A stretch of 64,000 nt of DNA from a virus (IMGVR_UViG_3300025030_001449:1-64000), one strand, 5' to 3'. Shown: positions 1 to 64,000, counted from the first letter of the stretch. Program-made: numbers and translations. Notes: a model not told the origin generated them from the sequence alone.

Positions 1-269
1 TAGATTCAGAAGAAATGATTTCTATAAATGATTTTACAAAAATGATAATTGATATTTCTGGTAAAAATATTAAAATAAAAAACATTCCAGGGCCAGAGGG
101 GGTGAGGGGAAGAAATTCAGATAATAAATTGTATAAAGAAAAAATGAATTGGGTTGTTTCCCAGCCACTAAGAATTGGAATGAAAAAGTTATATGAATGG
201 ATTGAAAAACAAGTACTAGCAAAAGGATTGACAGAAATTATGGAAAAACATGATTTTAAAATTATTTAA
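1..269 (+). CDS. NAD-dependent epimerase, GDP-mannose 3,5-epimerase-like (C-terminal part)
   Basis: The reading frame is open from base 3, so the gene begins before the window. The visible residues DSEEMISINDF, then NIPGPEGVRGRNSDN, then a final WIEKQV helix match the C-terminal third of GDP-mannose 3,5-epimerase-type extended short-chain dehydrogenases, where the GVRGRNSDN stretch lies near the sugar-nucleotide site. Enzymes of this group interconvert GDP-hexoses. The next gene starts at the base after this stop codon, so both are probably cotranscribed in a sugar-modification operon. The Rossmann half is outside the window, so the exact substrate cannot be judged. Confidence 0.75.
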   Translation, partial: DSEEMISINDFTKMIIDISGKNIKIKNIPGPEGVRGRNSDNKLYKEKMNWVVSQPLRIGMKKLYEWIEKQVLAKGLTEIMEKHDFKII

Positions 270-1307
270 ATGGCACTAGCAGAATATTATTTTGAAAGAA
301 TAAATAAGCAATTAAAAACAGATAATTTTGTTTTTCCTCCAAGTGTAGAAATAGATTTAACAAATAAATGTTATCAAAATTGTTATTATTGCAATGTTCA
401 TGATTTTAGAAAAAATTTTCCTGATGTTGGTACAAAAAAAGATTATTTAAATTTAATTGATGAAATATCAAAAGAAGATTGTTATGATATAACTTATGCC
501 GGTGGTGGAGAACCATTGGCAAATAAAGATGCAAATGAGATATTTAATTATTCTTTAGATAAGGGATTTAAAATTGGTATTATTACTAATGGAATGGGAA
601 TTGATAAATTAACTTTTACAAAGGAAAAAAGACCTGATTGGATTGGTATTGATATTGACACTGTTGATGAAGAACTTTATTTTAAAATAAGAAAAGGAAA
701 TTTAAAAAAAGTTTTAAATGGAATTGATAAAGTAATGTCAGATTTTAAATCGTATGGAACAGAAATGACTTTTAAATGTCTTGTAACTGATTATAATAAT
801 GAAAATAAATATTTTAAAGAATCGATAGAGTTAGCTAGTAAAATGGGATTTGATATGTTTTTTGTTAGAGTTACACATTTTAAAAATGGACATATTATCC
901 AACCAGAAACAACTTGGGATGATTTGGAAAAATATTTGAAAGAACAATGTGAAAAAAATAATATAAGATTGGGATGTTCCTTTGAAAAAGAAAAAAATTT
1001 TCTTGTTAATAAAAATAAATTTATTGAAAAATGTTTTGGACCCATGTTATCACTTATATTTGCTGCTGATGGAAAAATTTATTGGTGTACGGAATATAGG
1101 GGAGTAAAAGAATATGAAATGGGTGATTGGCTAAAAAATGGTTTAAAAGAATTATATTCAAATAATTATGTTAAAATAATGAAAGAATTTGATAAGTGTC
1201 ATAAATGTTCTCATCAATGTAGATTTTATAAAAATTTTAAATTTATTGATAAAATAACTGATGGTTTGGAATATGAAGATGCTGGGCATATAACTGGATT
1301 TTTTTAA
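270..1307 (+). CDS. Radical SAM protein with SPASM-like C-terminal cluster
   Basis: 345 residues. The radical SAM CxxxCxxC motif is at C34, C38 and C41, and the SAM-binding GGGEP is at 78-82. A C-terminal cysteine set (CFGP, WCTEY, then CHKCSHQC) resembles a SPASM domain binding auxiliary Fe-S clusters. Such enzymes make 5'-deoxyadenosyl radicals to modify peptides, sugars or other small molecules. It lies between an epimerase and an aminotransferase, which suggests a sugar substrate, but that is inference from position. The ATG directly abuts the upstream stop. Confidence 0.85.
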   Translation: MALAEYYFERINKQLKTDNFVFPPSVEIDLTNKCYQNCYYCNVHDFRKNFPDVGTKKDYLNLIDEISKEDCYDITYAGGGEPLANKDANEIFNYSLDKGFKIGIITNGMGIDKLTFTKEKRPDWIGIDIDTVDEELYFKIRKGNLKKVLNGIDKVMSDFKSYGTEMTFKCLVTDYNNENKYFKESIELASKMGFDMFFVRVTHFKNGHIIQPETTWDDLEKYLKEQCEKNNIRLGCSFEKEKNFLVNKNKFIEKCFGPMLSLIFAADGKIYWCTEYRGVKEYEMGDWLKNGLKELYSNNYVKIMKEFDKCHKCSHQCRFYKNFKFIDKITDGLEYEDAGHITGFF

Positions 1308-1325
1308 TTTAAAAAATAATAAATT

Positions 1326-2024
1326 ATGAAAAAAATATTAACATCTGGTACAGGAATGGATAAATGGAATCAGGAAAAAGAGAAATTTAATTATGTTTTA
1401 GAAAAATATAATTTAAAAGATGCTTGGGATATTGTTGATCTTTTTGAGAAAAAAATAGCAGAATATTCTGGAAGTAAGTATGCGGTTTCAGTAGATAATT
1501 GTACTAATGCATTATTTCTATGTTTAAAATATTTAAAATATACTGGCGAAGTTATAATTCCTTCAAGAACATATATTTCAGTTCCATGTACAATAATACA
1601 TGTAGGATGTAAAGTTAAATTTGAAGATAGAGAATGGTCTGGAGTATATCAATTAAAACCATTGCCAATTTATGATGGGGCAGTAAGATTTAAAAAAGGA
1701 ATGTATAAAAAAGATACGTTTCATTGTTTATCTTTTCATATAAGAAAACATTTGCCAATTGGTAAGGGTGGAATGATATTAACAGATGATAAAGAAGCAT
1801 ATAAATGGTTTAAAATTGCAAGATATGAAGGAAGGCATCAAGAAATACCTTATAAAGATGATAAAATTGATATGATTGGATGGAATATGTATATGACACC
1901 AGAACAAGCAGCAAAAGGAATTGAGTTATTTGAAAGAATTGAAGATTATAATGATGATCAAGATTCTTCAGAAACCTGTAGGGATTTGTCAAAATTTAAA
2001 ATATATGAAAGATCCAATAGATAA
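1326..2024 (+). CDS. DegT/DnrJ/EryC1-type sugar aminotransferase, short form
   Basis: 232 residues, against about 370-400 for cellular PLP-dependent sugar aminotransferases. The N-terminal part has the PLP-site features SVDNCTNALF and IPSRTY, and the Schiff-base lysine is probably K141 in SFHIRK, followed by a GKGG turn. The C-terminal small domain is missing: the protein ends in a DLSKFKIYE tail soon after the MTPEQAAKG helix. The end reads as a natural terminus, so this may be a compact viral form, not a broken gene. It would aminate a keto sugar in the same cluster. Confidence 0.75.
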   Translation: MKKILTSGTGMDKWNQEKEKFNYVLEKYNLKDAWDIVDLFEKKIAEYSGSKYAVSVDNCTNALFLCLKYLKYTGEVIIPSRTYISVPCTIIHVGCKVKFEDREWSGVYQLKPLPIYDGAVRFKKGMYKKDTFHCLSFHIRKHLPIGKGGMILTDDKEAYKWFKIARYEGRHQEIPYKDDKIDMIGWNMYMTPEQAAKGIELFERIEDYNDDQDSSETCRDLSKFKIYERSNR

Positions 2025-2157
2025 GTGGTGGTTTAAAATTTTAGACTTAAATAAAAATAAAAAAATTGATTGGTGGGAATATTTAAGTTTTTTATCTCAT
2101 GTTATTGTTTTAACTTCATTTTTTATTGGGTTTATAATTTTATTATCTAAGTGTTAA
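2005..2157 (+). CDS. Small membrane protein with EF-hand-like loop
   Basis: 50 residues from the ATG at 2005, which overlaps the aminotransferase 3' end by 20 bases in another frame. Residues DLNKNKKIDWWE fit the EF-hand loop pattern: acidic or Asn ligands at loop positions 1, 3, 5 and 9, Ile at 8 and Glu at 12. The usual Gly at position 6 is Lys. One transmembrane helix follows (LSFLSHVIVLTSFFIGFIIL). Calcium binding is a pattern-based guess. An in-frame upstream start at 1921 would lie entirely inside the aminotransferase gene and is less likely. Confidence 0.5.
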   Translation: MKDPIDKWWFKILDLNKNKKIDWWEYLSFLSHVIVLTSFFIGFIILLSKC

Positions 2158-2175
2158 AAATTAAAAATTAAAAAT

Positions 2176-3216
2176 ATGGATAAAAATAATAGTATGAAAA
2201 AAATTGTAATTTTGGGGGGGTGCGGGTATATTGGAACTCAATTATGTAAATTATATTTGCATGATCAATTTGCTATAAGAAAATATAATATAACTGTAAT
2301 TGATAATAGGTTTTTACCTGAAAGGGTTAAACAACTTAAAAGGTGGGAAATTAATTATATTCAAGGAGATATACTGGATGAACAGTTGATGAAAGAACAA
2401 CTAAAAGACACAGATTATGTTTATCATTTGGCAGGGATAACGGATGTTGCCTATACCAAAACGGAAATTAATGACGAGAAGGATAAAAAAATAACAGAAG
2501 TTGGGACCAAAGGTTCAGAAATAATAATAAATAATATTCCAGATAAATGTAAAATATTATTTCCTTCTTCACATGTTTTATTTGAAGGATTAAAAGAAAC
2601 AACATTTGATATAACGGAAGATAATATAAAACCTTGTCCAGAATTAAGTTATTCAAAATCAAAATATAATACTGAAGAATATTTGAAAAAATCAAATAAA
2701 AATTATATTATATGTAGATTGGGCAGTAATTATGGTTATGGTTTGGATAGTATGAGAATAAATATATTACCGAATTTATTTTCTAAAATGGCATCACAAA
2801 ATAAAACACTTAAATTATTTTCAGGTGGAAAACAGTGGAAATCACTGATTGATGTTAGAGATGTTGCAAGATCGTTTAAATTTTTAATGGAAAATAATGA
2901 TATAAATAAACAAGTATTTAATATTTCAAATGAAAATATGACTGTTAAAGATGTTGCTTATTTATGTAAAAAAATAAAACCAAGTATTAATATTATTGAA
3001 ACGAAAGACGAAATCCCAAATGAAGGATATACAATAAGTTCTTTAAAATTATTGGATTATGGATTTAAGTTTAATTATTCAATAGAAGAGTCACTAAAAG
3101 AAATGATTGAATGTTGGGATTTTGATGATATATACATTGAAAAAGATGAAGAAATGAGAATGTCTAATTATTTACCATTTGATAATAAAAGAAAATATAT
3201 AATAACTTATGAATAA
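2176..3216 (+). CDS. NAD-dependent epimerase/dehydratase (extended SDR)
   Basis: 346 residues. The Rossmann motif GGCGYIG is at 14-20, and the catalytic YxxxK is YSKSK at 159-163, preceded by a SSHVLFEG serine region. The later LFSGGKQWKSLIDVRDVA stretch is typical of nucleotide-sugar epimerases and dehydratases of the GalE/RmlB group. It would act on an NDP-sugar together with the adjoining aminotransferase and C-methyltransferase. An in-frame ATG at codon 7 is an alternative start, but the first ATG follows a typical A/T-rich leader. Confidence 0.85.
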   Translation: MDKNNSMKKIVILGGCGYIGTQLCKLYLHDQFAIRKYNITVIDNRFLPERVKQLKRWEINYIQGDILDEQLMKEQLKDTDYVYHLAGITDVAYTKTEINDEKDKKITEVGTKGSEIIINNIPDKCKILFPSSHVLFEGLKETTFDITEDNIKPCPELSYSKSKYNTEEYLKKSNKNYIICRLGSNYGYGLDSMRINILPNLFSKMASQNKTLKLFSGGKQWKSLIDVRDVARSFKFLMENNDINKQVFNISNENMTVKDVAYLCKKIKPSINIIETKDEIPNEGYTISSLKLLDYGFKFNYSIEESLKEMIECWDFDDIYIEKDEEMRMSNYLPFDNKRKYIITYE

Positions 3217-3247
3217 TTATAATAATTATAATAATTATAATAATTAA
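3212..3247. repeat. AT-rich 9-bp tandem repeat (about 4 copies)
   Basis: Four consecutive copies of AATAATTAT run across the epimerase stop codon and the spacer before the next gene. This is simple-sequence expansion. Nothing indicates an origin or regulatory role. Confidence 0.85.
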
Positions 3248-3256
3248 ATCATTATA

Positions 3257-4030
3257 ATGGAATTTAAAAATTTATATGAACAATTAGATAGAATGGTTGA
3301 ATTAATTAATTATAGTGATTCTTTTATTGAAGAAGAATATGATGTAATTTATGAAGGACTGATAAGAACTGTATCACTAAATAAAGCAAAAGTATTAATA
3401 CAAAGATTATTTTCAACGTATATGTTATATTGGAGAGATAATATTGAAACTGATGAAACAAATAATACTTTATTAGTTGATATTATAAATTTTGAAAATG
3501 ATAAAGATAAAATTGATTATTTTATTAAATATGTTAATAATTTGGGATATTTTATTTCAATTATATATGTAATGAAAAAAGGAGAAACAAAATTAAAAAA
3601 AGGTATTAAATATGATGAAAATATTTTGAGAACCAATTTAAATAATTATAAAAATATTGAAAAACTTATAGTTGTTTTAGAATCAAAATTTGATATTGAA
3701 GAAGATAATATTCCAGATAAATTATATCATGTTACAAGACAAGATGTTATACATAAAATAAAAAGAATAGGATTAGTACCAAGATCTGAATCAAAAAAAT
3801 CAACACACCCAGAAAGAATATATTTGGGAAAAAAATATTCAGATGTTTATGATATGGCTTATCATTTTAAAAAGGAAAATCCAAATTATAATTATGTAAT
3901 TTTGGAAGTAGATGCTGGTAAAATTAAACATTTAAGATTATTTTATGATCCAAATTATAGGGATTATGGATATTATGTTTTAGTCAATATTCCACCAGAT
4001 GCAATAAAAATATTAAAAGAAAATATATAA
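3257..4030 (+). CDS. Unknown protein with possible ADP-ribosyltransferase/KptA-like C-terminal domain
   Basis: 257 residues. Residues 1-150 are helical, charged and unrecognised. The last 100 residues have the order seen in the ART/KptA (RNA 2'-phosphotransferase) fold: LYHVTR near the domain start, a helix then IGLVPRS, then RIYLG, a central VILEVDAGKI strand and a closing YYVLVNIPPDAI. In that fold the H-x-T after the first strand and the G-L-x-P turn line the NAD pocket. No lineage-specific catalytic triad could be fixed by eye, so the assignment is tentative. It sits among sugar genes but need not belong to them. Confidence 0.35.
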   Translation: MEFKNLYEQLDRMVELINYSDSFIEEEYDVIYEGLIRTVSLNKAKVLIQRLFSTYMLYWRDNIETDETNNTLLVDIINFENDKDKIDYFIKYVNNLGYFISIIYVMKKGETKLKKGIKYDENILRTNLNNYKNIEKLIVVLESKFDIEEDNIPDKLYHVTRQDVIHKIKRIGLVPRSESKKSTHPERIYLGKKYSDVYDMAYHFKKENPNYNYVILEVDAGKIKHLRLFYDPNYRDYGYYVLVNIPPDAIKILKENI

Positions 4031-4041
4031 AATTAATTAAA

Positions 4042-4179
4042 ATGAAAGATTGTAATTTAGGCGATTATTTGGAATATGATGGTAAACTTATGAAATGTAT
4101 TGGAGTTAATGATGGGCATAAAGAGGTTATATTGGAATCATTAGAAGATAAATTTTGTACATGTTATTGTACAGAGTAG
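4042..4179 (+). CDS. Small cysteine-containing protein, unknown
   Basis: 45 residues from an ATG preceded by an A-rich leader 11 bases after the previous stop. It reads as a compact beta-type sequence (LGDYLEYDGKLMKCIGVNDG) ending in CTCYC, so it could bind a metal through C-terminal cysteines, though no family is recognised. It fills the only sizeable gap between its neighbours and has codon use like theirs. Confidence 0.55.
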   Translation: MKDCNLGDYLEYDGKLMKCIGVNDGHKEVILESLEDKFCTCYCTE

Positions 4180-4230
4180 AAATTTTCAAGATAATGCTAA
4201 GGAATTACAAACAATAAAAATATAAAAATT

Positions 4231-5964
4231 ATGAAAAATATAGAAAATTTGGAAAAAATAACAAAAGGGAGTAAGATTTTTGAAGATAATAGAGGTAAAA
4301 TTTCCAATTATGAGTTGAGTGAAAAGATAAATTGGGTTGGGATGATAATATCAAAAAAAGGATCAATGAGATCTAATCATTATCATAAAAATTTAACACA
4401 AAATTGTCTTTTAATTTCTGGAAAATATATCAGTTTATTAAAAGATTTAAGGGTTGAAAATTCTCCAATAATAACCCAAGTAATAAATTCTGGTGATTTA
4501 AGTACAATCCCACCGATGGTGGTTCATGTTATGATCTTTTTAGAAGATTCTGTTTTTATTAATTTAGTTAATGGAGAACGCAATCATGAAAATTATGGAA
4601 AAGGAAAAGAACACACTACGCCATATCGATTAATTACAGAAGAACAAAAAGAGGACTTATTAAAAAATTATAAACCAGATTGTAGAATATGTGGTAATGA
4701 TGAAATGAAGATAGTTTTTTCATTGGGGTTAAGTCCATTAGCTAATAATTTATTAGAGACAGGAAGTCAAAAAGATGAATTATTTCCATTAGAGATGTGT
4801 TTTTGTGAAAAATGTTATAATTCTCAACTTACTTATGTTTGCCCACCAAAGAAACTATTTGATAATTATTTGTATTTGAGTTCTACAGGATCATCATTTA
4901 GAAAGCATTTTGAAGATGCTGCGGACAAATATATTAAAGAATTTGATTTAGGTAAAGATAGTTTGGTTGTTGACATAGGTGGGAATGATTCTGTTTTTCT
5001 TCTTCCAATGTCGAAAAAAGGAGTGCAAGTAGTAAATGTTGAACCTGCAACTAATATTGCTAATATGTCTCAAGAAAGGGGAATTCATACAATTAATAAA
5101 TATTTTACTTCCGATGTTGTAAATAAAATTATTAAAGAAAAAGGAATGGCGGATTTAGTAACTGCAAATAATGTATTTGCTCATACTGATAATATCAAAC
5201 AATTAACTTTAGATGTTTTTGAATTATTAAAAGAAGATGGAACATTTATAGTTGAATGTCAATACTTATTAGACACAATAAACCATTTAACATTTGATAA
5301 TATATATCATGAACACGTTTCTTATTTTTCTGTTATGTCATTAAATAATTTTTTTAATAATTTAGGATTAGTTTTATATTGTGTTGAACATATTGATACT
5401 CATGGTGGTTCGATAAGATGTTATATTAAAAGAGATATTAAATATGTTAATAAATTTAATATAGATGGGTTTTTATCACAAGAAAAAAAATTTGGTTTAG
5501 ATAAAGTTGGAACTTATTATAAATTTGCTGAAAAAATAGAACAAAAGAAAGAAAAAATTTTAAAAAATATTAAAAATTTAAAGAGAGAGGGAAAAAGATT
5601 GGTTGGGTTTGGAAGTCCAGCTAAAAGTACAACAGTATTGAATTATTATGGAATTGGTATTGGTTATATAGATACGATTTTAGAGGATAATGAACTAAAA
5701 CATAATAAATTTTTACCTGCTATGAGAATTCCAATTAAATCAAAAAAAGAATTAAATTATGTTCCAGATTATGTTTTAGTATTGGCATGGAATTTTTTTG
5801 ATGAAATTAAGAAAAACAATCAGGATTTAGTAGAAAAAGGAGTACAATTTATAACATTAAATGATTTAGATACTGATAAGTTTTTATTGCCAATCCCCCC
5901 AAAAGAAATAGATGATAGAATAAATGAAGAAGAGGATAATTTTGGTGACCATTCAATATTTTAA
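4231..5964 (+). CDS. Cupin fused to sugar C-methyltransferase
   Basis: 577 residues in two parts. Residues 1-145 form a cupin with NHYHKN near 49-54 and PPMVVHVM near 94-101, as in sugar-nucleotide 3,4-ketoisomerase or dTDP-sugar 3,5-epimerase relatives. Residues 150-560 are a TylCIII/NovU-type C-methyltransferase: a zinc site at C151, C154, C192 and C195; a SAM-binding VVDIGGNDS near 246-254; the YHEHVSYFS motif; and a C-terminal GFGSPAKST domain. Together these could isomerise and C-methylate a deoxysugar. It is the last gene of the sugar cluster. Fusion makes one polypeptide of two steps normally encoded separately. Confidence 0.8.
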   Translation: MKNIENLEKITKGSKIFEDNRGKISNYELSEKINWVGMIISKKGSMRSNHYHKNLTQNCLLISGKYISLLKDLRVENSPIITQVINSGDLSTIPPMVVHVMIFLEDSVFINLVNGERNHENYGKGKEHTTPYRLITEEQKEDLLKNYKPDCRICGNDEMKIVFSLGLSPLANNLLETGSQKDELFPLEMCFCEKCYNSQLTYVCPPKKLFDNYLYLSSTGSSFRKHFEDAADKYIKEFDLGKDSLVVDIGGNDSVFLLPMSKKGVQVVNVEPATNIANMSQERGIHTINKYFTSDVVNKIIKEKGMADLVTANNVFAHTDNIKQLTLDVFELLKEDGTFIVECQYLLDTINHLTFDNIYHEHVSYFSVMSLNNFFNNLGLVLYCVEHIDTHGGSIRCYIKRDIKYVNKFNIDGFLSQEKKFGLDKVGTYYKFAEKIEQKKEKILKNIKNLKREGKRLVGFGSPAKSTTVLNYYGIGIGYIDTILEDNELKHNKFLPAMRIPIKSKKELNYVPDYVLVLAWNFFDEIKKNNQDLVEKGVQFITLNDLDTDKFLLPIPPKEIDDRINEEEDNFGDHSIF

Positions 5965-5985
5965 AAAAAATTAATATAAATTAAA

Positions 5986-6013
5986 CTTTTTCTTTGATTG
6001 ATATATTTATATG
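5986..6013 (+). promoter_or_regulatory. Late-type promoter
   Basis: CTTTTT begins at 5986 and ATTTATAT at 6005, 19 bases apart, with the next ATG about 40 bases on. The same pair and spacing occur at 7449, 17003 and 20442. Confidence 0.6.
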
Positions 6014-6051
6014 AAAAAGATAAAATTTTCAGTAAATAAAAATATTAAAAT

Positions 6052-6939
6052 ATGGCAAATTTAAAAGTTGGAATTTGTGAAGTCATAGAACGACTTAAAC
6101 TTCTAAGGGGTGATATTAATGGAATGTCCAATAATTCCAGTATTGGGACAGCAAAAACAAATGTTGATAGTTTAATAACACACATAAATACAAATGGTTG
6201 GATGATTAATCCAACCACATCTGCGATAACAGTAACTGAGCAAGTATATTTTCATAGTGGGGGAACCACTGTTGGTGATTTTAGTGTAACTGGGCCAAAA
6301 TCATATTTTTCAGGTTCAACATGGGTATTTTCAGGTTCAGCAACTGGATATCCTAATATAAATTATATTTCAAAAGAAATAAGTCGTCTTGCAGCAGCAA
6401 CAACAGGTTCAACTCAAGGTGGATTTACTGGGACAGTACAAACATTTAGCTCATCTACAGAAAATTGGTTTACAGGATTTACTAATACTGGGGTAACTTC
6501 ATTTTCATATACAGGAATTGGATTCACGGTATTTGTTACTGGTTCTACCTCAACAAATAATAAAGAAGGTTCTGATAACCATGCAGTTATGAGTGGAACT
6601 TGTAGTGGGGTAACAACTCAATGGATAGCATCTTCTGTGGGATTTGAGCAACAATTATTTGAAGGTAGAGATAGGTTAAGCGCATTAAGCAGACAACTTA
6701 CATCAATTCAATCTCAAAAAGGAATTAAATATAGTTTACCACAAATTAAAAAGGATATGGTGGCAGAACTTGATAGAATATCATTTATTATGAGAGAAGG
6801 TTCTAATTGGGGGACATTTCCATTTGATTGTCCTGGAGAAGAAGGAAAATCTCATAGTGAAAAGAGAATTGAAAAAGATTTTAGAAAAGTTGGTGGTGTT
6901 CATTTATCTGCTGGAGATGGCCCACAGACTAGAGGTTAA
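6052..6939 (+). CDS. Probable virion structural protein
   Basis: 295 residues. The central part (about 40-190) is rich in Gly, Ser and Thr with short beta-type segments (FSGSTWVFSGSATG, TGFTNTGVTSFSYTG), typical of virion surface or tail proteins. The flanks are helical: EVIERLKLLRGDI at the N terminus and RDRLSALSRQLTSIQ later. It has its own late-type promoter, which supports a structural role. No specific family is recognised. Confidence 0.5.
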   Translation: MANLKVGICEVIERLKLLRGDINGMSNNSSIGTAKTNVDSLITHINTNGWMINPTTSAITVTEQVYFHSGGTTVGDFSVTGPKSYFSGSTWVFSGSATGYPNINYISKEISRLAAATTGSTQGGFTGTVQTFSSSTENWFTGFTNTGVTSFSYTGIGFTVFVTGSTSTNNKEGSDNHAVMSGTCSGVTTQWIASSVGFEQQLFEGRDRLSALSRQLTSIQSQKGIKYSLPQIKKDMVAELDRISFIMREGSNWGTFPFDCPGEEGKSHSEKRIEKDFRKVGGVHLSAGDGPQTRG

Positions 6940-6957
6940 AAATAATTCACTTTTTAT

Positions 6958-6988
6958 TTGGAAATGTCAATTATTTTACTTACCTTTG
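6958..6988 (+). promoter_or_regulatory. Host-type (Bacteroidota) promoter
   Basis: TTG at 6958 and TACCTTTG at 6981 (23 bases start to start) fit the Bacteroidota -33/-7 consensus. It precedes the gene at 7031. Confidence 0.75.
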
Positions 6989-7030
6989 TGTTCTAATTAA
7001 CTTAATATATTAACTTAAAACATAAAAATT

Positions 7031-7447
7031 ATGAAAATAAGATTAAATGAGAGTCAATTAAAAAATGTAATTGAAAATGCGATTAATGGCGATGATTATG
7101 AAGAAACAAAATTATCTCCAGAACAAGAGGAAGAATTATCCTCAATAGAAGTTACTGTTCATTCTATAAAACCCAAATATTGCCATGTTATTACGGATGC
7201 TGAATACGATTATAATGTTTTATCATTGGGTGGCATAAAAAATGTTCCTATTGGAAAAAGGGTTAAAATTATTAATAGTTTGGGGAAAACATATGGGGGT
7301 AGAATACATCCTAAATATGCTAGGATAGGGGGTAGTGGTGTGGTCGAGTATTTTGCCGATAATCAAATAGTTGTGGGTGATATGGTTTGTATTGGATTTG
7401 ATCCAGAAGATCCAGAAAATATTGATGTATTTATTGAAATAAATTAA
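7031..7447 (+). CDS. Unknown protein with N-terminal ESQ-type tag
   Basis: 138 residues. It opens with MKIRLNESQLKNVIEN, a member of the N-terminal peptide family found on five other proteins here. After an acidic linker (about 25-45) a beta-rich domain follows (VTVHSIKPKYCHVITDAEYDYNV, then VPIGKRVKIINS), perhaps a small beta-barrel. It is preceded by a host-type promoter, unlike most tagged genes, which are in late units. The function is unknown; the tag suggests packaging with the virion head. Confidence 0.55.
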   Translation: MKIRLNESQLKNVIENAINGDDYEETKLSPEQEEELSSIEVTVHSIKPKYCHVITDAEYDYNVLSLGGIKNVPIGKRVKIINSLGKTYGGRIHPKYARIGGSGVVEYFADNQIVVGDMVCIGFDPEDPENIDVFIEIN

Positions 7448-7448
7448 A

Positions 7449-7475
7449 CTTTTTATTTGATTGATACATTTATAT
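7449..7475 (+). promoter_or_regulatory. Late-type promoter of an orphan transcript
   Basis: CTTTTT at 7449 and ATTTATAT at 7468, nearly identical over 27 bases to the promoter at 5986. It points into a short region ending at a terminator, not into a clear gene. Confidence 0.6.
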
Positions 7476-7481
7476 TTTAAA

Positions 7482-7583
7482 ATTAATATATAGATGGTTG
7501 CAGGTCTATCTGCAAAACATTACATAAAAGTAAACATGACATATAAAGAGACATCCAGATTAGTTGATGTCTCTTATTTTTTT
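7482..7583 (+). ncRNA. Candidate small RNA with two hairpins
   Basis: A transcript of about 100 nt is predicted between the late-type promoter and the terminator. It contains a 6-bp hairpin (TTGCAG at 7498, CTGCAA at 7510, 6-nt loop) and ends in the 10-bp terminator stem. A 36-codon frame from ATG at 7494 would read through the terminator and has no protein-like features, so RNA is preferred. The function is unknown. Confidence 0.4.
7546..7583 (+). terminator. Rho-independent terminator
   Basis: Perfect 10-bp stem AAGAGACATC / GATGTCTCTT with a 10-nt loop, followed by ATTTTTTT. Confidence 0.85.
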
Positions 7584-7609
7584 AATAAAAAATATTTTTT
7601 TTAAAACCA

Positions 7610-7640
7610 TTTACTTTTTCAAATATTATATTTATCTTTG
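7610..7640 (+). promoter_or_regulatory. Host-type promoter
   Basis: TATCTTTG at 7633 with TTTAC 23 bases upstream. The 30-base block closely matches the promoters at 60363 (+) and 62304 (-). It drives the gene at 7677. Confidence 0.75.
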
Positions 7641-7676
7641 TATATTACTAATTTTAAAAAAATTAAACTAAAAAAA

Positions 7677-7973
7677 ATGGCAAAGAAAAAAACAAACAAA
7701 CAAGAAAACCACAATAATGAAGAACATGATAAAAACACATGTCCAGAATGTGGTAAAGAGTCAAAACCGATTGTTGATATGTATGATGGAGAACATTTTA
7801 ATGTTTGGGGAAATAATGACTTTATTAGTATTAACTTTTATTATAATGATGTTACATTAACTTTTCCAGCAGAATTATTCAGTGAACTAAAATCTGAATT
7901 TCAAGTTTTGGGAATGTTACCAATTCCTTATTCTGAAGAAAATGGCTCTATTCCACCCGAAGATTTAAATTAA
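7677..7973 (+). CDS. Small protein with CPEC knuckle
   Basis: 98 residues from ATG at 7677. An upstream TTG at 7638 lies inside the -7 promoter box and cannot be the start. After a Lys/Asn-rich lead, CPECGKES gives one CxxC pair, followed by a beta-type domain (FNVWGNNDFISINFYYNDV) and a helix. With only one cysteine pair it is at most half a zinc ribbon. The stop is two bases before the methylase ATG, so the two are probably cotranslated from the host-type promoter. Confidence 0.6.
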   Translation: MAKKKTNKQENHNNEEHDKNTCPECGKESKPIVDMYDGEHFNVWGNNDFISINFYYNDVTLTFPAELFSELKSEFQVLGMLPIPYSEENGSIPPEDLN

Positions 7974-7974
7974 T

Positions 7975-9615
7975 ATGAAGGAAATAAAAGAAAAAACACC
8001 TAAATCATTATATAGATGGAGTGGTGGGAAAAGTCGTGCACAATTTAAAATATCTGAATTTATAGATATTCCGCATGATGATTTTAGGGAAGTTTTTTTG
8101 GGTGGTGGCAGTACTTTTTTGTGTAAAGATAAAGTTGAAAATAATTGGTTGAATGACTTAGATCCAATTATATATGATGGATTTTTGGCAATACAGAGAT
8201 ATCCAGATGAATTAATTGAATTAATGAAACAATACACCCCACCAACATTAGAAAAATATAATTACGTAAAAGATAATGAAAATGGTGATTTGATATGGAA
8301 AGGATTTAGAAGTATATATCTTAATAGAACTTCTTTTAATGGTATGATAAAATGTGGTCCAATTGGTGGTAGAGAACAAACAGGAAAATGGGGGGTTGAT
8401 GCTTGTTGGAAGAAACCAGATAATTTAATTCAAAGAGTTAAAAATAATCATGAAAAATTAAAAAATGTTAAAATTACTTGTCTTGATTTTGAAAAAGTTA
8501 TAAGAGAACCTGGGGAAAACGTTTTAATGTTTTTAGATCCACCATACCCAGAAAGAAATAATCTTTATAATATTGGTATGAGTATTGATGATCACAAAAG
8601 ATTAAGAAATTTATTATTAGAAACTCCACATGATTTTCTTTTAACTTATAATGAGTGTCCAGAAATAAAAGAGCTATATAAAAATACAGATAAATTTGTT
8701 ATTTCGGAACAATCATGGACATATTCAATGATGAGTCAATCTAAAGAAGGATGTAGGGTTGGAAAGGAGTTATTCATTATGAATCATAATTTATACAACA
8801 AATATTTAAATAAAAAAGAACTGGAAAAAACAGAACAACAAAAAATTAAAAAAATAATATTGGTAAGGACAATTAATAATGAAGATGGGATACCAGAAGG
8901 GGAAAGTGTTTATGTTGAAAAAGAATATAAAAATTTTTATAAGGGATTTGAATATAAAAATCATTATAAAGAAATAGTACATACGCCTGGAGAACCAGAA
9001 AGAATAAAAATAAAAAAGAAAAATTGTAAAATTGTTGAATATGAACAATATGGTAAGGTTATTAATTTGGAAAGAGAAAATGATAATGATAATGATATGA
9101 CAAAACTAGGACAATATCAGATAGAACATAGAGATGAATTTTATGAACTTTGTAAGGATTATGAAACTGAAACTAAAATAAATTGTGAAAAATGTGATTA
9201 TTTAGAGAAGTACGTAAATAAGGATTTTTGGCCAGATAAGTGTGAAAAATGTGGGGTAATATATAAAAAAGAAGAAAATAATGATTTAAAATTTACTGAT
9301 TGTGAAGAATGTTATTATCAGATTAATTACATGGGTGAGAATAAATGGTCAAATATTTGTGGTAAATGTGGAATAGATATGTCAAAATATAAAGGATTAA
9401 TGGAAATTGAATTAAAAGAAAATAATATATTAATTAATAACAATAAAAATAATAAAATTATGAAAACAAATGACATTGAATTAGAGGGTTATGAAATTAG
9501 TGAAGACATGACCCAAGAAGAGATTGAACAAGAAAAATACATTAAAAAAATCAATCAGGAAATTGATGATACTTTATTAGAAGAAGAAACCGATGAGTTC
9601 GAAGGAGAGTTTTAG
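7975..9615 (+). CDS. Dam-type adenine-N6 DNA methyltransferase with C-terminal zinc ribbons
   Basis: 546 residues. Residues 8-275 are a class D12 (Dam-like) methylase: YRWSGGKS near the N terminus, SAM motif FLGGGS at 41-46, RTSFNG, and catalytic DPPY at 188-191. It would methylate adenine in phage or host DNA, likely for protection from restriction. The extension holds two treble-clef-like CxxC...CxxC units (CEKCDY with CEKCG, CEECYY with CGKCG). Near codon 496 a stretch of DNA like an intergenic leader (AATAATAAAATTATGAAA) is read in frame, suggesting that a separate downstream gene was joined by loss of a stop. Confidence 0.85.
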   Translation: MKEIKEKTPKSLYRWSGGKSRAQFKISEFIDIPHDDFREVFLGGGSTFLCKDKVENNWLNDLDPIIYDGFLAIQRYPDELIELMKQYTPPTLEKYNYVKDNENGDLIWKGFRSIYLNRTSFNGMIKCGPIGGREQTGKWGVDACWKKPDNLIQRVKNNHEKLKNVKITCLDFEKVIREPGENVLMFLDPPYPERNNLYNIGMSIDDHKRLRNLLLETPHDFLLTYNECPEIKELYKNTDKFVISEQSWTYSMMSQSKEGCRVGKELFIMNHNLYNKYLNKKELEKTEQQKIKKIILVRTINNEDGIPEGESVYVEKEYKNFYKGFEYKNHYKEIVHTPGEPERIKIKKKNCKIVEYEQYGKVINLERENDNDNDMTKLGQYQIEHRDEFYELCKDYETETKINCEKCDYLEKYVNKDFWPDKCEKCGVIYKKEENNDLKFTDCEECYYQINYMGENKWSNICGKCGIDMSKYKGLMEIELKENNILINNNKNNKIMKTNDIELEGYEISEDMTQEEIEQEKYIKKINQEIDDTLLEEETDEFEGEF

Positions 9616-9994
9616 AACAAAACAAGTTGAGGGAAAAAATGTAAAGTATTGGGTTTGGTGTAAAATACCAGATGAACATATTTTAACTGAAGAACATATT
9701 GGAAAAAGGGTATATGTTGCAGGATATTTAAAATCTGAAAAATTTATATTAAAGAAAATTCATCATGCTGGAGAAAAATATTGGCCGGAAGATGGGTATG
9801 ATATTGAAGATAAATATACTAAAAGATGTTTTTCAAAACCAGAAGTGAGATTACATCCGTTTGAATATATAAAAAAAAGAGACAAAAAAAAGATTGTGTT
9901 TAAAAAGAAAATTAAAATTGAGGACATTAGTAAAAATATTAAAGATATAAAAAAATTAAAAAGGAAAACTAAAAAGAAAAATGAAAAAAAATAA
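9593..9994 (+). CDS. Unknown basic protein
   Basis: 133 residues, overlapping the methylase end by 23 bases. Residues 15-80 look like a folded domain (VKYWVWCKIPDEH, IGKRVYVAGYL); the last 40 residues are almost all Lys, Ile and Asp, giving a strongly basic tail. It could bind nucleic acid, but no family is recognised. The overlapping start suggests coupling to the methylase. Confidence 0.55.
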   Translation: MSSKESFRTKQVEGKNVKYWVWCKIPDEHILTEEHIGKRVYVAGYLKSEKFILKKIHHAGEKYWPEDGYDIEDKYTKRCFSKPEVRLHPFEYIKKRDKKKIVFKKKIKIEDISKNIKDIKKLKRKTKKKNEKK

Positions 9995-10166
9995 TAAGCC
10001 AACACCACCATTATCACAAATAATTGCAGAAGGGACTGTTGGTAGTTGTCCTAAATGCGGTTCTACTGAAAGATATAAACATGATTATTATTTTTTTAAG
10101 TTTGGTGGAAAAATTGGTTGTATTCAACCTGAATGTGAAAATTATTGGAAAAAGAATATTGCTTGA
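9981..10166 (+). CDS. Small zinc-ribbon protein
   Basis: 61 residues. CPKCGST and a later CIQPEC give a four-cysteine zinc-ribbon pattern around an aromatic core (HDYYFFKFGGKIG). It overlaps the previous gene by 14 bases. Such small ribbons in phages often act as nucleic-acid or protein adaptors; no specific role can be given. Just after it, a 14-codon frame at 10169 repeats the preceding gene's ACTAAAAAGAAAAATGAA end and looks like a duplication scar. Confidence 0.6.
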   Translation: MKKNNKPTPPLSQIIAEGTVGSCPKCGSTERYKHDYYFFKFGGKIGCIQPECENYWKKNIA

Positions 10167-10205
10167 AAATGAACGACTGGTCAGAAACTAAAACTAAAAA
10201 GAAAA

Positions 10206-10817
10206 ATGAATAACTTGAAAATATTAGGAATATCAATAGATGGAATAATCAGAGATTTTATTTCACAATTTATTAAAATATATAAAGAACAAATTGGTGA
10301 TCCACCAAAACAACCTTTAAACTCATATAAGTTGGAAGAACATTTTAAATTTAATGGTGGTATTGAGGAAATGAATTATTTTTTATATTTGGAAAATCCA
10401 TTGGAAATATTCGGACATGCTAACGAACAGTCATTTAATGTGATGAATGACATTCATAAGTTAAATGAGAAATTAAAAGAACATAATTGTATAATTAAAC
10501 TTATAAGTAAAGAGTTAGGTAAATCTAAACCAGCAACCCTGTTCTTTTTATCAAAGATAGGTTGTCAGATAGAAAATATTCAGTTTGTTTTAAAAGAAGA
10601 AGAAAAATGGGATTATTGTGATATATTATTGGATGTTAATCCTTTTTCTTTAAAATCTAAACCAGATAATAAAATAAGTATTAAATTTGATACTATATAT
10701 AATAAGGATGTTGATTCTAATTATGTGATAGATGATATAAAAGTATTGTTGGAAGATAATGAATTTTTAAATGAAATAATAAATTATGAATTTGTTAATT
10801 ATGAAGAAATTAAATAA
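10206..10817 (+). CDS. HAD-like phosphatase relative lacking the nucleophile
   Basis: 203 residues. The start LGISIDGIIRDF aligns with HAD motif I (DxDGxxRDF of deoxyribonucleotidase-like proteins), but the first Asp, which becomes phosphorylated, is Ser10; Asp12 is kept. Motif II may be the KLISKE strand, motif III the Lys of GKSKPATLFF, and motif IV the acidic DILLDVNPF. Loss of the nucleophile argues against ordinary phosphatase activity, so it may bind nucleotides or be a structural or regulatory remnant. Confidence 0.5.
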   Translation: MNNLKILGISIDGIIRDFISQFIKIYKEQIGDPPKQPLNSYKLEEHFKFNGGIEEMNYFLYLENPLEIFGHANEQSFNVMNDIHKLNEKLKEHNCIIKLISKELGKSKPATLFFLSKIGCQIENIQFVLKEEEKWDYCDILLDVNPFSLKSKPDNKISIKFDTIYNKDVDSNYVIDDIKVLLEDNEFLNEIINYEFVNYEEIK

Positions 10818-10852
10818 TTTTCTTTATAATTAATATTATAAGAAATATATAT

Positions 10853-10920
10853 AAGGTGTGGTTTCTTGGTTTCCTTGAGTAAAAACTAGATACGATTAGT
10901 TGATCCCACCTTTTATTTTT
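10853..10920 (+). terminator. Long-loop terminator or structured RNA
   Basis: AAGGTG-t-GG (10853-10861) pairs with CCCACCTT (10905-10912), followed by TTATTTTT. The 43-nt loop holds a smaller ACTA/TAGT hairpin. It may simply end the preceding gene. No promoter as clear as elsewhere was seen for a separate RNA. Confidence 0.5.
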
Positions 10921-11057
10921 ACTATTTTTTTTAAAAATAATTAAATTTATTCTTTACTTTTTTTTAATATGTATTATTTTTGTTTCATGTTGTAAAATGG
11001 GCATACTATTCCATAATACAAATATAAATAAAAAAAGTGTAATTATCAAATAAAAAT

Positions 11058-11273
11058 ATGAAAAAAAAACATAATAGCGAAACATTAAGACCTGTATTAG
11101 TATACTATATTAATGTTGGAAATATAGAGGATAAAGATATTCAAGAATATATTAACAAAATAAAAATTAATATATCTTTAAAATCTGATGCATCTGGTAA
11201 GTTTACAGATATAACAGAATTATATATTCCAGTACGTGACAAATATACTCAGGTTGAGATAATGTGGATATAG
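11058..11273 (+). CDS. Small unknown protein
   Basis: 71 residues with an alternating strand/helix pattern (VLVYYINVGN, a helix IQEYINKIK, then TELYIPVRD and a final VEIMWI strand), which suggests a small alpha/beta fold. A weak host-type -7 box (TATTTTTG at 10975) lies 75 bases upstream. No family was recognised and the neighbours give no functional hint. Confidence 0.5.
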   Translation: MKKKHNSETLRPVLVYYINVGNIEDKDIQEYINKIKINISLKSDASGKFTDITELYIPVRDKYTQVEIMWI

Positions 11274-11319
11274 ATAAAAATAATTAGAAAACATGAATGA
11301 TAAAAAATAATTAAAAAAT

Positions 11320-12462
11320 ATGAATGAACAAGAAACTAAAAAAGAACAAACTGTTGATGAAAAATTAGAAAAAATTAAAAAATCATTAAATAATTTAAAT
11401 AATAAAGAATTTAAAATTTTTATATTCTCCCCAAATATGGGTGGAAATCCTTCTGGAGGAATAGGGGTATTATATCAACATGCCAAAGTATTAAAAGAAT
11501 TAAATTATGATGTTAAAATCTTAACTGAAAAGAATGATTATAAAATACCTGAATGGTTGGGTGATAAATATTCTGGAATTGAACATGTGTCACTAGAAAC
11601 TACAAAATTACAAGTTAGCCCAGAAGATTTTTTAATTTTGCCCGAGGGATTTGGTAATCTTTTTGAGCAGACACAAAAACTATCATGCAAACGTGTTGTT
11701 TTAACACAATCATGGTATTATATTTTAAATTCATTAATGCCTGGGGCCACATGGAATAATTATGGATTAAGAGACACAATTGTTGTATCAGAACCACTTA
11801 AAAATTATTTAGAGAATCTTTTTGGAAAAGATAATTTAAATATAAAAATATGCAGACAATATATTGATGAAGATTTGTTTTATCCAAATAAAAAACCACA
11901 GAAACCCATTATTGCTATTTCTTCAAGAGATCAGATGCAGGGATTAAATATTATAAAACATTTTTATTTGAAATATCCCCAATATAGATGGATTAGTTTT
12001 AAAGATATGAAAGGAATGTCAAGGGAAGATTTTGCAGAAACATTAAGGGAATCTTGTTTGGGGGTATGGATTGATAAGATATCAGGATTTGGTACTTTTC
12101 CAATTGAATGTGCAAAATCAAATGTTCCGGTTATTAGTTTAATTCCTGATATAACTCCAGAATATGCAACAGACACAAGCTGTGTTTGGACAAATGAACT
12201 TTTAAGTATTCCAGATTTAATTGGTAACTGGATAAGATTATGGTTAGAGGATAATTTGCCAGAAGAAATTGTTAAAGGCACAAAAGAATTGGCAACAAAA
12301 TATGGTGAAGAAGATGGGAAGAAAGAAATTGAAAGAACATATAGGGAATTAATTAATGAAAGAAGAGAGGAATTTGAAAATTATATAAGGTCTAATAGAG
12401 AAATTAGTCAACCATTATTACTTCCAAAAGAGGAAGAATTGATAACAGAAGAAGTAAAATGA
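11320..12462 (+). CDS. Glycosyltransferase, GT-B type (GT4-like)
   Basis: 380 residues. After a charged 35-residue lead, KIFIFSPNMGGNPSGGIGVLY is a GT-B N-terminal strand plus glycine-rich loop. The C-terminal half has VWIDKISGFGTFPIECAKSNVPVI, close to the E-x7-E region that binds the donor nucleotide in GT4 enzymes. It would transfer a sugar, possibly one made by the cluster at 1-6 kb, to DNA, a virion protein or host surface glycan; the acceptor cannot be inferred. Start and stop are tightly linked to the next gene. Confidence 0.75.
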   Translation: MNEQETKKEQTVDEKLEKIKKSLNNLNNKEFKIFIFSPNMGGNPSGGIGVLYQHAKVLKELNYDVKILTEKNDYKIPEWLGDKYSGIEHVSLETTKLQVSPEDFLILPEGFGNLFEQTQKLSCKRVVLTQSWYYILNSLMPGATWNNYGLRDTIVVSEPLKNYLENLFGKDNLNIKICRQYIDEDLFYPNKKPQKPIIAISSRDQMQGLNIIKHFYLKYPQYRWISFKDMKGMSREDFAETLRESCLGVWIDKISGFGTFPIECAKSNVPVISLIPDITPEYATDTSCVWTNELLSIPDLIGNWIRLWLEDNLPEEIVKGTKELATKYGEEDGKKEIERTYRELINERREEFENYIRSNREISQPLLLPKEEELITEEVK

Positions 12463-12770
12463 ATAAGTTAAAAAGTAATAAACAGTTTAAAAAAATTAAA
12501 GAATCATACTATAAAATAAATGATAAGATTTTATATGAGTGTAATGATTCAAAAACAAGAGAACGTATTAAAATATTACTTAAAAAAGAATTACCATTTT
12601 TGAAGAATGTAATTTGTGATGAAACAAATAATTCTCCAGAAGTATTAGATAAACAAATATTGGTGGCAAGAATAGAATATCATAAAGATGAAGAACCAAA
12701 TACTGATACTTACAGTTATATGGATTTAATATTTGGGCGTAATATAGAATTGGAATGGTTGGGGGAATAA
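12459..12770 (+). CDS. Unknown protein coupled to the glycosyltransferase
   Basis: 103 residues. The start ATGA overlaps the glycosyltransferase stop, a classic translational-coupling arrangement. It is a mixed charged sequence with a plausible fold at 45-100 (LPFLKNVICDE, ILVARIEYHKDEEPNTDTYSYMDLIFG), the last part resembling a conserved strand pair. No family is recognised. Confidence 0.55.
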   Translation: MNKLKSNKQFKKIKESYYKINDKILYECNDSKTRERIKILLKKELPFLKNVICDETNNSPEVLDKQILVARIEYHKDEEPNTDTYSYMDLIFGRNIELEWLGE

Positions 12771-12795
12771 TAATAAAAAATTAAAATAATAAATT

Positions 12796-13122
12796 ATGAA
12801 AAAACTATTTAAAAAATTATTTCCTTTTATATATAAAAGAGAAAAAGTAGAAAATATAGTATTTAATAAACATGATTCAAATATAAAAAAAATAAGAAAA
12901 GAAATGGAAATAATTAAAAAACTAAAAGACAAAATATATGATAATAGATCATTAAATAATAAACTTTATAAACTTAAAAAAAAACAAGAAAAAGAAACAG
13001 ATAAATATTTAAAGGATATGGCACATGAAAATAAAATAATAAATGGTGAATATGATATGTCAAATAAAAACCCATTTATAAAAATTATGAAAAAAAATAT
13101 ATATATTATAAGAAAATATTAA
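12796..13122 (+). CDS. Basic coiled-coil protein, paralogue of the gene at 13286
   Basis: 108 residues. It begins MKKLFKKLFPFIYKRE, nearly identical to the start of the 13286 protein, and continues as a Lys/Glu-rich predicted coil. The shared hydrophobic-basic start could be an amphipathic membrane-association helix; this is inference. The two genes flank a 37-codon frame, and their leaders are similar, which points to local duplication followed by divergence. Confidence 0.5.
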   Translation: MKKLFKKLFPFIYKREKVENIVFNKHDSNIKKIRKEMEIIKKLKDKIYDNRSLNNKLYKLKKKQEKETDKYLKDMAHENKIINGEYDMSNKNPFIKIMKKNIYIIRKY

Positions 13123-13142
13123 AAAATAGAAAAGATAAAATA

Positions 13143-13256
13143 ATGGAATCAGAAAAATCAATTCTTGAATTAAGTCAGGAATATAATAATGGTAATGGTA
13201 AAATAAATAAACAATTATTTTTTAAATATAAAGTAGAAGAACATGGGTATATGTAA
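13143..13256 (+). CDS. Very small protein between two paralogues
   Basis: 37 residues from an ATG 20 bases after the previous stop (MESEKSILELSQEY...). It is polar with no recognisable motif. It is kept because it fills the gap with a normal start context, but may be a remnant of the duplicated neighbour. Confidence 0.3.
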   Translation: MESEKSILELSQEYNNGNGKINKQLFFKYKVEEHGYM

Positions 13257-13285
13257 AATAAAATGAAAAAAATAAATAAAAAATT

Positions 13286-13636
13286 ATGAAAAACATATTT
13301 AAAAAGTTATTTCCTTTTTTATATAAAAGAGAAAATGAAATTAATGAAAAATTTAATATTATTAATATTGTATTGTCTAACATAAAAAAAGAAATAGAGA
13401 AATTAAAAAACATAACAAATGATTTTGAAGAAATTAAAAAAAACTATATGATAAAAAATATCTTAAAAGGAAAAGATTTGATTAAAAGAATGAAAAAAGT
13501 AGGCTCAAAAAATATTCAAGAGATTTTGTCATATAATTTAAAGGGATATGAACCCAAATTAACATCAGAACAAAGAATAAAATTAATAAAAAGAAATAAT
13601 CCTGAACTATTAAGGGATTTAATAGATAATAATTAA
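13286..13636 (+). CDS. Basic coiled-coil protein, paralogue of the gene at 12796
   Basis: 116 residues. The first 16 residues (MKNIFKKLFPFLYKRE) match the upstream paralogue; a coil follows to about residue 75 and a C-terminal polar segment to the end. The remainder differs, so the conserved start is probably the functional signal. Function unknown. Confidence 0.5.
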   Translation: MKNIFKKLFPFLYKRENEINEKFNIINIVLSNIKKEIEKLKNITNDFEEIKKNYMIKNILKGKDLIKRMKKVGSKNIQEILSYNLKGYEPKLTSEQRIKLIKRNNPELLRDLIDNN

Positions 13637-13640
13637 AATT

Positions 13641-14099
13641 ATGAAAATAGATAAAAGACCAAAAAAGAGACAATCATATGATGTACTTACATCGAGTGAT
13701 TCTTGTTATGAATTAAAAAAAAATAATAGATTTATTGTTGAGTTTCCATTTCCAGAGGAATATAAAATAGATCCATGGTTGGTCCAAAAAATAAATGGAC
13801 CCACCTATGATGTTTTAAATGATAAATGGGAAAATATGATAATAGAATTTATAGATCCAATTGGCCCTTCTGTAACCCAAAGATTATTTCATATATCAAG
13901 GTTAATGAATGAGGAAAAATATGATAGGGATTTTATTTTTTTTATTATATCTACCGATCCTACGGGTGTAGATATTGAACGATGGGAAATTTTAGGTAAA
14001 TTTAAACGTATAGAATTTGTGAATAACGATTATAATAACGATGAACCAAGAATAGTAAAATTAGAAATAATACCAATAAATTGTATATTAAAATATTAA
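13641..14099 (+). CDS. Tail tube-like protein (T4 gp19 type)
   Basis: 152 residues. The pattern RFIVEFPFPEEYKIDPWLVQKINGP, a central IIEFIDPIGPS strand, then WEILGKFKRIEF and a closing strand VKLEIIPINCIL follows the small beta-barrel of gp19-like tail tube and related baseplate proteins. These stack as hexamers to form the DNA conduit. The match is by pattern and length (gp19 is about 163 residues), so a paralogous baseplate barrel is possible. Confidence 0.45.
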   Translation: MKIDKRPKKRQSYDVLTSSDSCYELKKNNRFIVEFPFPEEYKIDPWLVQKINGPTYDVLNDKWENMIIEFIDPIGPSVTQRLFHISRLMNEEKYDRDFIFFIISTDPTGVDIERWEILGKFKRIEFVNNDYNNDEPRIVKLEIIPINCILKY

Positions 14100-14103
14100 A
14101 ATT

Positions 14104-14907
14104 ATGAAAGAAAAAACACAGGAAACAATATCGGTTATATTACCGATTCATGAATTAACAGAAATAACAATAGATTTATTTAAAAAATCATTAACATCAG
14201 TTGAGATACAACAAGTTAAACCTGATGAGGTATTAATAGTACATACACCACAAATAAAGATTAAAATTGAAGAAGTTTTAAAAGAATTGAAATTAGATAT
14301 TAATTTTTATAAATTAATTGAAAATAAATCAGATAAAACGGATTTTTGTTCACAAATAAATTTGGGGGTTGATAGTTGTAAAAATAACTATTTTAGTATA
14401 TTGGAGGCAGATGATGAATATTCGAAGGTATGGTTTAAAAATGTAAAAGAACATATTAAACATTATCCTGATACTGGGGTATTTTTACCCATTACTGTAG
14501 AAGTGGACACGGATAATAAATTTCAAGCATTTACAAATGAATCAATATGGGCACTGGGGTTTTCTGAAACTGTTGGATATTTGGATATAAATACTTTATT
14601 GAGATATCCAAATTTTAGTACAAGCGGTGCAGTATTTAAAAAAGAAAATTTTGTTGAGGTTGGGAAATTTAAAACAAATATTAAATTATCATTTATGTAT
14701 GAATTATTATTGAGAATTGCAAATGATGATATTCCAATAACAACAATTCCAAAATTAGGATATTTGCATAAAAATGGTCGTCCTGGTTCATTGTTTGATA
14801 CATATAGAAAAGAATTGAGTCCAAAACTCGCATCTTTTTATTTGGGATTGGCAAAATCAGAATACTTTTTTTCCAATGAAAGAAAAGTGGAAGAACCTGT
14901 TAATTAA
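14104..14907 (+). CDS. Glycosyltransferase, GT-A (family 2-like)
   Basis: 267 residues. TISVILPIHELTE is the first strand of a GT-A fold, and ILEADDEY near residue 100 is the DxD-like metal/donor site. FSTSGAVFKKENFVEVGKF resembles the acceptor-side segment of GT2 enzymes. It starts four bases after the tail-tube-like gene, so a virion protein is a possible acceptor. The 3' end is followed by a strong A/T hairpin. Confidence 0.7.
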   Translation: MKEKTQETISVILPIHELTEITIDLFKKSLTSVEIQQVKPDEVLIVHTPQIKIKIEEVLKELKLDINFYKLIENKSDKTDFCSQINLGVDSCKNNYFSILEADDEYSKVWFKNVKEHIKHYPDTGVFLPITVEVDTDNKFQAFTNESIWALGFSETVGYLDINTLLRYPNFSTSGAVFKKENFVEVGKFKTNIKLSFMYELLLRIANDDIPITTIPKLGYLHKNGRPGSLFDTYRKELSPKLASFYLGLAKSEYFFSNERKVEEPVN

Positions 14908-14924
14908 AATTGTTTCTATAATCA

Positions 14925-14950
14925 GTTATTATTTTAAAAAAAATAATAAC
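14925..14950 (+). terminator. A/T hairpin before the sigma factor gene
   Basis: Perfect 11-bp stem GTTATTATTTT / AAAATAATAAC with a 4-nt loop. There is no T-run after it, so termination is uncertain. It ends 25 bases before the sigma factor start and could affect its translation. Confidence 0.4.
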
Positions 14951-14974
14951 ACAATACAATAAAAAAATGAATAC

Positions 14975-15691
14975 TTGGCAAGAAAAAGAAAAGGATATTG
15001 GTATCAAAATGAAGAACAAGCCGTTATAGATTATTTGAAATCTGATGATGCAGAAGAAAAAGATAAAATATATTTAGAAAAATTAAAATACCCACTGTCA
15101 AAAATGATAGAAAGTATTTTAAGAAGATATAAGTTATATAATAAAGAATTTAATGAGGATGATTTACAAAAAGATGTATTATCATTTATTGTAACTAAAT
15201 TTGATAAGTTTGACTCTACAAAAGGATTTAAATCATATTCTTATTTTGGCACTATATGTAAAAATTATTTACGAGGCCAATTAATTAAATCAGATAAAAA
15301 TAAAGTTAGGAACGTATCTTATGAGGATATATCGACAGCTCTTGAAAATGATCCAGAATTAACATATGAGCTAGTACATGAGTTACCATTAGAAAGTACA
15401 AAATTTATTAAAAAAATAATTAAAGAAATAAAACAAGAAATAGATATAAATAAAAATCTTAAAATTAATGAAGTAAAAGTTGGATATTCAGTAATTGATA
15501 TTTTAGAAAATTGGGAGACCATATTTAATATTGATAATTATGAAAGGGGTAGTAATATTTATGCAAAAAATAAAGTATTATATGTATTAAGAGAAATGAC
15601 ACTTTTAAATTCAAAAGAAATAAGAAATGCTTTAAAAATATATAGATCAATATATGAACTATTAAAAAAAGAAATATATATTGACAAATAA
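14975..15691 (+). CDS. Late sigma factor, T4 gp55-like
   Basis: 238 residues. Residues 65-115 carry sigma region 2 (DVLSFIVTKFDKFDSTKGFKSYSYFGTICKNYLRGQL), as in gp55-type phage sigma factors that direct host RNA polymerase to late promoters. It lacks a full region 4, as gp55 does. It probably recognises the ATTTATAT boxes in front of virion genes. No ATG exists in this frame; the likely start is TTG at 14975. An ATG at 14967 opens a different frame that stops after 20 codons. The stop codon abuts the TnpB element end. Confidence 0.8.
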   Translation: MARKRKGYWYQNEEQAVIDYLKSDDAEEKDKIYLEKLKYPLSKMIESILRRYKLYNKEFNEDDLQKDVLSFIVTKFDKFDSTKGFKSYSYFGTICKNYLRGQLIKSDKNKVRNVSYEDISTALENDPELTYELVHELPLESTKFIKKIIKEIKQEIDINKNLKINEVKVGYSVIDILENWETIFNIDNYERGSNIYAKNKVLYVLREMTLLNSKEIRNALKIYRSIYELLKKEIYIDK

Positions 15692-15717
15692 ACTACCCAC
15701 CCACGCTAAAGCGATGG
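15691..15717 (-). ncRNA. Right-end hairpin / omegaRNA 3' end of element A
   Basis: On the minus strand the end reads CCATCG-CTTTAG-CGTGGG followed by TGGGTAGTT. It matches element B's end at 25 of 27 compared positions, with stem pair T-A here and C-G there. TnpB stops inside it. In characterised TnpB systems this end forms the guide-RNA scaffold, and the guide is the flanking DNA. Confidence 0.5.
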
Positions 15718-16821
15718 AATGGGTTTTAAACCTAAGAACGAATGCACTTGACAGTACAACATACTTGGTTTTTCAGGATGGTTTATAGTCATCCCCAACA
15801 ACGCTATATTTTTAGCTGCATTCACATCAGCATCAAACACAGAGTTGCAGTTATTACAAGTAAACTTTTTACCTTGTCTATTGCCTATATGCAGGCAATT
15901 ATGGCACGTTTTACTCGTATATTCAGGTGGCACAACAATCAACTTAATACCATTAAGCAAACATTTGTAGGTAAGAAAACTTCTCAATTGATTAAAGTTC
16001 CATTTTCCTATTTTGCTTCTAAACTTCTTGCCTTTTTTATTAGCAGAAAAACGAATGCCTTTAAGATTTTCAATAGCAATTCCTTTTCCTTCTTTTTTGG
16101 CAATAGAAACAATTTGCTTACTAATAGTGTGATTAATTATTGTAGCTGTAGTCCGTTCTTTTCCAGAAAGCCTTTTCAAAACACGCTTTGCGTTCTTCGT
16201 GCATTTGGATTGGAGCGAACTTCTAACTTTTTGTCTTTTTTCTCTATAATCTGTAAGTTTTTTAGAATTAAATTTTTTTCCATTGCTAAGCGTTGCAATT
16301 TCAAGAAGGCCCATATCAATACCGATAAAACTTTCAACATTTTTAATATCTTCTTCTGGAATTTCAACTGTTTGGAAAAGGTAAAACTTGCCTTTTTTAA
16401 ATACCAAATCTGCTTCGCCCTTTATGTAAGGAATATATTTTTGATTGTGGCAGACAAATGGAATTTTCAATCTGCCTCCGATAGCCCAAATAGAAACAAT
16501 GTTAGTTGGCTTGTAAGTAAGTATTCGGCTATCGTAAGAAATACCTCCAAGTGGTTTAAATTCTCTTTTAATTTTTTTGTCAAGTTTATAAGCATCAGCA
16601 ACCTTAGAAATACAACGGACAACCATTTGAGCAGAAAGATTAAAACTATTTTTTATTCTGTGATATGTTTCGTAATGCAATTTAAAATTATTGAAAATAT
16701 GCTTTCCCCAAGCAATTTCAGATATATCATCGCAAACAGAATTAGCTTCCTTCATAGTTTCAAGAAGCAAATTAGCCTGTTCATCAGTAGGCAAAAGTTT
16801 TATTTTCAATGTCAATTTCAT
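15706..16821 (-). CDS. tnpB: TnpB, RNA-guided RuvC nuclease (element A)
   Basis: 371 residues from ATG at 16821. RuvC motifs are intact: D169 in GIDMG, E251 in IENLKG and D332 in DADVNAAKN, with a CxxC...CxxC zinc ribbon just before the last Asp. TnpB is an RNA-guided DNA endonuclease that helps its transposon persist at the donor site. An upstream in-frame start at 16845 would add a hydrophobic FILIFIF stretch and is less likely. An ATTTATAT-like box lies just upstream. The long frame on the opposite strand here is its shadow. Confidence 0.85.
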   Translation of the reverse strand: MKLTLKIKLLPTDEQANLLLETMKEANSVCDDISEIAWGKHIFNNFKLHYETYHRIKNSFNLSAQMVVRCISKVADAYKLDKKIKREFKPLGGISYDSRILTYKPTNIVSIWAIGGRLKIPFVCHNQKYIPYIKGEADLVFKKGKFYLFQTVEIPEEDIKNVESFIGIDMGLLEIATLSNGKKFNSKKLTDYREKRQKVRSSLQSKCTKNAKRVLKRLSGKERTTATIINHTISKQIVSIAKKEGKGIAIENLKGIRFSANKKGKKFRSKIGKWNFNQLRSFLTYKCLLNGIKLIVVPPEYTSKTCHNCLHIGNRQGKKFTCNNCNSVFDADVNAAKNIALLGMTINHPEKPSMLYCQVHSFLGLKPIPSL

Positions 16822-16901
16822 AAATATAAATATCAAAATAAACAAAATAATTTCATATATTTAATAAATAATTTACTAATTAAAAGAGAACGGCAATTCC
16901 T

Positions 16902-16927
16902 CCCATTGGTCACGAAGTGCCAATGGG
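16902..16927 (-). other. Left-end hairpin of element A
   Basis: CCCATTGG pairs with CCAATGGG around an inner CAC-GAA-GTG with one bulged base: the type of subterminal hairpin bound by TnpA in IS200/IS605 elements. Confidence 0.65.
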
Positions 16928-17002
16928 TTTCCTTGCCTAAAGTAATATAAAAATTTTCAGTTATGGTAAGAATAAATGGGAATTAAATTAAGTTTTGGTC
17001 TC

Positions 17003-17030
17003 CTTTTTTAATAATATGACTATTTATATA
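17003..17030 (+). promoter_or_regulatory. Late-type promoter of the tail gene block
   Basis: CTTTTT at 17003 and ATTTATAT at 17022, 19 bases apart; the next start is at 17058. Confidence 0.6.
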
Positions 17031-17057
17031 ATAATCATAAATTAAAATTAAAAAACG

Positions 17058-17501
17058 ATGGGGAGACCAAAAAAATTAAAAATTAAACTTACCAGTGAAT
17101 CATTAACTGATTTATTACAAGAATCTTATTCTCAATTAGCAGAACAAAGAAATATTGCTTTAAGACAATATAATTCACAGACTAAAAACATTAAACAAAC
17201 ATCAGATATTGCATTGGTTGGGAAAACTAATGCTGAATTATTAAAAATAATTGATAGTTCAATTGAGAAAAAAATAAGTATAGCCAGATTATTAAAAGAT
17301 ATTGTTTATAGGGAAAATAATGATAATCGGGGTAATGATGGAGAACTTTCTGTGGAGGAAAGAAAATTAGTATTTGAAGCAATAAATAGGGAAGGTTCAA
17401 ATGTATTGAAAGAAAAATTGGAAAAATCAAAGGTTGAGTTAGATTATGGCAATTTATCTGATGATACAAAATCTTCAGATAGTTCAGAAGATTTAGAATA
17501 G
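17058..17501 (+). CDS. Unknown helical protein, first gene of a tail block
   Basis: 147 residues. A basic start (MGRPKKLKIKL) is followed by helical segments (LLQESYSQLAEQRNIALRQY, LLKIIDSSIEKKISIARLL) and an acidic, Ser-rich tail. The helical, oligomer-like composition would fit a tail chaperone, a scaffold or a small terminase subunit, but nothing decides between them. Its stop TAG shares its G with the GTG start of the next gene. Confidence 0.5.
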   Translation: MGRPKKLKIKLTSESLTDLLQESYSQLAEQRNIALRQYNSQTKNIKQTSDIALVGKTNAELLKIIDSSIEKKISIARLLKDIVYRENNDNRGNDGELSVEERKLVFEAINREGSNVLKEKLEKSKVELDYGNLSDDTKSSDSSEDLE

Positions 17502-18874
17502 TGGCACTAAAAGGAAAAGATAAGGTTGACATAATAAGGAATCAAATACGTGCATATAAAAGCATGCAAACAGTTCCTGAATTAAAAAAATTAAAAAGAC
17601 CAGAGAAAGGCGCAGTTTCTTTTTTATTATCACTTTTAATTGAACTTGTTGGACCAGAAGTTATAAAACAAATTATTATTTCTTTCTTAACAAAAAATCT
17701 TATAAAAGGAGAAAATTCTATTAAAAATTCATTAAAAAATTTATTAGTATCAGACAATTCTTCCAAAGGGTCCAATATTCCTAATGAAATAAAAAATGGA
17801 TTTAAAATTCCTTTAAATAAATTGGATAAATGTGGGGCAGTATTAAAAACTGACCCAAATACAAAAGAAGGAAAAGATATGATAATTCCTGGTAGCATGG
17901 ATGATCATTTACAAAAATCCATTAATAATACCTTAAATAGTTTTAGTTTTAGTAATTATAAAAGTGTTTTGGAAACACAATATAATAATAGTGATGATAC
18001 CATATCACTAAAATCACACACATCTCAAAATAATAATTCCTTTTCTTTATTTTTAGTAAATTATATTGATTCGATGAATATAATTAATTCAAAACCACTT
18101 ATTAAAACAGTTATTGATTTTATGTTTGGGAATTTAACACCCTTAAAATATTCAATAGAATGTTTAATTGAAAAATTAAAAACTGATAAAATACTTGAAA
18201 AAATAAAGGATGATGTAAGTGAAGATGATGTTGTGTTATTTGATTTTACAAATAAAGAATTAAATGATATTGAAAAAGAAGCAGAACAATTAATTAAAGG
18301 AAATAAGAAAATTGATCTGGGGTGTGGATTTATGGAAATGAATTTTGATATTGATGAAATAAATAATATTATTGATGGGTTAGAGAACATTGGGGAATCC
18401 TCAATTCAACAAGTTACAAATGTTGTTGATAATATGGAAAATCATGTTGCTTCAAATAATCTAACAACTGTTCAGCAAAAAGAAAATCAATCAACTGTTA
18501 AAAATGGGTTTGCGAGAGGATTTTTAGAAATAATTGAACTTTATTTAATAAGACAGGCTATATTGGGTCCACAAATGCAGATGTTATTTATGTTAATTGA
18601 TGTATTTAAAGGAAATTTAGATATTGTCGGGGGAGAACTACAAGATAGTTCAGAAAGTCTAACACAGGACTTAAAAAACAGGAAATCTTTGATTAAAAAC
18701 TTAACAAAACAAACTAAAAGTATTATAACCCAGGCAATTTTTGAAAAATTTACAACAGAGTGTAATAAATTGAAAAGTAGTATTATTCCAAAATATGCAA
18801 AAGATGTATTTGGAATTTATGGAAAACAAATGGCTGGGTTGATAGGAATTAGGGACCAGGGGGTAATAGGTTAA
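17501..18874 (+). CDS. Large unknown virion-block protein
   Basis: 457 residues with a GTG start overlapping the previous stop by one base. It has two hydrophobic helical regions (AVSFLLSLLIELVGPEVIKQIIISFL near 40-65, and IIELYLIRQAILGPQMQMLFMLI near 350) and an Asn-rich middle. This suits a tail or baseplate component that may contact membrane, or a tape-measure-like part, though it is short for the latter. Position between a late promoter and the gp5-like hub supports a tail role. Confidence 0.5.
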   Translation: MALKGKDKVDIIRNQIRAYKSMQTVPELKKLKRPEKGAVSFLLSLLIELVGPEVIKQIIISFLTKNLIKGENSIKNSLKNLLVSDNSSKGSNIPNEIKNGFKIPLNKLDKCGAVLKTDPNTKEGKDMIIPGSMDDHLQKSINNTLNSFSFSNYKSVLETQYNNSDDTISLKSHTSQNNNSFSLFLVNYIDSMNIINSKPLIKTVIDFMFGNLTPLKYSIECLIEKLKTDKILEKIKDDVSEDDVVLFDFTNKELNDIEKEAEQLIKGNKKIDLGCGFMEMNFDIDEINNIIDGLENIGESSIQQVTNVVDNMENHVASNNLTTVQQKENQSTVKNGFARGFLEIIELYLIRQAILGPQMQMLFMLIDVFKGNLDIVGGELQDSSESLTQDLKNRKSLIKNLTKQTKSIITQAIFEKFTTECNKLKSSIIPKYAKDVFGIYGKQMAGLIGIRDQGVIG

Positions 18875-18913
18875 AATTTTGTTTTTAAAATATTTATATA
18901 AAAAAATAATATT

Positions 18914-19300
18914 ATGGCAAAAATAGATTTTTGTAGTTTTGAATCGGTTCTTGAGGGTGTAAAAAGATGTTTGTTAATTCCACGACCAAAAGTCCCTCGA
19001 ATACCATCTTTTTTGGTATTATTGGCTAAAGCCAGACCTGGGCTTAGCAGTTCAAAAATAACAGCAGGTATTTTATCAAGACGAAGTGAGGCAGGAATAA
19101 ATCCATTAAGTCCTGAAATGGAAAAATTAATTAGAATAATTGTAGAAGAAATAGTGGAGGGAATAACTCAAGATGCTAGAATGACAATTGCAATAAATCC
19201 AGGAATTCCAGTAACTGCCGGAGGTGCAAATGCTGCCGGCCCGGTGATTTGTCAGGGCAGCACTACTGCACCCGGTTCGGGAACTGGTGTTATCCAATAA
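18914..19300 (+). CDS. Small virion-block protein with Gly/Ala-rich tail
   Basis: 128 residues. A helical N-terminal part (FESVLEGVKRCLLIPRPKVPRIPSF) leads to a C-terminal segment rich in Gly, Ala, Pro and Thr (PVTAGGANAAGPVICQGSTT). The DNA of this tail is clearly richer in G+C than its surroundings, so it may be a recent addition or under amino-acid-driven selection. An ATTTATAT box lies 20 bases upstream. Function unknown, likely structural. Confidence 0.5.
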   Translation: MAKIDFCSFESVLEGVKRCLLIPRPKVPRIPSFLVLLAKARPGLSSSKITAGILSRRSEAGINPLSPEMEKLIRIIVEEIVEGITQDARMTIAINPGIPVTAGGANAAGPVICQGSTTAPGSGTGVIQ

Positions 19301-19313
19301 AATAAAATTTAAC

Positions 19314-19493
19314 ATGATTAAACAAATTGATAAACTAACAAATAATGAACTTTTAAGAAAAATTCAGGATTTAACTGAAAAACATGAAAGATTAAAATCT
19401 GAAATAATTATTAAATGTGGAGAAGTGGATATGTGTGAAATTGAATATAATAAATTAATGGAACATCTTGGTAAGAGAATGGGCAAAAAATAA
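19314..19493 (+). CDS. Short coiled-coil protein
   Basis: 59 residues from ATG at 19314; a GTG at 19287 would start inside the previous gene. Heptad-like Leu/Ile/Glu/Lys spacing (IDKLTNNELLRKIQDLTEKHERL) predicts a coiled coil. Located immediately before the hub gene, it could be an assembly factor; no family is recognised. Confidence 0.5.
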   Translation: MIKQIDKLTNNELLRKIQDLTEKHERLKSEIIIKCGEVDMCEIEYNKLMEHLGKRMGKK

Positions 19494-19500
19494 TTAAAAA

Positions 19501-20430
19501 ATGGCAGGACTTTTTCCTAAAGTAATAAATGACAATAGAACATCAATAAATGGAACTGACAATACCATATATATTGGTAGAGTTGTTTCATTATCCAATG
19601 ATATTTTTGATGATTATAGAATTAAAGTTAGATTAAAAGGTATTGATGATAAAACATCAGACAAAGATTTGGTATTATGTGATCCCTTTCTTCCAAAACA
19701 TTTAAAGATTATTCCAAAAGTGGGGGAGTGGGTTAAAATATTATTTTGGAATACTTCTAATAAATCTCAACATAGAGAATGGTGTGGCCCAATTATATCA
19801 CAACCACAAAAATTAAAAAAAGATTCAGAATCACCATTTTCAACACAGACATTATCTATTTTATCCCCGGAAACATCAAAAGAGGTTTTGGCAGACGCAA
19901 GGGGGGTTTATCCAGAAAAAGATGATATCGCATTACAGGGAAGAGATAATACCGATATAATACAAAGAGAAAGAGAAATAGTACTGAGAAGTGGAAAACA
20001 TAAGATTGACGATAATTTGAAATTAAATAAGGATAACCCATCATTTGTTCATCAAAAAATATCAGATGATGGCAAAGTATCAAATACCAATATTATTGCA
20101 AATAAAATTAATTTAATAACACATGATGGTTCCCCCACATTCAGGGGAATGATAAAAGATAAAAATTCAGATGATATTATTGAAATGTTTTCTGGTAAAA
20201 TATCAGATAAAATTCAAAAACAAATAAATGAAAATAGTCATTCTGTTATCTATGGAGATAAAATGGTAGAATTTATTGAATTAATAAAGAAATTCTTATC
20301 AGAGCACAGTCACAGTTATGCGGGCGGGCCCACAAACGAAACTTCACCTGGCTGGGATACTTTACAAAAAATATTAAAATTTGATTTAAATGAAGGTTCA
20401 TTTAGATCAAAAAATGTTAAAATAAATTAA
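19501..20430 (+). CDS. Baseplate hub / central spike protein, gp5 OB-fold type
   Basis: 309 residues. Residues 20-110 form the gp5/VgrG-type OB fold: YIGRVVSLSNDIFDDYRIKVRL, then a long loop, then IPKVGEWVKILFWN and REWCGPIISQP. The C-terminal end has SEHSHSYAGGPTNE, a histidine-containing cap typical of phage spike/hub proteins. It is expected at the tip of the tail tube. No lysozyme domain like that of T4 gp5 is present, so cell-wall digestion must come from another protein. Confidence 0.75.
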   Translation: MAGLFPKVINDNRTSINGTDNTIYIGRVVSLSNDIFDDYRIKVRLKGIDDKTSDKDLVLCDPFLPKHLKIIPKVGEWVKILFWNTSNKSQHREWCGPIISQPQKLKKDSESPFSTQTLSILSPETSKEVLADARGVYPEKDDIALQGRDNTDIIQREREIVLRSGKHKIDDNLKLNKDNPSFVHQKISDDGKVSNTNIIANKINLITHDGSPTFRGMIKDKNSDDIIEMFSGKISDKIQKQINENSHSVIYGDKMVEFIELIKKFLSEHSHSYAGGPTNETSPGWDTLQKILKFDLNEGSFRSKNVKIN

Positions 20431-20441
20431 AAAAGATATAA

Positions 20442-20469
20442 CTTTTTATTATAAAGTGATATTTATATA
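20442..20469 (+). promoter_or_regulatory. Late-type promoter
   Basis: CTTTTT at 20442 and ATTTATAT at 20461, 19 bases apart, upstream of the tagged gene at 20486. Confidence 0.6.
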
Positions 20470-20485
20470 AAAAAAATAATTCCAA

Positions 20486-20815
20486 ATGAAAATAATAAAA
20501 GTTAAAGAATCTCAACTAAAAATGATAGTTGAAAGTATAATTAAAGAAAAAAGTGAAAACTTGAAAGAGGGAATGAATCCTGGTACAGGAATAGAAGGCT
20601 TTGTACAACAAGAAGAATTTCCTAAAAGAGAATTGAAAAGAAAAGAAACTGGTTTTAGAAAAAGAGAATTTGATCCATATCCAAAGGAAAGTCAGATCCT
20701 TTCGATATTTGGGCCATATGCTGACGATGTACCACCACAAATTTTACAATTTATGCGAAAGAATCCAAAATATGTTGCAGAAAAATTAAGAATGATCTAC
20801 GGTAAAAAATATTAA
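20486..20815 (+). CDS. Unknown protein with N-terminal ESQ-type tag
   Basis: 109 residues. It starts MKIIKVKESQLKMIVESIIK, a divergent copy of the shared N-terminal peptide, followed by a polar linker and a basic, Pro/Arg-rich body (EFPKRELKRKETGFRKREFD). It ends with a small helix (ILQFMRKNPKYVAEKLRMIYG). It has its own late-type promoter. If the peptide is a head-targeting signal, the basic remainder would suit a DNA-binding internal protein; both points are inference. Confidence 0.55.
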   Translation: MKIIKVKESQLKMIVESIIKEKSENLKEGMNPGTGIEGFVQQEEFPKRELKRKETGFRKREFDPYPKESQILSIFGPYADDVPPQILQFMRKNPKYVAEKLRMIYGKKY

Positions 20816-20890
20816 ATAATTTTTTTATTTATTAATTAATTCCTTTAATTTTATTGGTTTATTATTCCAGTCAATTTATTTTTTTCTTTC
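20816..20890. other. Convergent intergenic region
   Basis: The plus-strand block ends and the minus-strand block begins here. It is A/T-rich, and no clear terminator stem could be drawn. Confidence 0.5.
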
Positions 20891-21316
20891 TCACATCTTA
20901 CATCTTACATATTCAACAGAGCCACAAACATTTTCAAATATTATATTATCAATATTATATTCTTTTAATTTAGGATTAATAATTTCAATTAAATATCTAT
21001 CAAGTTTTTTATTAAATAATGTAATTGATTTTCTAATTTCTTTTCTTAGTCCTTCATTATTTATTTTTCCAGAAAACAATTTGATTATTTCTTCCTTTTG
21101 TAATTCCAAATATCTTGACACAAAATATCTTCTATCAAATATAATGGTTTCATTTCTAATTGTAAATGGTTCTGTTGGATTATTATCACATATTTCTGTA
21201 AACCATTTATTCTTTCTTATAAAATTATTTAATTCTTGAGAACAAAATATTCTATCATGTTCTTTTAAAACATTATATCCCATATTTTTTATTAGTTGAT
21301 TAATAATATCGCTCAT
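20891..21316 (-). CDS. Unknown helical protein
   Basis: 141 residues, starting with a 4-base overlap (ATGA type) on the previous minus-strand gene, so it is translationally coupled to it. It is mostly helical with charged surfaces (FDRRYFVSRYLELQKEEIIKLF). No motif was recognised. The coupling suggests it works with the terminase-like protein encoded upstream. Confidence 0.5.
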   Translation of the reverse strand: MSDIINQLIKNMGYNVLKEHDRIFCSQELNNFIRKNKWFTEICDNNPTEPFTIRNETIIFDRRYFVSRYLELQKEEIIKLFSGKINNEGLRKEIRKSITLFNKKLDRYLIEIINPKLKEYNIDNIIFENVCGSVEYVRCKM

Positions 21317-21930
21317 TTATTTATTACATCTACAATATTAACATAATAATTATTTTTAGATTTCGTATAAAATTTATAAAATTTATTATTAGTTTTCATT
21401 AAAATGGAATGTTCCATAATAATTTTTGGTTTTATCCCAAAGTCCCATAATTGTAATAAATCATCAAATATTTTTTCTAATTCTTTATCATCCAACCCAT
21501 CCATATCCGATAAATAAATTAAATCTGGTTTAAATCCACTAATATGTGTCGGATATTCAGATATTCTGGAACCATTTATTAATTTCAATTCGTTTGCGTT
21601 ACTTTTAATTATGTTAACATGAAGTATTCTTTCAATAAAATCTTTTATTGTACCTATTGTACTACCATACCAATAACCACCCCTATATAATACATTCAAA
21701 TTTGAGTTATTCTGTAAATATTCACAAATGAAAAGACAAATTGTTGTTGTACTTCTAACTATTCTATTCTTTAAAATAACAGAGATATGTTTATCACAAA
21801 ATGATTCAATCATTTTTTTCTGATTATCATTTAAAATAATTTTATTTTTTTGAGATTGTTTATAATTGAATCTTAGTAAGTAATAATTATTTTCTATATT
21901 GTTTATATATTTGTCTGATAATAAACTCAT
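21313..21930 (-). CDS. Terminase-like ATPase domain, apparently degenerate
   Basis: 205 residues. Its order resembles the ATPase half of phage large terminases: LNDNQKKMIESF, then LKNRIVRSTTTICLFICEYL in place of the usual K-x-R-Q-x-G-x-T-T adenine/Walker region, then KLINGSRI, and DLIYLSDMDGL where Walker B plus catalytic Glu (DEA) should be. The Walker A glycine and catalytic Glu are not recognisable, and the nuclease domain is absent. It may be an inactive paralogue or a divergent helper. The true terminase would lie outside this window. Confidence 0.4.
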   Translation of the reverse strand: MSLLSDKYINNIENNYYLLRFNYKQSQKNKIILNDNQKKMIESFCDKHISVILKNRIVRSTTTICLFICEYLQNNSNLNVLYRGGYWYGSTIGTIKDFIERILHVNIIKSNANELKLINGSRISEYPTHISGFKPDLIYLSDMDGLDDKELEKIFDDLLQLWDFGIKPKIIMEHSILMKTNNKFYKFYTKSKNNYYVNIVDVINK

Positions 21931-21941
21931 TTGATTATGAT

Positions 21942-22613
21942 TTATAAATTATAGTTTACCTTACATTTTGTTTTCTGAAAAACTAAAAAATAACAATGAA
22001 ATTTTCTGGCATGTTGTTGATTTTTATGATTTGGGCTAGACATCCTTGATTTTGCCAATAAAACAAACATGTCTTTTGGATAATATCCAATCTCTATTGC
22101 TTTCTTCATTATTAAATAATGAGAAAAATAATTAATACCACCACTTACAGTATCTTGACATTTAAATATTAAAATCCCATTATCGTTTAATATTCTATAA
22201 AATTCTTTCATTGAATCTTCATAAAATTTCCATAGTTCTGGCATAGAAAAAAAAGAAGAAAATCTTTTATGCATCAAATTACTCCCAGGTTTACTATTTT
22301 TTAAAGACGGGCCGATAGAACAAAGAAATGGCGGGTCAAAAATTAGTGAATTAATACTATCATTATTCAAAGGTAAATTTTTACAATCACATTTTATAAC
22401 ATCTTCTCTTTGGGGTTCAATATCAAATTTATATTTTGGCTCTTTTACTTTTCCGTTCTTATAAAATACTCCTTTTGAAAAACAAGGATCGCAATCAATT
22501 TCTCCAGATGGAATGTGAAGTTTAATAATATTATTAATTATATCTTGTTGACTAAAATTAATTGACTTTATAACGTCCTTACTATGAACTTTATTTAATT
22601 CTAATGTTTCCAT
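21942..22613 (-). CDS. DNA methyltransferase with DPPF motif
   Basis: 223 residues. DPPF at 93-96 is the catalytic motif of N6-adenine/N4-cytosine methylases; FYRILNDNGILIFKCQD is the following strand and HARKFHCYFLVF the C-terminal segment common in phage methylases. The glycine-rich SAM motif is not obvious and may be CDPCFSKGVF near residue 41. It would modify phage DNA against restriction. Just upstream lies TnpB element B. Confidence 0.7.
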   Translation of the reverse strand: METLELNKVHSKDVIKSINFSQQDIINNIIKLHIPSGEIDCDPCFSKGVFYKNGKVKEPKYKFDIEPQREDVIKCDCKNLPLNNDSINSLIFDPPFLCSIGPSLKNSKPGSNLMHKRFSSFFSMPELWKFYEDSMKEFYRILNDNGILIFKCQDTVSGGINYFSHYLIMKKAIEIGYYPKDMFVLLAKSRMSSPNHKNQQHARKFHCYFLVFQKTKCKVNYNL

Positions 22614-22669
22614 AATTTTATTTAAAATTTTTATAATATCTTTTTGTATTTATACATATTTATATATAA

Positions 22670-23848
22670 ATGCTAAAGGGTTTTAAATACAGAATTTTGC
22701 CAACAAAGGAACAATCCATTTTGTTAAATAAGCATATTGGATCAAGTCGTTTTGTTTTTAATTTAGCCTTAGAAACTAAGCAAATGGCATACGCTGGCAG
22801 TAAAGTAAATTTATCCTGTTTTGACCTTGTGAAACAATTACCTGATTTGAAAAAAGAATGTGAATGGTTAAAAGAAGTTAATAGCCAGTCCTTACAACAA
22901 TCAATAACTAATTTAGATATGGCATACATAGCCTTCTTCAAAGGGCAAAATGGTTTTCCTACATTCAAAAAAAAATCAAATGGTGGTAGTTTCAATATTC
23001 CACAAAATGTATTGGTTGAAAATAATAAATTAATTATTCCTAAATTCAAAAAAGGAATTAATATTGTTTTGCATCGACCAATTAAAGGAACTATCAGACA
23101 AGCTATAATAAGTAAAACGCCAACAGGTAAATATTTTGCATCTATACTTTGTAAAACATGTGAAGTAATTAAGCCAAAAGCAATAATTAAAGAAAATACA
23201 ACCATTGGTATTGATTTGGGAATAAAAACCTTTTTAGTTGCCTCTGATGGACAGGAAATTGATAATCCTAAATTTCTTCGTAAAGCAATGGCAAGATTAA
23301 AATATGTACAATCCAAATACTCTAAACACAAAGGAAAAAGAACTAAACATCGGTTGGCTATTTTACACGAGAAAGTTGTTAACCAACGTAAAGATTTTCT
23401 ACACAAAATTTCAAGCAAACTAATCAAGAACCACGATAGTTTGGCAATAGAAGATTTATCAGTTTCTAACATGGTAAAAAACCACAAACTTGCACAAGCA
23501 ATTAATGATACTGGCTGGTCAACTTTTGTTACTATGTTAGAATACAAAGCAGAATGGTATGGCAAAAACATTCTTAAAATTGGCAGATTTGAACCATCAA
23601 GCAAGACTTGCTCATGTTGCGGATATATAAACAAAGAATTAACCCTATCAGACAGGGAATGGATATGTCCTAATTGCGGTGCAGTTCTTTCAAGAGATAA
23701 AAATGGTGCCATAAATATTAAATCATTTGCCATTAAAAATTATTTGTCTGTGGAATGCAGACTTAAAAATTGTAACGAATTGCCCCGTATTAATAAGGGA
23801 GTGATGACTTACGAAGCCCAACCCATCGCCTTTGGCGTGGATGGGTAG
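22670..23848 (+). CDS. tnpB: TnpB, RNA-guided RuvC nuclease (element B)
   Basis: 392 residues. The RuvC residues are D182 in GIDLGI, E261 in IEDLSVSNM and D343 in RDKNGAINI, with a zinc ribbon at C314, C317, C333 and C336. An N-terminal helix-turn-helix region (KYRILPTKEQ) is typical of TnpB. All catalytic residues are present, so it should be active. It differs strongly in sequence from the TnpB of element A, although the element ends match. Its stop codon lies in the right-end hairpin. The long opposite-strand frame is a shadow. Confidence 0.9.
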   Translation: MLKGFKYRILPTKEQSILLNKHIGSSRFVFNLALETKQMAYAGSKVNLSCFDLVKQLPDLKKECEWLKEVNSQSLQQSITNLDMAYIAFFKGQNGFPTFKKKSNGGSFNIPQNVLVENNKLIIPKFKKGINIVLHRPIKGTIRQAIISKTPTGKYFASILCKTCEVIKPKAIIKENTTIGIDLGIKTFLVASDGQEIDNPKFLRKAMARLKYVQSKYSKHKGKRTKHRLAILHEKVVNQRKDFLHKISSKLIKNHDSLAIEDLSVSNMVKNHKLAQAINDTGWSTFVTMLEYKAEWYGKNILKIGRFEPSSKTCSCCGYINKELTLSDREWICPNCGAVLSRDKNGAINIKSFAIKNYLSVECRLKNCNELPRINKGVMTYEAQPIAFGVDG

Positions 23849-23850
23849 TT
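23823..23850 (+). ncRNA. Right-end hairpin / omegaRNA 3' end of element B
   Basis: CCATC-GCC-TTT-GGC-GTGGATGGG followed by TAGTT. The GCC/GGC stem replaces GCT/AGC of element A, a compensatory change that supports a conserved hairpin. The guide would be the sequence just to the right. Confidence 0.5.
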
Positions 23851-24448
23851 CACAATATCTTTCCATCATTGATTGCCCCATGTTTTGTGCAGGATAATCA
23901 AAATGAAATGGTTTACCTTTTAATTGAGAATAATAATTTGATATTTTCATTGGATGAAATTCCCCCAAATCTTCAGTTTTTCCATCATTATAAAATATAT
24001 GAATGTCTCCATTTGTATCTGGTCCAGAATAAATTATGGAATCTTGATTATATTTGTCCATTAATTTTTTAATTAATTTTAAAGTTATATTAGAAACAAA
24101 TAATGAAGGTTCACTTCTCCATATTATTTTATCTTCTGGACAATCATCAAGATTATTGACATTTATTTCACATTCTTTCCATTTACCAATTAATCTAATA
24201 AAACCAAGTTTATTTGATCTTAAATCGTGCTTTAATTTTTCAAAATTATCCTTATTTTTATCTGGTAATAATTCTTCTTTCCAAGATGTTAATATAGAAA
24301 ATGAAGTATGTTTACTTTCTTTATAATGTTGATAAACTCTATTTAAAGATGATTCATTTAATTTCTCTAAATTATTTTCATTTCTATATTTTATAATATC
24401 TTGATATGAATGTTTTTCTTTATTTATCAAATAAACATCTAAGCTCAT
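23851..24448 (-). pseudogene. DUF3293-like protein gene truncated by element B
   Basis: The native part encodes about 199 residues and then reads into the element, adding a foreign tail to a stop at 23723. The segment GFIRLIGKWKE, a Ser-Leu-Phe-Val stretch, and DKYNQDSIIYSGPDTNGD recall the DUF3293 family of small bacterial and phage proteins (tentative). Only the last dozen or so residues appear lost, so a mostly complete protein may still be made. It has a host-type promoter, indicating early expression. Confidence 0.55.
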
Positions 24449-24489
24449 ATTATTTTAATTTAATTGTTAAAAAATAGTGTTATAAAAAA

Positions 24490-24520
24490 CAAAGATAAGT
24501 AAAATATTTTAAAAAATCAA
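24490..24520 (-). promoter_or_regulatory. Host-type promoter
   Basis: On the minus strand, TTG at 24520 and TATCTTTG from 24497, 23 bases apart. The 40-base region is almost identical to the promoter at 25996. Confidence 0.8.
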
Positions 24521-24527
24521 TAGGTAT

Positions 24528-25334
24528 TTAAATATATATAGTTTCTTCTTTAATTCTTTTATTTATTAAATCACAATATTTTTCAGATATTTCAAATCCT
24601 ATCCATTTTCTGTTTAATTTAATCGCAGCCAAAGCAGAAGTCCCACTTCCCATAAAAGGATCAATAACAATTCCATTTTCTGGACAAAAACATTGAATAA
24701 TATCATACGGTAATTTATCTGGAAAAGTTGCTGGATGTTCATGTTTTAATTTTGTTCCATCGCCACAAGTAATATAATCCCAAATAGTCCCACGACATTT
24801 TGTTATGTTTATCATTTTCTTGGTGGATTTAAATGTGGTGCCATCGGTTTTTCTTGTTGCTCTACCTGTCATAAATTTACCACCGTGTTTAGATAATATT
24901 TTAAGATTTTCTTTATTAAAATATTGAGGTTTATCACCTTTTAAAAAAATGGGAATATATTCATGATCAACTCTAAATCTTTTAGTCCACCATGCACCCT
25001 CAACTCCTTGTTTTTGATATATGCAGCATTCAAATAATTTAAAACCAATATTATCACACCAATCAACAATTGTTCTGAAAGATGTTAAACTTTTTCCAAA
25101 ATTCTTTGTTTGGTCCTGAATTATCATTACTGATATTCCACCATCTTTTAATATTCTGAATAATTGTTTTCCTGTTTCATGTAAATCTAATTCAAACCCA
25201 TTATATTCCCTAATATTATTGTAAGGCGGAGAAAATACGGCAAGATCAATTGAATTATCTGGAATTTGTTTCATTCCTTCCACACAATCTATATTATAAA
25301 CTTTATTTAATTCAAATAAACCCAATTTATCCAT
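24528..25334 (-). CDS. DNA methyltransferase, SPPY (N4-cytosine/beta) class
   Basis: 268 residues. SPPYNN at 35-40 is the catalytic motif and DPFMGSGT at 225-232 the SAM-binding motif; this permuted order defines the beta class, which includes N4-cytosine and N6-adenine enzymes. The preceding NKVYNIDCVEGMKQIPDNSIDL is a standard start. No restriction partner was found next to it, so it is probably a protective orphan methylase. Its start overlaps the stop of the gene before it. Confidence 0.85.
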   Translation of the reverse strand: MDKLGLFELNKVYNIDCVEGMKQIPDNSIDLAVFSPPYNNIREYNGFELDLHETGKQLFRILKDGGISVMIIQDQTKNFGKSLTSFRTIVDWCDNIGFKLFECCIYQKQGVEGAWWTKRFRVDHEYIPIFLKGDKPQYFNKENLKILSKHGGKFMTGRATRKTDGTTFKSTKKMINITKCRGTIWDYITCGDGTKLKHEHPATFPDKLPYDIIQCFCPENGIVIDPFMGSGTSALAAIKLNRKWIGFEISEKYCDLINKRIKEETIYI

Positions 25335-25957
25335 TAATTATATTTTTGTTCATCCAATCCATATATTTCAGTATTTGGTAATAATTCTTTGATTTTTTGT
25401 TGTTCTTTTATGGATAATTTATTGCCATATAAATATAAGTCTTCTAACTGAATTAAACCCCTAATTGAATCTGGTAATGAAAATAAGTTGTTATTATATA
25501 AATATAATTTTTTTAATTGAATTAAATTTCCAATTGAATCTGGAATGGAAGATAAACTGTTACAAGATAAACATAATTCTTCTAATTGAGTTAAATTTCC
25601 AATTGAATCTGGTAAAGAAGGTAATTTATTATAATCTAAATATAATTTTTTTAATTTACTTAATACATCATTCCACAAATCAATTTCTTTTTCAATTAAT
25701 ATATCATTTGTAACTGATTTATTTTTACCATCAATTATTTTTCCATATACTTTAACTAAACATATTCTATTTTTTAAATTACATCGTTTATAATAAAAAA
25801 TATCTTGTATACTTTTATGAAAATGAAATCCAGAATTACACATTTTCAGATCATTTTCATGAATTTTATATCTTTTTCCTATCTCATATTGAAACTTTAT
25901 TCTATCTGTTGGGGCGGTAGATAGATCTGATTTAAAATTTTTATACCCTGTTATCAT
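25334..25957 (-). CDS. Leucine-rich-repeat protein with phage N-terminal domain
   Basis: 207 residues. Residues 1-85 (GYKNFKSDL, FQYEIGKRYKI, MCNSGFHF, then VKVYGKII) match a domain often found before pentapeptide or leucine-rich repeats in phages (DUF7666-like). Residues 95-190 hold about four 23-residue repeats of the type LxxLPDSIGNLxQLxxLxL. LRRs mediate protein binding, so an interaction with a host factor is likely. The DNA of the repeats is similar between units, suggesting recent expansion. Confidence 0.75.
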   Translation of the reverse strand: MITGYKNFKSDLSTAPTDRIKFQYEIGKRYKIHENDLKMCNSGFHFHKSIQDIFYYKRCNLKNRICLVKVYGKIIDGKNKSVTNDILIEKEIDLWNDVLSKLKKLYLDYNKLPSLPDSIGNLTQLEELCLSCNSLSSIPDSIGNLIQLKKLYLYNNNLFSLPDSIRGLIQLEDLYLYGNKLSIKEQQKIKELLPNTEIYGLDEQKYN

Positions 25958-25995
25958 TTAATTTTAATAAAAAGTTTAATAATTTAATTAAAAAA

Positions 25996-26026
25996 CAAAG
26001 ATAAGTAAAATATTTTAAAAAATCAA
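25996..26026 (-). promoter_or_regulatory. Host-type promoter
   Basis: On the minus strand, TTG at 26026 and TATCTTTG from 26003. It overlaps the spacer just after the primase gene and drives the LRR-methylase pair. Confidence 0.8.
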
Positions 26027-26029
26027 TAG

Positions 26030-27034
26030 CTATATTTCATTAGCCATATAATCATCCAATTTTAATTTTTTATTGGATTTCAATAATTCACGAATTCCAC
26101 TTAAACCAAAATCTTTTCTTATTTGAGATAAATCAGTATCAGTTGGAATATCAACAACTCTTATTTTATCTTTTAATTGAATGGTTGTATGTAAACGTTT
26201 GTATATCTGGTACATTTCTATCTTTGCATCACCATCAAGAACAATAAAAATATATCCCCCATTCAATTTTTTTATCAAAGTATAGTATAGATGGTCGCTC
26301 ATAACTTTTCCGATCAGGGGAATGATATTAGTTAGAGGATAAAGACCAATCATGTCAAACATGCCCTCACAAATAAATAAAGAATTATTCCAATTAATAT
26401 TATGCTCATTTATTATAAGATTCATTTTTTCAATATTTGGATTTAAATATTTAATTTTTTGACCTGTAAAGCTGCGAGCTACAAAATAATTTAATTTATT
26501 ATTTTCATCATAACTTGGAATTATTATTCTGTTTTCATATCTACCTTCACTACAATATCCCATATTATATTTTTCAATGATTTCATCATTTAATCCCCTC
26601 AATGCCAAATAATTTATTGATTCTTTATAAGATAAATCATTTTTATTTCCATCTTTAAATAAAATTAATTCTCTTGGAAGATAAATGGGTCCCTTATAAT
26701 GTTGATTGTCATCATTGTTATTTTGTTCATCATGTTCATCATCTACATCGACAAGGGACAAATATTGTTTTAATTGAAATTTTGTGCCTCGTTCTCGTAT
26801 TAATTTCATCAAGGATCCATGAGTACCATTAGTTTCTGAACAAGACCAGCAATTGTACTGGTATCTCTTTAAACTCACTTCTAAATTTCCTTTTCCATCA
26901 AGATGATTTAATCCTTTAATTTCATAACTACATGTTGGACAATCAAATCCGTACTGCAATTGAGAATGATTTTTCTTTGTAGGTTCACCCAAAATGCTGA
27001 TAATTAAAGAATATAATGGATTAATTTGTATCAT
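26030..27034 (-). CDS. DnaG-like DNA primase
   Basis: 334 residues. The N-terminal zinc site is C32, C35, C62 and C65. The Toprim domain has E223 in CEGMFD and D267/D269 in VLDGDA. A linking region LRGLNDEIIEKYNMGYC is typical of phage primases. It would make RNA primers for phage replication. The C-terminal helicase-interaction domain is short or absent. It lies next to an HNH gene and the giant helicase, forming a replication block. Confidence 0.85.
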   Translation of the reverse strand: MIQINPLYSLIISILGEPTKKNHSQLQYGFDCPTCSYEIKGLNHLDGKGNLEVSLKRYQYNCWSCSETNGTHGSLMKLIRERGTKFQLKQYLSLVDVDDEHDEQNNNDDNQHYKGPIYLPRELILFKDGNKNDLSYKESINYLALRGLNDEIIEKYNMGYCSEGRYENRIIIPSYDENNKLNYFVARSFTGQKIKYLNPNIEKMNLIINEHNINWNNSLFICEGMFDMIGLYPLTNIIPLIGKVMSDHLYYTLIKKLNGGYIFIVLDGDAKIEMYQIYKRLHTTIQLKDKIRVVDIPTDTDLSQIRKDFGLSGIRELLKSNKKLKLDDYMANEI

Positions 27035-27052
27035 AAAAATTAAATATTATTT

Positions 27053-27805
27053 TTAAATATATGTGCCATGATAATTAATTATTTTATAAATATGTTCAAA
27101 AAATTCACTATAACTAATATTCATTTTCATTCTATTACAAAATTTACAACATGGAACACAATTTTCTATTACATATCCTTTTAAATTATCTTTTCTATCT
27201 ATTCCATTATAGATATACTTACTCCATTCATGTTTACTGATACTATTACTATATTGTATTTGTAATGGTTCTAATCCACAATAATAACAATTTTGTAATG
27301 TTAATTTTTTAAATTGTTCTTTTGTTAGATTAAATTTTAAATTTCTAATTTTTGCACTTCTAATATACTGAGTAAATAAACTATTTAATCCCGATTCTCC
27401 CTTATTTATTCTTCTATATGTATTACCTTTATGTGCCTTTGAAGACATTTCTCTTTGTAAACAACTACAACTTTTTACCTTTCCGCTTTTTAAATGATGA
27501 GCTCCAACAATTTTAATTTTACCACAGTCACATTGGCATTTCCATAATGTATTATTAAATTTATCTTTTCCTATATATTTTAATGCTGTTAATCTATTAA
27601 ATTTTTGTCCAGTTAAATCAAATATTGTAAACCCACCTCTTGGATCTTTTATTTTTGTGATACCGTTCTTTGTTCTTTTTATTAATCCTGTCTCTGTTTC
27701 TCCAGTAATGATCCATTTTCCATCTTTTCTGGGCTTCGTGTATTTCTTCTTCGGTAAAATATTTTCTTTTTCTTCCCATTGTTGTCTAATGTTTATTTCT
27801 TTCAT
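27053..27805 (-). CDS. HNH endonuclease with N-terminal zinc ribbon (homing type)
   Basis: 250 residues. The middle part (LTALKYIGKDKFNNTLWKCQCDCG, then SGKVKSCSCL) is a zinc-ribbon DNA-binding module common in phage HNH enzymes. The C-terminal NCYYCG, NGIDRKDNLKGYVIENCVPCC, CNRMK pattern is a GIDRxDN-type HNH domain with paired cysteines. It stands between primase and helicase genes, a usual place for free-standing homing endonucleases. A late-type ATTTATAT box precedes it. Confidence 0.8.
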   Translation of the reverse strand: MKEINIRQQWEEKENILPKKKYTKPRKDGKWIITGETETGLIKRTKNGITKIKDPRGGFTIFDLTGQKFNRLTALKYIGKDKFNNTLWKCQCDCGKIKIVGAHHLKSGKVKSCSCLQREMSSKAHKGNTYRRINKGESGLNSLFTQYIRSAKIRNLKFNLTKEQFKKLTLQNCYYCGLEPLQIQYSNSISKHEWSKYIYNGIDRKDNLKGYVIENCVPCCKFCNRMKMNISYSEFFEHIYKIINYHGTYI

Positions 27806-27818
27806 AATTTATCGTTTC

Positions 27819-27828
27819 TATATAAATA
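27819..27828 (-). promoter_or_regulatory. Late-type promoter box
   Basis: ATTTATATA on the minus strand, 15-25 bases before the HNH start. Confidence 0.45.
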
Positions 27829-27917
27829 GTCGACAAATTAAAAAAATCTAATAAAAATACAATAAAATTAAATATTTGGTTCTTATTCCATATTTTATAA
27901 TAACATTATATATACCT

Positions 27918-27956
27918 GATAATATTGATGATATTATCATGCAAAATACAAAGATA
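27918..27956 (-). promoter_or_regulatory. Host-type -7 box with palindrome at the start site
   Basis: TATCTTTG on the minus strand at 27949-27956. Ten bases downstream is the inverted repeat GATAATAT-TGATG-ATATTATC (27918-27938), placed like an operator. No clear -33 TTG is seen. Confidence 0.45.
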
Positions 27957-27984
27957 AGTAAAATTATTTAAAAAGAAAGGTTGT

Positions 27985-30900
27985 TTAATATTTTATTCCA
28001 TCAATATAAATAAATCTATCTGTATTTTTAACAGAATCAAAACATTTAAATCCAATCTTTTCCAATATTTGTTTTAATTCATGTTCTTTACCTTTCCATT
28101 TTGAAGAAGGTTCACAAATAAAAATATTACCAAATGGTTTTAATGTTCTATATGCTTCTTTCAAATAATCTTCATAATTTGATCCCATTAATGATAATGA
28201 AAATACTGCAACATCCAATGTATTATCTTTTAACGGAACATTACACATATCACAAGAAATAACCTTATTATTTATTGCAACATAATCAAAACCATATATT
28301 TTATTATCAGGTAATTCATTAGATAATAAATTCTCACCACAACCAAAATCACCAACAACCCAATCTAACCTATTTTTTATTTTTTTAGATATTTCAATAT
28401 ATGGAATTTCTGACCACGTTTTTCTTTGTTCACTATAAAGAGTATGATACAAATACCATTCTTCTGGTTCTTTTTCTATTCTATCTTTTGTTGTACTGGA
28501 ATGAGAAACCGACCATCTTCTATTCATTTCAGAGAAATCCCCTAATTTTCTTTTTAATTTTTCAACAAACTCTGGATTTAATGGTATTTTTAATTCTTCT
28601 CTTTCAAATGTAATAATATTATTTTTATTTATTCTATCTAACCAATCTTTAAGTTCTTGTTTGGCATCTTCAATCATTTTACCTTTTGGTGGTAATAGAC
28701 TTTTTGGAACTCTCCCATCAATTGCCAAATCTGCTAGTGTTGCTTTATATTTAACAATATTAAATCTTTTTTTATCCCAACTCCATTGTCCGTTATCCGT
28801 ATTAATAATAACTTGGGGAATATAAACATTAACTTTATCAAAAAGAGAACCCTGTCTTTTTATTCTTCCAATTAATTGATCAAATTCTGAACTTGTCCAA
28901 GGGACACATAATGGAATTAATGTATCACACACTTTTTGTATTCCATCTACGCCAGTTCCAACTGGTGCCGAACCAATCAAAACATCAACTTCTCTTCTTT
29001 TAAATCGTTCCAGACCCGCTTTATCGTCTCCAGTATAAAATCCCACACTAAATCCCAAATCTTTCACATATTTCCCAATATCGTCAATTATTCCTGTAAC
29101 ATAATAAGTATAGATTAAAGTGCCAGGTTTAATATATTGCTTTATTGCATCCAATTTTGGTTTTAACAAACATTTTTCCAAATCAAGTACACCCCCCTTC
29201 GGTACATTTTTAATATCTTCCACTAAATGAGACCCATCAATATCAATTTTTTCTATATTAACTGAAATATCATATTTTGGTTTGTATCTCAAACCAGTTA
29301 TGGTTAATGCTTTATACATTTCAATACCATTAATTATGGATCCTTTTGTATCCAAATCGTCATGTGATTGACCAGATAATAATTCAATTAGTTTTTTTGG
29401 TTCTTCTAAATTATTAATAACTGGAGTTGCAGACATTCCTAACAAATATAAATTTTTATTTAATTCTCTTGCTTTGATAATTAACTTATTTATAACATTT
29501 CTTCTTATTGATTCTTTATCTTCATCTCTTTGTTTTACATTTTGAATCTCATCCAAAATAATGTAATCAAAAATATTATTTTCAAATAATTGGGAAGCAA
29601 TATATTCACCATCTTCTTGTTGAAATGTTTCATAATTTAATATTAAATAATTGTTTTCATTATCTTTTGGCAAAGTAATATTATATTTATCGTTTAATAT
29701 ATTATAAGAATTAGCAGGAACGTTATCCAAATATTTTTTAACATAAATGTTATTATTTGTGAAATATTCATTTATGGATTTAACCCACCCATCAACAATT
29801 GAATTATTACAAATAATCAATGTATTTTTTAATTTTGCTATTCTTCCAGCTAAAATTGCTGAAAGAGTTTTTCCTGAACCTACCCCAGACCAGTTCCCAT
29901 AAATTTTTTCTTTTAATAATCTGTAAGATACAAGTAACTGCATGTCATTGGGTTTATATTTGAAAATATAATCTTTTGGTATTTTAAGATTTTTCATTTC
30001 ATAATATTCTGTCAAAAACTCTTTCTTAATAATTTCAAAATTTTTACCACCATGTTCATTTTTCAGTTTGTCAATGTTTACTTCTTTTTCATTTAAAATA
30101 TTATTCCAAAATTCTTTTAATTTATTTTTTAATAAAAAATCAATATTTTCATCATCAAGTGATGCCGTTATCATTTTATTATCCAGCATTTTTAATTTTT
30201 TTATTGCATCTTCATCATTGGGAATTAATTCTTCCTCTTTTTCATTTTCCGTAATATCTAATTTATCTTTTTCTAATACTTGTTCTGTAAATTGTAATTC
30301 TTTTTCAATTTCTTTTTCTTCTTCCTCACTATCAAATTCTGTTTCATCAGTTTTTTTAACTTTGTTTATTATATCATTTAATATATCTTTTCTATGTTGG
30401 GAACCAGATTTGGAGGAAACAAAATCTTCCAATGAGCCAAGCTCTTTAAGTTTTTTGGCTAAATTATTTGAATTTATAATTGTTATAAGTTCAACAGAAG
30501 ATAAATTAATTAATTCAGATTGAAGAGATTTTAAAAAATCAATTATTGCTGATTTATTCCATTGATGTTGGCCATTACCCAAATAACCTAAAAAATCAGC
30601 ATAACAAGTAAATTCATTTTTATATGTACGTTCTGGGATTGATGGAATATTATTTGGTTTATTTATTTTCCACCAATTTTCAAATTCCTCACAAGATTTC
30701 AAATTAAATTTATGAACAAATTCTTTTGCTTCTTCAAATGGTAAATGTTGTTTACTTTTTTCTAAATTAGATAAAATTCCACCACCTAAAAAATTTCCCC
30801 ATGAAATCCAACCTTTATTTTTATAGGCGACTCCTGGTGTTTTGGGGATATTATTTGGAAGGTTATTGTTTTTCCAATATTCTTGCCATTTTGATATTGA

Positions 30901-32136
30901 TTTCAAATTTAATTTTTGAACATATTCTTTTGCTTCTTTAAATGGTAAAAATTTTTTCAACTGATCAGCAATTCTACCTGTCCCTAAAAAATCACCCATT
31001 GAAATCCACCCATGATTTTTATAAGTTTTTGATAAGGTTCTTGGTAAATTATTTGGTTTATTTATTTTCCACCAATTTTCATATTCTTTCCCAGATTTCA
31101 AATTTAATTTTTGAACATATTCTTTTGCTTCTTTAAATGGTAAAAATTTTTTCAACCGACCAGAAACTATACCAGTTCCTAAAAAATCACCCCAAGATAC
31201 CCATCCACTTTTTTTATATGTATTATCTGGGTATGCTGGAATATTATCTGGTTTATTTGTTTTCCACCAATTTTCATATTCTTTCCCAGATTTCAAATTT
31301 AATTTTTGAACATATTCTTTTGCTTCTTTAAATGGTAAATGTTGTTTACTTTTATCATATCCTATCCAGTCAGCCATGCTAATAAATTCTTTCTTATAAA
31401 GTCTATAAGGATTAATAGGGATATCGTCTGGTTTTTTTGTTCTATTCCATATTTTTAATTCATGCCCACTTTTAAATCCCTGTTGTCTAACAATCTCTCT
31501 ACTATCTATAAATGATTTCCATTTTCTATTGTGGTTAGAAATTTTATCCTCACCCAACCAATGATATATGTCTTGCCATCCCTTATTTTTATATACTACA
31601 TTTGGATTAATTGGTAAATCAATCGGATTATGTTTTTTAAACCAAATATTATATCCAACCCAACCATTCCTAATATTTTCTTTTCTTATTTTTTTTAATG
31701 CTTTTTGAAATGGCAAGTTCCTTTTTAACTGATAACTATACCTATCTATATTTAATAAATCACACCAAAAACTATTCCTCTCTCCATTATATTGTTTATT
31801 TAATTCATAATATGATTTAGGGTTTCGTGGAATACCTAAATCTCTATTTTTTCGATAAAATTCTAAATAATCTTTTGGATTTTTAATATTATTTTTCCTT
31901 ACTAGTATTTGTAAATTTTTAAAAGATAACATTTTATTTTTTTCATAACCACATTTTTTACAACCACATCTGAGTTTATGAGAAGATGGTGTAATATAAA
32001 ATGGTCCATGTACTGGACATATTATTTTAACTTTTGTCGTAGTATTAATATATTTTACCAATGAATAATCATATTTATCCTCGTGAATCTCTTTGAATTG
32101 TTGAATAACTTCTTCTTTGGTTAGTTTACTTGGCAT
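27985..32136 (-). CDS. SNF2-type helicase with N-terminal repeat array and C-terminal Rrp8-like methyltransferase
   Basis: 1383 residues. Residues 1-65: zinc-ribbon domain (CPVHGPF...CGCKKCG). Residues about 66-520: seven units of about 65 residues with the pattern LPFxEAKEYVxKLNLKS...NIPxxPxxTYKxxGWxSWGDFLG, like the repeat units annotated as phage-integrase repeats. Residues 595-645: acidic linker. Residues 725-1120: SF2/SNF2 helicase with GVGSGKT at 751-757, DEIQ near 860 and an IGRIKRQG motif VI. Residues 1240-1383: a methyltransferase with WVVGDFGCGENLL and VFSLSLMGSNYEDYLKEAYR, very close to Rrp8, the rRNA m1A methylase. The target of this combination is unknown. Confidence 0.8.
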   Translation of the reverse strand: MPSKLTKEEVIQQFKEIHEDKYDYSLVKYINTTTKVKIICPVHGPFYITPSSHKLRCGCKKCGYEKNKMLSFKNLQILVRKNNIKNPKDYLEFYRKNRDLGIPRNPKSYYELNKQYNGERNSFWCDLLNIDRYSYQLKRNLPFQKALKKIRKENIRNGWVGYNIWFKKHNPIDLPINPNVVYKNKGWQDIYHWLGEDKISNHNRKWKSFIDSREIVRQQGFKSGHELKIWNRTKKPDDIPINPYRLYKKEFISMADWIGYDKSKQHLPFKEAKEYVQKLNLKSGKEYENWWKTNKPDNIPAYPDNTYKKSGWVSWGDFLGTGIVSGRLKKFLPFKEAKEYVQKLNLKSGKEYENWWKINKPNNLPRTLSKTYKNHGWISMGDFLGTGRIADQLKKFLPFKEAKEYVQKLNLKSISKWQEYWKNNNLPNNIPKTPGVAYKNKGWISWGNFLGGGILSNLEKSKQHLPFEEAKEFVHKFNLKSCEEFENWWKINKPNNIPSIPERTYKNEFTCYADFLGYLGNGQHQWNKSAIIDFLKSLQSELINLSSVELITIINSNNLAKKLKELGSLEDFVSSKSGSQHRKDILNDIINKVKKTDETEFDSEEEEKEIEKELQFTEQVLEKDKLDITENEKEEELIPNDEDAIKKLKMLDNKMITASLDDENIDFLLKNKLKEFWNNILNEKEVNIDKLKNEHGGKNFEIIKKEFLTEYYEMKNLKIPKDYIFKYKPNDMQLLVSYRLLKEKIYGNWSGVGSGKTLSAILAGRIAKLKNTLIICNNSIVDGWVKSINEYFTNNNIYVKKYLDNVPANSYNILNDKYNITLPKDNENNYLILNYETFQQEDGEYIASQLFENNIFDYIILDEIQNVKQRDEDKESIRRNVINKLIIKARELNKNLYLLGMSATPVINNLEEPKKLIELLSGQSHDDLDTKGSIINGIEMYKALTITGLRYKPKYDISVNIEKIDIDGSHLVEDIKNVPKGGVLDLEKCLLKPKLDAIKQYIKPGTLIYTYYVTGIIDDIGKYVKDLGFSVGFYTGDDKAGLERFKRREVDVLIGSAPVGTGVDGIQKVCDTLIPLCVPWTSSEFDQLIGRIKRQGSLFDKVNVYIPQVIINTDNGQWSWDKKRFNIVKYKATLADLAIDGRVPKSLLPPKGKMIEDAKQELKDWLDRINKNNIITFEREELKIPLNPEFVEKLKRKLGDFSEMNRRWSVSHSSTTKDRIEKEPEEWYLYHTLYSEQRKTWSEIPYIEISKKIKNRLDWVVGDFGCGENLLSNELPDNKIYGFDYVAINNKVISCDMCNVPLKDNTLDVAVFSLSLMGSNYEDYLKEAYRTLKPFGNIFICEPSSKWKGKEHELKQILEKIGFKCFDSVKNTDRFIYIDGIKY
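30901..31339 (-). repeat. 195-bp tandem repeats inside the helicase gene
   Basis: A block beginning TTTCAAATTTAATTTTTG recurs at 30901, 31096 and 31291, exactly 195 bases (65 codons) apart, over nearly 50 near-identical bases. It encodes three adjacent units of the protein repeat array and shows recent in-frame expansion. Confidence 0.85.
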
Positions 32137-32168
32137 AATTATTTTTAATATTAAAAATTAAATTTTTC

Positions 32169-32591
32169 TTACTTATTATCAATTAAATCAATAACATTTT
32201 GGATGTTTAAAATACCAAAAATTAATAAAATTGAAATGAATGTAATAATTATCATCCAAATTTTATATTTTTCATCATTAAAAGAAAGAAAACCAATAAT
32301 TATATTAATTAGTTTAAAAAATAATATTTTATCATAAAAATAAAAACAATAAATCCAAAAAGTAAATTTAACAGTTTTGTCATCCCCGCCAGAATAACTA
32401 ATTGTTTCATCACATTTTTCTTTTAAAGTATAACGCATAAAAATGCCCTCATTTGTTACTGTTTTTATCAAATTATTTTTTATCTTTAAAAAAATCCAGT
32501 TGATTATTTCTATCAAAATTATTGTTAAACTTATCGCTACTAGCCAGCATATAATTGTTAAATTATTACTGATATTATTTATTATATTCAT
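32169..32591 (-). CDS. Multi-pass membrane protein
   Basis: 140 residues from ATG at 32591, just downstream of a host-type promoter. A longer in-frame start at 32747 would lie upstream of that promoter and inside the resolvase gene. It has about three hydrophobic helices (LTIICWLVAISLTIILIEI, FWIYCFYFYDKILFF, IWMIIITFISILLIFGIL). An early membrane protein could act in host takeover or superinfection exclusion; this is inference. Confidence 0.55.
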   Translation of the reverse strand: MNIINNISNNLTIICWLVAISLTIILIEIINWIFLKIKNNLIKTVTNEGIFMRYTLKEKCDETISYSGGDDKTVKFTFWIYCFYFYDKILFFKLINIIIGFLSFNDEKYKIWMIIITFISILLIFGILNIQNVIDLIDNK

Positions 32592-32644
32592 AATCTTTTT
32601 ACTATAAATATTATTTTTATTAATATGTTTATATTTCAATTTTA

Positions 32645-32675
32645 CAAAAGTAAGTAAAATAATTGAGATTTCCAA
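32645..32675 (-). promoter_or_regulatory. Host-type promoter
   Basis: On the minus strand, TTG at 32675 and TACTTTTG from 32652, 23 bases apart. It lies just after the resolvase gene and drives the membrane protein. Confidence 0.7.
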
Positions 32676-32688
32676 ATAAAAAACAAAA

Positions 32689-33306
32689 TTATTTTTTAAA
32701 ATTATATTTTTGATTAATATAACCAATAGAAACACACACAGAATCACTCATGTCAAATGATTCTTTTTTCAATACGTTATTTTTTGAATATATCCATATA
32801 ATTGAAGGATATTCTTTTTGAACCAAATCCCAAATCACCATTTTTTTATCAATCTCATAATCATAACCCCCAAATAATACTGGATTTCCAGGTTTTTCAA
32901 TTAATTCCCCATTTTTTTTAAATTTCCTTGGTTGCATTAATTCTGGAAATGCATATTTCCTTGATTCATAGGCACTCAAATAACTTGGAACAATTTTAAA
33001 TATGTCATAAATTACTTTGGATATCATTCCATTAAATTTAATTAATATTCCACATGTGAAAATATTATTGCTTGATATAAGTGGTTCTTCAATAACAATA
33101 TCTGTTATTCCGATATCTTTATATTGTAATAAAAATTCTTTTACAATATCTACTTTTCTGAACATTTCCTCAAACTTATTCTCTGGTTTTGGATTCTTTG
33201 GTTGTGGAGAAATATGTGTTAATGTTAATAATTTTTTATTTTGGTCCATTATACAAATTCCCACAGTTTTTGTTGAAATATCCAAACTTAAAATTTTATT
33301 GTTCAT
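32689..33306 (-). CDS. RuvC-like Holliday junction resolvase
   Basis: 205 residues with an RNase H-like fold. D9 in LSLDISTKTVG, E73 or E74 in IVIEEPL, and D185/D188 in FDMSDSVCVSIGY give the acidic catalytic set. Similar phage enzymes cut branched DNA to resolve recombination and packaging intermediates. It fits the surrounding replication and recombination genes. Confidence 0.75.
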   Translation of the reverse strand: MNNKILSLDISTKTVGICIMDQNKKLLTLTHISPQPKNPKPENKFEEMFRKVDIVKEFLLQYKDIGITDIVIEEPLISSNNIFTCGILIKFNGMISKVIYDIFKIVPSYLSAYESRKYAFPELMQPRKFKKNGELIEKPGNPVLFGGYDYEIDKKMVIWDLVQKEYPSIIWIYSKNNVLKKESFDMSDSVCVSIGYINQKYNFKK

Positions 33307-33324
33307 ATTATATTAAAAACTTAA

Positions 33325-33666
33325 TTATACTACTAAACCTTTCTTTTTTAAACTTTCAAATATTATTGCACTTTCTTTCTTCATTTCTTCATGCCATTTT
33401 TCATCTCTTGGTTTAAATTTTATCTCATCTTCATCATGTTCTTTCAATGCTTGTTTATTATTTCTATTAACAAATTTCCAATAATATTTATTTTCTGGAT
33501 CTATTCCTTGTTTTACCATATTATATCCATTTTCAATTATTAAATTTATTATTGGCTGGTGCCACGTTATTTGTTTTTGATCTTTATATTCGTCATAAGT
33601 TACAATAAAAAATACATCTGGTTTTTTCATATTTAATAATTTTATCCTCTTTAATTTATCTTTCAT
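33325..33666 (-). CDS. Unknown protein
   Basis: 113 residues. A central strand/turn region (KPDVFFIVTYDEYKDQKQITWHQPIINLI) is followed by a charged helix (DEKWHEEMKKESAIIFESLKK). The start overlaps the upstream endonuclease stop by four bases. No family recognised. Confidence 0.5.
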   Translation of the reverse strand: MKDKLKRIKLLNMKKPDVFFIVTYDEYKDQKQITWHQPIINLIIENGYNMVKQGIDPENKYYWKFVNRNNKQALKEHDEDEIKFKPRDEKWHEEMKKESAIIFESLKKKGLVV

Positions 33667-34817
33667 TTTATTAATTCTTTAACTTCTTGTTCAGATAATA
33701 ATTGTTTCTTTTCATTGAAAATCATAAATTCAAATCTCATATTCATTTCCAAACATTTTTGTTTTTTTAAAAATATATTATCTTTTTTGCATTTATATGT
33801 CCATGTACTTTTAACTTCAATTATTTTGTTTTCTGATATAATGTAAATATCAGGATAGTATCTTCTTCTTTTATTATTCTCTTTATTATACCAAATTTTA
33901 CCTATTGTTTTCTCAATATCTTTATTATCAATTAATAAATCTTCTTCTTTATATATTTTTAATAATAAATCTAATGCTAATGGTTCATATCCTTGAACTT
34001 TAATAATTTTACCAGACGGTAAAATATAATCCTTTAATTTAAATGCTGATTTTTGTTGTTTTTCAAAAATTTCTGAATTTTGTGAAACATTATTAGTACC
34101 ATATTTTTTTAAATTTGTTTTCTCTGCTTTAATTCTATTATTATAATATTTATTACCATATTTTTCCAATTTTGTTTTTTCTACTTTTTTCCTTAATTCT
34201 GGAGATTGAAAGCAATTATCAACTCCAAATTTTTTATTATTAGTTTCTTTTCTCTTATTATATATTACTTTAAATTCTTTATTTGATTTATTAGAATATG
34301 TTTTAGATATACTTTTTGGATTATTATAATTTTTATTTCCATATTTTTTTAATTTTGTTTCCTCTGATTGTTTTCTGTTATTATAATTTTCATCACCATG
34401 ATTTTTTAATTTTGTTTGTTTAGTTTTTTCTGGATTATTAAAATAAGCATCGCCATATTTTTTTTCTTTTATTTCTAATAATCTATCAAATATTTTTTTA
34501 TTTTGTATAGGAAAATTTACCCCATATTTTCTTAAAGAGGTTTTTTGGTTTTTGCCTGCAATATAGGCACATTTTTGAGAACAACTATACTTATCAATAA
34601 AATTTTTAACGTTTTTCAAATATGTTTGATATTTTATTTGTTTTTCTTTTCCACAGATATCACATTTAACTTTTATTTTTACTTGGCTTCCTTTTGATAA
34701 ATGATTAACTGGTATATCAATAATATCATTATATTTTATATTTGTATATCCTAATTTTTGAAAATATTTTATAGTAAATGGTCTTATTGTTATTTTAACT
34801 GTTTTTGTTAATATCAT
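33663..34817 (-). CDS. PD-(D/E)XK-type endonuclease with KYG repeats
   Basis: 384 residues. An N-terminal zinc finger (CDICGKEKQ and CSQKC) is followed by about eight short repeats of the type TKLKKYGNxxYNN, which are likely DNA-binding modules (DUF7487-like). The C-terminal YYPDIYIISENKIIEVKSTW fits the D...E-x-K nuclease core. This layout is found in phage free-standing or homing endonucleases. It overlaps a ribbon-helix-helix gene by 23 bases, a possible self-regulating pair. Confidence 0.7.
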   Translation of the reverse strand: MILTKTVKITIRPFTIKYFQKLGYTNIKYNDIIDIPVNHLSKGSQVKIKVKCDICGKEKQIKYQTYLKNVKNFIDKYSCSQKCAYIAGKNQKTSLRKYGVNFPIQNKKIFDRLLEIKEKKYGDAYFNNPEKTKQTKLKNHGDENYNNRKQSEETKLKKYGNKNYNNPKSISKTYSNKSNKEFKVIYNKRKETNNKKFGVDNCFQSPELRKKVEKTKLEKYGNKYYNNRIKAEKTNLKKYGTNNVSQNSEIFEKQQKSAFKLKDYILPSGKIIKVQGYEPLALDLLLKIYKEEDLLIDNKDIEKTIGKIWYNKENNKRRRYYPDIYIISENKIIEVKSTWTYKCKKDNIFLKKQKCLEMNMRFEFMIFNEKKQLLSEQEVKELIK

Positions 34818-34953
34818 TTTCTTTTTGTTTATTTAAATATTCTATTATTAATCTCTCAATTAATCTGGACTTATTTATTAATGTAAAATTTGAATAATTT
34901 TTTAATCTATCAATTATTTTTTCTTCAACTGTAAATGTTACTTTTTTTCTCAT
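34795..34953 (-). CDS. Ribbon-helix-helix (CopG-like) regulator
   Basis: 52 residues from ATG at 34953; an in-frame upstream start would lie in the promoter. KKVTFTVEEKIIDRLKNYS is the beta-strand plus first helix and INKSRLIERLIIEYL the second helix of an RHH dimer. Such proteins bind operators of their own transcription units, so it may repress the overlapping endonuclease gene. Confidence 0.6.
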   Translation of the reverse strand: MRKKVTFTVEEKIIDRLKNYSNFTLINKSRLIERLIIEYLNKQKENDINKNS

Positions 34954-34969
34954 AATTATATTTCTTTTA

Positions 34970-34998
34970 CATATAAATATTACATAAAATAGCAAAAG
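34970..34998 (-). promoter_or_regulatory. Late-type promoter with CTTTTGCT upstream box
   Basis: ATTTATATG begins at 34978 on the minus strand, with CTTTTGCT starting 20 bases upstream at 34998. The same upstream box is found at 38431 and 53263. Confidence 0.5.
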
Positions 34999-35029
34999 AC
35001 CATTTATTTTAAATTATTTTTTAAAAAAG

Positions 35030-36211
35030 TTAGATTTTGATTTGTATATCGAAAACCACAATATTATTTTTACTTTTGGGAACGCTTTCTGAAGTCTTGG
35101 CGATAGCTATAAGTTCTGGTGGATTCTTGCCATTATATAACCCAATTTCTGTAATATATAAATTGTCTGAATTTGTTGCGTTAACCATTCCTACCCCCCA
35201 AACATCCTCGGCGGTTTTATTAGTTGAAACGTTAAATTCTTGGAGGTCTCCTATGCAAATTATGTGCTGTATAAATTCTGTGACAAATGATCGAAACTGT
35301 ATCTGGGCATTAGTAGTGATTCCAGTTTTAGTGAAATTGGTCCCAAACTGTTTTTCTAGTTCTTGAACTATAACTGGATCATGAATTGTACAAAATCCGG
35401 CTGAAAGATATGCTACCCCCAGAATTAAATCTTTTTTCTTTCCAGCTGGAGTATCATCCATAAAATTTGCTAAAAATTTCCCACCCTTATCAAATGGTCT
35501 TTTATTTGATTGTCCTGTTGCCCATGACTTTGCAGTGTCACTATTTGGATTACTTGTTCTTGCACTTAAAGCATCACTGAATAAAAATGCAACATTAGAG
35601 GGGTTATCTAAACTTGGTCCTCCAAATTCATGTGATTGAGGTTGTGGATCACTATAAAGTGAATCTGGGTCCAAAATACTTATAGGATCATCAAAATAAC
35701 TACTATATAAATTTATTGTTGTTCCCCCCGATGGTACAGTTAATTTAATAGATTTACCATCAATTAATTCTCCATAATGGTTTTTAGGTATATCAACAAC
35801 AACTATTTTATTTTGATTCCCAACGCCTGAAAATGCAGTATTACTAAAACCGCCATTAGCAAATGTAGTTCCAGTGAATTTTATTTTTTGTTCATTTGTA
35901 ATAGGATAATTAAAAGAAGAGAATAAATTCCCATATTGACGACTTGTCAAATCTGTTCTATCAGCAATAGTAAAACTAATATGATTAGATTTTGGTGAAC
36001 CACTACTATCTAAAGTAATTAAATTCCCAGAATTCAACCATACTCTTTCTTTTTTAAATCCACCAGATGTTTGGTCAACTTGTTTTAAAAACGGGGCCAA
36101 GGAATTATCTTGTGGAGGTGGTGGTGGAGTTGGTTCAGGTTCTTGACCCTGCAATAGTTGACCTTTATCTTTTATAAAATTTGGATCTGTAAGATTTAGA
36201 TTTACTGGCAT
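35030..36211 (-). CDS. Tail/baseplate structural protein with proline-rich linker
   Basis: 393 residues. A short N-terminal segment leads to a poly-proline linker (PEPTPPPPPQ, about 25-34), then a beta-rich body with Gly/Ser-rich turns. The C-terminal LYITEIGLYNGKNPPELIAIAK module also ends the 740-residue protein at 38464, indicating a shared attachment or folding domain. A late-type box precedes it. Probably part of the tail fibre or baseplate rim. Confidence 0.6.
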   Translation of the reverse strand: MPVNLNLTDPNFIKDKGQLLQGQEPEPTPPPPPQDNSLAPFLKQVDQTSGGFKKERVWLNSGNLITLDSSGSPKSNHISFTIADRTDLTSRQYGNLFSSFNYPITNEQKIKFTGTTFANGGFSNTAFSGVGNQNKIVVVDIPKNHYGELIDGKSIKLTVPSGGTTINLYSSYFDDPISILDPDSLYSDPQPQSHEFGGPSLDNPSNVAFLFSDALSARTSNPNSDTAKSWATGQSNKRPFDKGGKFLANFMDDTPAGKKKDLILGVAYLSAGFCTIHDPVIVQELEKQFGTNFTKTGITTNAQIQFRSFVTEFIQHIICIGDLQEFNVSTNKTAEDVWGVGMVNATNSDNLYITEIGLYNGKNPPELIAIAKTSESVPKSKNNIVVFDIQIKI

Positions 36212-36225
36212 ATTGTTCTATTTTC

Positions 36226-36237
36226 TATATAAATATT
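36226..36237 (-). promoter_or_regulatory. Late-type promoter box
   Basis: AATATTTATATA on the minus strand, about 15 bases before the 393-residue gene. Confidence 0.5.
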
Positions 36238-36244
36238 ATCAACT

Positions 36245-36883
36245 TTAAAATTTTAACCTAATATTATTTAATTCTGTTTTTTTTGATAAAATTTGAATAT
36301 CTTTGATTATTTGTGTTTCTGATACTGGTTCTAATTTTTCTTCTTCCAATTTTATTTTTTGAAATTTACCTTCAATAACTTTAAGAAATTCTATCTGTTT
36401 CTTTTGTAATGTTTGTTTGATTTCCAACCCCCCTATTAATGTATTTTGATTTTGATTTAAGCCTAGCCACCATCTGTTAAATTGAAAATTTCCATTATCA
36501 TTTGTTTGTTCCAAGGGATTTAAAAATATTAAATGAAATTGATTGTTTTCATCTGATATTCCTTCATATTTTAATGTGGATATTATATTTTTATCATTTG
36601 TATTCACCCCTTTTAATTGTATTTTACTACTTGTTTCTCTATTAATTCTTCCGATGGAAAGAGTATCTCTTGCAGGAAACTCAAAATTCAATATTTTTTC
36701 ACTTATTATTGTACTATCTGATTTAGGTTTTAAATAAATAAATTGTTTATTTATTGCTGAAATATATTTTGGTAATGTTTCTTTTCTAGTATTATCAATA
36801 GAAAAATGATCCATTATATCATTTTTATTTCTTCTAATAATATCTGCATAAAACTTATTTATTGTTATTTGTTTAGTTGCCAT
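36245..36883 (-). CDS. Unknown virion-block protein
   Basis: 212 residues. It combines a mixed alpha/beta N-terminal part (about 1-140; FEFPARDTLSIGRI) with a C-terminal helical region (IEFLKVIEGKFQKIKLEEEKLEP). A late-type box lies directly upstream. No family was recognised. Position suggests a tail component or assembly factor. Confidence 0.5.
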   Translation of the reverse strand: MATKQITINKFYADIIRRNKNDIMDHFSIDNTRKETLPKYISAINKQFIYLKPKSDSTIISEKILNFEFPARDTLSIGRINRETSSKIQLKGVNTNDKNIISTLKYEGISDENNQFHLIFLNPLEQTNDNGNFQFNRWWLGLNQNQNTLIGGLEIKQTLQKKQIEFLKVIEGKFQKIKLEEEKLEPVSETQIIKDIQILSKKTELNNIRLKF

Positions 36884-36887
36884 TTTA

Positions 36888-36899
36888 TATATAAATATT
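36888..36899 (-). promoter_or_regulatory. Late-type promoter box
   Basis: AATATTTATATA on the minus strand, only five bases before the ATG at 36883, so the transcript leader would be very short or the true start internal. Confidence 0.45.
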
Positions 36900-36902
36900 C
36901 AT

Positions 36903-37358
36903 TTATTTCATTATTTCATAATTACCTTCTTTATTTGTCATATAAAAGTTTCCTCTAATATTATATAACTCATAAGGAAATAAATCCATCCAGTATGTTT
37001 CTTTTCCAAATAATACATTTTTAACATTATTTGTGAATTTAACAGAATTAATATCAAAATAAATAATTGATAGTAAAACTACATCACCATTATTATTAAA
37101 TATAATATTATTTCCCATCTTATTAAGACTATCTAACCATACAAAACCATTATTATTAAATTCAACATTATCTGGAATATATGTTATTAAATTAGAATCA
37201 ATATAAGAACCATTAATAATAATTTTATTGTTTTTTATTTTATAAGGATATTTTTCCTTATTTAATATATCAATGAATTCTTTTCTCCTTGAATCTGATT
37301 CTGAAATAATATTCTCTATTAATCTTTTAAATTGAGATTCTGTAATTATAATTTTCAT
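36903..37358 (-). CDS. Tagged repeat protein, copy 1 (one full repeat)
   Basis: 151 residues. It opens MKIIITESQFKRLIEN, then a conserved 45-residue domain, then one full 20-residue unit of the pattern FNNNGFVxLxxLxxMGNNI and a closing domain with FGKETYWM. Copies at 43512 and 46566 have two and three units. The repeats look like turns of a small solenoid. It has its own late-type box. Function unknown; the tag suggests virion packaging. Confidence 0.65.
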   Translation of the reverse strand: MKIIITESQFKRLIENIISESDSRRKEFIDILNKEKYPYKIKNNKIIINGSYIDSNLITYIPDNVEFNNNGFVWLDSLNKMGNNIIFNNNGDVVLLSIIYFDINSVKFTNNVKNVLFGKETYWMDLFPYELYNIRGNFYMTNKEGNYEIMK

Positions 37359-37365
37359 ATATTCT

Positions 37366-37377
37366 TATATAAATATT
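37366..37377 (-). promoter_or_regulatory. Late-type promoter box
   Basis: AATATTTATATA on the minus strand, eight bases before the tagged repeat gene. Confidence 0.5.
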
Positions 37378-37486
37378 TACTTATATTAAAAATAATCGGT
37401 TTTAATAATAATTTTAATATTTGTTCGTTATACCATAAAATAAAAAATAATTTGGTAAAAATTTAAAAATCAATTAATTATAAATA

Positions 37487-38269
37487 TTAAACATATTCCC
37501 ATTTATACCCTCCAGCCGTTTTAAATCTCTTTCTACAACAATTACAAATAACACTAGATATTATTCCTGTTTCTTTGCCTGCTATTTCTAAACTTTTAAA
37601 TTGTTTAATAAAATTACCATTTTTATCATATTGATTAACTGATCTAGGATCAAATACGTTTTTTTCATGTTTATGATCTTCTAAATTTAATTTTTCTCCT
37701 TTATATTTAAAAATATATCCGCCGGCAGTTTTCCTTCTTTTTTTATTTCTACAAACATTACTTATTTGTCCATCACTGATATTTAATATTTTTCCAGCTT
37801 CTTTTATACTGTTCCATGTTTTAATAAAATTACCTTGTAAATCATATTGATCAACTGGTTTTAATGGATTAATATTTCGTCCCATCCTAGATTTACTTAT
37901 ATTTTTACAATGTTTTTTCGAAAATCCTACACCATATGCCCAATGATTTTTACCACTACCAAATCCAGTTCCGCCAGGAGTATTATTTGTTAATTTAAGC
38001 CCCCACGCCTTCATTTGTTCAATCCAATATGGTTCCCAAAATTCCCACTCATCTTCTGGAACAATATCTAATATTTTTAATTCTGGCTCTATGCCTTCTT
38101 TTATTAATTTATATATCCAACGTTCATTATGTGTTCTCTCTTTATTAGAATTCTTTTTTTGTGATATTAAAATATGACTTCGTAATCTTCTTTTTACTTT
38201 ATCAGTTTTGCCAACATAGCGAATTTCATTCGTTCTAGGATCTGATAAAGTGTAAATAAATATATCCAT
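37487..38269 (-). CDS. GIY-YIG homing endonuclease with NUMOD repeats
   Basis: 260 residues from ATG at 38269. FIYTLSDPRTNEIRYVGKT is the GIY-YIG core (here IYT...YVG), with R and E residues following. Two NUMOD-like DNA-binding units appear at the C terminus (VDQYDLQGNFIKTWNSIKEA and VNQYDKNGNFIKQFKSLEIA), plus a GFGSGKNH region typical of NUMOD3. It is a mobile nuclease in the virion gene block and is not needed for virion structure. A longer upstream frame adds no conserved sequence. Confidence 0.85.
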   Translation of the reverse strand: MDIFIYTLSDPRTNEIRYVGKTDKVKRRLRSHILISQKKNSNKERTHNERWIYKLIKEGIEPELKILDIVPEDEWEFWEPYWIEQMKAWGLKLTNNTPGGTGFGSGKNHWAYGVGFSKKHCKNISKSRMGRNINPLKPVDQYDLQGNFIKTWNSIKEAGKILNISDGQISNVCRNKKRRKTAGGYIFKYKGEKLNLEDHKHEKNVFDPRSVNQYDKNGNFIKQFKSLEIAGKETGIISSVICNCCRKRFKTAGGYKWEYV

Positions 38270-38320
38270 TTTATTATATTTCTTAAAATAAAATCCCTCA
38301 CATTTATTGGGTAATCTATA

Positions 38321-38460
38321 CAATAGTTAAATTGAAGAGAAATAAATGGTATTGGGATTTTAAATATCTTATTTTTAACTATTTTACATTACGATTACCT
38401 ATTATATAAATACCTGGTAAATGAGCAAAAGGCCAATTATTTTAAATTATTTTTAAAGAA
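38321..38460 (-). repeat. Dispersed noncoding element, copy 1
   Basis: About 135 bases similar to 53151-53283. It holds a 10-bp stem (AATAGTTAAA at 38322, TTTAACTATT at 38374), the core TATTGGGATTTTAAAT, and a late-type promoter (ATTTATATA from 38411, CTTTTGC box from 38431) reading leftward through the hairpin. Confidence 0.65.
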
Positions 38461-38463
38461 GGT

Positions 38464-40686
38464 TTAGAAGTCTAATCCAAGCTCTATGATCACAGTTTTC
38501 CCCACTTTCTTTTCAATTGGTCTATTTATTTTTCCAACAGCAACAAGATTTCTATTATTATCATAAATTCCCACTTCTGAAATAAATACTGAAGTTGTCC
38601 CATCAAATGTTGGGTTAATTGAAGTATTAAATTGATTTCCCCCCGCAGGCAAAACAAATTTTGTTTTATAGCTTATTGCCTGAATATCCGTTTCAATATT
38701 TCCAAAAAAGAATACTTCATCCCCAAATTGTAATTTTGTGTCTTGAGAAGTTGTTGGAATATCAATATAATTATGTAAATTATAAGTATTTCCAGAATTT
38801 GTATCATATAATTCTTTTGTTATATTAAATATTTTTTGATTGGATGATTGATCCAAATCATCTGGATTAATTGTTGTTGCGGATGTTGTATTATAACTGG
38901 TTAAACCTGTTGTTTGATCAATCCATCTCCATAAATCTGCTTTGGGTCTTTGTCCAAGTGCTGTTCTTTGAACTAATAATTTTAAATTTGTTGCATTCCA
39001 ACCTGTGCCAGAATAAGTTGCCATATTGGCAACACTTCTCATATATGGTAATTTACCAAGTGGAAATCTAACTTGTGCAACCCCAGGAACTGGTGATTGA
39101 GATGTGTCTCCTGTAATTCGGACATAATTTTGACAATGTAATCCTGTTGTCATTCCAAGATTAATTGGTGTTCCAACAGTTGTTCCTGACCAAGTTCTTT
39201 GATTTTCAAATAAATAAGAAACCCATACTTGTTGTGTTTGTGGTGAAAATAAATTACTTCCCACGCTTGCAGCAACATCAACTGCTTTACCTTCTAATGT
39301 CGGTAATGTCCAATTTCTATTGGATTTATATAACATTGCTGCCAATAATTCCTCATCTTCAATGATAATAGTTTTTAAATCATTAAATACTTTACCAACA
39401 GTATTTCCAGAACTATCTGTTAAATTATAATAAGTTGTTGTAATTTTACCATTTGTTTTTGATGGGTCTAATGTATCTCCTACTATTAAATTCTTTTTAG
39501 TTTCCCCCACATTTGATAATTCTAGACCAAATGTCGTCCCATCATTATGATGCCACATTATAAGTGGTAAATGGAGTTTAACAGTATCTTTATGTAAACT
39601 TTCCCCATAATAATTTGAAATTGAATGATTTGTATAATGAATTATTCCTATTGCTTTTTGATCTGGTTTATCAAAAGTATAATTTAAATAATTTTTTATT
39701 CCTGTATATCCTGTAGAACCATAATCTGTATGTTCTTCATATGTTGTTAAATCATTCCCTGCAATTGTTTCTGTATGAACAATATTCATATTCCAGATAT
39801 TAAGTTCATCATTTGCTAAATTAGATGTATTTGTAAAGGCAAGAGTATCTTCATTCCAATATTGTGTTGTTTCTCCAGAACCATAAAAAGTATCTATTGA
39901 ATTACCAGAGGGATAAAAGAAAACATTTGCCAATGTTGTTTGAGATGCTCCAGATAATAGCCTACCCCCTGTTGTTGTTCCGCCTGTTAAAGCATTAAAA
40001 TTTGGAAGAATTCCCCTGTCCGTAGTAATATCTAAAAATCCACTTGTTGCTAAATTTCCAGATATTGATTCAATTTTATACCACAAATAAGGTATTGGTT
40101 GCCTATGATCAATATAAATTGCACTCCCGTTATTTGTTGATCTTGTAAGCGCTGACATTGAAGGGTTTCTCCATTCAACTAACATATAATCATCAACTTT
40201 GGGTTGGGTTCCACCAGTAAAAGTTGATCCACTATAAACTCTCATTGATGTTGTTCCTGTTACACCAGAAATATGAATTCTTGCATCAGCTTGATGTAAA
40301 TAAGGTTTAGATGCTGGTGATTGAGCTGTGCGTAATGAATAATTATTAGATGTACCAGAAAAAAATCCTCTTTGTTTGGCAGTATTGGTTATTTCATTTT
40401 CTACAGGTACTATTGATGGTAAAGGTTTATAAAAATCTTCAGAAGTATAACTAAGTTTATCTTCAGCTGGAATAAGATATTTTCCTATTGGTGATTTATC
40501 AAAAGGACTTAATATTCTGTTATTACTATGTACAAAAGAAATATCTTTTCCATAGGTATAATCAATTTCAGAATCTCCAAAGGAAAATTGAGAAAATGTT
40601 AAAGCCCCACTTGATAAAAGTTTACGTCCTATGGTTGTAAGACGTGCCGAAAGAAGAGGCGAAGGCGTTTTATTTATAAAGCTCAT
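38464..40686 (-). CDS. Large virion protein, FSFGD family, with shared C-terminal module
   Basis: 740 residues. The N-terminal domain (LLSARLTTIGRKLLSSGALTFSQFSFGDSEIDY) is shared with the 470- and 340-residue proteins encoded upstream. The middle is Gly/Ser/Thr-rich beta structure. The C-terminal VFISEVGIYDNNRNLVAVGK module is shared with the protein at 35030. This mosaic of an attachment domain plus variable body is typical of tail fibre or baseplate appendage proteins. It is preceded by a late-type box. Confidence 0.65.
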   Translation of the reverse strand: MSFINKTPSPLLSARLTTIGRKLLSSGALTFSQFSFGDSEIDYTYGKDISFVHSNNRILSPFDKSPIGKYLIPAEDKLSYTSEDFYKPLPSIVPVENEITNTAKQRGFFSGTSNNYSLRTAQSPASKPYLHQADARIHISGVTGTTSMRVYSGSTFTGGTQPKVDDYMLVEWRNPSMSALTRSTNNGSAIYIDHRQPIPYLWYKIESISGNLATSGFLDITTDRGILPNFNALTGGTTTGGRLLSGASQTTLANVFFYPSGNSIDTFYGSGETTQYWNEDTLAFTNTSNLANDELNIWNMNIVHTETIAGNDLTTYEEHTDYGSTGYTGIKNYLNYTFDKPDQKAIGIIHYTNHSISNYYGESLHKDTVKLHLPLIMWHHNDGTTFGLELSNVGETKKNLIVGDTLDPSKTNGKITTTYYNLTDSSGNTVGKVFNDLKTIIIEDEELLAAMLYKSNRNWTLPTLEGKAVDVAASVGSNLFSPQTQQVWVSYLFENQRTWSGTTVGTPINLGMTTGLHCQNYVRITGDTSQSPVPGVAQVRFPLGKLPYMRSVANMATYSGTGWNATNLKLLVQRTALGQRPKADLWRWIDQTTGLTSYNTTSATTINPDDLDQSSNQKIFNITKELYDTNSGNTYNLHNYIDIPTTSQDTKLQFGDEVFFFGNIETDIQAISYKTKFVLPAGGNQFNTSINPTFDGTTSVFISEVGIYDNNRNLVAVGKINRPIEKKVGKTVIIELGLDF

Positions 40687-40704
40687 GTTTTTAATTATTA
40701 TTTT

Positions 40705-40716
40705 TATATAAATATT
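40705..40716 (-). promoter_or_regulatory. Late-type promoter box
   Basis: AATATTTATATA on the minus strand, about 19 bases before the 740-residue gene. Confidence 0.5.
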
Positions 40717-40728
40717 TCATATTCAAAT

Positions 40729-40789
40729 TTATTTTATTATTTCATAATCACCTTCTTTTAAATTGACTTTCTGTAATTATAATTTTCAT
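40729..40789 (-). pseudogene. Deletion remnant of the tagged repeat protein
   Basis: The minus strand encodes MKIIITESQFKR and then stops; one base out of frame it continues as EGDYEIIK and a stop, the exact C-terminal end of the family. About 400 bases of the middle are missing. Its place just after the 470-residue gene matches the placement of intact copies beside large virion genes. Confidence 0.85.
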
Positions 40790-40790
40790 A

Positions 40791-42203
40791 TTAAATGTAA
40801 GTTATAAAAGGTAACGATAATTCCGTACTTGTTAAACCAGACCAATTATGTAAATCACCCAATGGATTTGAACTTAATATCTGATTATTATTTAATGCGT
40901 TTGACACATCCAAATCAAAATTAATTTTTAATATTCCAATTTCATCGTTTATATTATCTGTTTTTGCTATAAGTGTTAATGGTTTTCTTGATAAATAGTT
41001 TATTGGTGTTGTTCCATTACCAGAATATACAATATTGAATAATCTATTGGTATTATTTGGATTTGAATTATGTTTAATGAAATTTCCCAATAATTTTATT
41101 TCTTCTTGAATCAAATCTCTTTTATAAAATCTTAAATAGTGATTTCTCCATCTTTTTTCTATTTCATCTGGATTTTGAATCTCATCTCCCATTAATTCTT
41201 CTGGATCTTGAAGTATTTCACTTCTTGCTTCAAATATTTTGGGCCCATCAAATCCTGTATCAACTGATGCTGCTGGGATGATAACTCCTCCAGATATATT
41301 AAAATCAACATTTTCCAAGTCCGTATTTCTATAAAATTTTTTTATATTACTAATAATTGGAAATGTGGCAGTAGAAAATACATCTATATCTTGTAAATTT
41401 TGTCCTACATATCCCAATGACCTTGGATATATTATTAATCCTCCCTTACCAGCGCCACCCAATGATAATGTTTCCCCACTTAAATAAGATGATAATGCTA
41501 TTACAAAAGGAGATGGATAATCACTAAAATCAAAACTTGTGGAAAGATATTTATTAATATTAACTGCAGGATTATTTAATATTGTTTGATTTATATTAAA
41601 AAATCTTTTAAAATATTCCGTATCTGATGTTATCCCTTCACCGATTTTAAATTCTATTTCTTTTCTCTCTATGGTTTCCAGATTTGTTGTATTTGAACTG
41701 ACAATAATAGCAATTTCAGAATAAAAGTCTGCAAATGGGGATTTTATTTGTTCGTCATATGTACTGCCAGATTGTCTTCCTTCTGATGATTCTAATAACA
41801 AATACTTAATCATTCTATCCAATTTAACAGTGCAATTTAATTGTTGATAATAAGAAGTATCTCCAGAATTTATATAATCCTCATTTTTTTTAAATTTAAT
41901 TTTCCTGGTCTGTAATTTATTTTCAGAACCTCTCAATATTTTATTTCTTAAACTATTCTCATTAATACTGGAATGAACAGAAAAAACACAGCCACTAAAA
42001 TCTCCCGTTATATTGGGAACGTCTCCAGTAACTAGTGGTTGTGTTCCACCAGACCCCATATAACTATGATCTGGATCACCTAAAGAAAAAGTAGAAATTA
42101 ACATTCTATCAATATCATTAATAAGATATTCTCTTCCCTTTTGAGTTAAAAGAGCATCAATCTCAATTTTAGTAGTTGTTGTTGCACTTGAAATAAATCC
42201 CAT
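40791..42203 (-). CDS. Virion protein, FSFGD family
   Basis: 470 residues. The N-terminal domain (IEIDALLTQKGREYLINDIDRMLISTFSLGDPDHSY) is paralogous to those of the proteins at 38464 and 42485. The remaining part is beta-rich with a helical KRWRNHYLRFYKRDLIQEEIKLLGNFI segment near 340-370. Probably a baseplate or fibre component. A late-type box lies upstream and a tag-family remnant directly follows its stop. Confidence 0.6.
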   Translation of the reverse strand: MGFISSATTTTKIEIDALLTQKGREYLINDIDRMLISTFSLGDPDHSYMGSGGTQPLVTGDVPNITGDFSGCVFSVHSSINENSLRNKILRGSENKLQTRKIKFKKNEDYINSGDTSYYQQLNCTVKLDRMIKYLLLESSEGRQSGSTYDEQIKSPFADFYSEIAIIVSSNTTNLETIERKEIEFKIGEGITSDTEYFKRFFNINQTILNNPAVNINKYLSTSFDFSDYPSPFVIALSSYLSGETLSLGGAGKGGLIIYPRSLGYVGQNLQDIDVFSTATFPIISNIKKFYRNTDLENVDFNISGGVIIPAASVDTGFDGPKIFEARSEILQDPEELMGDEIQNPDEIEKRWRNHYLRFYKRDLIQEEIKLLGNFIKHNSNPNNTNRLFNIVYSGNGTTPINYLSRKPLTLIAKTDNINDEIGILKINFDLDVSNALNNNQILSSNPLGDLHNWSGLTSTELSLPFITYI

Positions 42204-42217
42204 TTAATTATAATTTT

Positions 42218-42229
42218 TATATAAATATT
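42218..42229 (-). promoter_or_regulatory. Late-type promoter box
   Basis: AATATTTATATA on the minus strand, 15 bases before the 470-residue gene. It abuts the plus-strand host-type promoter that starts at 42229. Confidence 0.5.
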
Positions 42230-42259
42230 TGGTTTTCTCATTTATTTTACTTATCTTTG
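42229..42259 (+). promoter_or_regulatory. Host-type promoter
   Basis: TTG at 42229 and TATCTTTG at 42252, 23 bases apart. It is divergent from a late-type box and followed by a leader like that of the 7031 gene. Confidence 0.8.
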
Positions 42260-42303
42260 TATTATAATTAACTAAATTTATTAACTTAAAACATTAAAAA
42301 ATT

Positions 42304-42480
42304 ATGAAACTTAAAAATTCCCCTGGCAAAATAAATGAAAGAAGGAAAAAAGTATTGGAAAAACTACAAAACAAAAAAGAACCCAATCAAAAACAGTTAA
42401 AGGAAATCAAAACATTGGAATCAAAAATTGATCCAACCGCTAGAGAAAGAAGAACAAAAAAGAAAAGGGGGAATAAATAA
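42304..42480 (+). CDS. Small basic early protein inside the late block
   Basis: 58 residues, very rich in Lys and Arg (KINERRKKVLEKLQNKKE; ARERRTKKKRGNK), probably helical and nucleic-acid binding. It is on the plus strand against the surrounding virion genes and has its own host-type promoter and AACTTAAAACAT leader, so it should be expressed early. Its transcript continues antisense into the 340-residue virion gene. Confidence 0.65.
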   Translation: MKLKNSPGKINERRKKVLEKLQNKKEPNQKQLKEIKTLESKIDPTARERRTKKKRGNK

Positions 42481-42484
42481 TTAT

Positions 42485-43507
42485 TTAAATTGTTGGATCG
42501 ATTCCTGAAAATTGAGTTATTTCTTTTATAGGATCACCATCAAAATTACTGGAATCTACTTGTTTTGAATTTGGTGGTATTTGCCCAGGTGTATATAATA
42601 TTTTAATTGACCCAGAACACCAAGATTCCAGTCCTTTTCTTGTATTTCCCCCACAAATACTAATTGGTTGAGATATGTTATTTCCTGCTAAACTATTAAC
42701 ATTACTTGTTACTCTGTTGTTATTTAAATAATAAACCCTTCTGAATTGAGAAAAATTATTTTTAACAATGGTCCTGGCATCTTGAACTATAGAATCTAAT
42801 CTTCTTTTTGCTATTATAACATTTGTGTCATTAATTCCAGTTTGTCCTTTGGTATAATATAAAAATAATGGGCCAGTAACAGGACCAAATATAACATTAC
42901 CACCAAAATTCTTTTCACTATAAACGATTAATGTTGTATCAACATCTATAACTACTGCAACTAAAGTAGTTGTCATAGAAATTAAATTTTCAATATTATT
43001 ATATTTACCAGTACCCAGTCCGTTTCCATTAGTTCCTATTGTTTCATATATTCTTCCACCATCAATACTATAATTAAGTGGTTTGGCACCAACCATATCA
43101 AATCCTTGAAAGTGTACACCGCATTTAGTAAATTCAAATATATGAGACCTTGATAAATCAATATTATTTTTATTAACAATTAAAAAACTTGTTTGTTCTC
43201 TTATTTGTGTTGTATTCATACAAGACATTGCTGAAAGTGGTGTACCACTAACACTTGGGCCACTAATACCAGTAATATCTGGTATATTTCCTTCAGTTAA
43301 TATATTGCCAACAATTCCATCAATAACAGGATTTTTAGTTATATCGGGCGGAGTTCCTCCTTTTGCAATTAAATAATTTATATCTGGATCACCAAAACTA
43401 AATTTTTTAACAATAAGACCACTTTTATCATCACCAATAAGATATTTTCTCATATTTTCTGTTAATGATACTTTTAATGTACGAGTATTGGCACTTACAA
43501 ATCCCAT
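42485..43507 (-). CDS. Virion protein, FSFGD family
   Basis: 340 residues. The N-terminal domain (LKVSLTENMRKYLIGDDKSGLIVKKFSFGDPDINY) matches the proteins at 38464 and 40791. The rest is Gly/Thr-rich with a possible helical segment (DSIVQDARTIVKNNFSQFRRVYYL). Three paralogues in series suggest positions in one larger assembly. Its stop is five bases from the small plus-strand gene stop (convergent). Confidence 0.6.
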   Translation of the reverse strand: MGFVSANTRTLKVSLTENMRKYLIGDDKSGLIVKKFSFGDPDINYLIAKGGTPPDITKNPVIDGIVGNILTEGNIPDITGISGPSVSGTPLSAMSCMNTTQIREQTSFLIVNKNNIDLSRSHIFEFTKCGVHFQGFDMVGAKPLNYSIDGGRIYETIGTNGNGLGTGKYNNIENLISMTTTLVAVVIDVDTTLIVYSEKNFGGNVIFGPVTGPLFLYYTKGQTGINDTNVIIAKRRLDSIVQDARTIVKNNFSQFRRVYYLNNNRVTSNVNSLAGNNISQPISICGGNTRKGLESWCSGSIKILYTPGQIPPNSKQVDSSNFDGDPIKEITQFSGIDPTI

Positions 43508-43511
43508 TTGT

Positions 43512-44036
43512 TTAATTTTTTAATATTTCATAATTATCTTTTTTATCACTCCACATATGAAATTTTCCCTTAATATTATAAAACTCATAAGGAAAATGTT
43601 CCATCCAGTATGTTTCCTTTCCAAAATATACATTTATAACATTATTTGTGAAATTAACAGAATGAATATCAAAATAAAAAATTGAATCTAACCATATATT
43701 ACCTTTATTATTAAATATAATATTATTTCCCATTTTTTTGAGGAAAAGTAAAGTTACAGAACCTTTATTATTAAATTCAATATTATTTCCCATTCCTTTA
43801 AGAAATTTTAAATTTACATGACTATTATTATTAAACTCAACATTATCTGGAATATATGTTATTAATTTAGAATTTATATACTCACCACCAATAATAATTT
43901 TATTATTATCCTTTATTTTATAAGAAACGTTTTCCTTATCTAAAATATCAATAAATTCTTGTCTTTTAATATCTGATTCTAAAATAATATTTTCAATTAA
44001 TTTTTTAAATTGACTTTCTGTAATTATTATTTTCAT
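43512..44036 (-). CDS. Tagged repeat protein, copy 2 (two full repeats)
   Basis: 174 residues. It starts MKIIITESQFKKLIEN and carries two FNNxxxVxLxFLKxMGNNI units of 20 residues, then the family's closing FGKETYWMEHFPYEFYNIKG domain. A late-type box overlaps the spacer upstream. It is nearly identical to copies 1 and 3 outside the repeats, showing recent duplication and unit gain or loss. Function unknown. Confidence 0.65.
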   Translation of the reverse strand: MKIIITESQFKKLIENIILESDIKRQEFIDILDKENVSYKIKDNNKIIIGGEYINSKLITYIPDNVEFNNNSHVNLKFLKGMGNNIEFNNKGSVTLLFLKKMGNNIIFNNKGNIWLDSIFYFDIHSVNFTNNVINVYFGKETYWMEHFPYEFYNIKGKFHMWSDKKDNYEILKN

Positions 44037-44041
44037 ATTTT

Positions 44042-44053
44042 TATATAAATATC
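44042..44053 (-). promoter_or_regulatory. Late-type promoter box
   Basis: GATATTTATATA on the minus strand, six bases before the tagged repeat gene and immediately after the 836-residue gene's stop. Confidence 0.45.
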
Positions 44054-46564
44054 CTAGTATTTATTAATAATTGCATCGTTTGTATCAGTCTGGACTATTC
44101 TGCTAAAAGTAGTAGCAGAAATAACTTGATTTTTTAAATTTGTAAAATGTTTTTCGTTTGTTATTCTATAAATAAAAGTTTGATTATTCCCACTAATACT
44201 GGGGAGTGTAACACTGTATGTACTAGTATTGGCACTATAATTTGTTGTTGCGCTATAATGAACATTTCCAGTAAATGTAAATCCAGTATTTGTTGATGCC
44301 ACCAAATTCACTATAAATTTTCCTTTATTATCTATTGTTTTAGGAACAAACCAATCTATTTCTGGTGTTCTTGTGGTAAGTGAACCCTGAACTATTGTAT
44401 TTCCTGTTATTCCACTAAACGTATATCTTGGTTTAAGATAATATGCCAGTATTATATCATTTAATTCTAAAGTTGTTTGATTTAAAAATATTATTCTTGT
44501 TGCAAGCGATGACGATAAACCATAATCTTTTTTTGGTGTTAATTTAGCACCATTTAATATAACGCTTAAACTATTTTCATCTCCCACCTCAATATCAGTA
44601 TAATATTCATATATATTTTCTGTTGTATTAAAATATACTTTATTTGATGATTGCGCGCCAGTTGCTCCACTTATTATTGCTGCTGTAATCTGGTGTTGTT
44701 CGACATGAAATGCTTGTGCCAAACCAGTTCCTCTAACATATGAGGCAGTTATTGTATCTCCAGATTCATCATATATTTTATCTGTTAAATCAACAATTCT
44801 TTTATCCGCAAGCGTTGTGTTTATACTGGCACCAGTCCATTCATTACCAGGTTTTAAGGTTAAACCATTAACATTTACCTGGACATCTCCTAATGGTGAA
44901 TTAGATAATGTAAATCTTGTTTGTCCTCCTGCACCAATATCAAATTTTTCATGGACATAAGTTACTGTTGCAGCAGATGCCAGATCAGCAAAAGTAAATA
45001 CTGGTTCATCTGGACTTTTTAATGAAACAAAATATTCATCATATGTATCATCATATATTCTATAAGGTAAATTATTATTTAATACACTTCCAGTATTAAT
45101 TGTTATTCCTGTTAAACCCGATAATATAGTATTATCAAAAAAATAATCAACAAATCCTTTATATTGATTTTTATATTTATTTAAAGTAAAATCTTCATAT
45201 AAATTAAATTTATTTCTATTTTTTATTATTTCATTTTTATTTTCAAAGCTAAGAGTTTTACCAGTCAATACATCAGCAGTAATATTAAATTTAGGTTTTA
45301 TAATATATTCACCTTTATCTTCTAAATTTGAATTTGGTATTGAATCTATTATTGTCGGACTACTCCCTGTAAATCCAGAATATGGCAATTCTTTTTCATA
45401 TATTAATTTGTCAAATGCCCCGGTATATATATTTATTTTTCCCCCCATATTACTATCAAATTCACTTGAATAATAAACTGTATCTGGGGTTGTTATATTT
45501 GGTTCAAATATTAATTTTCCATTTTCAATAAAATTTTCTGATATACCACTAGTTACAGCACTTAATCCCATCCCAAAAGAGGACTTTGAAATATAAAATG
45601 GATGGTTTTCTGCATCAATATTAAAAGTATATTTATTTCCTCTATATAATTTTAATTCTTTACCTTCAATACCATCAACAATATAACTTAAAGTATCTGC
45701 AGATACTCTTGGAAATGATGTGGCTGTTGTTGCACTAAATTTTATGGGAAAATTAGTATCATCTAATTTATATGGAGGTGGTGTTGCTAATCTTTGCGTA
45801 GTATTTCCATAAGTATTTCCCTCTTTTACAAATATTTCCACACCCTCTATAATATCTGAAGTTTCATCCCAATCGGGCGTTCTTTTTAATGAAGATAATT
45901 CACCAACAGTATTAGCTATATATATTCCATTTTGACTTGATGTTGTTTGAGATCTGACAAGTACCCTATCTCCACTTAATAAAGTTTTGCCATTAAATGC
46001 AGCATTTCCAGAACCTACTGATGCAAGATTTATAATATTAGATACTGTTGCAACTCTTACATCTGATTTAAATGATAAAAATAACGGATGTTTAGATGTT
46101 TTTGAATTTACCTTTACATTATATGTTAATTTTGGATCAACATAATCTTTATTATATTTATAAACTTCATAACTCAATATATTTTTAGTTGTTGCAGTAG
46201 TACCAAATGATGTACTATCATAATAATTAAAATCTAAAAATTGAGTATTACCAGTGAAAATAAAATTAATACTTTTACCAGTAAATGCTGTCATATTATA
46301 TGGAAAAAATCCTTTGCTTGTTCCTGATATTGAATCTGTTATTCCGCTAGCAATCTTTGTTCCACCAGAAATATCATATCCCTGGGTTAGAACATCAAAT
46401 TCAACAATATTTGATAATAATTGAAAGTCTGGTTTTTTTGTTGCTAATTTTTGTCCAGATATTGGATTCATACCAGAACCACCCATATCCCCACTCACAA
46501 TAGAAAACTCATCAGTTTCTATTGTTCTTTGTCCCATTCCTAACTTACCAACTATAGTTCCCAT
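44054..46564 (-). CDS. Large tail-fibre-like virion protein
   Basis: 836 residues. It contains the fibre module LASVGSGNAAFNGKTL, LLSGDRVLVRSQTTSSQNGIY (as separate neighbouring segments) and EGVEIFVKEGNTYGNTT, widespread in phage tail fibres. Two later units have a VNGLTLKPG / LNGAKLTPKKDY pattern, also seen in fibre or adhesin shafts. The whole chain is Gly/Ser/Thr/Asn-rich. It is likely involved in host contact. It is flanked on both sides by tagged repeat protein genes. Confidence 0.65.
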   Translation of the reverse strand: MGTIVGKLGMGQRTIETDEFSIVSGDMGGSGMNPISGQKLATKKPDFQLLSNIVEFDVLTQGYDISGGTKIASGITDSISGTSKGFFPYNMTAFTGKSINFIFTGNTQFLDFNYYDSTSFGTTATTKNILSYEVYKYNKDYVDPKLTYNVKVNSKTSKHPLFLSFKSDVRVATVSNIINLASVGSGNAAFNGKTLLSGDRVLVRSQTTSSQNGIYIANTVGELSSLKRTPDWDETSDIIEGVEIFVKEGNTYGNTTQRLATPPPYKLDDTNFPIKFSATTATSFPRVSADTLSYIVDGIEGKELKLYRGNKYTFNIDAENHPFYISKSSFGMGLSAVTSGISENFIENGKLIFEPNITTPDTVYYSSEFDSNMGGKINIYTGAFDKLIYEKELPYSGFTGSSPTIIDSIPNSNLEDKGEYIIKPKFNITADVLTGKTLSFENKNEIIKNRNKFNLYEDFTLNKYKNQYKGFVDYFFDNTILSGLTGITINTGSVLNNNLPYRIYDDTYDEYFVSLKSPDEPVFTFADLASAATVTYVHEKFDIGAGGQTRFTLSNSPLGDVQVNVNGLTLKPGNEWTGASINTTLADKRIVDLTDKIYDESGDTITASYVRGTGLAQAFHVEQHQITAAIISGATGAQSSNKVYFNTTENIYEYYTDIEVGDENSLSVILNGAKLTPKKDYGLSSSLATRIIFLNQTTLELNDIILAYYLKPRYTFSGITGNTIVQGSLTTRTPEIDWFVPKTIDNKGKFIVNLVASTNTGFTFTGNVHYSATTNYSANTSTYSVTLPSISGNNQTFIYRITNEKHFTNLKNQVISATTFSRIVQTDTNDAIINKY

Positions 46565-46565
46565 T

Positions 46566-47147
46566 TTATTTTATTATTTCCCATTCATCTTTTTTATCAT
46601 TCCACATTTTAAAATTTCCTTTAATATTATATATCTGATAAGGAAATTCATTCATCCAGAATAATTCTTTTCCAAAATATACATCCCCAACATTATTTGT
46701 GAAATTAACGGAATTAATGTTAAACCATATAATTGAAGTTAACCATACATTATCTTTATTATTAAATATAATATTATTTCCCACCCCTTTAAGAAAAGGG
46801 AAATATACATAACCATCATTATTAAACTTAATATTATTTCCCATTTCTTTAAGAGAAGGTAAATCTACATAACCATTATTATTAAACACAATATTATTTC
46901 CCACCCCTTTAAGAAAAGGGAAATATACATAATCATCATTATTAAACACAACATTATCTGGAATATATGTTATTAATTTAGAATATATATTCTTACCACC
47001 AATAATAATCTTATTGTCATTATTTATTTCATAAGAAATATTTTCCTGATTTAATATATCAATAAATTCTTTTCTTTTTGAATCTGATTCTAAAATAATA
47101 TTTTCAATTAATCTTTTAAATTGACTTTCTGTGATTATTATTTTCAT
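46566..47147 (-). CDS. Tagged repeat protein, copy 3 (three full repeats)
   Basis: 193 residues. It opens MKIIITESQFKRLIEN and carries three 20-residue FNNxxYVxxPxLKxxGNNI units. At DNA level two units 120 bases apart are almost identical. The closing domain has FGKELFWMNEFPYQIYNIKG. It has no promoter of its own and is probably read from the 825-residue gene's transcript. Function unknown. Confidence 0.65.
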   Translation of the reverse strand: MKIIITESQFKRLIENIILESDSKRKEFIDILNQENISYEINNDNKIIIGGKNIYSKLITYIPDNVVFNNDDYVYFPFLKGVGNNIVFNNNGYVDLPSLKEMGNNIKFNNDGYVYFPFLKGVGNNIIFNNKDNVWLTSIIWFNINSVNFTNNVGDVYFGKELFWMNEFPYQIYNIKGNFKMWNDKKDEWEIIK

Positions 47148-47148
47148 A

Positions 47149-49626
47149 TTAATCTATATGTTTACTTGAAAAGTTTGATTGCCAAAATCCTTCAGTATCA
47201 ACCAATGTCCCAGTATTTCCTTCTCTAACTGGTATATTCTTTCCTTCTATACAAAAAGTACATATTGAACCACTAATATCTTTTGGTTGATCTTCTTGAA
47301 ATTCTGATCCATCATTTATTCCATGCCTATAAACAAATTTTTGTCTGTTAAATACTGTATTTCTATATCTTTCACCGTTTTCCCATATTGTTGTTGATGG
47401 GATTAACTGATCAATTAAATCAAACCAATAATTTTCCAATAAATCAATATATTTAATTACCTTTGGTACATTTAATGCTTTACTTTGTAAATTACCTTCA
47501 GTTTGACTTCTGTAATAATAATCAAAATAAAGTTTTCTTAATGTGGGATATCCACCACCCTTATTATCTGAAATTACTTTTCTGTTTTTTACATCAATAA
47601 AATGAGAATATATTTTATTTATATATTGTGCAAAACTTAAATTGGCAACATTAAATTTTGTATATTTATCATCAGGATATGGATATGTTCTACCAGTGGG
47701 AGAAACTGGATAATCAAAAGATAATTTATTATAATTATAAACATCACATTCTATTGCTTTTGCAACATCCAAATTCATATCAACTTCTTTTGTGTTTAAT
47801 ATTAATTCACTTCTTCCAGAATAATCTGCTTGTCTTGTTAAACTTCTATTATAAACTCTATGTTCATTATCTTTAGTTGAATAAACCCATGATTTTTTAT
47901 CATCTGGTACTTTATTAAGTTGAAATCCTGCTAATATATATGGTTCAAAGTAAGATTGTCCCCCATCATATGGTCCAAGATGAATTCCAACTGATTGATC
48001 TTTTTTGCCTAAAACATCAATTTCTTCTCTCCATCTTCCAAATTGTTGAAAATAATAATCTGGTTTATTCTCAGGTATTGCAGGAAATCCCTCATCATCA
48101 AAAAAATCTGTTAATCCAGATAATGATTGATCGTTTGGATTTATTTTACCAGAGACAAGATAAACATGTTCATTTATATCAATTAAACAATCTGGGGCCC
48201 CAATAAATTTAAGTAAAAATTCCAATACTTTTCTTGTCCCTTTTGATTTAAATAACCAATTAGTATTTAATACAATTCTTCTCCATAATTCAATATCCAT
48301 CTCAGCTGGCGTGAAATTTTTTGAATGACCACTAAAAGATATTCTACTACTTGTTTTACCTAAAAATGAAGTTAATAAATCTTCTTCTCCAACACTTTTT
48401 AAAACCCCCCATCCTAATGTTTTTGCTAAATTTTTAACTAATTGATCTGGAATATTTTCTTTTTTATCATAAGTAATTCTATTGGCAAATGCAAGACCAT
48501 CAATAAATGTTTTAACCTCATCAAATTCTCTACCATAAATTTTTAATAGTTTATCTATTTTTCCATCAGGAGTATCAAATTCTTTAAGCGCTGTTGTTGT
48601 AAAAAACCTTGCAACTAAATTTGTTTTATATGCGTCTTGCTTATCTGCCAGTAACAATAAACTTTCCAAATAATCTTTATAATTGTCTGTATCAATATCT
48701 AAATTATATCCATCTTTTACTGGCCAAGTAAATTGTTTGTTGATTAATACAATTCTACCACTTTCAGTTTCTATTGGGTCTTGAAATTCTGCAGTAAATT
48801 TTGGTTTTACTTCTCTGTTTAAAACATAACTTTCAAAATTACCTAAACCATTAAAAAATTCTTCAACATGTTGATATCTGGGTTTTATGTGATAAGTTGT
48901 TGATAGTGTAGTAGTTGTACCAGTAATGGAGGGAAAAACATTTCCTTTTGTTTTAAACCATAAATTTTTATCTGTGTCTGTACTTCCTGTAAATGAAATA
49001 ACATCAAATTCTTTATTATTACTATTTAAAACAGAATATCTTTTAAAATATTTTTTAATATTTTTAAAATTCTTTTCAGATTTGAAATCCGTTAAATTTG
49101 ATAAAGAATCAAAGGTTTCCAATGATTTTGAATCTTCTCTATAAATTAATTGAAATTTATTCTCAATAAAATCTGTGGGGGTTCTAAATGTTGCCTCATC
49201 TAATGTCTGATTATAAGAATAATTTAAAACAGTATTTTTTGTTTCTGTATTCTGGATATTATTTAGATATAATGCACCAGGGAATTTAAGTATAATTTCA
49301 GAAAGTGATACTCTAATAAATTCTCTGAGTGAACCAAAATAAGCATAATTTGATATATTACTTCTATCAATATTAAGAACTACATCTATATTATTTGAAA
49401 GTAGGGTTTTAGCTTCTTTTACATCATTTAATTTTAATGATTCTAATGTGATAGCAGTTGAAAAAATTCCAAGTTTCCCCTCATATTTTTTAGATACTTT
49501 GGGAGATAAATCTGTGGTTGTGGAAAAATTACCAATCTGTGATATTATACTACCTTCTGTAACTTTAAAATTAATTAAATTTGAATTATCAATATTTTTT
49601 CCTACTATCTTTGTCTTTTTTGCCAT
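47149..49626 (-). CDS. Baseplate wedge-like protein
   Basis: 825 residues. The middle region (KIDKLLKIYGREFDEVKTFIDGLAFANRITYD, then LAKTLGWGVLKS, and ELWRRIVLNTNWLFKSKGTRKVLEFLLKFIGAP) follows the pattern of tail protein I / T4 wedge components that link tail fibres to the baseplate. N- and C-terminal thirds are beta-rich and specific. A late promoter with upstream T-run precedes it. Confidence 0.6.
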   Translation of the reverse strand: MAKKTKIVGKNIDNSNLINFKVTEGSIISQIGNFSTTTDLSPKVSKKYEGKLGIFSTAITLESLKLNDVKEAKTLLSNNIDVVLNIDRSNISNYAYFGSLREFIRVSLSEIILKFPGALYLNNIQNTETKNTVLNYSYNQTLDEATFRTPTDFIENKFQLIYREDSKSLETFDSLSNLTDFKSEKNFKNIKKYFKRYSVLNSNNKEFDVISFTGSTDTDKNLWFKTKGNVFPSITGTTTTLSTTYHIKPRYQHVEEFFNGLGNFESYVLNREVKPKFTAEFQDPIETESGRIVLINKQFTWPVKDGYNLDIDTDNYKDYLESLLLLADKQDAYKTNLVARFFTTTALKEFDTPDGKIDKLLKIYGREFDEVKTFIDGLAFANRITYDKKENIPDQLVKNLAKTLGWGVLKSVGEEDLLTSFLGKTSSRISFSGHSKNFTPAEMDIELWRRIVLNTNWLFKSKGTRKVLEFLLKFIGAPDCLIDINEHVYLVSGKINPNDQSLSGLTDFFDDEGFPAIPENKPDYYFQQFGRWREEIDVLGKKDQSVGIHLGPYDGGQSYFEPYILAGFQLNKVPDDKKSWVYSTKDNEHRVYNRSLTRQADYSGRSELILNTKEVDMNLDVAKAIECDVYNYNKLSFDYPVSPTGRTYPYPDDKYTKFNVANLSFAQYINKIYSHFIDVKNRKVISDNKGGGYPTLRKLYFDYYYRSQTEGNLQSKALNVPKVIKYIDLLENYWFDLIDQLIPSTTIWENGERYRNTVFNRQKFVYRHGINDGSEFQEDQPKDISGSICTFCIEGKNIPVREGNTGTLVDTEGFWQSNFSSKHID

Positions 49627-49646
49627 TTATCTAAAAGTATATTTTT

Positions 49647-49674
49647 TATATAAATATTTGATTTATCAAAAAAC
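49647..49674 (-). promoter_or_regulatory. Late-type promoter
   Basis: ATTTATATA from 49655 on the minus strand, with GTTTTTT starting 19 bases upstream at 49674. Confidence 0.55.
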
Positions 49675-49713
49675 TAATTAAATATTCAATATGAGTTGAA
49701 AAACAAAAACTTA

Positions 49714-50154
49714 TTATTTAACCAAAACTAAAACAGTCAAAATCCCCACACCAACTATTAATACTTTATTGAAAAAAACATTTCTATTTAATTTCTTTTC
49801 AATTTTCTTATTCTTATCAGTTAATTCACTTACAATTCCATCTTTTTCATTTATAATTTTACCTTTTAGTATTAATTGTTCTTTTAAATTATTTATAAGT
49901 TCCTTATCTTGAATAATAACTAATTCATAGTCAGATACTTGTCTATTTAAAGAATCAGTAAGTTCTTTATATTTATCTTTTTCTAATTTTAATACATTTA
50001 ATTTTTTAACCTGGTCAATAGTTAACAATAATAAAGTATCATTATTCTCACTAATATACAATTTAGGATACTCATTACTGGTTAATCCAGGTTGAGAAAT
50101 ACTTAATTGTGCTATCAGTAGAAAGATTATTAATATCAGAAATTTTCTTATCAT
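49714..50154 (-). CDS. Exported coiled-coil protein, spanin-like partner
   Basis: 146 residues. An N-terminal signal peptide (FLILIIFLLIAQLSIS) is followed by a periplasmic coiled coil (about 65-120) and a C-terminal hydrophobic helix (VLIVGVGILTVLVLV). No lipobox cysteine is present, so it is not a standard outer-membrane spanin. Its first 80 bases overlap the preceding gene in another frame, the nested arrangement known from Rz/Rz1 lysis genes. Confidence 0.5.
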   Translation of the reverse strand: MIRKFLILIIFLLIAQLSISQPGLTSNEYPKLYISENNDTLLLLTIDQVKKLNVLKLEKDKYKELTDSLNRQVSDYELVIIQDKELINNLKEQLILKGKIINEKDGIVSELTDKNKKIEKKLNRNVFFNKVLIVGVGILTVLVLVK

Positions 50155-50419
50155 AATTTTTATATATTATTTTTATATTTTCTTTTCTTGTTTCGATATT
50201 AAAAAGTGAACTATCTCTTTGTTTTTCCAAAATATTATAAATGGAATCCTTTTCATTTATTTGTTTTTCTAATAATTTTATTTTTTCTTCTTGTTTTGAT
50301 ATCTCAATATCATATTTATCATATTTTGGATTATACTTATATAAGAAAAAATATCCCAAAGCACACATCCCAATAATAACTAAAATATATTTAGCGTCTT
50401 TATTTAATTCAATTTTCAT
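50075..50419 (-). CDS. Inner-membrane coiled-coil protein, i-spanin-like
   Basis: 114 residues. One N-terminal transmembrane helix (YILVIIGMCALGYFFLY) is followed by a long periplasmic coil (EKIKLLEKQINEKDSIYNILEKQ), as in Rz-type inner-membrane spanins that help disrupt the envelope during lysis. Its 3' end overlaps the next gene, which starts inside it. An HNH gene lies just upstream, and the first 20 bases of this gene are duplicated beyond that HNH gene. Confidence 0.55.
   Translation of the reverse strand: MKIELNKDAKYILVIIGMCALGYFFLYKYNPKYDKYDIEISKQEEKIKLLEKQINEKDSIYNILEKQRDSSLFNIETRKENIKIIYKNYDKKISDINNLSTDSTIKYFSTWINQ
50400..50419 (-). repeat. 20-bp direct repeat flanking the HNH gene, downstream copy
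   Basis: TTATTTAATTCAATTTTCAT: the first codons of the i-spanin-like gene on the minus strand. An identical copy is at 51088-51107. Confidence 0.9.
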
Positions 50420-51065
50420 TATTTTTAACCCAATTTAACTTATTACTTTTTTGTCTATTATCTTCAGTACTTAATGGTTGTAAATTTGTCCAATGAAAAC
50501 ATTTTTTTTGTTCCTCTTCAATTGAAAAATTAAAGGAACTACAAGGTATGATATGGTCTACTTCCCAGTATGAACCATAGTTATCCCAACTCATACTTTC
50601 ATCAAATTGATTTTCCAAATATATTTTTAAATCTTTGATTGAAGATCCAATTAAATTAATAGTTGAATTTGACTTTATATTTCTTTTTAATGCATTACTT
50701 AATCTGTTCCGTAGGTTATATGTTAATTTGAAGGTGGGATCTTCTTTTCTTCTTTTTTTATTATAATTTTTATTTCTTTCTTTTACTTTATCAAGGTTGT
50801 TCAAATAATATTTTTTATTATAATCTGGATTATTTTCCTTCCATTTTTTCTTAATTTCTTTATTTTTTTCAGGATTATTCAATACCCATTTTTTACGTTT
50901 TTCTTTTAATTTTTCAGGGTTATTTAAATAATATTTTTTATTTATTTCTTTAATGCAATTTTTGCAAGTATTAAAATAACAACCCTTCGTTTTATTATAA
51001 TAATAATCTTCAATTGGTTTTTCAACATCACACTTAATACATTGTTTTAATCCACTATTATACAT
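50409..51065 (-). CDS. HNH endonuclease (free-standing, homing type)
   Basis: 218 residues. The N terminus has CIKCDVEKP and CKNCIKE zinc knuckles. A repetitive basic middle part (NNPEKLKEKRKKW and similar, about 14-residue units) probably binds DNA. The HNH core is WEVDHIIPCSSFN with FHWTNLQPLSTEDNRQKSNK. The 3' end overlaps the i-spanin-like gene by 11 bases. Flanking 20-bp repeats show that it was inserted at that gene's start. Confidence 0.85.
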   Translation of the reverse strand: MYNSGLKQCIKCDVEKPIEDYYYNKTKGCYFNTCKNCIKEINKKYYLNNPEKLKEKRKKWVLNNPEKNKEIKKKWKENNPDYNKKYYLNNLDKVKERNKNYNKKRRKEDPTFKLTYNLRNRLSNALKRNIKSNSTINLIGSSIKDLKIYLENQFDESMSWDNYGSYWEVDHIIPCSSFNFSIEEEQKKCFHWTNLQPLSTEDNRQKSNKLNWVKNNEN

Positions 51066-51087
51066 AATTTATTTTTTCCTTTTTACG

Positions 51088-51107
51088 TTATTTAATTCAA
51101 TTTTCAT
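51088..51107 (-). repeat. 20-bp direct repeat flanking the HNH gene, upstream copy
   Basis: Identical to 50400-50419. On the minus strand it starts an ATG frame (MKIELN) that now ends after 12 codons at 51069, a remnant of the original spanin start. Confidence 0.9.
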
Positions 51108-51110
51108 ATT

Positions 51111-52073
51111 TTATAAAAATAAATCATATAATCTAAACAATTTTCTTCTTAATTTTTCTCCCTGTTTATTAATAAATAATTGATATTTTTTCATTAGGGA
51201 ATTAACTTGTTCTTCTGTTAAAATATTATATCCAATATCCAATCTATTTGTTGAGGTTAATTTAAAAAAATTCCATAAATATTTAATTTTGTCAATTAAA
51301 TTTAATTTTATTATATAATTTTTAGATTCTTCCATAATTGTAAAAAATATTCTTTTATCATAATTATCAACACCTTTTAAATTACTATTATCAAATTCTT
51401 TAAAAATATTATAATGAATCATAATTATTGAAGTTTTATACCCATCCGTATTTTTAATATATTCTGAAAACCAATTATTAAATTGTTGATTATTTTTAAT
51501 CATTCCCTTTGTCCATCCTTGTTGTTCTAATAGTGATTTTAATTCTCCATATATTCCAGACACCTTAGAATTAATTTCGCTTTCTATTGATCTGTCCAAA
51601 ATATCTACAAATTTATCTACAACTTCTCTATTTTTTTTAATAAATCTTCTTGAAAAATTTGATGCCTCTATTGGTCTTAATCTATCTGCTGTTTTCCTTT
51701 TTCCAAGCATAAAAAATTGTAATGCATGATTAACTTCATGGGGTATATCTTCTAATAAATTATTATTAATAATATTAAAAAATAATATGGTGTTATTATT
51801 TGTTTTTTTAGATTTTCTAATATCAAAATAACTCGCCTGACTTTTATCATTATAATCAATAATAATTTTATTTATTTTAACATTTTCTAATTCTGGCAAT
51901 TGATTCTTATTAATTGCGTATTGCCCATATTGTTTATCTTTTAAATAATTTATTAAAAATTTTGATAATATATCAACATCAATATTGGCCCCCAATTTTT
52001 CATTTAACATTTGAAATACCTTATCTTCTATAAACATTTTAAATTGTTGTTCATTTAATCTTATAATTTTCAT
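51111..52073 (-). CDS. Zincin-like metalloprotease with N-terminal ESQ-type tag
   Basis: 320 residues from ATG at 52073; a GTG at 52082 is less likely because the tag family starts at MK. It opens MKIIRLNEQQFKMFIEDKVF. The zinc motif HEVNH is at 112-116 within DIPHEVNHALQFF, and E136 in RPIEASNF could be the third ligand, as in gluzincins. The rest is helical. If the tag targets the head, this could be a packaged or maturation protease; that is inference. Confidence 0.6.
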   Translation of the reverse strand: MKIIRLNEQQFKMFIEDKVFQMLNEKLGANIDVDILSKFLINYLKDKQYGQYAINKNQLPELENVKINKIIIDYNDKSQASYFDIRKSKKTNNNTILFFNIINNNLLEDIPHEVNHALQFFMLGKRKTADRLRPIEASNFSRRFIKKNREVVDKFVDILDRSIESEINSKVSGIYGELKSLLEQQGWTKGMIKNNQQFNNWFSEYIKNTDGYKTSIIMIHYNIFKEFDNSNLKGVDNYDKRIFFTIMEESKNYIIKLNLIDKIKYLWNFFKLTSTNRLDIGYNILTEEQVNSLMKKYQLFINKQGEKLRRKLFRLYDLFL

Positions 52074-52074
52074 A

Positions 52075-52557
52075 TTATGCACTTATTTCCTTAGACCATT
52101 TTTCTGACCATATTGTCCAATATGATTTTAATTTTTGAAGTGTTTCAATAACAGAATCTGTTAAATGTAATTGTTCTGATGTTATATAAACTGATTCTAT
52201 ATCATCTAATGAATAAATCCATGAAATATTTTCTTTTATAAGTTTACCACTCCACTCCACATTATCACCATAAATTTTAAATTCTCCATATTCAACTGGA
52301 GAAGAAACAGAAGATTCAAATTGTTCTTTTTCTTCTTGTAATTCTTCATCCGTTAATTCTTCATCATCTTCTCTTATAAGTGATTGTTGTTTTTCACCAA
52401 ATAAAAGATTATCTTCTTTTTTTTCATTGTTACTATCATTATAATCCTCTTTAATTAATTGAGATTGAGGTTGGTTTTTAGTTTTATTATATTCTTTCAT
52501 TTTTTTGATAAGAGATTTCATTTCATCATATCCATTAATGGTGTTAGTGTTTTTCAT
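52075..52557 (-). CDS. Acidic unknown protein, possible assembly factor
   Basis: 160 residues. A Lys-rich start and a very acidic, polar middle (REDDEELTDEELQEEKEQ) lead to a small beta/alpha C-terminal domain (GEFKIYGDNVEWSGKLIKE, then a Trp-rich helix). The composition resembles scaffold or core proteins. It precedes the protease-like gene by one base and has a late-type box. Not assigned to a family. Confidence 0.45.
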   Translation of the reverse strand: MKNTNTINGYDEMKSLIKKMKEYNKTKNQPQSQLIKEDYNDSNNEKKEDNLLFGEKQQSLIREDDEELTDEELQEEKEQFESSVSSPVEYGEFKIYGDNVEWSGKLIKENISWIYSLDDIESVYITSEQLHLTDSVIETLQKLKSYWTIWSEKWSKEISA

Positions 52558-52573
52558 AATATTTTGTATTTTT

Positions 52574-52585
52574 TATATAAATATC
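52574..52585 (-). promoter_or_regulatory. Late-type promoter box
   Basis: GATATTTATATA on the minus strand, about 17 bases before the 160-residue gene; divergent from the host-type promoter at 52615. Confidence 0.5.
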
Positions 52586-52614
52586 CCTTAAAACTAAAAT
52601 AATTCATTTTTTAT

Positions 52615-52645
52615 TTGGATATATCAAATATTTTACTTACCTTTG
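52615..52645 (+). promoter_or_regulatory. Host-type promoter
   Basis: TTG at 52615 and TACCTTTG at 52638, 23 bases apart, followed by a TTAAAACTTAAAAACAATG leader. Confidence 0.8.
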
Positions 52646-52672
52646 TATTATTAAACTTAAAACTTAAAAACA

Positions 52673-53149
52673 ATGAAAAACAAAATGATAACAAATCAAA
52701 CATTAAACGCAATTAAAGAAAACATAATTAATGGGGCCAAAGAAAATTTTATTAATGATGGATACCTTGCCCCTGTTGCCATTATTCTTCCCAAAATAGG
52801 CGAATTGAAAATGATTCTTTTAAATCTCTCCACCATTGAAGAAAAAGAAAAAACAGAGTTATTTCTTAAAGAATATGTTATAAATAATAATGCTTTAATG
52901 ATAATGACCATTTCGGAATGCTGGATGAAAAAAATGGATAAAAAAGAATTTGAACTTATTGGGGGGTCATTAAAAAATGTTGAGGATAAAACAGAGGGGG
53001 TTATTATTACATTTGAAACTGCATTTACCTGTGAATTAATTCAATTTGAAATTGATAAAGAAAAACAAATTTTACATAATGAAATGAGAAGCACAGAATA
53101 TGAAGGTAGATTTTCAAATATTCTCAAAAAACCAATAAATGAAAATTAA
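52673..53149 (+). CDS. Early unknown protein inside the late block
   Basis: 158 residues on the plus strand with a host-type promoter, within minus-strand virion genes. It is mixed alpha/beta (VAIILPKIGELKMILLNL, EGVIITFETAFTCELIQFEI) with two Met-rich helices. No family recognised. Its placement resembles a moron: an independently expressed accessory gene. A dispersed noncoding element directly follows the stop. Confidence 0.6.
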   Translation: MKNKMITNQTLNAIKENIINGAKENFINDGYLAPVAIILPKIGELKMILLNLSTIEEKEKTELFLKEYVINNNALMIMTISECWMKKMDKKEFELIGGSLKNVEDKTEGVIITFETAFTCELIQFEIDKEKQILHNEMRSTEYEGRFSNILKKPINEN

Positions 53150-53150
53150 T

Positions 53151-53283
53151 CAATAGTTAAATTGGAAAGAAAATAAATGATATTGGGATTTTAAATGCTT
53201 ATTTTTTTAACTATTATTTATTTAAATCATCCACTATATAAATACCTGTTAAATAAGCAAAAGACTAATTATTTTTAAAAAAA
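53151..53283 (-). repeat. Dispersed noncoding element, copy 2
   Basis: Matches 38321-38460: stem AATAGTTAAA (53152) / TTTAACTATT (53206), core ATTGGGATTTTAAAT, and a leftward late-type promoter (ATTTATATA from 53243, CTTTTGC from 53263). Confidence 0.65.
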
Positions 53284-53290
53284 ATTTAGA

Positions 53291-54190
53291 TTAGAGTCCC
53301 TCTATTATTGTAGAAAATAATTGTGAAGTATCAATTACTTCTTTAATTTGTCTTACTTCATGTGTTGGCTCATTAAAGTTTGGTGAAAGTATTTCAAATT
53401 CATTAAATTGTTTATAAATATTCTCATCAAAATCATAAATTGTTCTCATCCCAGAACTTAAATCTTTAACTTGATTCCCATATAAACCTATGGCCAAAGT
53501 ATCAATAGAGTGTGAAGTTAATTCTACTTCGATCATCAATGGATTAAAGAAAGTATTTGATATAATTATATCAGTATTTGGTTGCCCTATAATTGGAATT
53601 GCATTGCTTTTTATGCTTGGTGCAGAACTCGGAGTTAATGTACAAAAAACTAAACTACCTGTAGAAGTAAAGCGATATTTCACTGCTTTTTGTGTAACTG
53701 TTTCCAAATTTTCGGTTACAGGCTCGCAACGATTATTCGATGTTATTATCCTAAATAAATTAGGAATTTTACTGCCATCTGGATTTAAATATTCGATCCT
53801 ATATCCAACTAATTGTTGATCAGAAAGTTTATTTTGAAAATCAGATAAATCAGATCTATTAGAATCTAAAATAATTCCTTTAACATCAGGAATTGAACTC
53901 AAATTTCCACAATCAACAATTTTTGTTTTAAATTCTTTTGGTCTTATAACAATATTATAAAATCCTTTTATATTGAAATTTGCTGCTGGTAATTTTAAGC
54001 CATATAAACCTCCCAATATTTGATTTGGTTGATCTGGGTGATTTACAGGAGTTAAAACATCATTTGGGTCCAATCTGTTCACAGAGCCCAGAATTACACT
54101 TTCTCTTGATGGGGAGAAAGTATAAAATATTTCTACGGATGAGATATCGGGATTTGCACTACGAATTACGCCATAAGATCCAGTTGACAT
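53291..54190 (-). CDS. Virion-block protein, beta-rich
   Basis: 299 residues. It is mostly beta-strand and turn sequence (FYTFSPSRESVILGSVNRLDPNDVL, FNIKGFYNIVIRPKEF, then NPLMIEVELTSHSIDTLAIGLYG) with a short helical end. No catalytic motif. It begins the upstream structural transcript from a late-type box and is followed by four more virion-type genes on the same strand. Likely baseplate or tail. Confidence 0.5.
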   Translation of the reverse strand: MSTGSYGVIRSANPDISSVEIFYTFSPSRESVILGSVNRLDPNDVLTPVNHPDQPNQILGGLYGLKLPAANFNIKGFYNIVIRPKEFKTKIVDCGNLSSIPDVKGIILDSNRSDLSDFQNKLSDQQLVGYRIEYLNPDGSKIPNLFRIITSNNRCEPVTENLETVTQKAVKYRFTSTGSLVFCTLTPSSAPSIKSNAIPIIGQPNTDIIISNTFFNPLMIEVELTSHSIDTLAIGLYGNQVKDLSSGMRTIYDFDENIYKQFNEFEILSPNFNEPTHEVRQIKEVIDTSQLFSTIIEGL

Positions 54191-54204
54191 TTTAAGTATA
54201 TTTT

Positions 54205-54216
54205 TATATAAATATT
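54205..54216 (-). promoter_or_regulatory. Late-type promoter box
   Basis: AATATTTATATA on the minus strand, 15 bases before the 299-residue gene. Confidence 0.5.
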
Positions 54217-54228
54217 ATCTAAATTAAT

Positions 54229-55272
54229 TTATTGTTCTGAAATTATAAAATATTTTCTTTGATATTTTATTAAATGCCCCACCCCCATTATTTCTGCTAA
54301 TCTATAATGATTTTCAAAAACACTCAATTCGTTTCTATCAATAAAAATATCACTATCTATTTTAGGTAATTGAACCAACCCCATTTTAATTTCTTCTTTT
54401 ATTGCTGGAAGTAAAGTGGTATTATATATATTCCAACCAGAAAATACGGTTATATTTGATGGAAGAAAATCAGATGGTATTTTAAAATTTGTTTCATTAT
54501 TATCTATAAATGTTTTATAATCGATTGGGGTAAGAGTATAGTCAATAAATCCTCTGTTAGTATTGATATCTGTTCCACTAAATCTTACCCACTTATTTCC
54601 CGGTTCTGGTTTATTTACAATAAATGGATCAAGTAATTGAAATCTTTTTACTTCATTTAATTTACTGTCGGTTTCACCTGTTATAACATAATTTTGATTT
54701 GTAATAAAATCACTTAATTGAAAATTTTGTGATATCCCTGTTGTTATAATTATTCCAGAACCACTATTATCAGTACCACTATATTCTGATAAAATAACAT
54801 CAGTTATTTGCCCAGTAGTAATATTTACTATATCAGCAAAATTTAACCCAGGAATTGATTTATTTATTTTATATACTGTTTTATCAAAATTGGGATTTGG
54901 TTTTGGCATAATCATCTGTACAATAACAGTATCTATTATATTACCAAAAGATATATTTAATTCTGTTCCTATTTGTATTTCAGGAAATAAAACTGAATTA
55001 TCTTCAATTCTTATAAAAAAATTACCAAATACCCCCAGATACATACCAATATCTGAAAATATCTGACCATCACCTTTTGCCAGTTGATTACAATTACCAA
55101 ATATTTCCTTATTAATTTCTTCAGTTATATCAGTATAAAGTCCAATATTATCATATGATTGTTTTAAAAATATTCCAATCTTCAAATCTGGTTGAATAAA
55201 ATTTGGTGGAAATATTGTATTCCCAGATATTGTTAAACCATTTAATATTATTTTTCTTTTTATAAGTTCCAT
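54229..55272 (-). CDS. Virion-block protein
   Basis: 347 residues, beta-rich (KIILNGLTISGNTIFPPNF, IGTELNISFGNIIDTVIVQMI, ITGETDSKLNEVKRFQLLDPF), ending in a short helix-strand AEIMGVGHLIKYQRKYFIIS. It starts three bases after the previous gene's stop, so it belongs to the same structural operon. No family recognised; baseplate is the best guess. Confidence 0.5.
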   Translation of the reverse strand: MELIKRKIILNGLTISGNTIFPPNFIQPDLKIGIFLKQSYDNIGLYTDITEEINKEIFGNCNQLAKGDGQIFSDIGMYLGVFGNFFIRIEDNSVLFPEIQIGTELNISFGNIIDTVIVQMIMPKPNPNFDKTVYKINKSIPGLNFADIVNITTGQITDVILSEYSGTDNSGSGIIITTGISQNFQLSDFITNQNYVITGETDSKLNEVKRFQLLDPFIVNKPEPGNKWVRFSGTDINTNRGFIDYTLTPIDYKTFIDNNETNFKIPSDFLPSNITVFSGWNIYNTTLLPAIKEEIKMGLVQLPKIDSDIFIDRNELSVFENHYRLAEIMGVGHLIKYQRKYFIISEQ

Positions 55273-55275
55273 TTT

Positions 55276-56022
55276 TTAATTATTGTCTATTACAACTTCA
55301 ATTATTGTCAAACGACTTACTGGTTTACTTTGAAAAGTAGATTGAACAGCATCTATAATTTCATAAGTATTATTTTTATTAAATATAAATTTAAAATATA
55401 AAAATTCATCTTTATAATCATTAGCATTAACTTTACCAGAACCACTTTTTACAGGATTAAAAAAGGATATTCTTTTCCCTGTTTTAGCATTAAAAAAAGT
55501 TAATTTCATAAAAATATCTTTTGGAAAATCAATATCTTTTAAATAATATAAAAAATAACCCTCATCTCCAGGATTAATTAAAAATCTGGATATAATTGAT
55601 ATTCTGTCTATATTTTGATTAATAGGTATTGTAGGAATAATGGTACTAAATAATTTAGTTTGTGTTCTTGAATCCATTGAATCATAAAAATCCATCACAT
55701 AAAAACTATTTGAAAATACCTTTTTTAATCTGTCATCATTTGAAGTTCCATCAGTGTTAAAACCAATATATTTATAATCAAGATAAAAAGTTTCAGTATC
55801 ACAATCATAAAAATTAATACGGAATTGAATTGGTTTTGGAAATAAAATAGGTGAATATCTAACTTTTTCTAAATCTTTATTTATATTTACAGATTTTCTC
55901 TTTTCTTTTCTTATAAGTTCTTCAATTATTTCTGAATTATCCATCGGGTCAAATTCCAAATTTAATGGAATTATTATATTTGTATCTCCACTTGCGGTTA
56001 ATATTTTATATTTTAAACTCAT
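55276..56022 (-). CDS. Virion-block protein
   Basis: 248 residues. It is beta-rich with an Ile/Phe-heavy core (ILFPKPIQFRINFYDCDTETFYLDYKYIGF) and a possible jelly-roll-like C terminus (FLYFKFIFNKNNTYEIIDAV). It sits tightly between two other structural genes. Function unknown; likely a baseplate component. Confidence 0.5.
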   Translation of the reverse strand: MSLKYKILTASGDTNIIIPLNLEFDPMDNSEIIEELIRKEKRKSVNINKDLEKVRYSPILFPKPIQFRINFYDCDTETFYLDYKYIGFNTDGTSNDDRLKKVFSNSFYVMDFYDSMDSRTQTKLFSTIIPTIPINQNIDRISIISRFLINPGDEGYFLYYLKDIDFPKDIFMKLTFFNAKTGKRISFFNPVKSGSGKVNANDYKDEFLYFKFIFNKNNTYEIIDAVQSTFQSKPVSRLTIIEVVIDNN

Positions 56023-56028
56023 GTTAAA

Positions 56029-58074
56029 TTAACATTTTTTTGGATCATTATTATCAGTTTGATTTTTATTTTCCTCATCTTTGGAACTTGTTCCTGGGCC
56101 ACTTGGCCCTGGTTCGGGTGTAGATTTATCACCTTCTGCAATACATTTATCTTTTGCATCCAATGGGGACCCCGTTCCACTTCCAAATTTATTGGTAACT
56201 TCAATTGTAGTAGAATCAATTGGTTTTATTGTCATAAACTTCCCACCACCAAAATCAACATTATTAATTGGTGATACCTTTCTCACATATAAATTATAAT
56301 TATCATATAAATAATGATGATCATTAATAAATGGATAATCAACACCATCTCCATCTTCTATTTGACCAATATCTAATAAATCTTTCCATTTCATATTTCC
56401 CTCATTATCTACTTTACTTGCATAAGTTGGAATTCCAATTGTTGTCCCAGTATTTCCTATTTCAATATTGCTAGAAAATTTTTTAATATCTATTTTATAA
56501 AATGGTTTATAATATTTTATGCTTCCAGTTTCTAAATAAACAATAATATTATCAATAACAACAGAATCTCTAGAAATCCCATTACTATTAAAAGTAAAAT
56601 CAAATCCCAAATTTCCGTTTTCTGTACATTGTAAAACCTCTGTATATGTTCCAACTAATGTTCTAATAGTACCTAGGTTATTACCACATTTTACTCTTAC
56701 TTCTAATTGTCCATATGATGGATTTGGAACGCTAGTTATATCAAAACTAATTGTATAAAATTTATCTATTTCTAGTTTATTAATACTAACAGAACCTGCC
56801 CAAATTCCCGATGTATTACCATATATATAAAATAATGAATTATTAAGTATTAATATAGTATTTAATGATGTGACTGGATTCAATAATTTCAACCACCCCT
56901 TATCATAATTATTATCAAAACTATCTTCAAATATAAGATCACCACATTCATTATATCCAAATTTATGAAATCTTGTACTGACAATTTCTTGAGTTAACAA
57001 ATTATGATCAAATAATACTTCATCCCCAATATATGATTCTCCTATATTTTTTGTAAAATTACTAACTGAATCAGTATAAACCCTATTAAATCCTTCTTCT
57101 AACTCAATCATTTTTGTTGATCCAGATTTAACAATACCTAAATATAAGTCTGAAATTGGTCTTCCCAAATAATCTTTTAATCCAGATATTTCAATATCCT
57201 TATTAAAAATAAATTGAACGATTTGATCATTAAAAATATTTTTTTCAAACCCAGATTTAAAAACACTATAATCATTAACATCTGTTAATATTTTAAATAA
57301 TCTTCTGTATTTCTTTTTTGATAAACTTTTAGTTTTTATAACTATATTATCAATATCTAAATCATTTCCTATCCCATTTTGAAAACTAAAAGCTATAACA
57401 TTATTAAATGTAGGAATTAATCTTTCGCTATATACTCCATTTGCACTTCTAAAAGTTCCAACAGTATTTCCAAATCGCACTCTTACTCTTCCATTATTTT
57501 TAAGATTTTTTACTTCATATGTGATTTCATATTCTATATCAATATCAATAATGTTTTCTATTACAGCAATAGGACTATTATTAACTCCACTATATCTCAT
57601 TACTCCGTCAATTATTTGTAATGCCGATGTATTTTGTCCAGCAAATCCCCACCCTTTATTGACATTATTATAAAATGTATCTTCAAAAATAATTTCATCA
57701 AATCCATCGCTTATTGTATCAGAACTAAAAGGATAAAGAATCTGTATTACCCAATTATTCTTGTCTAATAAAGTAATATCATTATTTGATATTTCTTTAA
57801 ATTTTTTAGTAAAAAATATAGTATCCTCTGGGCTTGATGAATTAATATTAGTAATTTTTGTAATTTCATCATATGTTAATAAATTTATTTTACCATATAT
57901 TCTATATTGTGTTGACCTTTGCCTTTCAATATTAAATTGTTCATCAAGATTAAATAATGAATTAATATCCCCCTCTCTTAATAATCTATTTTTACTTTCA
58001 AGATTTAATTTAATTTGAAAATCTTGATCCGTAGATAATAAATGTTTTTTACTGGATAATAGATGCTGAGTCAT
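56029..58074 (-). CDS. Virion protein with two carbohydrate-binding-like modules
   Basis: 681 residues. Two segments of about 125 residues resemble each other and CBM4/9-type beta-sandwiches: EDTFYNNVNKGWGFAG...VRVRFGNTVGTFRSANGVYSE (near 145-245) and EDSFDNNYDKGWLKLL...VRVKCGNNLGTIRTLVGTYTE (near 385-490). Such modules in virions bind host glycans. Its start overlaps the neighbouring 743-residue gene's stop by one base, so the two are coupled. Probably receptor-binding or fibre-associated. Confidence 0.6.
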   Translation of the reverse strand: MTQHLLSSKKHLLSTDQDFQIKLNLESKNRLLREGDINSLFNLDEQFNIERQRSTQYRIYGKINLLTYDEITKITNINSSSPEDTIFFTKKFKEISNNDITLLDKNNWVIQILYPFSSDTISDGFDEIIFEDTFYNNVNKGWGFAGQNTSALQIIDGVMRYSGVNNSPIAVIENIIDIDIEYEITYEVKNLKNNGRVRVRFGNTVGTFRSANGVYSERLIPTFNNVIAFSFQNGIGNDLDIDNIVIKTKSLSKKKYRRLFKILTDVNDYSVFKSGFEKNIFNDQIVQFIFNKDIEISGLKDYLGRPISDLYLGIVKSGSTKMIELEEGFNRVYTDSVSNFTKNIGESYIGDEVLFDHNLLTQEIVSTRFHKFGYNECGDLIFEDSFDNNYDKGWLKLLNPVTSLNTILILNNSLFYIYGNTSGIWAGSVSINKLEIDKFYTISFDITSVPNPSYGQLEVRVKCGNNLGTIRTLVGTYTEVLQCTENGNLGFDFTFNSNGISRDSVVIDNIIVYLETGSIKYYKPFYKIDIKKFSSNIEIGNTGTTIGIPTYASKVDNEGNMKWKDLLDIGQIEDGDGVDYPFINDHHYLYDNYNLYVRKVSPINNVDFGGGKFMTIKPIDSTTIEVTNKFGSGTGSPLDAKDKCIAEGDKSTPEPGPSGPGTSSKDEENKNQTDNNDPKKC

Positions 58075-60305
58075 TATGAAAAAAATTTTTGTTTAACTAA
58101 ATCTAAAGAATTCGTGGTTCCTCCACCCATTCCAAAATAAAAATAAAAAGAAAATTTTGAATTATTGGTAGAATTATATAATGTTTTCATATTACTACCT
58201 TTATGTGTAATAGATGAATCATAATTACCTCCACCATTATTTTCACACAGCCATTTTCTAATATTATCATCAAAAGTTTCTGATGTTATATCTCCATTTG
58301 AATTTATAGTTATTTCTTGTCCAATTTCACAAGTTCTTGTAATTATTTCTTCTCTTCCAGATTTTACTATTTGACCACTAATGCCTGTTCCATCAATATC
58401 GGTATTGGTCTCAAAAAATCCTTCATTTTCATAACCTGGCAATTTATAACTGCTGTATGGTAATTTATCAAATAAAAATAAAGCATCTGGATTACTAAAT
58501 TCTTCTGTATCTTTAGTTATACTACCCAAATCAGTTATATTTGTTGCAAATAAAAAAACATTTGGGGCAGAACCCGCATGAGAAGCATAAAATGGATTTG
58601 TACCTCCTGGAACCCAATCAATAAAACCACCATTAGGACCAAAATTATATTGAGTGGCAGAATTGTTTTCAGTAAATCCAGAGTTATCTATGATAAACTT
58701 ATAACCTTGGGGAGATCGGAAACTAAACCATGAGTTCGCATCACTACCATTAGATGGAAGTGTTTTAAAAATAAATGAATATAATGAACCATTAACCCAA
58801 TTATTATAAAAATCATAAGATTTTTCATAACTCTCACTTATAAATTCACTAAGAGAATCATTTACAATAGCGCCTGCATCATATTTAAATGCAACATATG
58901 TTGGAATTGAATATCTGATATTATCCTTTATTCCTGTTAAATTAGTATTAATTCTATTAAATGGAAATTTTAATGACCAAGGGCACTCATTGCCTCTTTG
59001 AATTCCTAAAAACCTTCTTATTCGTATTAAATTGCTTGAACCATTATATCTAGGAATATATTGCCTAACAGTATATAATCTTTTCCATTTCATTCTATAA
59101 TACTCTGCGTCATTCTCCCCAAAATGATTACCCATATTTGGGATGCGATAATATCCAAATCTTTTATCCCCAATTAAATCATTCGGATGATTTTTTTCAA
59201 ATCTTATTACAAATCTAACATCTATCTCTGTGGGAAGACCTTTAAATACATCTGATGAATCCACTAATTTACCAAATTCATCTGTAAATTTTCTAGATCT
59301 ATTCATTGGTATAGAAAATGCCCAGTCTCCATGTCTTCCATTTATGCCAAAATCTTGGGTAGGAAGAGATTCTATAGTACCATCTTCTAATTTTGTTGCA
59401 GCAAATACCTTACCAAAACGAGGATCTGGATGAATATGGCATGCATTATTTCTTTCCCCCCATTTATCTGCGTCCGGTTGAAATACGTCTCCATCTGTTT
59501 CAATATAATTATTCTCATGATCAGCATAAATGCTACCAAAAAATATGGAACTTGGTGTTATTTCAAAATTTTGAATATCAAAATCTGTTCTGACAATTCC
59601 TATTTCACATTGTTCTGAATTACCCCAAAATGGTAATATTTCCACAGATTTATTCTGTGTAACTATTTGTGTTAATTCATTTAAATTTGTTGATTTTTTA
59701 AACCTTGTATTACTTTCAAATAAATTTTCACTATATCCTTTTTCAATTAATTCAGATGGAGTTGAACTGACAAAACCAATATCACTAAAATCCACATCCA
59801 TATGAATTGTGTGTGTACCAACTGGAATCCCCATTATCATATAATCCCCAGAACTATTTGTTGTTGTAGTAAATTTATAATATTTTTCATATACTTCCAA
59901 AACAAGGTCATTGTCCAAAATTTCTCTTTTTGACGGAAATGTTCCAACTGGTTGATGAGTTGTTCTTTGTTTTTCTTTGGATAATAAATTATATCTTATG
60001 CCATCTTCATTTTTATCTGTAACCCCTTTATATGGATATAAAAAATTAATTAATTGATTATTTTCATCTTCTTCTGATAATGGAATAAAAACAGATATTT
60101 TACAATTTGGAATACCAAAACTTTTTGTTGAAACTCTTCCCACAATACAGCCATAATCTGCACACATGCTTCTAAAAACATCTTCTTGTCTTAATTTTAT
60201 AGATAATATATCTAAAGTATCAAAATCACTTGTTAGATATACCTTAATATATTTATCTGGACCATTTGGGGTGGTCCTGATTCTTATGGATTTATTTTCC
60301 TTCAT
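58074..60305 (-). CDS. Large virion protein with carboxypeptidase-regulatory-like fold
   Basis: 743 residues. Near the N terminus YGCIVGRVSTKSFGIPNCKISVFIPLS and, about 100 residues later, SSGDYMIMGIPVGTHTIHMDVDF are the two ends of a transthyretin-like carboxypeptidase-regulatory domain with an insertion. This domain stabilises many phage surface proteins. The remainder is beta-rich with conserved Trp/Tyr patches. It is the first gene of the largest structural operon, with a late-type box upstream. Confidence 0.6.
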   Translation of the reverse strand: MKENKSIRIRTTPNGPDKYIKVYLTSDFDTLDILSIKLRQEDVFRSMCADYGCIVGRVSTKSFGIPNCKISVFIPLSEEDENNQLINFLYPYKGVTDKNEDGIRYNLLSKEKQRTTHQPVGTFPSKREILDNDLVLEVYEKYYKFTTTTNSSGDYMIMGIPVGTHTIHMDVDFSDIGFVSSTPSELIEKGYSENLFESNTRFKKSTNLNELTQIVTQNKSVEILPFWGNSEQCEIGIVRTDFDIQNFEITPSSIFFGSIYADHENNYIETDGDVFQPDADKWGERNNACHIHPDPRFGKVFAATKLEDGTIESLPTQDFGINGRHGDWAFSIPMNRSRKFTDEFGKLVDSSDVFKGLPTEIDVRFVIRFEKNHPNDLIGDKRFGYYRIPNMGNHFGENDAEYYRMKWKRLYTVRQYIPRYNGSSNLIRIRRFLGIQRGNECPWSLKFPFNRINTNLTGIKDNIRYSIPTYVAFKYDAGAIVNDSLSEFISESYEKSYDFYNNWVNGSLYSFIFKTLPSNGSDANSWFSFRSPQGYKFIIDNSGFTENNSATQYNFGPNGGFIDWVPGGTNPFYASHAGSAPNVFLFATNITDLGSITKDTEEFSNPDALFLFDKLPYSSYKLPGYENEGFFETNTDIDGTGISGQIVKSGREEIITRTCEIGQEITINSNGDITSETFDDNIRKWLCENNGGGNYDSSITHKGSNMKTLYNSTNNSKFSFYFYFGMGGGTTNSLDLVKQKFFS

Positions 60306-60321
60306 ATATGATTGTTTTTTA

Positions 60322-60333
60322 TATATAAATATT
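60322..60333 (-). promoter_or_regulatory. Late-type promoter box
   Basis: AATATTTATATA on the minus strand, 17 bases before the 743-residue gene; divergent from the host-type promoter at 60363. Confidence 0.5.
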
Positions 60334-60362
60334 TCAAATTTAATAATTTTTAATAAGGACTA

Positions 60363-60393
60363 TTGACTTTTTCAAATATTATGTTTATCTTTG
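60363..60393 (+). promoter_or_regulatory. Host-type promoter
   Basis: TTG at 60363 and TATCTTTG at 60386, 23 bases apart; nearly the same sequence as the minus-strand promoter at 62304. Confidence 0.85.
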
Positions 60394-60471
60394 TATTATA
60401 TATTAAAAAAATAAAGAACAATAAAATGAAATTTTTATTGCTATTCTATAATTTTTAAAATTAAATAAATT

Positions 60472-60783
60472 ATGAAGAATATATTAAATAAAATTGGAAT
60501 GTTTTTGACCAAAAAACTTCATTTATTGTTAGTTGTTTGTAATTTTTTTAAAAAAACAGTTTATTTCTTTGACACATATTTTAAAAAGATACAGTACAAA
60601 CAATTTACAGAGTTATATTTAGAAACAATTTCTCACTCGACATCTTTAAGTATGTTGGTATATACTGACAAACCAGACAAAGAAAAAATAGAAGAGATAA
60701 GAAAAATGAGTGATGATTTTGTTAAACTTACACAGAAATATTCAAAAAAATACAACTTACCAAAATCTATATTACCTTCCTGA
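60472..60783 (+). CDS. Small early protein with hydrophobic segment
   Basis: 103 residues. A basic, hydrophobic region (IGMFLTKKLHLLLVVCNFFKKTVYFF, 9-34) may be a membrane-associated helix; the C-terminal half is polar and helical (PDKEKIEEIRKMSDDFVKL). It is preceded by the host-type promoter and converges with the minus-strand gene at 60772, overlapping it by 12 bases. No family recognised. Confidence 0.5.
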   Translation: MKNILNKIGMFLTKKLHLLLVVCNFFKKTVYFFDTYFKKIQYKQFTELYLETISHSTSLSMLVYTDKPDKEKIEEIRKMSDDFVKLTQKYSKKYNLPKSILPS

Positions 60784-61032
60784 CAAGTAAACGTATACAA
60801 AGTTTCCTTCATCATCATTATTATCACTTATTGCTAGACCCCTGACAGTAATGTTTTCCTTAATTTTCTTTGATTCTTCTATTGTTGAACATTCTATTAC
60901 AGTTTTTGGATCTGGCAATTTATTATATTCATCAATATTGTTAGATAAACTTATTTTCCAAGTTCTCTGTACTTGACCTATTTTATGATGATTATGAATA
61001 AATCCCACCAGGACCAATAAATTATAATTCAT
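60772..61032 (-). CDS. Small unknown protein
   Basis: 86 residues from ATG at 61032; a GTG at 61056 lies inside the lipoprotein gene and is less likely. The pattern is alpha/beta (LLVLVGFIHN, then a strand WKISL, a helix at TIEESKKIKEN, and a final VYVYLSG strand). Function unknown; probably cotranscribed with the lipoprotein upstream. Confidence 0.5.
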   Translation of the reverse strand: MNYNLLVLVGFIHNHHKIGQVQRTWKISLSNNIDEYNKLPDPKTVIECSTIEESKKIKENITVRGLAISDNNDDEGNFVYVYLSGR

Positions 61033-61046
61033 ATTACTTTTTTTAT

Positions 61047-61316
61047 TCAGGGACACGGATATTCTCCATCACATTTTTTACATTTATAATCATATTCTTT
61101 TTGTCGATGAGTCCATTCTATTAATTCTTGTTCAGTTTGTGATTCATGACGTTGAATCTCAATACTTGACCCACTACCGTGACTTAATTTACCATCAGTA
61201 CAAAAGGTTAACCAATATCCATCCTTTTCACATATATAACATACTTTTTTAACACATCCTGGACTAATAATCAAAATAATTATCAACCCTGAAAACAAGA
61301 TTTTTATTTTTTTCAT
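61047..61316 (-). CDS. Small lipoprotein with cysteine pairs
   Basis: 89 residues. The N-terminal MKKIKILFSGLIIILIISPGC is a signal peptide ending in a lipobox-like SPGC, so Cys21 would be lipidated. The mature part holds CYICEK and KCKKCDG cysteine pairs, which may bind zinc or form disulphides. It could alter the host surface (for example superinfection exclusion) or act in lysis. The evidence does not separate these. Confidence 0.6.
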   Translation of the reverse strand: MKKIKILFSGLIIILIISPGCVKKVCYICEKDGYWLTFCTDGKLSHGSGSSIEIQRHESQTEQELIEWTHRQKEYDYKCKKCDGEYPCP

Positions 61317-61361
61317 AACAATAGGATATTATAATTATTAATTGACAAAGTAATTCATTAT

Positions 61362-61394
61362 TTGTGAATTATCAAAATAAAATATTATTTTTGT
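61362..61394 (+). promoter_or_regulatory. Host-type promoter
   Basis: TATTTTTG at 61387 with TTG 25 bases upstream; a slightly wider spacing than the others. Confidence 0.5.
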
Positions 61395-61457
61395 AAGATT
61401 TATTTTATTCTTTTATGTTTCGAAATTACAAACTCACTCAAAAAAACATATTAGACT

Positions 61458-61889
61458 ATGACAAATATTAAAATAACTGAATGTCCCTACTGTAAAGAGG
61501 AAATTAAAGAGGGTGCCATAAAATGTAAACATTGTGGATCTGAATTAGAGACAATTAAAGATTATTCTGGGGGTAGTTATAGTACTATGATAATAAGGGT
61601 AATATTCATTACTTTATTTAACCTTCTTTTATCTTGGGGTATTATAACATGGTTAGCCAGTGATGGAAGTAAAAATAATATTTTAAGTACTGTTAAACCA
61701 GTATATTCGGTTACTAATGACTTAATTGGTTATTATTCTGATTGGTCACCTTTTTTGGGACACTATGCACATTTATCTATTATAGGTTGGTTTTTAATGT
61801 TGTTAATTTTTAGTGGTTTAGAATATTTTTGGGTATATAAAAAAATACGCAGATTTACGCAAAAAAGAGAGGGATTAAAAACCGAATGA
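61458..61889 (+). CDS. Zinc-ribbon membrane protein
   Basis: 143 residues. An N-terminal zinc ribbon (CPYCKEEIKEGAIKCKHCG) is followed by two transmembrane segments (MIIRVIFITLFNLLLSWGIITWL and LSIIGWFLMLLIFSGLEYFWVY). This zinc-ribbon plus membrane form is common in bacterial and phage proteins of unknown role. It overlaps the next gene by four bases. Confidence 0.65.
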   Translation: MTNIKITECPYCKEEIKEGAIKCKHCGSELETIKDYSGGSYSTMIIRVIFITLFNLLLSWGIITWLASDGSKNNILSTVKPVYSVTNDLIGYYSDWSPFLGHYAHLSIIGWFLMLLIFSGLEYFWVYKKIRRFTQKREGLKTE

Positions 61890-62131
61890 ATCAAAGACAG
61901 ATTTACAACAAATTCCTGGAAAGTATAAGAAATAAATTTAGAATAAATATTAAACCAGTTAAACCTGATTATTCATCTGAATCTGAACGATTAAGAAATT
62001 TACCTAAAAAATATCCTACGGAAATACCAAATAAAAATGTACTCAACCACATAAAGAATTTAACATTAAGTGAATGGATTACAATTATTATTGGAATAAT
62101 ATCACTCATACTTATGACCATATTTTATTAA
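61886..62131 (+). CDS. Small tail-anchored membrane protein
   Basis: 81 residues, coupled to the previous gene by an ATGA overlap. A polar, basic N-terminal part is followed by a C-terminal transmembrane helix (WITIIIGIISLILMTIF). Likely works with the zinc-ribbon membrane protein; no family known. Confidence 0.55.
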   Translation: MNQRQIYNKFLESIRNKFRINIKPVKPDYSSESERLRNLPKKYPTEIPNKNVLNHIKNLTLSEWITIIIGIISLILMTIFY

Positions 62132-62149
62132 TAAACATTTCGGTATAAA

Positions 62150-62297
62150 AAACTACAAACAACAAAGGGTTTAAGAAATGGTGGGGACCGTGGTTGTATT
62201 AAGTTTTGTAATTTCTATTTAATTTTGTTCGTTTGACTGGATTGTGAGTTTTTAAACCACCACTTCTCAAACCCTTAAAACGTTATTTTTTTAATAT
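62150..62297 (-). ncRNA. Structured small RNA, new type
   Basis: A minus-strand host-type promoter reads into a region without a gene that is closed by a 20-bp helix (arms 62257-62276 and 62165-62184). Two positions are G-U pairs in the minus-strand RNA and would be A-C mismatches in a plus-strand RNA, so strand and structure agree. The 72-nt loop is A-rich and single-stranded-looking. A T-run follows (GTAGTTTTTT). No known RNA family was recognised. Confidence 0.6.
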
Positions 62298-62303
62298 ATA
62301 ATA

Positions 62304-62334
62304 CAAAGATAAACATAATATTTGAAAAAGTCAA
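62304..62334 (-). promoter_or_regulatory. Host-type promoter of the small RNA
   Basis: On the minus strand, TTG at 62334 and TATCTTTG from 62311, 23 bases apart. Start site expected near 62297. Confidence 0.85.
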
Positions 62335-62345
62335 TATCTTTAAAA

Positions 62346-62594
62346 TTATTTTTTTCTTACTTTTGGAACTCTCCAATTTGGGGAAGAACTTGATTTTGAC
62401 CTATTCATTGCCTTCTCCTCTTGTTTTTTAATTTCATCATTTTCTTCAATTAAATGATTGATAAAAAACTTTCTTTCATGGACTGGCATATTCATAACAT
62501 CCGAATATGAGAAATTTCCATGTTTTACCAGAGCATAAATCTCTTTCCAAATATAAACTTTATATTCATCACTTCTTAAGAAGGAAAAAAAAAA
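62346..62594 (-). CDS. Tail assembly extension read by -1 frameshift
   Basis: A 78-codon frame, -1 relative to the gp26-like gene, with no start codon near its beginning. It encodes DEYKVYIWKEIYALVKHGN, FSYSDVMNMPVHERKFF and a polar tail. The pattern WxEIxxLVxxG...YxxVxNMPxxxRxF is typical of the second frame of phage tail assembly chaperone genes. Ten T's (62585-62594 on the minus strand) at the overlap give the T TTT TTT slip. Product: a fusion to the gp26-like protein. Confidence 0.6.
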   Translation of the reverse strand, partial: FFFSFLRSDEYKVYIWKEIYALVKHGNFSYSDVMNMPVHERKFFINHLIEENDEIKKQEEKAMNRSKSSSSPNWRVPKVRKK

Positions 62595-63373
62595 TCTATG
62601 CTCATTGGAACTTGTTGTTTAAAAACATTACCATTTGGAGATTCAAACTCATATGTAAAGTCAACTCCAGGTTCAATTTTATCAATATATTTTCTAAATG
62701 CCAAAGAATCTGATGCTGGCATATTTTCAACGAATTGAGATATCCAGATTTTATCTGTTTTATCCTCAACTCTTGTTATCATTGTTGATAATCTTGTTGT
62801 TAATAAATTTGATATTCCATTGGAATTTTTACTTAATTTTGAAAGACTTTCAATCGTTTTAAGTATTTGTTGCTCCAGTCCTGCAGTTAATAGCTTAAAT
62901 TTAATTTTTTTCTTTAATTTAGGGAGGGTGAAATCAAATTCCATATTTTCATCTGGTTCTGCCCCCAATCCTTTTGTTTTTAATTTTGATAAATCAACTT
63001 CAGTTTCAAACTCCTCTCCACTATTGGGGTCAGTGACTTTAACAGGATATTTTTCACCATAACCAGTACATCTGAGAAACACCATTATTGCATTTCTATC
63101 ACCAACCAATAAATCAGAAGGTTTAATATCCTTGTCTATAATACACACTTCTAAAAGTTTATCAAAAACAGTTCCGCTTCGGACCAAATTTGGTGATGTT
63201 AAGATATTCTCGCATTTAGTTGTCATAAATGCTACCTTTATTCTATCTTTTTTATTTGGATATAATATCCCATCCGATGGAAGTGGGACAATATCATACA
63301 TTTTTTCAAATTCATTTTCTGGTTCCGTAAAATATTGTTTTGATTGTGGTACTAATTTTTCTGCTGTTTCCAT
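62576..63373 (-). CDS. Baseplate hub assembly protein, T4 gp26-like
   Basis: 265 residues. Residues 25-110 (DIVPLPSDGILYPNKKDRIKV, MTTKCENILTSPNLVRSGTVFDKLLEVCI, LLVGDRNAIMVFLRCTGYG) match the conserved core of T4 gp26-type hub/tail assembly proteins in large myoviruses. The remainder is helical with a terminal YEFESPNGNVFKQQVPMSIDFFF. Its last codons run over ten T's, where a -1 slip would fuse it to the downstream extension. Confidence 0.75.
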   Translation of the reverse strand: METAEKLVPQSKQYFTEPENEFEKMYDIVPLPSDGILYPNKKDRIKVAFMTTKCENILTSPNLVRSGTVFDKLLEVCIIDKDIKPSDLLVGDRNAIMVFLRCTGYGEKYPVKVTDPNSGEEFETEVDLSKLKTKGLGAEPDENMEFDFTLPKLKKKIKFKLLTAGLEQQILKTIESLSKLSKNSNGISNLLTTRLSTMITRVEDKTDKIWISQFVENMPASDSLAFRKYIDKIEPGVDFTYEFESPNGNVFKQQVPMSIDFFFPS

Positions 63374-63437
63374 GTTTTTTAATATTTAGTATTATAGTTA
63401 TTATATGTATAAATATATCAACATTAAATTTTTTTAA

Positions 63438-63899
63438 CTAATTTTTATTAATATCAAATTTTCTTAATGATGTTTTATCACCCCTTACCCACGAATTTTT
63501 GTATCTTTCCTCTTTGTTTGAACAACTTTCACATAATGTAACAATCCATCCTGTCGTATGTCCGACATTTTCTGTTGTCCCACATTTTTCACAAATATGA
63601 TATGACATATTCTCTGCAAGTTGAATCATTCCATCTATACGATTATCCCCACCATTTGTATAAAAACATAAAGCACCGAACTTTTCCTTCACTTGGACTG
63701 CCTCAACTTGTGGAATCTTTAAATGTTCATTTAAATCAATATAACTTTGAATTGAATTACATAATTGATCCAATAAAAAAAACCAACCTTCATCAGTATC
63801 AATGCCCCAGCACATGCAAGTTTCCATCATTGACAAATCCTTTTGTCTGAATATTTTAGGATATTTGTTAAATAATTTTTCTTGTAATTCTTTAGTCAT
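63438..63899 (-). CDS. Conserved phage zinc-finger protein, unknown function
   Basis: 153 residues. The segment AVQVKEKFGALCFYTNGGDNRIDGMIQLAENMS followed by CEKCG and TLCESC is a widely distributed phage and bacterial protein of unknown role; the four cysteines form a zinc ribbon. The N-terminal part has MCWGIDTDEGWFFLLDQLC, also part of the family. A weak TATCTTTA box lies 20 bases upstream on the minus strand. Confidence 0.65.
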   Translation of the reverse strand: MTKELQEKLFNKYPKIFRQKDLSMMETCMCWGIDTDEGWFFLLDQLCNSIQSYIDLNEHLKIPQVEAVQVKEKFGALCFYTNGGDNRIDGMIQLAENMSYHICEKCGTTENVGHTTGWIVTLCESCSNKEERYKNSWVRGDKTSLRKFDINKN

Positions 63900-63957
63900 A
63901 ATATTTAAATTTAATATAAAGATAAATAGTTTTTTGAAAAAAGTAAAGAATAACTGA

Positions 63958-64000
63958 TTATTTTAATTCTTTTATCAGTTGTTCAACAACCTGAGTTCTA
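63958..64000 (-). CDS. C-terminal end of a gene running out of the window
   Basis: Only the last 13 codons (RTQVVEQLIKELK) are visible in the only plausible open frame. It looks like the final helix of a protein. No identity can be given. Confidence 0.35.
   Translation of the reverse strand, partial: RTQVVEQLIKELK

What the first reader, a model, noticed from the sequence alone, without database searches (positions are those of the whole stretch)
15691..23850. Two different TnpB elements share covarying right-end hairpins
Element A (minus) and element B (plus) encode clearly different TnpB proteins, yet their ends match at 25 of 27 compared positions: CCATCG-C(T/C)TT(A/G)G-CGTGG. The stem pair T-A in one is C-G in the other, a compensatory change. 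The nuclease stop codons lie in the hairpin, as expected when the guide RNA overlaps the gene end. Both nucleases keep D-E-D catalytic sets. With no tnpA, the phage may hold two orthogonal RNA-guided nucleases.
Basis: partly seen in the sequence, partly recalled or inferred. Interest (0 to 1): 0.7.

Follow-up and report, generated by a model that had tools for sequence, protein, structure and literature searches.

The report
Shared transposon ends, interchangeable nucleases
A phage carries two unrelated RNA-guided nuclease genes (TnpB) on nearly the same transposon right end, because that end is a transposition signal reused by related elements that carry other TnpBs or quite different homing endonucleases; both copies here appear stranded, so they probably persist by cutting rival phages that lack them.

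Summary
Two intact TnpB genes (26% identical) lie at 15706-16821(-) and 22670-23848(+) and share a right-end (RE) hairpin, 25 of 27 positions. The claimed compensatory T-A/C-G pair is not real in these two copies: a 1-nt length difference makes A's 'pair' part of a tetraloop. The true covariation lies beside the hairpin, in the IS608-type guide/cleavage tetranucleotides: clade A AAAG/TTAC (window copy AAAA/TTAT), clade B GAAG/TCAC. The RNA scaffolds just upstream differ, and B's has two strongly covarying helices. Relatives have Y1 TnpA genes inside the same ends. The same ends also flank tnpB-less mini-elements, bare LE/RE hairpins, and LAGLIDADG, GIY-YIG and HNH-like nucleases. So the shared hairpin is best read as a transposition end on which nucleases are exchanged, not a TnpB-specific signal. 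In this phage neither element looks able to move: no tnpA was found, B has lost its left end, and A's left cleavage site does not match. Both TnpBs are intact, which favours TnpB-guided homing. Distinct scaffolds and predicted TAMs (TTCAT vs TTTAC) support orthogonality, untested. The window elements are ordinary; homing endonucleases in IS605 ends look like an undescribed variant.

The parts
15706..16821 (-). tnpB A (371 aa from ATG); Cas12f-like TnpB lineage; stop TAG in the RE hairpin loop
   Evidence: dN/dS about 0.11-0.12 against relatives
15724..15727 (-). RE guide tetranucleotide of A (AAAA)
   Evidence: pairs by the IS608 rule with TTAT
15696..15723 (-). RE hairpin of A (CCCATTCCATCGC-TTTA-GCGTGGGTGGG, unpaired T in the 5' arm)
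15688..15691 (-). RE cleavage tetranucleotide of A (TTAT), predicted element end; on the + strand ATAA, which contains the stop codon of gene 14975-15691
15658..15687 (-). predicted guide (spacer) of A: TTGTCAATATATATTTC...
   Evidence: inferred from RE position
16902..16931 (-). LE hairpin of A (CCCATTGG...CCAATGGG) with guide GAAA at 16928-16931
16940..16955 (-). LE flank of A: TATAT where relatives have the target TTCAT; cleavage site apparently lost (exact position uncertain by a few bases)
22670..23848 (+). tnpB B (392 aa), ISDra2-like TnpB lineage
   Evidence: dN/dS about 0.13-0.17 against relatives
23770..23814 (+). B RNA scaffold: covarying helix 1 (23770-23775 with 23809-23814) enclosing a hairpin
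23813..23816 (+). RE guide tetranucleotide of B (GAAG)
23817..23845 (+). RE hairpin of B
23850..23853 (+). RE cleavage tetranucleotide of B (TCAC), predicted element end
23854..23882 (+). predicted guide (spacer) of B: AATATCTTTCCATCATTG...
   Evidence: inferred from RE position
22614..22669 (+). remnant 5' region of B; the LE hairpin found upstream of tnpB in close relatives is missing, and a methyltransferase gene starts at 22613(-)
23854..24448 (-). gene apparently cut at its C-terminal end by element B; weak SAM-lyase-family similarity
   Evidence: no homologues found

Best explanation
Both are tnpA-less IS200/IS605-type elements whose right ends belong to one shared type of transposition end from the mobile elements of Bacteroidota and their phages: guide tetranucleotide, imperfect hairpin with an unpaired T, TAGT, cleavage tetranucleotide. 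A Y1 (HUH) transposase supplied by related elements would recognise the hairpin, and the DNA guide selects the cleavage site, so unrelated cargo can use the same end. The nuclease is a replaceable module: two TnpB lineages here; elsewhere a third TnpB, or LAGLIDADG, GIY-YIG or HNH-like enzymes. In this phage both elements are probably stranded (B lost its left end, A's left cleavage site no longer matches). The RE also forms the 3' end of the guide RNA, whose spacer is the flanking phage DNA, so each TnpB would cut empty alleles of its own site in co-infecting phages and be copied in by recombination. Shown: ends, codes, scaffold covariation, cargo exchange, loss of LE. Inferred: TnpA in trans, RNA production, cutting, homing.
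For: RE codes: A-clade TnpBs AAAG/TTAC in 16 and AAAA/TTAT in 3, none mixed; B-clade GAAG/TCAC in 42 of 43. LE codes: AAAA/TTAT 16, AAAG/TTAC 5, no swaps (Fisher 5e-5 ignoring relatedness). Same pairing as IS608 GL AAAG/CL TTAC and GR GAAT/CR TCAA (PMC5934647). The window A change G:C to A:T is absent from its nearest relatives. Y1 TnpA inside or beside the same ends in relatives: L035 E 7e-32, L023, L031, L209. Same ends without TnpB: LAGLIDADG L279, L361, L362 (two found by protein search, blind to the ends), GIY-YIG L249, L267, HNH-like L218; mini-elements and bare LE/RE fusions. B scaffold: 13 pairs changed on both sides against 5.8 in shuffles, 0 of 500; the A scaffold differs. Selection on both TnpBs. 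TnpB-driven homing is proposed for ISDra2 (PMC8612924) and a TnpB gene drive shown in plasmids (PMC11870625).
Against: No tnpA was seen inside an A-type element, so the enzyme moving A is unknown. No empty site was found for either element. No RNA or cutting data. Target TTCAT for A and TTTAC for B come from relatives, not from this phage. Counts of codes and dN/dS include related sequences and do not isolate the window's own branch.
Confidence: 0.72

Rival explanations
1. The hairpin is shared because both TnpBs bind it as the 3' part of their guide RNA.
For: RE forms the 3' end of the reRNA in ISDra2 (PMC8612924); the hairpin lies directly before the predicted spacer and has some compensatory changes.
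Against: The same hairpin occurs on LAGLIDADG, GIY-YIG and HNH-like elements and on bare LE/RE fusions without scaffold or TnpB. Distant B relatives keep GAAG...TAGTTCAC but use quite different hairpins, as do A relatives L004-L009.
Confidence: 0.2
2. Both copies are dying IS remnants without function in the phage.
For: No tnpA in the record, LE of B gone, LE cleavage site of A not matching.
Against: Both ORFs are intact with all catalytic and zinc residues; pairwise dN/dS is about 0.11-0.17. LE-less tnpB copies recur: 11 of 27 B-type copies, the window's included, lack a detectable LE.
Confidence: 0.2
3. The two ends became alike by convergence under hairpin constraints only.
For: Hairpins before TAGT are a general feature of such ends.
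Against: Sequence identity of 25/27 including the unpaired T, although many other hairpin sequences serve in relatives; other contigs also hold both end types (L182, and L249 with L361 on one contig).
Confidence: 0.1

Closest known systems
IS608 / IS200-IS605 (tnpA + tnpB, Helicobacter pylori)
   Same: Guide/cleavage tetranucleotide logic at both ends; B-type LE code AAAG/TTAC is identical to the IS608 left end (PMC5934647)
   Different: No tnpA here; RE codes GAAG/TCAC and AAAA/TTAT instead of GAAT/TCAA; LE lost (B) or mismatched (A)
ISDra2 TnpB-reRNA
   Same: TnpB B matches ISDra2 TnpB along 352 residues (E 9e-67) with aligned catalytic residues; RE-derived RNA end next to the spacer
   Different: Predicted TAM TTTAC/TTTAT instead of TTGAT; element without tnpA
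Cas12f-related TnpBs
   Same: TnpB A is closest by sequence to Cas12f and Cas12f-like TnpB chains (9nzq, 8j12, 9nzp)
   Different: Encoded in an IS605-type element; only 26% identical to B
IStrons and group I introns with homing endonucleases
   Same: Mobile element coupled to a nuclease that promotes homing
   Different: No intron found here (Rfam none); in the related elements the homing endonuclease sits in IS605 ends in place of, or beside, tnpB

Membership tests
IS200/IS605 (IS1341-like, tnpB only) | TnpB with OrfB_IS605 and TNB domains | tested here: met
IS200/IS605 (IS1341-like, tnpB only) | RE subterminal hairpin with matched guide/cleavage tetranucleotides | tested here: met
   both elements
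IS200/IS605 (IS1341-like, tnpB only) | LE hairpin with intact cleavage site (needed for mobility) | tested here: not met
   A has the LE hairpin but TATAT where relatives have TTCAT; B has no LE. Filed as an immobile derivative, not an active IS
IS200/IS605 autonomous (tnpA + tnpB) | Y1 transposase | tested here: not met
   record may be a fragment
OMEGA / TnpB RNA-guided nuclease | RuvC D/E/D and zinc-binding cysteines | tested here: met
OMEGA / TnpB RNA-guided nuclease | Structured RNA scaffold ending at RE | tested here: met
   B: covariation 0 of 500 shuffles; A: conserved scaffold, modest covariation
OMEGA / TnpB RNA-guided nuclease | RNA-guided, TAM-dependent DNA cleavage | not testable with these tools
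   needs biochemistry
TldR-type nuclease-dead TnpB repressors | Lost catalytic residues | tested here: not met
   D/E/D intact in both

The most novel reading that the evidence does not exclude
IS605-type ends in Bacteroidota and their phages are a chassis on which homing nucleases of unrelated folds are exchanged: at least three TnpB lineages, LAGLIDADG, GIY-YIG and HNH-like enzymes, some still carrying the RNA scaffold of the TnpB they replaced. If so, RNA-guided and protein homing endonucleases do the same job for the same transposon.
Probability: 0.55. Interest if true: 0.75.

Novelty: new variant of a known kind. Interest (0 to 1): 0.5.

Why it matters
It separates what the shared hairpin says (a common transposition end) from what it does not (a common guide RNA), and gives natural pairs of unrelated TnpBs on one end type for testing which parts of the RE serve transposition and which serve the guide RNA. 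The related elements with protein homing endonucleases would directly test the idea that TnpB works as a homing endonuclease for its transposon.

Tried and rejected
Compensatory T-A/C-G pair between A and B: rejected, loop lengths differ. Rfam: no hit in the window. Empty sites: no homologue of the interrupted gene was found, and joined flanks matched no foreign locus across the joint (the spanning matches are each element's own locus). Idea that A's insertion turned a TGA stop into TAA: not supported, relatives mostly end in TAA. Further IS605-type ends in the window by a generic hairpin scan: only AT-rich noise. Literature: no paper in the held library combined homing endonuclease, IS605, TnpB and GIY-YIG, or LAGLIDADG, IS200, transposon and TnpB; subscription papers are not covered.

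Full report
WHAT IS THERE. The window is part of a 91,173-bp virus record from a tailed phage with a T4-type baseplate protein. Element A (minus) encodes a 371-aa TnpB at 15706-16821, element B (plus) a 392-aa TnpB at 22670-23848. Both score above the Pfam cut-offs for the TNB and OrfB_IS605 domains, keep D/E/D and four zinc-ribbon cysteines. They share 26% identity. By sequence B is ISDra2-like (8bf8, E 9e-67), A nearest to Cas12f and Cas12f-like TnpBs. A quick tree of 46 TnpBs puts them in two separate groups.

THE RIGHT ENDS. The cores CCATCGC-TTTAGCGTGGGTGGGTAGTT (A) and CCATCGCCTTTGGCGTGGATGGGTAGTT (B) agree at 25 of 27 positions with a one-base gap. Shuffles never give the core. The stop codon is inside the hairpin in A, just after it in B.

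WHERE THE COVARIATION IS. In IS608 the cleavage sites are recognised by tetranucleotide guides 5' of each hairpin: GL AAAG/CL TTAC, GR GAAT/CR TCAA (PMC5934647). In the A clade the RE carries AAAG/TTAC (16) or AAAA/TTAT (3, among them the window copy); in the B clade GAAG/TCAC (42 of 43). B-type left ends read AAAA/TTAT (16) or AAAG/TTAC (5) at the usual spacing, without swaps. A-type left ends have target TTCAT with guide GAAA. All agree with the pairs g1:c2, g2:c1, g4:c4, a rule I derived from the published IS608 sequences. The counts include related sequences.

GUIDE-RNA SCAFFOLDS. Upstream of the hairpin the two clades differ. B's 90-column alignment of 23 members has two helices with heavy compensatory change; over the whole structure 13 pairs change on both sides (5.8 in shuffles, 0 of 500). 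B's last 40 codons have a raised non-synonymous rate (0.26-0.31 against 0.11-0.16 elsewhere), as expected if that stretch serves RNA more than protein. The A scaffold is conserved with a different helix.

MOBILITY. No Y1 transposase was found in this record. Relatives have one inside or beside the same ends: L035 (Y1_Tnp, E 7e-32), L023, L031, L209. Window B lacks the LE hairpin of its closest relatives; window A has the LE hairpin but TATAT instead of TTCAT. Both look immobile now. Cellular relatives of the end are mostly in Bacteroidota, with four hits in Galbibacter marinus.

CARGO EXCHANGE. A scan for the RE core gave at least 118 viral stretches. Besides TnpB elements it found tnpB-less mini-elements that keep a scaffold-like 3' part, and bare LE/RE fusions. 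Some elements carry protein homing endonucleases: LAGLIDADG (L279), GIY-YIG/NUMOD3 (L249, L267), an HNH-like ORF judged by eye without a Pfam hit (L218), and L209 with TnpA, TnpB and GIY-YIG. L249's GIY-YIG score is slightly below the Pfam cut-off, L267's and L209's above it. Protein searches blind to the ends gave two more LAGLIDADG elements, L361 and L362, with A-type ends on both sides and an A-type scaffold; L362's scaffold is almost identical to that of window A. L260 has a third TnpB lineage ahead of an A-type RE with an A-type C-terminal remnant. These matter for the question asked: the hairpin persists where no TnpB is present.

MECHANISM. Most likely the shared hairpin is a Y1-transposase end used by elements with different nucleases, and the RE doubles as the 3' end of the guide RNA when the nuclease is TnpB. 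With neither element apparently able to move, the intact TnpBs are best explained by homing: cutting empty alleles in co-infecting phages, as proposed for ISDra2 (PMC8612924) and as shown for a TnpB gene drive in plasmids (PMC11870625). Transcription, cutting and homing are inferred.

NOVELTY. The window elements are new members of IS200/IS605. Homing endonucleases in IS605 ends were not found in the literature held (one search lists papers that only share the words), and I rate that pattern a new variant of a known kind.

Noticed in passing
L279:4976-5554(-), L361:2501-3076, L362:2501-3076: LAGLIDADG genes between A-type IS605 left and right ends, with an A-type RNA scaffold kept before the RE.
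   Followed up: partly
L249:31-750(-), L267:1728-2417(-), L209:5039-5788(+): GIY-YIG/NUMOD3 genes inside B-type ends; L249's ORF runs in frame through the RE as tnpB does, L267's stops at the RE edge; L209 also holds TnpA and TnpB.
   Followed up: partly
L218:3835-4404(-): HNH-like ORF (no Pfam hit) between B-type LE and RE, single case.
   Followed up: partly
L151, L159, L163, L176, L200, L237, L262: tnpB-less mini-elements with LE, a short scaffold-like stretch, and RE: possible trans-acting guide RNAs.
   Followed up: no
L168, L234, L240, L245, L259, L274: Bare fused LE/RE hairpins of about 55 nt, PATE-like.
   Followed up: no
L260, near 1770-2500: Third TnpB lineage (about 31% to A) ahead of an A-type RE, with a remnant of an A-type TnpB C-terminus.
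   Followed up: partly
window 37487-38323(-): Free-standing GIY-YIG/NUMOD1 gene in the same phage, no IS605-type end seen nearby.
   Followed up: partly
window 23854-24448(-): Gene apparently cut by element B, with weak SAM-lyase-family similarity (below the Pfam cut-off), a possible counter-defence gene.
   Followed up: partly
window 15688-15691: The stop codon of gene 14975-15691 lies in the terminal tetranucleotide of element A.
   Followed up: partly
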